Source: a virus. Taken from it: 20,864 bases of DNA. The translations under genes and the position numbers were made by a program. The stretch is from the IMG/VR virus record IMGVR_UViG_3300047510_000706, positions 1 through 20,864 of that record. The stretch is one strand, 5' to 3'. The notes under the pieces were generated by a model, which did not search any database, was not told the origin of the DNA, and saw only the letters and a program-made list of their open reading frames with translations. Of the stretch, positions 1-20,864 are shown in pieces. The number at the start of each line of letters is the position of its first letter. Position 1 is the stretch's first letter.

Positions 1-253
1 CTTCCGCATGTTTTTTTCCAGATTTATCTTTATAAACTATAAAAAAATCAGGAACGTAAATGGTGTACTTTCCAGTTAGCGGATCTCGATAAGGAATTTG
101 AATACTTTCGCTGGCCCAATTTTCTACCCCAGGATGTTCGTCTAACATTCTCATGAATACAAATTCCCACGAACTACGAGCCAGTGGCGTTTTCTTTCCT
201 ACATATTTTGTAGGGTTTTTCATATCAAAACGACCCTGCGCAAACTTAGACAT
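1..253 (-). CDS. 4: Head completion protein, T4 gp4 (gp50)-like, TnsA-type nuclease fold; 3' end outside the window
   Basis: Reading right to left from the ATG at 253-251, 84 residues are visible before the left edge. In T4 this protein completes the DNA-filled head so that the neck can join. The family is related to TnsA-type endonucleases. Visible landmarks are the basic, Lys/Pro-rich N-terminus (MSKFAQGRFDMKNPTKYVG), RSSWEFVFMR around residues 30-40, NWASE around 53-57, and PYRDPLTGKYTIYVPDFF around 61-78, whose PDF supplies the usual acidic nuclease residue. The second catalytic part (E-x-K) would lie beyond the edge. The start overlaps the stop of the upstream 122-residue gene as TAATG, which implies translational coupling. 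The family call rests on recalled similarity to cyanophage gp4 and is fairly secure. Confidence 0.82.
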   Translation of the reverse strand, partial: MSKFAQGRFDMKNPTKYVGKKTPLARSSWEFVFMRMLDEHPGVENWASESIQIPYRDPLTGKYTIYVPDFFIVYKDKSGKKHAE

Positions 254-621
254 TATGCAAAAATATTTCTAGTTTGATTTTGTTTCTCAACACTGACTAC
301 CCTAAATCCTAATGTGCTACCTGCACCTCGGCTGTTATTTAAAATTTCTCCAACTAATGCACTAATTTGAACACCGTTGAATTCTTTTAATGTATCTAAT
401 ATTTTAAAAACAGGAACAGCTTCTAATTTTGCTTGTTTTAATAAAACAGCAGCAGTTAGAGAAGCAGCATCGTCGTCAAACCCCCTTGAAGTAAAAAATC
501 CTATAGCTGCATTTACTTCATTAGCTTGGAATTCTAAAGGATTCTTTCCATAGGTATCAAAAAATAATTTTGTACCTGCGGCACTATCTTCTTTAGGCGA
601 GACTGGTATATTAGTAGCCAT
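253..621 (-). CDS. Conserved protein of T4-like environmental phages, probably virion-associated, function unknown
   Basis: This encodes 122 residues. I recognise it as the kind of small protein that sits beside tail-initiator and head-completion genes in cyanophage-like myoviruses, but I know no assigned function. It looks mostly helical, with no signal peptide or membrane segment. Notable stretches are KLFFDTYGKNPLEFQANEV (about residues 18-36), an acidic Asp run (about 49-51), and NGVQISALVGEILNNSRG (about 82-99). It has a good Shine-Dalgarno (AGGAGAA) about ten bases before the ATG and starts one base after the stop of the gp54/gp48-like gene. Its own stop overlaps the ATG of gp4. It therefore belongs to a late three-gene unit with a tail-initiation and a head-completion protein, and a structural or assembly role is inferred from that position only. 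Confidence 0.7.
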   Translation of the reverse strand: MATNIPVSPKEDSAAGTKLFFDTYGKNPLEFQANEVNAAIGFFTSRGFDDDAASLTAAVLLKQAKLEAVPVFKILDTLKEFNGVQISALVGEILNNSRGAGSTLGFRVVSVEKQNQTRNIFA

Positions 622-622
622 A

Positions 623-1726
623 TTATAAAAATTCTCCTAGGTCAGCAGGCGGTGGAACTACACTTCTTTGAGTTGCTGCTGTGGTGGATCCTCCATTGCT
701 GCTTTTTGGAAATGCAGCACCTACTAATCCCCCTACGGTATTTACTATTCCACCAATAGTCGCTGGGCTTGAGATGAGGCCAACTATTTCGCCTTTTAAA
801 CTCGAACTTGATAACTTTCCAATATTTCTTGCAGTATTGACAGCACTGATTGCAGTACTTAAAAAGTTTCCGGGACTACTAAATGCTGATCCGCCGGCAA
901 CATCACCAAACACCTGTTCGATTCCATCTAGTACACCGCCTTCTCCAAAGAGATTGCCCACACCGCCGCCTGCAACGGTCAACGGGCTCGGAACACTATC
1001 GTAATACAATGTTGCAAATCCTTTTGGATTATCGGGTGATACATTTCCTGTAGAATAAGTAACTGATTCGTATTCGAGACTCATTGTCATTTCATTAAAC
1101 TCTGAGGCAGTATAGTCTCCACTACCATGTGCCCAAGAAGTTATCTTAGGATTTATTAATGTATATCCTTGAAATCTTTTTCTACTCATGGTATAGATAC
1201 TAACAGATTTAATAAAGTCTACGGTCTTTCCCTGTTTGTCAAGGCCGTATCTGTATGCATCTAAATTTGTTCCTGCTGCTCGAAGATTAGTTTTGCTGAA
1301 TGCCGCCTCTGGGTTTAATCTATCTTGGACATACGCTCCCATGTACAGGGCCATTAATGCATTCATAATACCGTGACTATCATCTCTAAATGTCATCGAT
1401 ATAGGCTCGTATGCAAAGTTCTTGTAAATTATCTTTTTTCTATTATATTGATTTTTAGTAACAGATTCAAATTTAAATTTAGGCAAGTCGGTAGTTTTAA
1501 TTAGATACCCTACTTCGTCTGCATGTTTATTGTTAAAGGCTCCAGATGTTATAACTGACTTATCTAATTCAAATCTTACATAAAATAGAAATTTAGTCCT
1601 TGGGGCTAATCTATAGTAATTTGGAATGAATAGCTTAGAAGCATGGCGCCAGTCGGCTAATCCACCTTTTGGTGTTAGTAGACCGTCAGCGACTCCCCCA
1701 AGAAATCTAGTGAATATATTTGACAT
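623..1726 (-). CDS. Baseplate tail-tube initiator/cap, T4 gp54 or gp48-like
   Basis: This encodes 367 residues. The first ~235 look like the T4 tube-protein fold shared by gp19, gp48 and gp54: YRLAPRTKFLFYVRFEL near residue 40, a beta-rich middle, and YEPISMTFRDD near 105-115, which parallels the WEDVTINLRDD segment of the tube protein at 1788-2423. The last ~130 residues form a Gly/Ser/Ala-rich, weakly hydrophobic tail. Length fits T4 gp48 (364) better than gp54 (320), but I recall cyanophage gp54 proteins with the same N-terminal pattern, so I leave the choice open. The protein would sit on the baseplate hub and nucleate or cap the tube. Expression starts from a late box 5 bases before the ATG. 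No Shine-Dalgarno is visible, and a terminator directly upstream isolates it from the gp18-gp19 unit. Confidence 0.72.
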   Translation of the reverse strand: MSNIFTRFLGGVADGLLTPKGGLADWRHASKLFIPNYYRLAPRTKFLFYVRFELDKSVITSGAFNNKHADEVGYLIKTTDLPKFKFESVTKNQYNRKKIIYKNFAYEPISMTFRDDSHGIMNALMALYMGAYVQDRLNPEAAFSKTNLRAAGTNLDAYRYGLDKQGKTVDFIKSVSIYTMSRKRFQGYTLINPKITSWAHGSGDYTASEFNEMTMSLEYESVTYSTGNVSPDNPKGFATLYYDSVPSPLTVAGGGVGNLFGEGGVLDGIEQVFGDVAGGSAFSSPGNFLSTAISAVNTARNIGKLSSSSLKGEIVGLISSPATIGGIVNTVGGLVGAAFPKSSNGGSTTAATQRSVVPPPADLGEFL

Positions 1727-1731
1727 ATTAA

Positions 1732-1739
1732 TATTTATG
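1732..1739 (-). promoter_or_regulatory. T4-type late promoter box for the gp54/gp48-like gene (CATAAATA)
   Basis: On the minus strand CATAAATA is followed by TTAAT and then the ATG at 1726. The T4 late consensus is TATAAATA with transcription starting about six bases after the box, which places the predicted start on or next to the ATG. No Shine-Dalgarno fits between box and ATG. The box lies five bases beyond the terminator at 1744-1770. Confidence 0.75.
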
Positions 1740-1743
1740 CCAC

Positions 1744-1770
1744 AAAAAAACCCGGATTAGATCCGGGTTT
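1744..1770 (-). terminator. Intrinsic terminator after the gp18-gp19 unit
   Basis: A perfect 10-bp stem (AAACCCGGAT / ATCCGGGTTT) with a 3-base loop is followed on the minus strand by a run of seven T. On the plus strand there is no T run after the hairpin, so it acts on minus-strand transcripts. It lies 18 bases after the stop of the tube gene and just before the late box of the next gene. Confidence 0.92.
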
Positions 1771-1787
1771 CTTAGGTTACGATTTTA

Positions 1788-2423
1788 TTAACCGCTACGG
1801 CCTGTTACTGCCTCGCCAATTGATCTACCAACTAACGAACCAACACCACGCTCAGGACCTGTGCCATTAGCACCGGAGAACTGGACAGCATTGTCATATT
1901 TAATTGTTAGTGCAATTTGCATAGCTTCATTGGTAGCATAGTTAGCATCGCCATAATCTGCTCCGCTTACAAAGCAACCGTACAATTCCCATTTTTCTAA
2001 TACGTTTGGCTCGTATGCTCCGTTGCCACCATCTAACGTTTCGATGTTCATTTGGAACTTATAATCAATACCAGAACGTGCAGAACTTTGTTCCATGAAA
2101 TCGTATTGTTTCTGGATTTGTTGTCCTACAAGTTTCTGAATTTGACCGTTTGCATCGTCACGTAAGTTGATAGTAACATCTTCCCAACTTGGCTTACCTG
2201 CTAATTTGATTTTAGAGTTATAAATGTCCAATGTCATTTCTTCAAAAGAAACGTTAGGACGCTTAACGTCTACTACCTGTTTAGTCAACTCGGTACTGGC
2301 CTCAACTCCAAAACCTAAAAGTATCACCCTAAAGCGATACTTGAGTTTAGGCATTAGTAGAGCTGTTCCGCTATTACCACCAGCTGGCGGAATCGAAATC
2401 CTATTTAATGAAGTTAGTGCCAT
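1788..2423 (-). CDS. 19: Tail tube protein, T4 gp19-like
   Basis: This encodes 211 residues, forming the inner tube through which DNA passes, stacked as rings inside the sheath. Family landmarks are KLKYRFRVILLGFG (about 26-39), the segment with DVKRPNVSFEEMTLDIYNSK (about 52-71), WEDVTINLRDD (about 80-90), LEKWELYGCFVSGADYGD (about 142-159) and the beta-strand QIALTIKYDNAVQ near the end. Length is somewhat above T4 gp19 (163), from N- and C-terminal extensions rich in Gly. The start is two bases after the sheath stop, with a Shine-Dalgarno (GGAGAG) about 8 bases upstream, so gp18 and gp19 form one transcript ended by the hairpin at 1744-1770. This is the standard 18-19 order. Confidence 0.93.
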   Translation of the reverse strand: MALTSLNRISIPPAGGNSGTALLMPKLKYRFRVILLGFGVEASTELTKQVVDVKRPNVSFEEMTLDIYNSKIKLAGKPSWEDVTINLRDDANGQIQKLVGQQIQKQYDFMEQSSARSGIDYKFQMNIETLDGGNGAYEPNVLEKWELYGCFVSGADYGDANYATNEAMQIALTIKYDNAVQFSGANGTGPERGVGSLVGRSIGEAVTGRSG

Positions 2424-2425
2424 TT

Positions 2426-5400
2426 TTAAATCTCTCCTGTGTTCTTGATACGTAATGGAATGTAGATGAATTCAACTGCTTTAGTTGGTTCAATAGCAAC
2501 ATCTACATACAATTCATTACGATCAATTCTGCTTGGTGTATTGTTACTTTCATCGCAGACAACCGCAAAGTCGTATAGAGCTCTCAAACCTACCAACTCT
2601 AACAATAGGCTTTCTACAGCACCTTTGATTTCGTCTCTTGTAATTTTATCGTTTGGTTCAAATATGTAAGGACGAGCTAGTTTGTTCAACTGGCTACGTA
2701 GATACACAACTAAACGTGCTACGTTGATACGATCTAGTGCTGATGCATTTCTTGCACGAGTCTTTTGACCGTAAGCTACTAATCCTACTCCAACAAAGAA
2801 CGGAATTGGATTAACTTTTAGATCATACAATGTATCTCGTTGACCTTCGTTTAGTGCAACACTTTGGAATTCACCAGTTAAGCTGTCGATGTAACCAACC
2901 GCTGTTGCATTAGTAATGCCACCGCGTCTTGTACCTGCTGGTGCAAACCATGGATAGCTAACTTGATCGCTTAATGCTATTGTACGCAACATCATGTGTG
3001 ATGCTGGAACAACTGCATTAGCACCACCCAAGTCTGTGGTAAATCCGTTTGGATACCAAACTGCGGCATACTCGTCGTAGCTAACAATACCTACATCGTT
3101 GTTGTCTAGTGCGCTATTTGCGTTTGTACCCCAAGCTGTTAGGCTTGTAGCATCGCTTGGTAAGCGGAATGGAGTATCTCCAACAACAAACGCTGTTAGT
3201 CCACGATCAATGTTCAAGTTGATCAAATTGCTTAGTGCTTCTGGGTACCCAGGAGCAGCAATTAGATTAAAGTTACGACGTTCTTCATCGCGTGCCTCTG
3301 AGCTTGTGTCAAGAGCACTCTTGATTCTTTGTACAACTAATGAACGTTGTGCTTTGCGACCAAAGCTGCCAGAACCGTCTTCGTTGTTTGGACTTGCTGT
3401 TACCCAACGATCGGTAGCATATGTTGTCATGCTGTCGCCTAATACTGGTGCATCACCTACAGAATTATATGCCAATTCAAATCTTACATTCTTTTCGGCT
3501 GTATTAATATAGCTGTTAGCATAACGTTTAACGTTGCCACCGCTTCTGCGTAGATTCCATAGCAACATACCTTTTGGATATAATACTGGATCTGGACAAT
3601 CTGGATCTACATAGTTGCTGACTAATAAATCTTTGATAGTTGCTGCTTCGTCGCCTGTAGCACCGCTATCACCGTAACGTGCATCAGCAAATAACACACC
3701 TTCTTCTGTGGTTTGATCTGCTTTGTCAACTAATACCCATCTTTCAGAAACGGTTGTACCAGCAGTTGTATTGAATCTATAAATTGTTGGGAAATTTTCT
3801 AAATCAGCTGTGCTAATCCATAAATCTCCGTCAACTAGATTGCTAGTTCCGTTGCTTTGCTTTTCAGGCATAGTAGCTGCAACAATAGGACCATTTGCAT
3901 CGGTTCCCGAATATCCTGAAGTAGCATCTTGATAACCAACCCAAATAGTTCCGTTGTGAATCATAATATCAACTTCACCAAAGTTTGGATTATACCATAA
4001 CTGACCATCAGTTGGCTCGTTTAATGGTTGATCGGCGCTGGCTGCAAAAGTATCGATAGCCAATGGTGCCCATCCTGTAGCTAGATAATCTACAGCAGAT
4101 CCGCTAGGTGCTGCATAAAAATTAGCAGTACCAAAACCAGTTCCTAGATTAAATGGCGTAAATGCATCAGCAATTGGTGTTCCAGTGCCGTCAACAAATC
4201 GAATATCGCCGCCTAACGTATGTGTAAGGACTACTTCGTTTCGATCCGTAATAGAAGCAGTTAGGTTGTTTGGAATTGCGACTGGCGGAGTTGTATTTGT
4301 AAACCCAAAGTTTGCATTAGCGATCGCTGCTGCAAATGCTTCGGCATCATCTGTACCACTTGAGGTAGTTGTAAATGAAATTTCTGCAGAATACAATGTA
4401 GCAGAACCTTTTACAGATTGATATACCGTAAATGTGTTAGTAACTGAACCAAATGTATTATCTGCAATTACACCAGATGTAATCGATGTTGCACCACCTG
4501 CTGCTCGTTTCCATAGTCTAAATGATGCAGTACCTGGAGTTGTATCAAATCCTGATTCTTCATCTGCATTTGTCTGCACAAAAATGCTGTTTGCAGGAAT
4601 GTTTACACCACCACCACTTCTGTCTAAGAAGTATGAAGCAGCATGTGTAGATGCATACAATGGAGCTGAATATTCAATCCATGTTTTTGTTGCAGAATTC
4701 CATCTGTTAACAATAAATCTTGCGCCAAAGTTAGGTTCGGTAGTTTTAATCCATACAGAACCAGTTGGTCTTGGAGCAGAGTCTGTTGTCTTATATGCTG
4801 GGACACTGGTATGTGGTGTTTGCTGTAATGCTGGACCGTAGTATGCACCAGCAGTTAACCCTAATTGGGTAAATGCAGTTGCCGAATTTGTTCCACCACC
4901 AGCAATTGTAATACTATTTGCTAAAGAACTATCACCGCCGCCTAGTGTTTCGCCATCGGAATATAAGTATAATCTATTATTAACTTTAGCCGCTGTAACA
5001 CCTTCAATACCTAATCCGTTAATATGAGCAACATGCAAATCTAAAGAAGTTTGTGTAGTTACTAATGTGCCATTGATATAATATGTGTTTGCTGCTGCCA
5101 ATGTGCTAACAGACGATGTTCCGGTAATAGTTGGGTGGCTTGCTGTCCACTTTTGTGAACCAACTAATACCCACTCACCTGCGGTAACTGCTGTGCCACC
5201 ACCTGCAATCGCACCGTTACCAGCACTCTTGTAATAAACTTTAATTTGTTCGTTGCCTGCAACGAACGAACCCGTACCAGTTGTTGTTAACGCTACAATT
5301 GCGTAGTCGCCAACTGATCCTACAGAACCTTTTGGTTCAAATGAACTTTGATCTACTTTAGAAACATCGTCGTCTGTTAAAACAATAGGAGCTTTATAAG

Positions 5401-5887
5401 TAAATTTCTGGCCGCCAACGGTAGTTGCTGCTGCACCATTCCATTCTTGAATACCGTATGTAGTTCCTCTAGTATCAAACCACCACTGACCATCTGTTGG
5501 TTCTGCTCCCGGAGCGGTTGTCTGAGGTTCTAATTGATCTAAGTCGACATCAGCTCTCATAATAAAAGCAGAGTTACTTACTCCTAGGAAACTATAAGCA
5601 GCTAACAATCCATATTCGTTTCTTTCTGAACCGTGAATAGGAGTTGAACTTGCTGTCTTTTCAAAGAACGGAACACCAAACGTGTCAACTAATTCACGCT
5701 GGCTTGTAATTCTAAACACTTTCGAAGCATTAGCTTGAGTGGTTCCGGCAGCAGTTCCTGTTCCTGCTGCATTTGATTTATTCTGTGCTGTAGCTACTAC
5801 GATAAGGGGAGTAGTACCAGGCTCTGCTGGTGTGTAAAAACTCTCATCAATTACCGTAACTTCTACGCCTGGGGATACTAGTGCCAT
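2426..5887 (-). CDS. 18: Tail sheath protein, T4 gp18-like, with large inserted modules
   Basis: This encodes 1153 residues; T4 gp18 has 659. The protein is the contractile sheath. The sheath core is clear at both ends: N-terminal MALVSPGVEVTVIDES and the following domain to about residue 120, and C-terminal segments including GIVSYDEYAAVWYPNG, a Cys-containing strand FAVVCDESNNTPSRID and IEPTKAVEFIYIPLRIKNTG. Between about residues 122 and 735 lies a run of beta-rich insertions with four Trp modules of the type P-x-DG-x-LW...W (starting near 126, 371, 623 and 683) and two copies of a Gly/Ala/Thr-rich module (near 265-350 and 495-585). These insertions should decorate the sheath exterior. A strong Shine-Dalgarno (AGGAGAA, six bases before ATG) and a late box 31 bases upstream fit a highly expressed structural gene. 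Confidence 0.95.
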   Translation of the reverse strand: MALVSPGVEVTVIDESFYTPAEPGTTPLIVVATAQNKSNAAGTGTAAGTTQANASKVFRITSQRELVDTFGVPFFEKTASSTPIHGSERNEYGLLAAYSFLGVSNSAFIMRADVDLDQLEPQTTAPGAEPTDGQWWFDTRGTTYGIQEWNGAAATTVGGQKFTYKAPIVLTDDDVSKVDQSSFEPKGSVGSVGDYAIVALTTTGTGSFVAGNEQIKVYYKSAGNGAIAGGGTAVTAGEWVLVGSQKWTASHPTITGTSSVSTLAAANTYYINGTLVTTQTSLDLHVAHINGLGIEGVTAAKVNNRLYLYSDGETLGGGDSSLANSITIAGGGTNSATAFTQLGLTAGAYYGPALQQTPHTSVPAYKTTDSAPRPTGSVWIKTTEPNFGARFIVNRWNSATKTWIEYSAPLYASTHAASYFLDRSGGGVNIPANSIFVQTNADEESGFDTTPGTASFRLWKRAAGGATSITSGVIADNTFGSVTNTFTVYQSVKGSATLYSAEISFTTTSSGTDDAEAFAAAIANANFGFTNTTPPVAIPNNLTASITDRNEVVLTHTLGGDIRFVDGTGTPIADAFTPFNLGTGFGTANFYAAPSGSAVDYLATGWAPLAIDTFAASADQPLNEPTDGQLWYNPNFGEVDIMIHNGTIWVGYQDATSGYSGTDANGPIVAATMPEKQSNGTSNLVDGDLWISTADLENFPTIYRFNTTAGTTVSERWVLVDKADQTTEEGVLFADARYGDSGATGDEAATIKDLLVSNYVDPDCPDPVLYPKGMLLWNLRRSGGNVKRYANSYINTAEKNVRFELAYNSVGDAPVLGDSMTTYATDRWVTASPNNEDGSGSFGRKAQRSLVVQRIKSALDTSSEARDEERRNFNLIAAPGYPEALSNLINLNIDRGLTAFVVGDTPFRLPSDATSLTAWGTNANSALDNNDVGIVSYDEYAAVWYPNGFTTDLGGANAVVPASHMMLRTIALSDQVSYPWFAPAGTRRGGITNATAVGYIDSLTGEFQSVALNEGQRDTLYDLKVNPIPFFVGVGLVAYGQKTRARNASALDRINVARLVVYLRSQLNKLARPYIFEPNDKITRDEIKGAVESLLLELVGLRALYDFAVVCDESNNTPSRIDRNELYVDVAIEPTKAVEFIYIPLRIKNTGEI

Positions 5888-5918
5888 TACTTATTCTCCT
5901 GGTAATAGTTGCTCATAT

Positions 5919-5926
5919 TATTTAGC
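5919..5926 (-). promoter_or_regulatory. T4-type late promoter box for gp18-gp19 (GCTAAATA)
   Basis: GCTAAATA on the minus strand, ending 31 bases before the sheath ATG. Unlike most late boxes here it leaves a real leader, with a Shine-Dalgarno AGGAGAA at 5900-5894. The CTAAATA variant matches what I recall of cyanophage late promoters. Confidence 0.72.
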
Positions 5927-5978
5927 GGTATCTGCTAAAAACGGGCGGATATACCAAAAGAAAAAGGGGACAAAAAGG

Positions 5979-5986
5979 TGTAAATA
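5979..5986 (+). promoter_or_regulatory. T4-type late promoter box for the HNH-like gene (TGTAAATA)
   Basis: TGTAAATA on the plus strand is followed by TTTGT and the ATG at 5992, a 5-base spacer with no Shine-Dalgarno, the same geometry as at gp54/gp48 and gp13. It diverges from the gp18 box 52 bases away. Confidence 0.68.
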
Positions 5987-5991
5987 TTTGT

Positions 5992-6327
5992 ATGAGGCCA
6001 CTTTGCAGATGCGGACAGCGACCAAAAGCTGTTAATTATAAAAAAAATAACAAGACTTACTATAGAAGTCTCTGCGAAATCTGCATGGCTAACGGTGTTA
6101 ATCACGGAATACCCCGCTGGTTTAGGGCAGGGTATAGAATAAAATCACAATGCGAGAAATGCGGATTTAAATCAACACACAAAGAAGTTTTTAGAGTGTT
6201 CCATGTCGACAGCAATTTAGATAATTGTCGACATAGTAATTTAAAAACTATATGTTGTAATTGCAGTCAGATTTTATCCAAAGAAGGGTACACATGGAGG
6301 CAAGGCGACCTCATTGCTGATTACTAA
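5992..6327 (+). CDS. Small zinc-binding protein with HNH-nuclease-like motif
   Basis: This encodes 111 residues. Cysteine pairs C5/C7, C28/C31, C54/C57 and C88/C91 suggest two zinc sites. The second half reads like an HNH (His-Me finger) core: a CEKCGF knuckle at 54-59, FHVDSNLDN at 70-78 (candidate catalytic His71), then NLKTICCNC at 83-91. I recall similar small Cys-rich proteins in T4-like cyanophages. HNH proteins can be homing nucleases or packaging accessories. This one is late-expressed by its promoter and lies between sheath and gp1, but nothing shows its target. It is on the plus strand, opposite its neighbours, and its last 54 bases overlap the 3' end of the gp1 gene tail to tail. 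Nuclease activity is not proven; it could be a purely DNA- or protein-binding zinc protein. Confidence 0.65.
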   Translation: MRPLCRCGQRPKAVNYKKNNKTYYRSLCEICMANGVNHGIPRWFRAGYRIKSQCEKCGFKSTHKEVFRVFHVDSNLDNCRHSNLKTICCNCSQILSKEGYTWRQGDLIADY

Positions 6328-6930
6328 TTGCTTGGCTTGATTGTATAAATCATCTATAGTACCGTTATTATCGATAATAGAATCAAATTCTGTTCCTACC
6401 CAAGCAGTTTCAGAAGCATGTATTTTTTGCATCTTTAATTCTTGAAAAGCCCAATTATGGCCCTTATTTGCTTCAACGGCTGTGTTATACCAAGTTGGTA
6501 ATTCGCCTCTCTGTACCCAGATAATTTTTCCGCCTGCTGACCGTATACTTGAAATTTCGTTAGGAAAACGACAATCTGAAATTACAACGTGATCTTTGCT
6601 ATTGCGAAGTTTATTTTCTAAGCTGGCAATCCATATATCGTCGTGGAACGCTTTGCGGCAAACTTCAGTGCCCCAATATTGCAGGACCCATCGCGGCGTA
6701 AGTGTAGGCATTGCTAGACGTTCTGCCCACCACGGATCTACTTGTTCTCGCCACTCTCGAGCTTCTTTAGTACGCCCTTCTAATAACGTTCGGTCCCAAC
6801 CAAATACGGCTGCTACAGCATCTTTAAGGGTGCTGGCAAATGACTCGCGCCTAAATTCGTGAAAGTTAACTAGGTAGTCAGCAACCGTATCTTTGCCACT
6901 ACCAATAAATCCGCAAATACCTATAATCAT
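6274..6930 (-). CDS. 1: Deoxynucleoside monophosphate kinase, T4 gp1-like
   Basis: This encodes 218 residues (T4 gp1 has 241). It phosphorylates dNMPs to dNDPs to feed phage DNA synthesis. The N-terminus carries the P-loop GFIGSGKDT (residues 7-15) with the gp1-type GKD in place of GKS/T. QYWGTEVCRKAFHDDIWI (about 84-101) corresponds to the T4 gp1 segment with ALGTDL...W, and VISDCRFPNE (about 115-124) to the T4 PDTRQDHE region. The C-terminus has the IIDNNGTIDDLYNQ strand-helix typical of these kinases. A strong Shine-Dalgarno (GGAGG, five bases before ATG) and a near-consensus sigma70 promoter mark it as an early or middle gene among late genes. Its 3' end overlaps the HNH-like gene by 54 bases. 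No terminator is seen before the sheath gene downstream. Confidence 0.9.
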   Translation of the reverse strand: MIIGICGFIGSGKDTVADYLVNFHEFRRESFASTLKDAVAAVFGWDRTLLEGRTKEAREWREQVDPWWAERLAMPTLTPRWVLQYWGTEVCRKAFHDDIWIASLENKLRNSKDHVVISDCRFPNEISSIRSAGGKIIWVQRGELPTWYNTAVEANKGHNWAFQELKMQKIHASETAWVGTEFDSIIDNNGTIDDLYNQAKQLVISNEVALPPCVPFFG

Positions 6931-6949
6931 AATATCCTCCGATAAAGAT

Positions 6950-6977
6950 ATTATAGCAGATTTAATAAAAAAGTCAA
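6950..6977 (-). promoter_or_regulatory. Host sigma70-type promoter for gp1 (TTGACT-16-TATAAT)
   Basis: On the minus strand TTGACT (6977-6972), a 16-base spacer and TATAAT (6955-6950) match the bacterial housekeeping consensus in 11 of 12 positions. Predicted transcription begins near 6943, about 13 bases before the ATG, with GGAGG at 6940-6936. No T4 late box lies here. The only comparable sigma70-like site I noticed in the window is this one. Confidence 0.85.
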
Positions 6978-7001
6978 ATTGTTATTGTGCTTTTTGGTTA
7001 A

Positions 7002-7760
7002 TTAGCCTATTACAAAAGTATAACCCTGACCACCAGATACAAGGGTTTCTAATTCTTTTGTAAGTCTCTCAAGATCAGATGTTGCTTCTGATTTCATTGC
7101 AGCACCATTTAGTGAGCTGCCGCCGCCCGGACCTGCAATTTGTGCAAACTTTTCACGGGCTTGTCCTAGCATCATCTTGCAGTTGGCTAGGCTGTAATCT
7201 TTAATCCATTGTCCTGCATAGGTATCTTCAATGATAGCAAAGTCCGGTCTTTGGTTATAAACCCAAAGCAAAACTTCTTCACTGCCTCTAGGACGTTGCT
7301 GTATCATAAGTTTTCTGCTTTGTGGTTGCCATGTAAAGTTAATAAAGCTACCGAACATCTTACCTACAAGTTCTTGGTATCCTGCAAACAATTCATAGGT
7401 TAATAAACCGCCCATGTTAGTGGAACTTAGCAAATATGTGTTTGTATAGGCTAGATTGAATGGTTCAAAAACCGTGCCGCCAGATCCGTTACCTGTTCTA
7501 GAACCAATACTTCTACGAAAAATTTGTCGAACTTGCTGTATTTCTTTTGGCAAGATGTACTCGTTTTGATCTTGATTCAGCGTTAAAAACGCATAGCTTT
7601 CTTCTACTGCGTTATCGCTGCGCTGACGAAAAACACCTAACGCCCTATCCAAGGCTGTTTGATAATGTTGCGGATCTAGTTCAACATCAATCATGCCGTC
7701 GCCCAGCATAGTTTTGCAATAATCGTATACTTTTTGTCTGGATTGATCTAATTGGCTCAT
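7002..7760 (-). CDS. 13: Neck protein, T4 gp13-like
   Basis: This encodes 252 residues from the ATG at 7760. T4 gp13, with gp14, forms the neck collar that completes the packaged head and accepts the tail. Recognisable features are the helical start MSQLDQSRQKVYDYCKTMLG, ELDPQHYQTALDRALGVFRQ (about 29-48), EYILPKEIQQVRQIFRR (about 68-84), FEPFNLAYTNTYLLSS (about 97-112), TYELFAGYQELVGKMFG (about 118-134), RPRGSEE and WIKDYSLANCKMMLGQAREKF. The frame stays open upstream to 7901 only through a TTG codon and would invade gp14. The ATG at 7760 has a late box 5 bases before it and fits the family start. There is no Shine-Dalgarno. The gene is divergent from gp14, whereas in T4 13, 14 and 15 are collinear. 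Confidence 0.92.
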   Translation of the reverse strand: MSQLDQSRQKVYDYCKTMLGDGMIDVELDPQHYQTALDRALGVFRQRSDNAVEESYAFLTLNQDQNEYILPKEIQQVRQIFRRSIGSRTGNGSGGTVFEPFNLAYTNTYLLSSTNMGGLLTYELFAGYQELVGKMFGSFINFTWQPQSRKLMIQQRPRGSEEVLLWVYNQRPDFAIIEDTYAGQWIKDYSLANCKMMLGQAREKFAQIAGPGGGSSLNGAAMKSEATSDLERLTKELETLVSGGQGYTFVIG

Positions 7761-7765
7761 GCTAG

Positions 7766-7773
7766 TATTTATC
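7766..7773 (-). promoter_or_regulatory. T4-type late promoter box for gp13 (GATAAATA)
   Basis: GATAAATA on the minus strand, then CTAGC, then the gp13 ATG. The 5-base spacer predicts a transcript starting at the ATG itself. It is separated from the gp14 box on the other strand by only five base pairs. Confidence 0.77.
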
Positions 7774-7778
7774 GTAGC

Positions 7779-7786
7779 GGTAAATA
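7779..7786 (+). promoter_or_regulatory. T4-type late promoter box for the gp14-gp15 operon (GGTAAATA)
   Basis: GGTAAATA on the plus strand, then TACTACT, then the ATG at 7794. The 7-base spacer and the lack of a Shine-Dalgarno predict a nearly leaderless mRNA. It sits back to back with the gp13 box. Confidence 0.72.
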
Positions 7787-7793
7787 TACTACT

Positions 7794-9374
7794 ATGCCAA
7801 GACTCTCGCTTTATCGCCCGCAAAAGGGCAATGATTATAAATTTATTGATAAAACCGTTTGGGAAATGTTTCAAGTGGGCGGAACCGATGTTTTTGTCCA
7901 CAAATACTTAGGCCCAAAAATTACACCTGCGTGGGATAGTTCTAAAACCTATTCTACGGGGGATTTGATTTCAATAAACAATAAGGTATATAAAGCAAGA
8001 ATTTCTAATACAGGAGTTATTCCTCCTAGTAACAATCATTGGGAATTTGTTAGAGAAGGTACGCCATCGCAGCCAATATATACACAACAGAATGTTTTAA
8101 ACATAGACGATCTATTATTTTTAGAAAATAGAGATAGAGATTACGACGAAGACATCTATGTACTACGAGGAGTATATAATCTTCAGGATATTGATTTTAA
8201 TTTAAGTCAGTTTGGTTTATTTTTACAGAATGACACAATATTTGTTACCTTCCATATCAACGATACGGTTGAAAAAGTAGGAAGAAAATTAGTATCTGGT
8301 GACGTAATTGAATTACCTCATTTGATAGATGAACATGCGCTAGGTGATTCAAAGACAGCATTAAAAAGATTTTTTGTAATTGAAGAAGTGACTCGTGCAG
8401 CAGAAGGATATTCAATAACTTGGTACCCTCATTTATACAGAGCAAAGTGCAAACCGATGACTGCTGCTCAAGAGTTTCAAGATATCCTTGACGATCTTGC
8501 TAATCCAGAAAGTTTCTTAGGCGGATATAATCAAGATTACGAATATCAGCCTGGGGATATTATTGGTTACCCAACTGCTGGGGATAACAAATACGAAGCT
8601 ATCCAAACTAGCACAGGTGTTGCTCCATTGAATATAGACGGAAGTGTAAACATAGCCTATTGGAAACCAGCAGATACCATTGGTGATACTTCAACTACCT
8701 ATGATAAAGAAATGCAAATTACTTCTAGTGTGCTTGAACAAGCTGAACTAGATTCTCCTAAAAGTGGGTATGACACTACTCGTCATTACATGCTGGCCAC
8801 TGACACTGACGGCCAAGTATCTTTAATTACTGCGGACACAACAAACTTAGATGCTACGCTTGAGCAGGCTAGAGATGCCAATGGCAACCTAATGTGGGAA
8901 CACGACCCTGCTACAGGTCAAGATAAACTAGACGAAAACGGAGATAGAATTCCGTTCTACTATCCAAGAACTAGTGCTGTTTATCAGAGTCCTACATACG
9001 ACGGGCCAGGTACAGGCGACGGGGATGGTATTCCTCCAAACGGTATTGCATTTACTGCAAGTATTAGCTTTCCAATAAATCCAGCAGAAGGACAATTCCA
9101 TTTGCGTACTGATTACATGCCAAAGAGACTATTTAGATTTAGTGGGACTCGTTGGGTTAAAGTTGAGGATCTAACTCGAATGACTATGAATAATATGGGG
9201 TACGAAGATGTAACGCCAGGCGGTTCACCGGCGGATGCATATTTAGATAAAGATGTAAGATTAACTCAAAAGACTACGTTTATCAATAACAATAAAGTCA
9301 ATACTATTAACGGTAAGCAAGTTAAAGAAAAACAAAGTTTGAGTAAAGCACTACGACCTAAGGCAGACGAATAA
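7794..9374 (+). CDS. 14: Neck protein, T4 gp14-like, with carbohydrate-binding-like insertions
   Basis: This encodes 526 residues from the ATG at 7794, about twice T4 gp14 (256). The cyanophage-type core is clear: MPRLSLYRPQKGNDYKF, VGGTDVFVHKYLGP, DDLLFLENRDRDYDEDIYVL, FNLSQFGLFLQNDTIFVTFH, VSGDVIELPHLIDEHALGD and the Trp-containing YSITWYPHLYRAKCKPM, followed by QEFQDILDD. Insertions include a CBM5/12-like module at about residues 47-86 (W...Y.TGD.I..N..VYKA...W), a second at about 244-296 (Y.PGDII...KYEA...YWKP), and a Trp-rich GTRWVKV module around 432-457 of the kind also in the sheath. The frame upstream to 7752 starts only with TTG and crosses the promoter. The stop overlaps the gp15 start as TAATG. 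The gene heads a four-gene plus-strand operon. Confidence 0.88.
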   Translation: MPRLSLYRPQKGNDYKFIDKTVWEMFQVGGTDVFVHKYLGPKITPAWDSSKTYSTGDLISINNKVYKARISNTGVIPPSNNHWEFVREGTPSQPIYTQQNVLNIDDLLFLENRDRDYDEDIYVLRGVYNLQDIDFNLSQFGLFLQNDTIFVTFHINDTVEKVGRKLVSGDVIELPHLIDEHALGDSKTALKRFFVIEEVTRAAEGYSITWYPHLYRAKCKPMTAAQEFQDILDDLANPESFLGGYNQDYEYQPGDIIGYPTAGDNKYEAIQTSTGVAPLNIDGSVNIAYWKPADTIGDTSTTYDKEMQITSSVLEQAELDSPKSGYDTTRHYMLATDTDGQVSLITADTTNLDATLEQARDANGNLMWEHDPATGQDKLDENGDRIPFYYPRTSAVYQSPTYDGPGTGDGDGIPPNGIAFTASISFPINPAEGQFHLRTDYMPKRLFRFSGTRWVKVEDLTRMTMNNMGYEDVTPGGSPADAYLDKDVRLTQKTTFINNNKVNTINGKQVKEKQSLSKALRPKADE

Positions 9375-10993
9375 TGGATTTCTTTTATGATGGTCAGATA
9401 AGACGATATGTTACGCAATTCATGCGTGTATTCATAGGTTTCAAATATAAAACCGGGGACGGCACGTTGAAGCATGTGCCAGTAACCTATGGAGATATGA
9501 CTAGACAAGTTGCTTCTCTTATTAAAGAAAATTCTGAAAATAAAATGTCATCTGTTCCTAAAATATCTTGCTACATTTCAGGATTAGAAATGGATTCTAC
9601 TCGGTTAGCAGATGCTAGTTTTGTTAGTAAATTAAACATACGAGAAAGAGCGTGGGAAGAAGTTGACGGAGAGATTGAATATCAGAATTATCAAGGTGGC
9701 GGATATACCGTTGAAAGATTGATGCCAACTCCTTTTAAACTAAGCATGAAGACTGATATATGGACTTCGAGCACTGATCAAAAATTACAATTAACAGAAC
9801 AAATTTTAGTATTGTTTAATCCTAGTTTAGAAATACAAACAACAGACAATTATATTGATTGGACTAGTTTAAGCGTGATTGATTTAGCATCAATTAATTT
9901 TACATCAAGGTCTATTCCTGTAGGAACTGAATCTGAAATTGATATATGTAGTTTAGAATTTAAGATGCCCATCTATATAAGCCCGCCAGCAAAAGTTAAG
10001 AAGCTTGGTGTTGTTAGAAATCTAATTATGAATGTATTTGGCGAAACCGGTGATGTTCTATCATTAGACGATTTAATTTATAATGACAGCGTTAGCGGAG
10101 GCAGAGATTCAGGTGGGGCTAATGTTAGATTGCCAGTGGTCAAAGGTGATTATAGAGTATTGCTGTTAAAAAGTAACAACGGTCAGGCAGGAGATTATGA
10201 TCTGTCAATAGTTAATCCTAATGAAGTAGTTGCTACTGCTGGGCTGTTACCTCCATCTAAACTTGGAGAGCGATTAGATTGGGCTAAAGTGTTAGATTTA
10301 TATGGAGGTTATATTCCTCAAATTAGCAAAGTATATTTCTTACAACCAGACGGAACCGAAATAGGCGGAACGTTTATTATCAATGAACTAGATCCAACAT
10401 TAATGTTAGTTTCAATTGATGAAATTCCGTCTAATACTATTATTATCGGTCCAGCAAGATCGCCTAATCAATCGTCTACTATTGATGCAATTATTGATCC
10501 TTACAAATATAATCCAAAGAGGCCCAATAACGAAACTGAAGATCAAACAATTATTCCAGGAACAAGATTCTTAATGCTCGATGATGTAAACCCCAACGGT
10601 GCGAACCAAGACGGACCCGATGCATGGAAAAACTTAAACGGCAGCGATCCTATAATAAGAGCTAATACTATTATAGAATGGAGCGGTACTGCGTGGATTG
10701 ATTTATTAGTTGAATGGGAAATTTCAAATTATCCTGTTAATAACACAATTGTTTACACATCAGGACAAATTGTAACCTACGATGGAGTGGCCTACAAGGC
10801 CTTGGCAAACATAACTCAAGCCGACAATGTAGTAATACCTGCTGACAATCCAAAATTTCAAATTACTTCTATTATATTTCAAAATTTGAGAACTGGGTTA
10901 CAATACAGAAGAGATGGTTCTGGACAATGGTACAAGAGTTTTGAAGGAGAATATGCTTCAGGATATTGGAGATTTGACCTAGACCCTGCATAA
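9374..10993 (+). CDS. 15: Tail completion and sheath stabiliser protein, T4 gp15-like, with C-terminal extension
   Basis: This encodes 539 residues (T4 gp15 has 272). gp15 closes the top of the tail and joins it to the neck. The first ~235 residues match the family: MDFFYDGQIRRYVTQFMRVF, a short basic segment, VPVTYGDMTRQV (about 36-47), then SVPKISCYISGLEMD, PTPFKLSMKTDIWTSSTDQK, LVLFNPSLEIQTTDNYIDW and MPIYISPPAKVKKLG. The remaining ~300 residues are beta-rich. They include a TRFLMLDDVNPNG segment, a WSGTAWIDL module, a CBM-like stretch at about 447-495 (VYTSGQIVTYDGVAYKALANI) and a final W-rich end (GQWYKSFEGEYASGYWRFDL). I recall part of this extension in cyanophage gp15; the CBM-like stretch looks like a later insertion. 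Translation is coupled to gp14 by TAATG. Confidence 0.87.
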   Translation: MDFFYDGQIRRYVTQFMRVFIGFKYKTGDGTLKHVPVTYGDMTRQVASLIKENSENKMSSVPKISCYISGLEMDSTRLADASFVSKLNIRERAWEEVDGEIEYQNYQGGGYTVERLMPTPFKLSMKTDIWTSSTDQKLQLTEQILVLFNPSLEIQTTDNYIDWTSLSVIDLASINFTSRSIPVGTESEIDICSLEFKMPIYISPPAKVKKLGVVRNLIMNVFGETGDVLSLDDLIYNDSVSGGRDSGGANVRLPVVKGDYRVLLLKSNNGQAGDYDLSIVNPNEVVATAGLLPPSKLGERLDWAKVLDLYGGYIPQISKVYFLQPDGTEIGGTFIINELDPTLMLVSIDEIPSNTIIIGPARSPNQSSTIDAIIDPYKYNPKRPNNETEDQTIIPGTRFLMLDDVNPNGANQDGPDAWKNLNGSDPIIRANTIIEWSGTAWIDLLVEWEISNYPVNNTIVYTSGQIVTYDGVAYKALANITQADNVVIPADNPKFQITSIIFQNLRTGLQYRRDGSGQWYKSFEGEYASGYWRFDLDPA

Positions 10994-10995
10994 GT

Positions 10996-11376
10996 ATGTT
11001 CATGCAACAACGTGCCGGATTACTATTTTTATCAAAAAATAACAGCAGAATATTTCTCATTTTAGAAGATGAGAAATGGACGGTACCAACATTTCCAAGA
11101 AATGCAACATTACTTGAAGATGCTCAGCTTTTATTAGATCAATATTCTTCAGGTAAAATATTGCCTATCGAATTATATCTTAGTGAAGATAGAGGATTTG
11201 AATACGGTACATATGTGTGTTTAGTAGATCAAGAATTTTTAGTATCAAACTCACAAACCGTATGTTGGGCATCTCTTAATATGTTGCCAAAAAATTTACA
11301 CGGTGGTTTAAAAACTACATTAAATAATCAACTAATAAGAGCGAAATTAGACACTATATTGGTGCTTGCAAAATGA
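10996..11376 (+). CDS. Degenerate Nudix-like protein of the neck operon
   Basis: This encodes 126 residues. The strand AGLLFLSKNNSRIFLILED (about 7-25) followed by WTVPTFP, a middle GTYVCLVDQEF strand, and WASLNMLPKNLHGGL (about 91-105) follow the order of a Nudix fold: the N-terminal sheet, the W-x-x-P turn, and the W...LP.NLH.GL element. The catalytic Nudix box (G-x5-E-x7-R-E-x2-E-E-x-G) is not recognisable between them; only a helix-like TLLEDAQLLLDQY is there, so hydrolysis is unlikely. It starts two bases after the gp15 stop with no clear Shine-Dalgarno (coupled translation), and its end overlaps the next gene as ATGA. The position suggests a structural or assembly accessory. The Nudix assignment is tentative; the gene itself is secure. 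Confidence 0.6.
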   Translation: MFMQQRAGLLFLSKNNSRIFLILEDEKWTVPTFPRNATLLEDAQLLLDQYSSGKILPIELYLSEDRGFEYGTYVCLVDQEFLVSNSQTVCWASLNMLPKNLHGGLKTTLNNQLIRAKLDTILVLAK

Positions 11377-11675
11377 TACCACAACTACAATCAAACAAAA
11401 AATTTATTGATGATTACAAAAATTATCAAAAAAGAATCAACGAAGTCACTGATCCTAATCTTCAAAGAAAGATGACTGATTTGTTGCTGCAATTAAAAGA
11501 GCAAGTTAGTTACATAGATCGAAGCCACCAACAAATGTTTGTAACAGGAAGAATCTCCACTGAAATTTCTGAACTAAGAGCTAATTTAATTACTATTAAA
11601 AAAGACTTAGATCAGAAACTTCATGACTGGGATAAATCCAAATTTAGGCCTGCGCCTCTCCCCAGCGTAGAATAA
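11373..11675 (+). CDS. Small helical, coiled-coil-like protein at the end of the neck operon, function unknown
   Basis: This encodes 100 residues and I do not recognise a family. It is highly charged, and two heptad-like helices can be seen: about residues 25-50 (LQRKMTDLLLQLKEQVSYID) and about 60-90 (STEISELRANLITIKKDLDQ), with a proline-containing tail. It has no membrane segment. It overlaps the previous gene by four bases (ATGA), so it is certainly translated with the gp14-gp15 operon. Its last 32 bases overlap the 3' end of the giant minus-strand gene tail to tail. In T4 the small terminase gene 16 follows gene 15, and small terminases have a central coiled coil, but I see no sequence match and would not name it so. 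Confidence 0.62.
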   Translation: MIPQLQSNKKFIDDYKNYQKRINEVTDPNLQRKMTDLLLQLKEQVSYIDRSHQQMFVTGRISTEISELRANLITIKKDLDQKLHDWDKSKFRPAPLPSVE

Positions 11676-14600
11676 CGCTAGTTGGAACAGCAGTACCGCT
11701 AACTTTAAGAATATTAATAGCCAACACGTCTGGTCCGTTAGGGAAAGTACCTCTTCCACCAATCGCTGTTGTTGTTAATTCTTTAAGTGCGGTTAAGTCA
11801 AGAGTTGCACGATCACCTGGGTTTGATACGAACGCAAATACTTGTTCCCCCGGTAATGCGTATTGAGGATCACCAAATTCAAATGTTACCGTTCCTGCTG
11901 CATTAAGGGTAGTATTTGAGTTTTGAGTAAATGTAACTCGCCTTACGGTTGTAAATCCCAAAGTCCTGCTCTGTACGCTAGAAACTGATGTACCAGCAGG
12001 GAATGATGTAAATGCCGCTGCTACCCTAGTTCCTTGAGCTGCTCCAGACGAGTTCCAAGAAGCATTAGTAAAGAACAAATAGTTAGTGTTTGCATAAGAT
12101 GCAGCTGTCTGAGGAATTTGTATCGTTACCGTAATTCCAGTGTTGTTCGGAGAAGTGGCGCTGGCGTTGGCATTCATAGTGATAATAGTGTATGGTGTGC
12201 CGCCAATTGTAATACCGTTTCGGGTAATATTTGTAATTGTTCTGTTACCTACTAGGTAGGTTGCCTGAATCAATAAATCTCCAATTTGTATTCCGGAAGT
12301 ATCAAACGTTGATGTTGCAATAATAAATGTATTTCTATCATTCCTAAATGCACTAGCATACGTTGTTCCGCCAGTAGCTACTCCAGTCGCTGTAAAATTA
12401 GCTTGGACCGCTCCGTTGATTATAGCAGTAGATGTAGTTAACGGAGTACCTCCCCAGTTGATAGAACCGCCAAGTGCTATCTGTGCGAAACTTGGCTGGC
12501 CGCCTGCACCAGAACTTGACAATCCATTCCAAATAATGTTTGCAGGATTAGTTGGATAATTTCTTGGATTTAGAACTCCTTCGATAACGATGGCGCCTGT
12601 TCCAGTATCGGCCGTAACACCAATTTCACTTAATAAAAGCTGCGCTCTGTTTAATAGATCTCGCTCCCCTAAATCCCCAACCAATGCATTGGAAACGCTA
12701 GGTGCTAGTCGAATCATAAATGCTGTTTGTTTAGTTGTGCTTGCACTTAATCCTGTTGCGGCATAGTTAAACAAATAACCACGATCTTCATCAAACAGAC
12801 CGTCTGTTAACAATGCAGAACCCCAGTGACTAATTGTTGGTGTTGTTGTAACACTTAACAACACAACTCCGGAATTGATATCATGCGGTGCTGCTGCCCC
12901 AGCAGTAAATGTTCTGTTTTGACCGGCACTAAAATTAGTCATAGATGCTGCTCGACTTAGTCCTAGCAAAGTATTTCCAGATTTTCCGCTATATGCGATC
13001 ATTTCGTTATCGATATAAATGATTCCAGATGTTGGGAAATAGTAAGCATCTGTTAGAGTTAAGGTAGTCGACAATGCAGTTATAGCGGTTTTTAATTTAC
13101 CTCTAGCTGAAATGTTTTCTACTTCATAGCGTACAGGTAAGTTAGCTGTCCTCATATATGCTTCTGTGTTTACGTTTGAGTTTCTAATTTTATGTAAGAA
13201 CACAAATCTACCATCGGGACCTCTTAACATAAATTCAATGAAACCAGCAGCATACCAAGAGTATTGCATACCTAACATCTGCATACGCCACGGTAAAAGA
13301 TTATATCCACTGGTACCGTTTCCGTCTAGCGGATCTAAATTCCAGTCTTCTTGAGGAATTATCATATCTTGAGTCAGACAGATCTTTGCACCTGTGATGC
13401 TGTTAGCCCCTCTCCAGTCTGGAGCCATGGTCAAACTAGTTTGGCTAGCAATAGAAGTTACGGTATGAGACATTCCTCGTAATACGATCTTATCGCCAAC
13501 CTTTAATTGATCTTGAAATCTAGAACCACTTCCAAGTAAGACATTGCTTTCTGTTGTAGCAGAAACGGTTCCTGTTAATTGGTTTGTACTGCTACGCTTA
13601 ACAACAGCCATTTTCTGTCCGTCATATTGATAAAACAATCCGTTTTGTTCATCAAATGCTCCAATCCTTACGGTAGACCCGTGCCATCTTTTTAGTACAA
13701 CTTTACAATCTGGTCCTAATGATGCACTTGTCGTCGATAAAACCACTGCTGAACGAACTCTAAATCTTCGAGAATCGATAATACTTTCAACAATGTAATC
13801 TCCGTTATATTCAAATGAATTCATTCCGATGACTTCAATTTCTGCACCGGGCTGAAGTCCGTGATCAGTGTCGTCGGTGGTGAAAGTAATTAAACTATTA
13901 ACCACGGTATCTAGAGCAGTGGCGCTGGATAAGTTATAACTTGGTGCAAATAGTCCACCAGTTGTGTACATAATACCTTTACCTGATTGGTAACGTACAT
14001 ATTTTTTACTTTGACGAATAGCTTGAGATCCGTGTGCTGGACCGCCGGTTCCTAGTTGAACACCTCCGTCAAACGGTCTATGCACAAAGAATGCATCAGG
14101 TCGAACATAAACTGATCCTGTAATAGCAGTTGTTGAGTCTATAAGACCGGTTGTTCTTGCAGGATATCTAAAAGCAGTTGGGCTAGTAACTTGTGTTATC
14201 ACAAAAGGTCCGGATGCAAGAGCATGATTAGCAGATGTTAGGTTAACACTCAACGCTTGATTGGTGCTGCCAACTACTGCAAAAATTCCAAGGCCGCTGT
14301 AATTACCGTAAGCAGATTCTTCCCAAGTAGAGCTTGCAGGCAATGTTCTATCTAACCAACTTCCTGTTTCACCTGTAAACGATGTTAACGCTTGTGTGCC
14401 GCCGTCGGCGATTACTAAGAAACTATCGTCACCAAACGAAACGTTATTCCAGTTTGCGCTAGTTGGGAGTACAACCGCAGTCCAAGTAACTCCGTTGGTA
14501 GAAATCGCAGCGGCTGTTCCTGCTCTAGCTACAGCTAAGAATCTGTTATTTCCGTAAACTACAGATCTCCAGGTTGCACTAGATGGTAATGCCCCAGTTG

Positions 14601-17600
14601 CTACCCAGTTTGCACCGTTATCAACCGAATATGCAGCGGCTGTTCCGCCGCTGGCTACTGCTATAAAATATGCAGATGATCCAATAAGACCACCTGTAAC
14701 ATCTTCCCAAGTTGTTGAGCTTGGTAGAGTTGCTGCGACCCAGTTTGCTCCGCCGTCTGTACTATACGCAGCGGCTGTTGATCCAGATCTAACAGCAACA
14801 AACACACCATTATAAAATGTTACTGAAATCCAAGTTCCTGAACTAGGTAAGGTTGCCGCTGACCACGATGATCCAGCGTTGACGCTATATGCAGCGGCTG
14901 TTCCGCCACTAGCTACTGCTACAAAAGTTGGGGTAGTTCCAATTACACCAGCAGCAATACTAGTCCATGTTGCAGCACTCGGTAAATTTCCACCTGCACT
15001 CCATGTTTGACCGTCTAAAGAAAATGCAGTAGGTTGAGCACCTGACCTAACAGCAATAAATGTGCCACCGGCAAATGCTACCCCAGTCCATGATCCAGAA
15101 GCAGGTAGTGTTCTTGCTGTTGATGCAAATGCTGGAGCAGGAGTTGATGTGACGCTTGTTAAGATAGTTGTTCCTGGAAGGAGTCCATGATTAGAAGTAA
15201 AATCAACTTGGATGGTAGCAATAGCTCCAACATTCAATACCGTTCCATCAGATAGTTCGCCAGTCAATGCTTCACTGATAGTCAATGCAGGATAGATTGA
15301 AATCTCATCTCCTGCATATGCAGTTCCTGAAATTGTTGCGGTAGTAATTCCGCCTGTTAAATTTACTCCGGTTACCGTAACTACAGCATTATTTGCAGGT
15401 GTAGCACCATCTAAGTTTGAACCGTTGATTAAAATTCTATTTCCAATAGCATACCCAGTTCCTGAACCAGTAGCCGGTGTAGTAAATACCGGAGTGACTA
15501 CGGTATAAGTTCCAGTTACTCTGGTTATGTTAAATGTTGCACTACTTCCAGTAACTGGTTGATTGGTTGCAGTTAACCCTGTATAGGTAGCATCGCCGGT
15601 TGCTCCTATAGGCTCTCCAACTATTTCATAGTCAACTATAGCATCTGTTCCAAACTGAACACCGTTAACTAAAATAACAATGTCGTTTGCTGTAGTTGCG
15701 CCGTCAAACGATGTACCATACCATGTTATGGTGTCTCCAGGTTGATACCCAGTACCGCCATTACTTAGGTTAATAGTATATGCGCCAGTACCGCCTTCTC
15801 TAATAACATCTACCAATGCTCCGGCACCGCCGCTGCTGGTAGTTGCGCTAGATGCAACGCTGGTATAGTTTCCTCCGCCGTCAATACTTGCACCGGAAGC
15901 TGAGAATCCTACAATCGCTCCGCCGGAGTCAACTTCAGTAACTGCAATTAAAACGTCATTAGCTGGACTTGCTCCTCCTAAATCAGTTCCTGCAATTAAC
16001 AGCCTATCGCCTACAACATAATTAATACCGTTTGAGGAACTATCTTGAGAATCTGTTACAACATATAAGCCACCAGATCGTGTGACGTCAAATGTTGCAG
16101 ATGTTCCAATTCCATCAATGTTAGCACCGCTAACGCCTGTATTAATTGAATTTGCACCTGTATATGTTTGTCCAATCTCTCCAGACAAATAAACGGTATT
16201 ACCCTCTAATGAATTTATAAAGACTGCATTGTTTAGTCCGTCATCGATGGCCATTCCCTGTTGAACGCCAGTAAGATCTACTAGAGTAATATTTGTATCA
16301 GACGTATCTGTAATATCGTCTAATACATTGGCCACAATAGTTCCTGTTCCTACTACTCCGCTGACCGATGTACCTGCAGGAATTAACGGTGAACCTTGGA
16401 TTGGAGAGCCGCCAGTTGGTGCTGTGCCGTCAAAGGCTAAAGAAAAAGACCCGATTGGGGTGTCAAATTTTGATGTTATGTTTAGATTAGATCCATTACT
16501 AGCTACAGAGAAAGTTGGTGCTCCGATTGACGAACCTGTATAAAATCCTGCTTGACGAATTTGAACGAATGTAGTATATAAACTATCTCCGTTGAAAACT
16601 CCAACTTTAGACGACGAGTAATATGTAAAACTAATTGAGCTTGGTACACTGAAAACTAAGAAAGATCCCTCTGCTCTCGAAAATCCAGAAATTGCAGGAC
16701 TTAATCCTTTAACCGTAATCGGTTGTCCGGGGACGAACCCGTGAGATCCAGAAGTAGTTACGGTGATCAATGAGCTACCAAACCCTCCCGTATTGGTCGA
16801 TGCATCTGTTATAATAGCAGTGACTGATAGATCAGTTCCTGGAACTTCATATAAGGATGGATAACTCCTAATCAATCCCAACGCTTGCCACTTAGTTGGC
16901 TGCAATCCGTACTCAAAGTCAGCGTCAAGCATGGCCTGCGGAGCAGCAACACGCATACGTTCAATGGCATCTGTGCCAAAGTCCCAAGGACGAATAGTCT
17001 GATAGGCTTCTTCAACAAATATTTGTAAATCAGTAGTTGATGTTAGCAAACTAGTATCTTCAGACAGCTTAATAGTTGTTATGGTGTCAGTAGCTTGCCA
17101 CCATGCAGGGAAATCTAAATCACTGAGTAATTCACCATCTCCACTAGATCTGCCTTGTTTATACTCCATACTAACAGAATTAGTTGGGTCTGCAAAGTTA
17201 TAAAGAATTTGACCCGTATTAGTATTTGTTATCAATAATAATTCGCTTGGTTCTATTTTTCCTAAAACTTTAATTGCACTTATTCCGGAAATTTTTGTAG
17301 GAATTGCTCCCGGACCGTTTTCTATAACGCCGCTTAACAAATTCCATAGGGTAGTATTTCTACTGCTAGCACCAGCTTCAGCATTTTGACCAACGTATTT
17401 GGTTTGTACCACAGATGTTTGATTATATGATGGCGATACCGTTGTATTAGTAAAAATAAAGTTGTTGATAATGTCTCTTAGATATTGCTGACCAGTTACT
17501 TCTGGACTAACATCACCACGGATCATTGGTTCTCCGTCGATGTGGAAGTAATCAGCAACTTGTCTAATTTTTACATTGCCGCCGTATCTAAGATCGTGTA

Positions 17601-17829
17601 TTATTGCATCAATAAAAAATCCAACGTCTCTAGTGCATTTTTGACTAGCATACGTGTACCCTACATAAGGACTGATTTCATTTGTTATGTTGTGATTAAT
17701 AAAAGCCACAACTTGAGCTTGTAAGAACGATTTGTTTGCCGTTAATAGTGCAACCGCATTAGGTAACAGATTGTCATCTTTTCCAATGCCTGGTTCAAAT
17801 ACGTATTTTCTAATTTGTTTTTTTGCCAT
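11644..17829 (-). CDS. Giant virion structural protein (cyanophage-type tail/baseplate appendage) with beta-propeller
   Basis: This encodes 2061 residues. The N-terminus (59-95) carries a segment I recognise from very large cyanophage virion proteins: YASQKCTRDVGFFIDAIIHD followed by RYGGN. Next come beta-rich Gly/Ser/Thr modules, including an HGF.PG...I.VKG module near residues 355-420 and a threefold GY..GD...G..L.GA..AN repeat near 570-840. A seven-blade Asp-box propeller lies at about 902-1198. Then come the family segments VRPDAFFVHRPFDGG, QAIRQSKKYVRYQSGKGIMY (about 1240-1300), RIGAFDEQNGLFYQYDGQ, LHKIRNSNVNTEAYMRTANL and a C-terminal block ending in VILRWGEAQA. The Shine-Dalgarno is AGGAT, five bases before ATG, nine bases after the upstream gene. 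Its exact place in the virion (fibre, whisker or baseplate decoration) cannot be read from sequence. Confidence 0.85.
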   Translation of the reverse strand: MAKKQIRKYVFEPGIGKDDNLLPNAVALLTANKSFLQAQVVAFINHNITNEISPYVGYTYASQKCTRDVGFFIDAIIHDLRYGGNVKIRQVADYFHIDGEPMIRGDVSPEVTGQQYLRDIINNFIFTNTTVSPSYNQTSVVQTKYVGQNAEAGASSRNTTLWNLLSGVIENGPGAIPTKISGISAIKVLGKIEPSELLLITNTNTGQILYNFADPTNSVSMEYKQGRSSGDGELLSDLDFPAWWQATDTITTIKLSEDTSLLTSTTDLQIFVEEAYQTIRPWDFGTDAIERMRVAAPQAMLDADFEYGLQPTKWQALGLIRSYPSLYEVPGTDLSVTAIITDASTNTGGFGSSLITVTTSGSHGFVPGQPITVKGLSPAISGFSRAEGSFLVFSVPSSISFTYYSSSKVGVFNGDSLYTTFVQIRQAGFYTGSSIGAPTFSVASNGSNLNITSKFDTPIGSFSLAFDGTAPTGGSPIQGSPLIPAGTSVSGVVGTGTIVANVLDDITDTSDTNITLVDLTGVQQGMAIDDGLNNAVFINSLEGNTVYLSGEIGQTYTGANSINTGVSGANIDGIGTSATFDVTRSGGLYVVTDSQDSSSNGINYVVGDRLLIAGTDLGGASPANDVLIAVTEVDSGGAIVGFSASGASIDGGGNYTSVASSATTSSGGAGALVDVIREGGTGAYTINLSNGGTGYQPGDTITWYGTSFDGATTANDIVILVNGVQFGTDAIVDYEIVGEPIGATGDATYTGLTATNQPVTGSSATFNITRVTGTYTVVTPVFTTPATGSGTGYAIGNRILINGSNLDGATPANNAVVTVTGVNLTGGITTATISGTAYAGDEISIYPALTISEALTGELSDGTVLNVGAIATIQVDFTSNHGLLPGTTILTSVTSTPAPAFASTARTLPASGSWTGVAFAGGTFIAVRSGAQPTAFSLDGQTWSAGGNLPSAATWTSIAAGVIGTTPTFVAVASGGTAAAYSVNAGSSWSAATLPSSGTWISVTFYNGVFVAVRSGSTAAAYSTDGGANWVAATLPSSTTWEDVTGGLIGSSAYFIAVASGGTAAAYSVDNGANWVATGALPSSATWRSVVYGNNRFLAVARAGTAAAISTNGVTWTAVVLPTSANWNNVSFGDDSFLVIADGGTQALTSFTGETGSWLDRTLPASSTWEESAYGNYSGLGIFAVVGSTNQALSVNLTSANHALASGPFVITQVTSPTAFRYPARTTGLIDSTTAITGSVYVRPDAFFVHRPFDGGVQLGTGGPAHGSQAIRQSKKYVRYQSGKGIMYTTGGLFAPSYNLSSATALDTVVNSLITFTTDDTDHGLQPGAEIEVIGMNSFEYNGDYIVESIIDSRRFRVRSAVVLSTTSASLGPDCKVVLKRWHGSTVRIGAFDEQNGLFYQYDGQKMAVVKRSSTNQLTGTVSATTESNVLLGSGSRFQDQLKVGDKIVLRGMSHTVTSIASQTSLTMAPDWRGANSITGAKICLTQDMIIPQEDWNLDPLDGNGTSGYNLLPWRMQMLGMQYSWYAAGFIEFMLRGPDGRFVFLHKIRNSNVNTEAYMRTANLPVRYEVENISARGKLKTAITALSTTLTLTDAYYFPTSGIIYIDNEMIAYSGKSGNTLLGLSRAASMTNFSAGQNRTFTAGAAAPHDINSGVVLLSVTTTPTISHWGSALLTDGLFDEDRGYLFNYAATGLSASTTKQTAFMIRLAPSVSNALVGDLGERDLLNRAQLLLSEIGVTADTGTGAIVIEGVLNPRNYPTNPANIIWNGLSSSGAGGQPSFAQIALGGSINWGGTPLTTSTAIINGAVQANFTATGVATGGTTYASAFRNDRNTFIIATSTFDTSGIQIGDLLIQATYLVGNRTITNITRNGITIGGTPYTIITMNANASATSPNNTGITVTIQIPQTAASYANTNYLFFTNASWNSSGAAQGTRVAAAFTSFPAGTSVSSVQSRTLGFTTVRRVTFTQNSNTTLNAAGTVTFEFGDPQYALPGEQVFAFVSNPGDRATLDLTALKELTTTAIGGRGTFPNGPDVLAINILKVSGTAVPTSVILRWGEAQA
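14235..15125 (-). repeat. Seven-unit Asp-box (BNR-like) beta-propeller repeat inside the giant virion protein
   Basis: Seven consecutive units of about 38-46 residues share LP.S..W..V......F.AV...GT.AA.S.D.G..W. Asp-box-type turns (S-x-D-x-G-x-x-W) read SLDGQTW, SVNAGSSW, STDGGANW, SVDNGANW, STNGVTW and SFTGETGSW at intervals of roughly 125-130 bases. Units 2 and 4 share a longer first strand (GVIGTTP, GLIGSSA), which points to duplication of a two-blade block. At DNA level GCAGCGGCTGTTCC-like stretches recur on the plus strand. Confidence 0.83.
15325..16110 (-). repeat. Three copies of a Gly/Asn-rich beta module inside the giant virion protein
   Basis: Three diverged copies of about 65-70 residues follow the pattern A.F.V.R..G.Y.V...(G)..GY..GD.I...G..L.GA.PAND..I.V..V...G.I. 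Key stretches read GDRLLIAGTDLGGASPAND, GDTITWYGTSFDGATTAND and GNRILINGSNLDGATPANN, at roughly 15895-16095, 15620-15825 and 15325-15540. This is protein-level repetition, with weak DNA identity. Confidence 0.75.
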
Positions 17830-17838
17830 TTTTTATCC

Positions 17839-18435
17839 TTATGCTCCAAAAGCGATTGCAAATGCTGATATTCTCGAATCAACATAATCTTTTCTTGTAG
17901 CGTGATTGATTTCTGTAGGTAGTGAAGAAATTTCTAAATTTCCAGTTACACTAACATCGCCGCCAACATTAACATCAAGTGTAACGTTGACATATCCTTG
18001 AACAGATAGTTCTCCTGTGCTGTCTCCAGGTCCAACATTTAAAGATTTAAAGTTTCCGTCGGCAGGATCTATTAAACCAATATCCATATTATTAATTTGG
18101 CCTGTGCCGGCAACTGAAGTTATTTCGATGTGACCGTTGACAACGTTGATGTAAGGAGTTGACCCTTGACCAATTGTAAAGTCTCCGTCAACTTCTAAGA
18201 ATTCTAAGGTACCTAATCTAGTTAGACCGCTACCTTTGATAATAGGATCTAAGCTAATGATCGAATCACTAGCGTCAATAATAGGTATACCGTTAACTTC
18301 AAAACTTCCGGTAGTATTAATAACTCCAGAAACATTAAGGGATCCTTCCAGAGTTAGGTCACCGGATTCGTCAACAAGGAATCCAGGGCTACGGAAGCCG
18401 CTTTTCGACTCAAAAGGAATATATTTTACAGACAT
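17839..18435 (-). CDS. Small tail-fibre-like structural protein with parallel beta repeats
   Basis: This encodes 198 residues. The sequence is built from short strand repeats typical of trimeric beta-helical fibres: LTLEGSLNVSGVINTTGSF, ISLDPIIKGSGL, LEFLEVDGDFTIGQG, LSVQGYVNVTLDVNVGGDV and SVTGNLEISS. Near the end the motif HATRKDYVDSRI (about 178-189) is the element that in many phage fibres (ANK/ATRK-x-YVD) precedes a helical or folding end. The gene ends nine bases before the giant protein's ATG, and the two probably form a complex or share a transcript. A Shine-Dalgarno (GGAG) lies about 8 bases before ATG, and a late box 50 bases upstream. The family is not firmly named; fibre-like architecture is seen, partnership is inferred. 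Confidence 0.75.
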   Translation of the reverse strand: MSVKYIPFESKSGFRSPGFLVDESGDLTLEGSLNVSGVINTTGSFEVNGIPIIDASDSIISLDPIIKGSGLTRLGTLEFLEVDGDFTIGQGSTPYINVVNGHIEITSVAGTGQINNMDIGLIDPADGNFKSLNVGPGDSTGELSVQGYVNVTLDVNVGGDVSVTGNLEISSLPTEINHATRKDYVDSRISAFAIAFGA

Positions 18436-18485
18436 TTAGATCTCCGCTCTTTTAATCCAACTTCAACTACCACAAAGACTATGTG

Positions 18486-18493
18486 TATTTATG
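18486..18493 (-). promoter_or_regulatory. T4-type late promoter box for the fibre-like gene and giant protein (CATAAATA)
   Basis: CATAAATA on the minus strand, 50 bases before the ATG at 18435. As at gp18, this leaves a true leader with a Shine-Dalgarno, in contrast to the 5-7 base spacers elsewhere. The box lies 12 bases after the stop of the 145-residue gene. Confidence 0.66.
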
Positions 18494-18505
18494 CTGGTTA
18501 AAAGT

Positions 18506-18943
18506 TTAGTATGGCGTGAGATCATTGATCGTATGATAATAAGTTGCGCTGAATATTAACTTTGAACCAACTAGCAATGATGAGTTATCGTATGTGCTGT
18601 CGTTGGGGCTACTAGCAGGGTTTGCTAATAATTGTAGTTTTGATGCAGTTACCACTGCTGTTAAATCTATTAAATTTTCGTTTAAATTTGTTCTACCATA
18701 AGTAGTTACGTTTGCTTGTTCTGGTCCTGCAACCACTAAACATTTGACCATTTCTTTTCTAGTGTTCCCTACATCAACTACAATGGTATATTCTGCGGCC
18801 ATAAAATCGCCTACATACCATTCGTCAACAACGGTATTAGTTGTAACGCTTTGCCAAGGCCCTTTATAAGCTAGATTTACTCCGTTTTGTACACGGAGAG
18901 TATTTTTTATACCTTGAAAGAAAAATTTAGCGAAATTTAACAT
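18506..18943 (-). CDS. Small beta-rich virion protein of cyanophage type
   Basis: This encodes 145 residues from the ATG at 18943. After a hydrophobic/aromatic start (MLNFAKFFFQGIKN) come strands EWYVGDFMAAEYTIVVDVG (about 40-58), MVKCLVVAGPEQANVTTYGR (about 65-84), NLIDLTAVVTASKLQLLANP and GSKLIFSATYYHTIN. I recall the AEYTI.V...K.....LVVAGP..A....YGR signature from modules within large virion proteins of cyanophages, so this is likely a stand-alone copy of that beta-sandwich module. An eight-codon upstream extension begins with TTG and runs through the promoter and terminator, so I reject it. A late box lies 7 bases before ATG with no Shine-Dalgarno. The exact role is unknown; structural by kinship and context. 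Confidence 0.72.
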   Translation of the reverse strand: MLNFAKFFFQGIKNTLRVQNGVNLAYKGPWQSVTTNTVVDEWYVGDFMAAEYTIVVDVGNTRKEMVKCLVVAGPEQANVTTYGRTNLNENLIDLTAVVTASKLQLLANPASSPNDSTYDNSSLLVGSKLIFSATYYHTINDLTPY

Positions 18944-18950
18944 AGTAATA

Positions 18951-18958
18951 TATTTATC
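18951..18958 (-). promoter_or_regulatory. T4-type late promoter box for the 145-residue virion protein (GATAAATA)
   Basis: GATAAATA on the minus strand, then TATTACT, then ATG at 18943. The 7-base spacer lacks a Shine-Dalgarno. The box lies directly behind the carbamoyltransferase terminator, repeating the arrangement at 1732-1770. Confidence 0.76.
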
Positions 18959-18961
18959 ATA

Positions 18962-18989
18962 AAACAAAAAAGCCCCCTTGGGGGCTTTT
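18962..18989 (-). terminator. Intrinsic terminator after the carbamoyltransferase gene
   Basis: On the minus strand AAAAGCCCCC, AA, GGGGGCTTTT forms a GC-rich stem of up to ten base pairs, followed by further T (six T in all, then G and TTTT). It begins directly after the TAA of the carbamoyltransferase gene. Confidence 0.93.
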
Positions 18990-18990
18990 G

Positions 18991-20835
18991 TTATACCGAT
19001 TTGTTTGGAATATGTACCAGTTTTCCGTACTCGGGTAAAAATAGATATTCAATATCTGAATTCCGTAGAGTCCAAATTGCATCATCTAATGTTTCAACCA
19101 AGGGTTCTCCACCTAAATTAAAGCTGGTATTAAACAAAATAGGAATACCAGTTTCTTCTTTAAATGCCTTGATCAAATTATAATAATGCTGATTTTGTTC
19201 TTGTGTAACCGTTTGGATTCTACAAGTTCCATCAACGTGTATAATGCTTGGAATTTTTTCTGCTACGCCGGGTTGGCAGTTTACAGCATACATCATAAAT
19301 GGACTATCCTTCATGCCTCTGAGATCGAACCATTCGTGAACATCGTCTTGTAAAATAGTTCCGGCAAATGGGCGGAAATATTCACGACGCTTAACCATGT
19401 TTACATAATCCTTTCCATCTTCAAAGGTAGGATCAAATAATACCGAACGATTGCCTAATGCTCTAGGTCCGTTTTCACTGCGTCCTTGAAAAATTGTAAC
19501 AATATTCTTTTCACGCAAGAGCTTAACAACATCTTTGTATGTAGCATCAGTAAGCGTTTCTCCACTGCTTACTTTGCTAGAAATTTCATCATTGGTATAT
19601 GAATGAGGCAATCCAAGATACAAAGTATTGTGACTACGTACCGTCATATCATCTTGCATGCCGTGCCAGAACATCATAGCAGCACCCATGGCAGTTCCTG
19701 CATCGTTACTAATTGGTTCTACATATATCTCAATTCCATCGTCTTTCAACTGCTCAAGATACCAATAGTTTGCAACACAATTTAATCCGTATCCGCCACT
19801 AATAACTACACGCTTTTTACCGCTCATCTTAGCAGCCTTGCGTATTAATCTTAGAACTTGTTCTTGTGTTTGTGTTTGTACAGCATAGGCCATATCGCGA
19901 CGATTGTCCATATATGTAACATCGTCGTGTGGGTTTTCTGGTTGCTGTTCAATGTAGTCAAACAAATTCATGTTTACGGTACTGCTCATCGGATAACGTG
20001 GAACAAATAAATTTCGATTAGTCAACGGAATTTTAGATGTCTCATCAAAAAATGCAGGCACAGCAGGATTTTCTTTTCCATAAGGAAATAATCCCATAGT
20101 TTTTCCTGCTTCGATTGCAGAAAATCCGCAGTACTCAGTAACTGCTTCATAACACTTTACAATGCCTGCATGATCACTGATCCACGCTTCGTGAGTTTCA
20201 CCGTCTTCGCCTAGTGGGCTAGAATCAAACTCCGGAATATAAACTCCTGGAATAGGATCTCTTGCTCCGTAATGTTTGTATAATGTCTTGAAGTTTGCAG
20301 GGTATTCGCAATTAACAATGGACTCTACTTCCCACAACCATGTAGGAGGTTGATTTTGTCCGTTCATACTCATTGGATAGAACGTACCTGCACCATCAAC
20401 AATCAACGCAACTGCATCAGTCCAACCGCTACGGTAATAGGCACAGGCAGCGTGTAACTTATGATGCATAAAACTTAAATCAATTACCTGTGGATGCTTG
20501 TGTAAGTCAGGAACTTTTCGATCTATCAATCCTAATTTTCTTGCAAGACCGGTGTAAACATCATCACCGGTATAATCAATTTTACCAGCAGTTTCTTGTA
20601 GATTTTGTGTATGTGCTACAACAATATAGTCGAGCTTATCAGTATATTCTAATATCTTAACCATTGAGGCAAACGGGCCGCCATCATATTTTTGACGGCT
20701 TAATCTTTCTTCTTCTATAGAAAATACTACCTCACCGTCTTTTAGTAGGCACACTCCTGCATTGTGCCCTCGGGCAATTCCAGCAATCCATACGGATTTC
20801 TTTTGTTTTTTATCTGCTATTGAAGTAATTGTCAT
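18991..20835 (-). CDS. Carbamoyltransferase, NodU/CmcH family
   Basis: This encodes 614 residues, full family length. Enzymes of this family use carbamoyl phosphate and ATP to make a carbamoyl-adenylate and pass the carbamoyl group to a hydroxyl on a sugar or small molecule. The Kae1-like N-domain is visible: HNAGVCLLKDGEVVFSIEEE (24-43), metal-binding HHKLHA (His124, His125, His128), LIVDGAGTF, SGGYGLNCVAN and NDAGTAMGAAM. The C-domain has the carbamoyl-phosphate-binding GRSENGPRALGNRS, then REYFRPFAGTIL, and FNTSFNLGGEPLVETLDDAI. No essential part appears missing. A Shine-Dalgarno (AGGAAA) lies six bases before ATG; the promoter must be beyond the window. Its acceptor is unknown: a host-surface glycan, virion glycan or metabolite are all possible. 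I recall homologues as frequent accessory genes of cyanophages. Confidence 0.93.
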   Translation of the reverse strand: MTITSIADKKQKKSVWIAGIARGHNAGVCLLKDGEVVFSIEEERLSRQKYDGGPFASMVKILEYTDKLDYIVVAHTQNLQETAGKIDYTGDDVYTGLARKLGLIDRKVPDLHKHPQVIDLSFMHHKLHAACAYYRSGWTDAVALIVDGAGTFYPMSMNGQNQPPTWLWEVESIVNCEYPANFKTLYKHYGARDPIPGVYIPEFDSSPLGEDGETHEAWISDHAGIVKCYEAVTEYCGFSAIEAGKTMGLFPYGKENPAVPAFFDETSKIPLTNRNLFVPRYPMSSTVNMNLFDYIEQQPENPHDDVTYMDNRRDMAYAVQTQTQEQVLRLIRKAAKMSGKKRVVISGGYGLNCVANYWYLEQLKDDGIEIYVEPISNDAGTAMGAAMMFWHGMQDDMTVRSHNTLYLGLPHSYTNDEISSKVSSGETLTDATYKDVVKLLREKNIVTIFQGRSENGPRALGNRSVLFDPTFEDGKDYVNMVKRREYFRPFAGTILQDDVHEWFDLRGMKDSPFMMYAVNCQPGVAEKIPSIIHVDGTCRIQTVTQEQNQHYYNLIKAFKEETGIPILFNTSFNLGGEPLVETLDDAIWTLRNSDIEYLFLPEYGKLVHIPNKSV

Positions 20836-20864
20836 TCTTTTTTTCCTAATACATGGTTTACCAC

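Follow-up and report, generated by a model that had tools for sequence, protein, structure and literature searches.

Introduction

Leaderless transcripts with a -10 element beside the start codon are known, for example, from Mycobacterium and from the cI gene of phage lambda; in these cases the promoter element is placed so that position +1 is the start codon. In phage T4, the late promoter is a gp55-dependent 8-bp box (TATAAATA) that spans positions -13 to -6, its first T being at -13, and late activation depends on how the loaded gp45 clamp is oriented (PMC2988020). Between 12 and 35 nt separate the T4 ATAAATA motif from the ATG, mostly with a Shine-Dalgarno (SD) sequence in between. Bidirectional promoters with facing -10-like elements, whose start sites are close enough for mutual exclusion, have been described in E. 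coli and in other prokaryotes (Warman, Grainger and colleagues; PMC12825309). For pelagimyophages, prediction of late promoters was reported to have failed (PMC7029224).

The locus analyzed here lies in a 20,864-base virus record (hereafter "the window"), a fragment rather than a whole genome, for which a DNA-level search of phage records returned no match. It resembles T4 in having an 8-bp box of the same consensus, a gp55-type sigma factor (found in relatives of the window) and structural genes on either strand (PMC2988020), but it differs in that the box abuts the ATG, in that one of its two boxes, that of gp14, varies at position -12 (G), and in that two models failed to reveal a gp45. It shares facing elements with the bidirectional promoters, from which it is set apart by the use of a phage late box in place of a sigma-70 -10 element, by the presence, usually, of two separate boxes and by the prediction that both transcripts are leaderless. 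Unlike the Mycobacterium and lambda cI cases, this layout is seen in a T4-like jumbo-phage lineage, in the sigma-70 and late promoter classes alike, with SD-led genes alongside.

Results

Facing late boxes in the gp13-gp14 gap

The start codons of gp13 (positions 7002 to 7760, minus strand, 252 aa; ATG at 7760-7758) and of a gp14-type gene (7794 to 9374, plus strand, 526 aa) enclose a 33-bp divergent gap, 7761-7793. The gp13 box, GATAAATA, lies on the minus strand at 7773-7766 and ends 5 nt before the gp13 ATG. The gp14 box, GGTAAATA, lies on the plus strand at 7779-7786 and ends 7 nt before the gp14 ATG. The spacer between the two 8-mers (7774-7778) measures 5 bp, which places the TAAATA cores 9 bp apart. 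Reading of 7761-7793 thus bears out, letter for letter, the geometry of the original prediction, namely a 33-bp gap with two facing boxes 5 bp from each other. Judged by their sequence, both are T4-type late boxes that match TATAAATA with limited deviation.

The RTAAATA motif is not enriched in the window (8 occurrences as opposed to 14.4 expected from shuffles), so that a single box means little and the weight must come from position and conservation. The window contains a single instance of the full arrangement, CAT-N4-8-TATTTA-N0-22-TAAATA-N4-8-ATG, for which 300 first-order Markov simulations gave a mean of 0.0. A chance origin of the paired boxes was considered and is ruled out by this simulation together with the conservation across loci described below.

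From its profile matches, the minus-strand gene is that of the gp13 neck protein (head-tail adaptor Ad2): it matches phrog_211 at 1.3e-34 and T4 gp13 in the PDB at 1.5e-6, and its nearest isolates are Phosso, Atu_ph07 and PA5oct, at 43-46% identity. The identity of the plus-strand gene as gp14 is probable rather than proven. Its product matches phrog_11591, an unnamed structural family, and the gene directly precedes gp15 (PF16724), a synteny that supports the assignment. Chains of T4 gp14 make up the top four PDB fold matches, but the model is of low confidence (pLDDT 54); comparison with T4 gp14 by hhalign gave an E-value of 0.003 but a probability of only 10%. No match to PF11649 was found for the 526-aa product, nor any match when the gp14 profile was run against PDB sequences. 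The protein is 526 aa long here and 256 in T4, and CBM_5_12-like modules are inserted within both gp14 (7794-9374) and gp15 (9374-10993). The start codons of gp13 and gp14 hold in distant homologues.

The original prediction had proposed checking whether the gap and both boxes are conserved in related phages, and they are. Nearly all of 80 IMG/VR loci that carry gp13 have a late box 5 nt before the ATG of this gene. These relatives are metagenomic contigs whose genes were called by a simple longest-ORF method. After removal of near-duplicates, the box is found at 5 nt in 67 of 67 gp13 genes and at 4-8 nt, mostly 7-8 nt, in 61 of 62 gp14 genes. Both genes could be scored in 62 loci, namely the window and 61 others from the dereplicated set, which share kinship, so that the counts are not independent; in 60 of these loci both boxes occupy a compact gap of 24-45 bp. 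The gp14 box reads CGGTAAATA in 54 of these 60 and the gp13 box NATAAATA in 58. In the two exceptions, genes resembling HNH/homing endonucleases have been inserted in the gp13-gp14 gap: in L155 (about 9380-10000) an HNH-type gene sits between the boxes, bringing the gap to 505 bp with both boxes kept, and in L038 (about 3560-4266) such a gene sits between the gp14 box and the gp14 start. Loci from SAR11 and Rickettsiales bins retain the pair of boxes at an identity of 58%. As to the host of the window, the presence of relatives in these two kinds of bins gives weak hints only.

Distance between box and start codon

What the original prediction had left out, and what accounts for the shortness of the gap, is the fixed and near-zero distance from box to ATG (5 nt for gp13, 7-8 nt for gp14). 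By the T4 numbering, +1 coincides with the A of the ATG when 5 nt separate it from the box. In the window, the predicted +1 is therefore at 7760 for gp13 and at about 7792 for gp14; boxes 7-8 nt away leave room for a possible leader of 2-3 nt. Each gene would thus have its own T4-type, gp55-dependent late promoter, with transcription starting on or near the ATG, and the two proteins would be translated from leaderless mRNAs without an SD sequence. If the T4 start-site rule applies, then, the gp13 and gp14 mRNAs are probably leaderless, starting on the ATG or no more than about 3 nt from it, from two separate late promoters. With no leader required, the control region can be cut down to two boxes and two short box-to-ATG spacers, about 33 bp in all.

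For five of the eight boxes in the window, the distance to a gene's ATG is 5 or 7 nt. Besides the gp13-gp14 pair, these are CATAAATA (1732-1739, minus strand), which precedes by 5 nt a tail-tube-like gene with its ATG at 1726; a late-type box, TGTAAATA (5979-5986, plus strand), which lies at the same distance from the start of a 111-aa gene (ATG at 5992) and is similarly placed in 56 of 57 relatives; and a second copy of GATAAATA (18951-18958, minus strand), separated by 7 nt from the start of a 145-aa gene (ATG at 18943). The tail sheath gene (2426-5887, minus strand) has a CTAAATA box and an SD-bearing leader upstream, from which it appears that leadered and leaderless late genes coexist in the window. 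At 1153 aa, the sheath protein is far longer than T4 gp18. The product of the 111-aa gene (5992-6327, plus strand) is Cys-rich and weakly HNH-like (PF13392, below cut-off); its family counts 57 members in the dereplicated loci, and the 3′ end of the gene overlaps a dNMP kinase gene in antisense.

Of the 177 copies of ATAAATA in 68 dereplicated loci, 105 are followed by an ATG after exactly 5 nt, a distance at which the control 7-mers AATAATA and ATAATAA are never found. Because this set over-represents gp13, two long relatives, G001 (353 kb) and G002 (280 kb), were analyzed. In both, box-to-ATG distances cluster tightly at 4-6 nt and again, more loosely, around 15-35 nt; this second, broader group indicates that late genes are not all leaderless. 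The close type comprises 39 late-type genes in G001 and 23 in G002, where the set includes terminase, virion protein and endolysin genes. An SD sequence of at least 4 nt precedes 4 of the 39 and none of the 23, as against 249 of 419 and 183 of 338 other genes, respectively. When all 6-mers were scanned without bias, TAAATA ending 5 nt before the ATG ranked second in G001 (16 occurrences, 2.3 expected) and first in G002 (17, with 1.7 expected), SD motifs ranking beside it. By pattern, G001 holds two further compact divergent pairs.

A parallel layout was found for promoters of the sigma-70 type. TTGACA-N17-TATAAT-like sequences with the -10 element ending 6 nt before the ATG precede 8 genes in G001 and 10 in G002 (an example from the G001/G002 pieces L172-L203 is L193:9934-10272, plus strand), and they end at 5 nt in 2 and 3 more, respectively. 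The G002 genes with the TTGACA-N17-TATAAT-N6-ATG arrangement include those for primase, SbcD and an exonuclease. No sigma-70-like promoter at 5-6 nt before an ATG was seen in the analyzed stretches of seven reference phages, which were covered in stretches of 40-50 kb. Late and sigma-70 boxes are offset from each other by 1 nt, which is the difference that their known box-to-start distances call for if both start on the ATG. On sequence grounds, no argument for leaderless mRNAs is stronger than this concordance between two unrelated promoter classes, which suggests that early transcripts are leaderless too.

Spacing between the boxes and promoter competition

The distance between the TAAATA cores varies from locus to locus: 0 bp (3 loci), 4, 5, 8-10 bp (49 loci) and 19-20 bp (6 loci). 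The spacing class changed at least seven times on the gp13 tree, which indicates that each box is held together with its own distance to the ATG and that the distance between the boxes is not. A helical phasing of the spacer (0, 9, 19 bp) is not claimed, as spacings of 4, 5 and 14 bp also occur and the loci are related. In the 0-bp form (L004, L010 and L147) the boxes merge to give TATTTATAAATA, and 23 bp separate the predicted start sites. These fused loci stand at three separate places on the tree, two of them beside sister loci with 9-bp spacing.

The fused form raises the question of whether the gap is one bidirectional promoter of the type described by Warman et al., in which a single pseudo-symmetric -10-like element loads polymerase either way. 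The merged box is of that kind, 23 bp is among the distances listed for such promoters (10, 18 and 23 bp being typical) and the state appears at three separate positions on the tree. However, the shared element is confined to these three relatives. Most loci, the window included, have distinct boxes, 9 bp from core to core, and the predicted start distance of 32 bp falls outside the common classes. For the locus as a whole this reading appears unlikely, and we favor two separate late promoters.

The original prediction further held that gp13 and gp14 are driven by a shared, mutually exclusive promoter whose competition steadies the ratio of the two neck proteins. The first part agrees with the geometry. 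The predicted start sites lie about 32 bp apart in the window, 32 bp apart in 44 of 60 loci and 23-43 bp apart overall, so that polymerases on the facing boxes would sterically exclude each other, very likely in all compact loci; the spacing itself is not tuned. The second part, a tuned control of the gp13:gp14 ratio by exclusion, is unsupported. The conserved asymmetry between the gp13 and gp14 boxes could set unequal strengths, and Atu_ph07 and Phosso retain facing boxes despite having leaders. Against this, the spacing between the boxes has changed freely and repeatedly; both boxes persist in L155, where an insertion separates them; in PA5oct about 21 kb separate the two genes, each of which has a leadered box to itself; and in T4 they adjoin on one strand. 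Nor did the five E. coli bidirectional promoters tested compete at basal activity, which was too low for any cross-effect; competition appeared only on strong activation (PMC12825309). Altogether, a ratio-holding promoter seems very unlikely.

It is highly improbable that TAAATA near the ATG serves instead as an AU-rich ribosome-binding element in transcripts starting further upstream: although AU-rich and at the usual SD position, the element fits the late-promoter consensus and not generic AU-richness (see the control 7-mers), other genes in these genomes have the box 15-35 nt upstream, and the sigma-70 boxes are arranged alike, at the offset that transcription start would require.

Late transcription machinery

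A late sigma factor of the gp55 type was identified in four larger relatives, G001, G002, G004 and G008, with phrog_12791, at 4e-77 or better. The genes linked to the boxes, which are putatively late, include those for neck, tail, terminase and endolysin proteins. The gp45 clamp models PF09116 and phrog_223 were silent in the four relatives, in Atu_ph07 and in CBB; T4 was positive, as was S-PM2 with phrog_223. A search with PF02916 was uninformative, its control being silent as well. The late machinery may thus differ from that of T4, and a divergent gp45 clamp in the lineage is possible. Both G001 (33352-33510) and G002 (15466-15624) encode a ribosomal protein bS21; no phage IF3 was found.

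Discussion

The divergent arrangement of gp13 and gp14 is shared by Atu_ph07 and Phosso, in which late boxes also face each other; the gaps there differ, being 68 and 81 bp long, with boxes further from the ATGs and SD-bearing leaders. Leaders are likewise present in the analyzed stretches of T4, S-PM2, CBB and PA5oct. The compact back-to-back layout of the window recurs across its family of giant T4-like phages. The closeness of box and start codon has its counterpart in Pelagibacter phage HTVC008M, the one cultured phage of this comparison in which many genes show it. At least six of its genes have a box 5 nt ahead of the ATG, and a 26-bp divergent gap (L168, 18916-18943) contains two late boxes that face each other at this distance from their start codons. 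HTVC008M differs in that the pair consists of the DNA-end-protector and head-closure genes and in that it belongs to another T4-like lineage (Kyanoviridae). Leadered genes also prevail in phages Cr30 (Caulobacter) and Mosig (Pelagibacter), which indicates that leaderlessness is not simply tied to host group. A literature search, with most subscription journals outside its reach, returned no report of leaderless late genes in this lineage.

One may speculate that clamp polarity chooses between the two divergent late promoters. A broader scenario would add to this an environmental lineage of T4-like jumbo phages that expresses part of its sigma-70 early and gp55 late genes from leaderless mRNAs, in which facing late promoters can for that reason fuse into one palindrome, translation in the infected cell is shifted to leaderless initiation (perhaps aided by bS21), and back-to-back promoters are selected by the polarity of clamp or replication and not by simple competition. 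Taken as a whole, this scenario is distinctly unlikely.

Boxes abutting the ATG could be a reason why late-promoter prediction failed in pelagimyophages. If confirmed, the leaderless layout would be something that standard predictors of promoters and gene starts can miss, and it would provide a rule for environmental phage genomes, in which the end of a box plus 5 or 6 nt marks the start codon, that would both correct gene starts and find promoters. The loci, with facing promoters spaced 0 to 20 bp from each other, also form a natural series suited to tests of polymerase interference. For the phages themselves, confirmation would mean that a whole T4-like group uses leaderless mRNAs for part of both its promoter classes.
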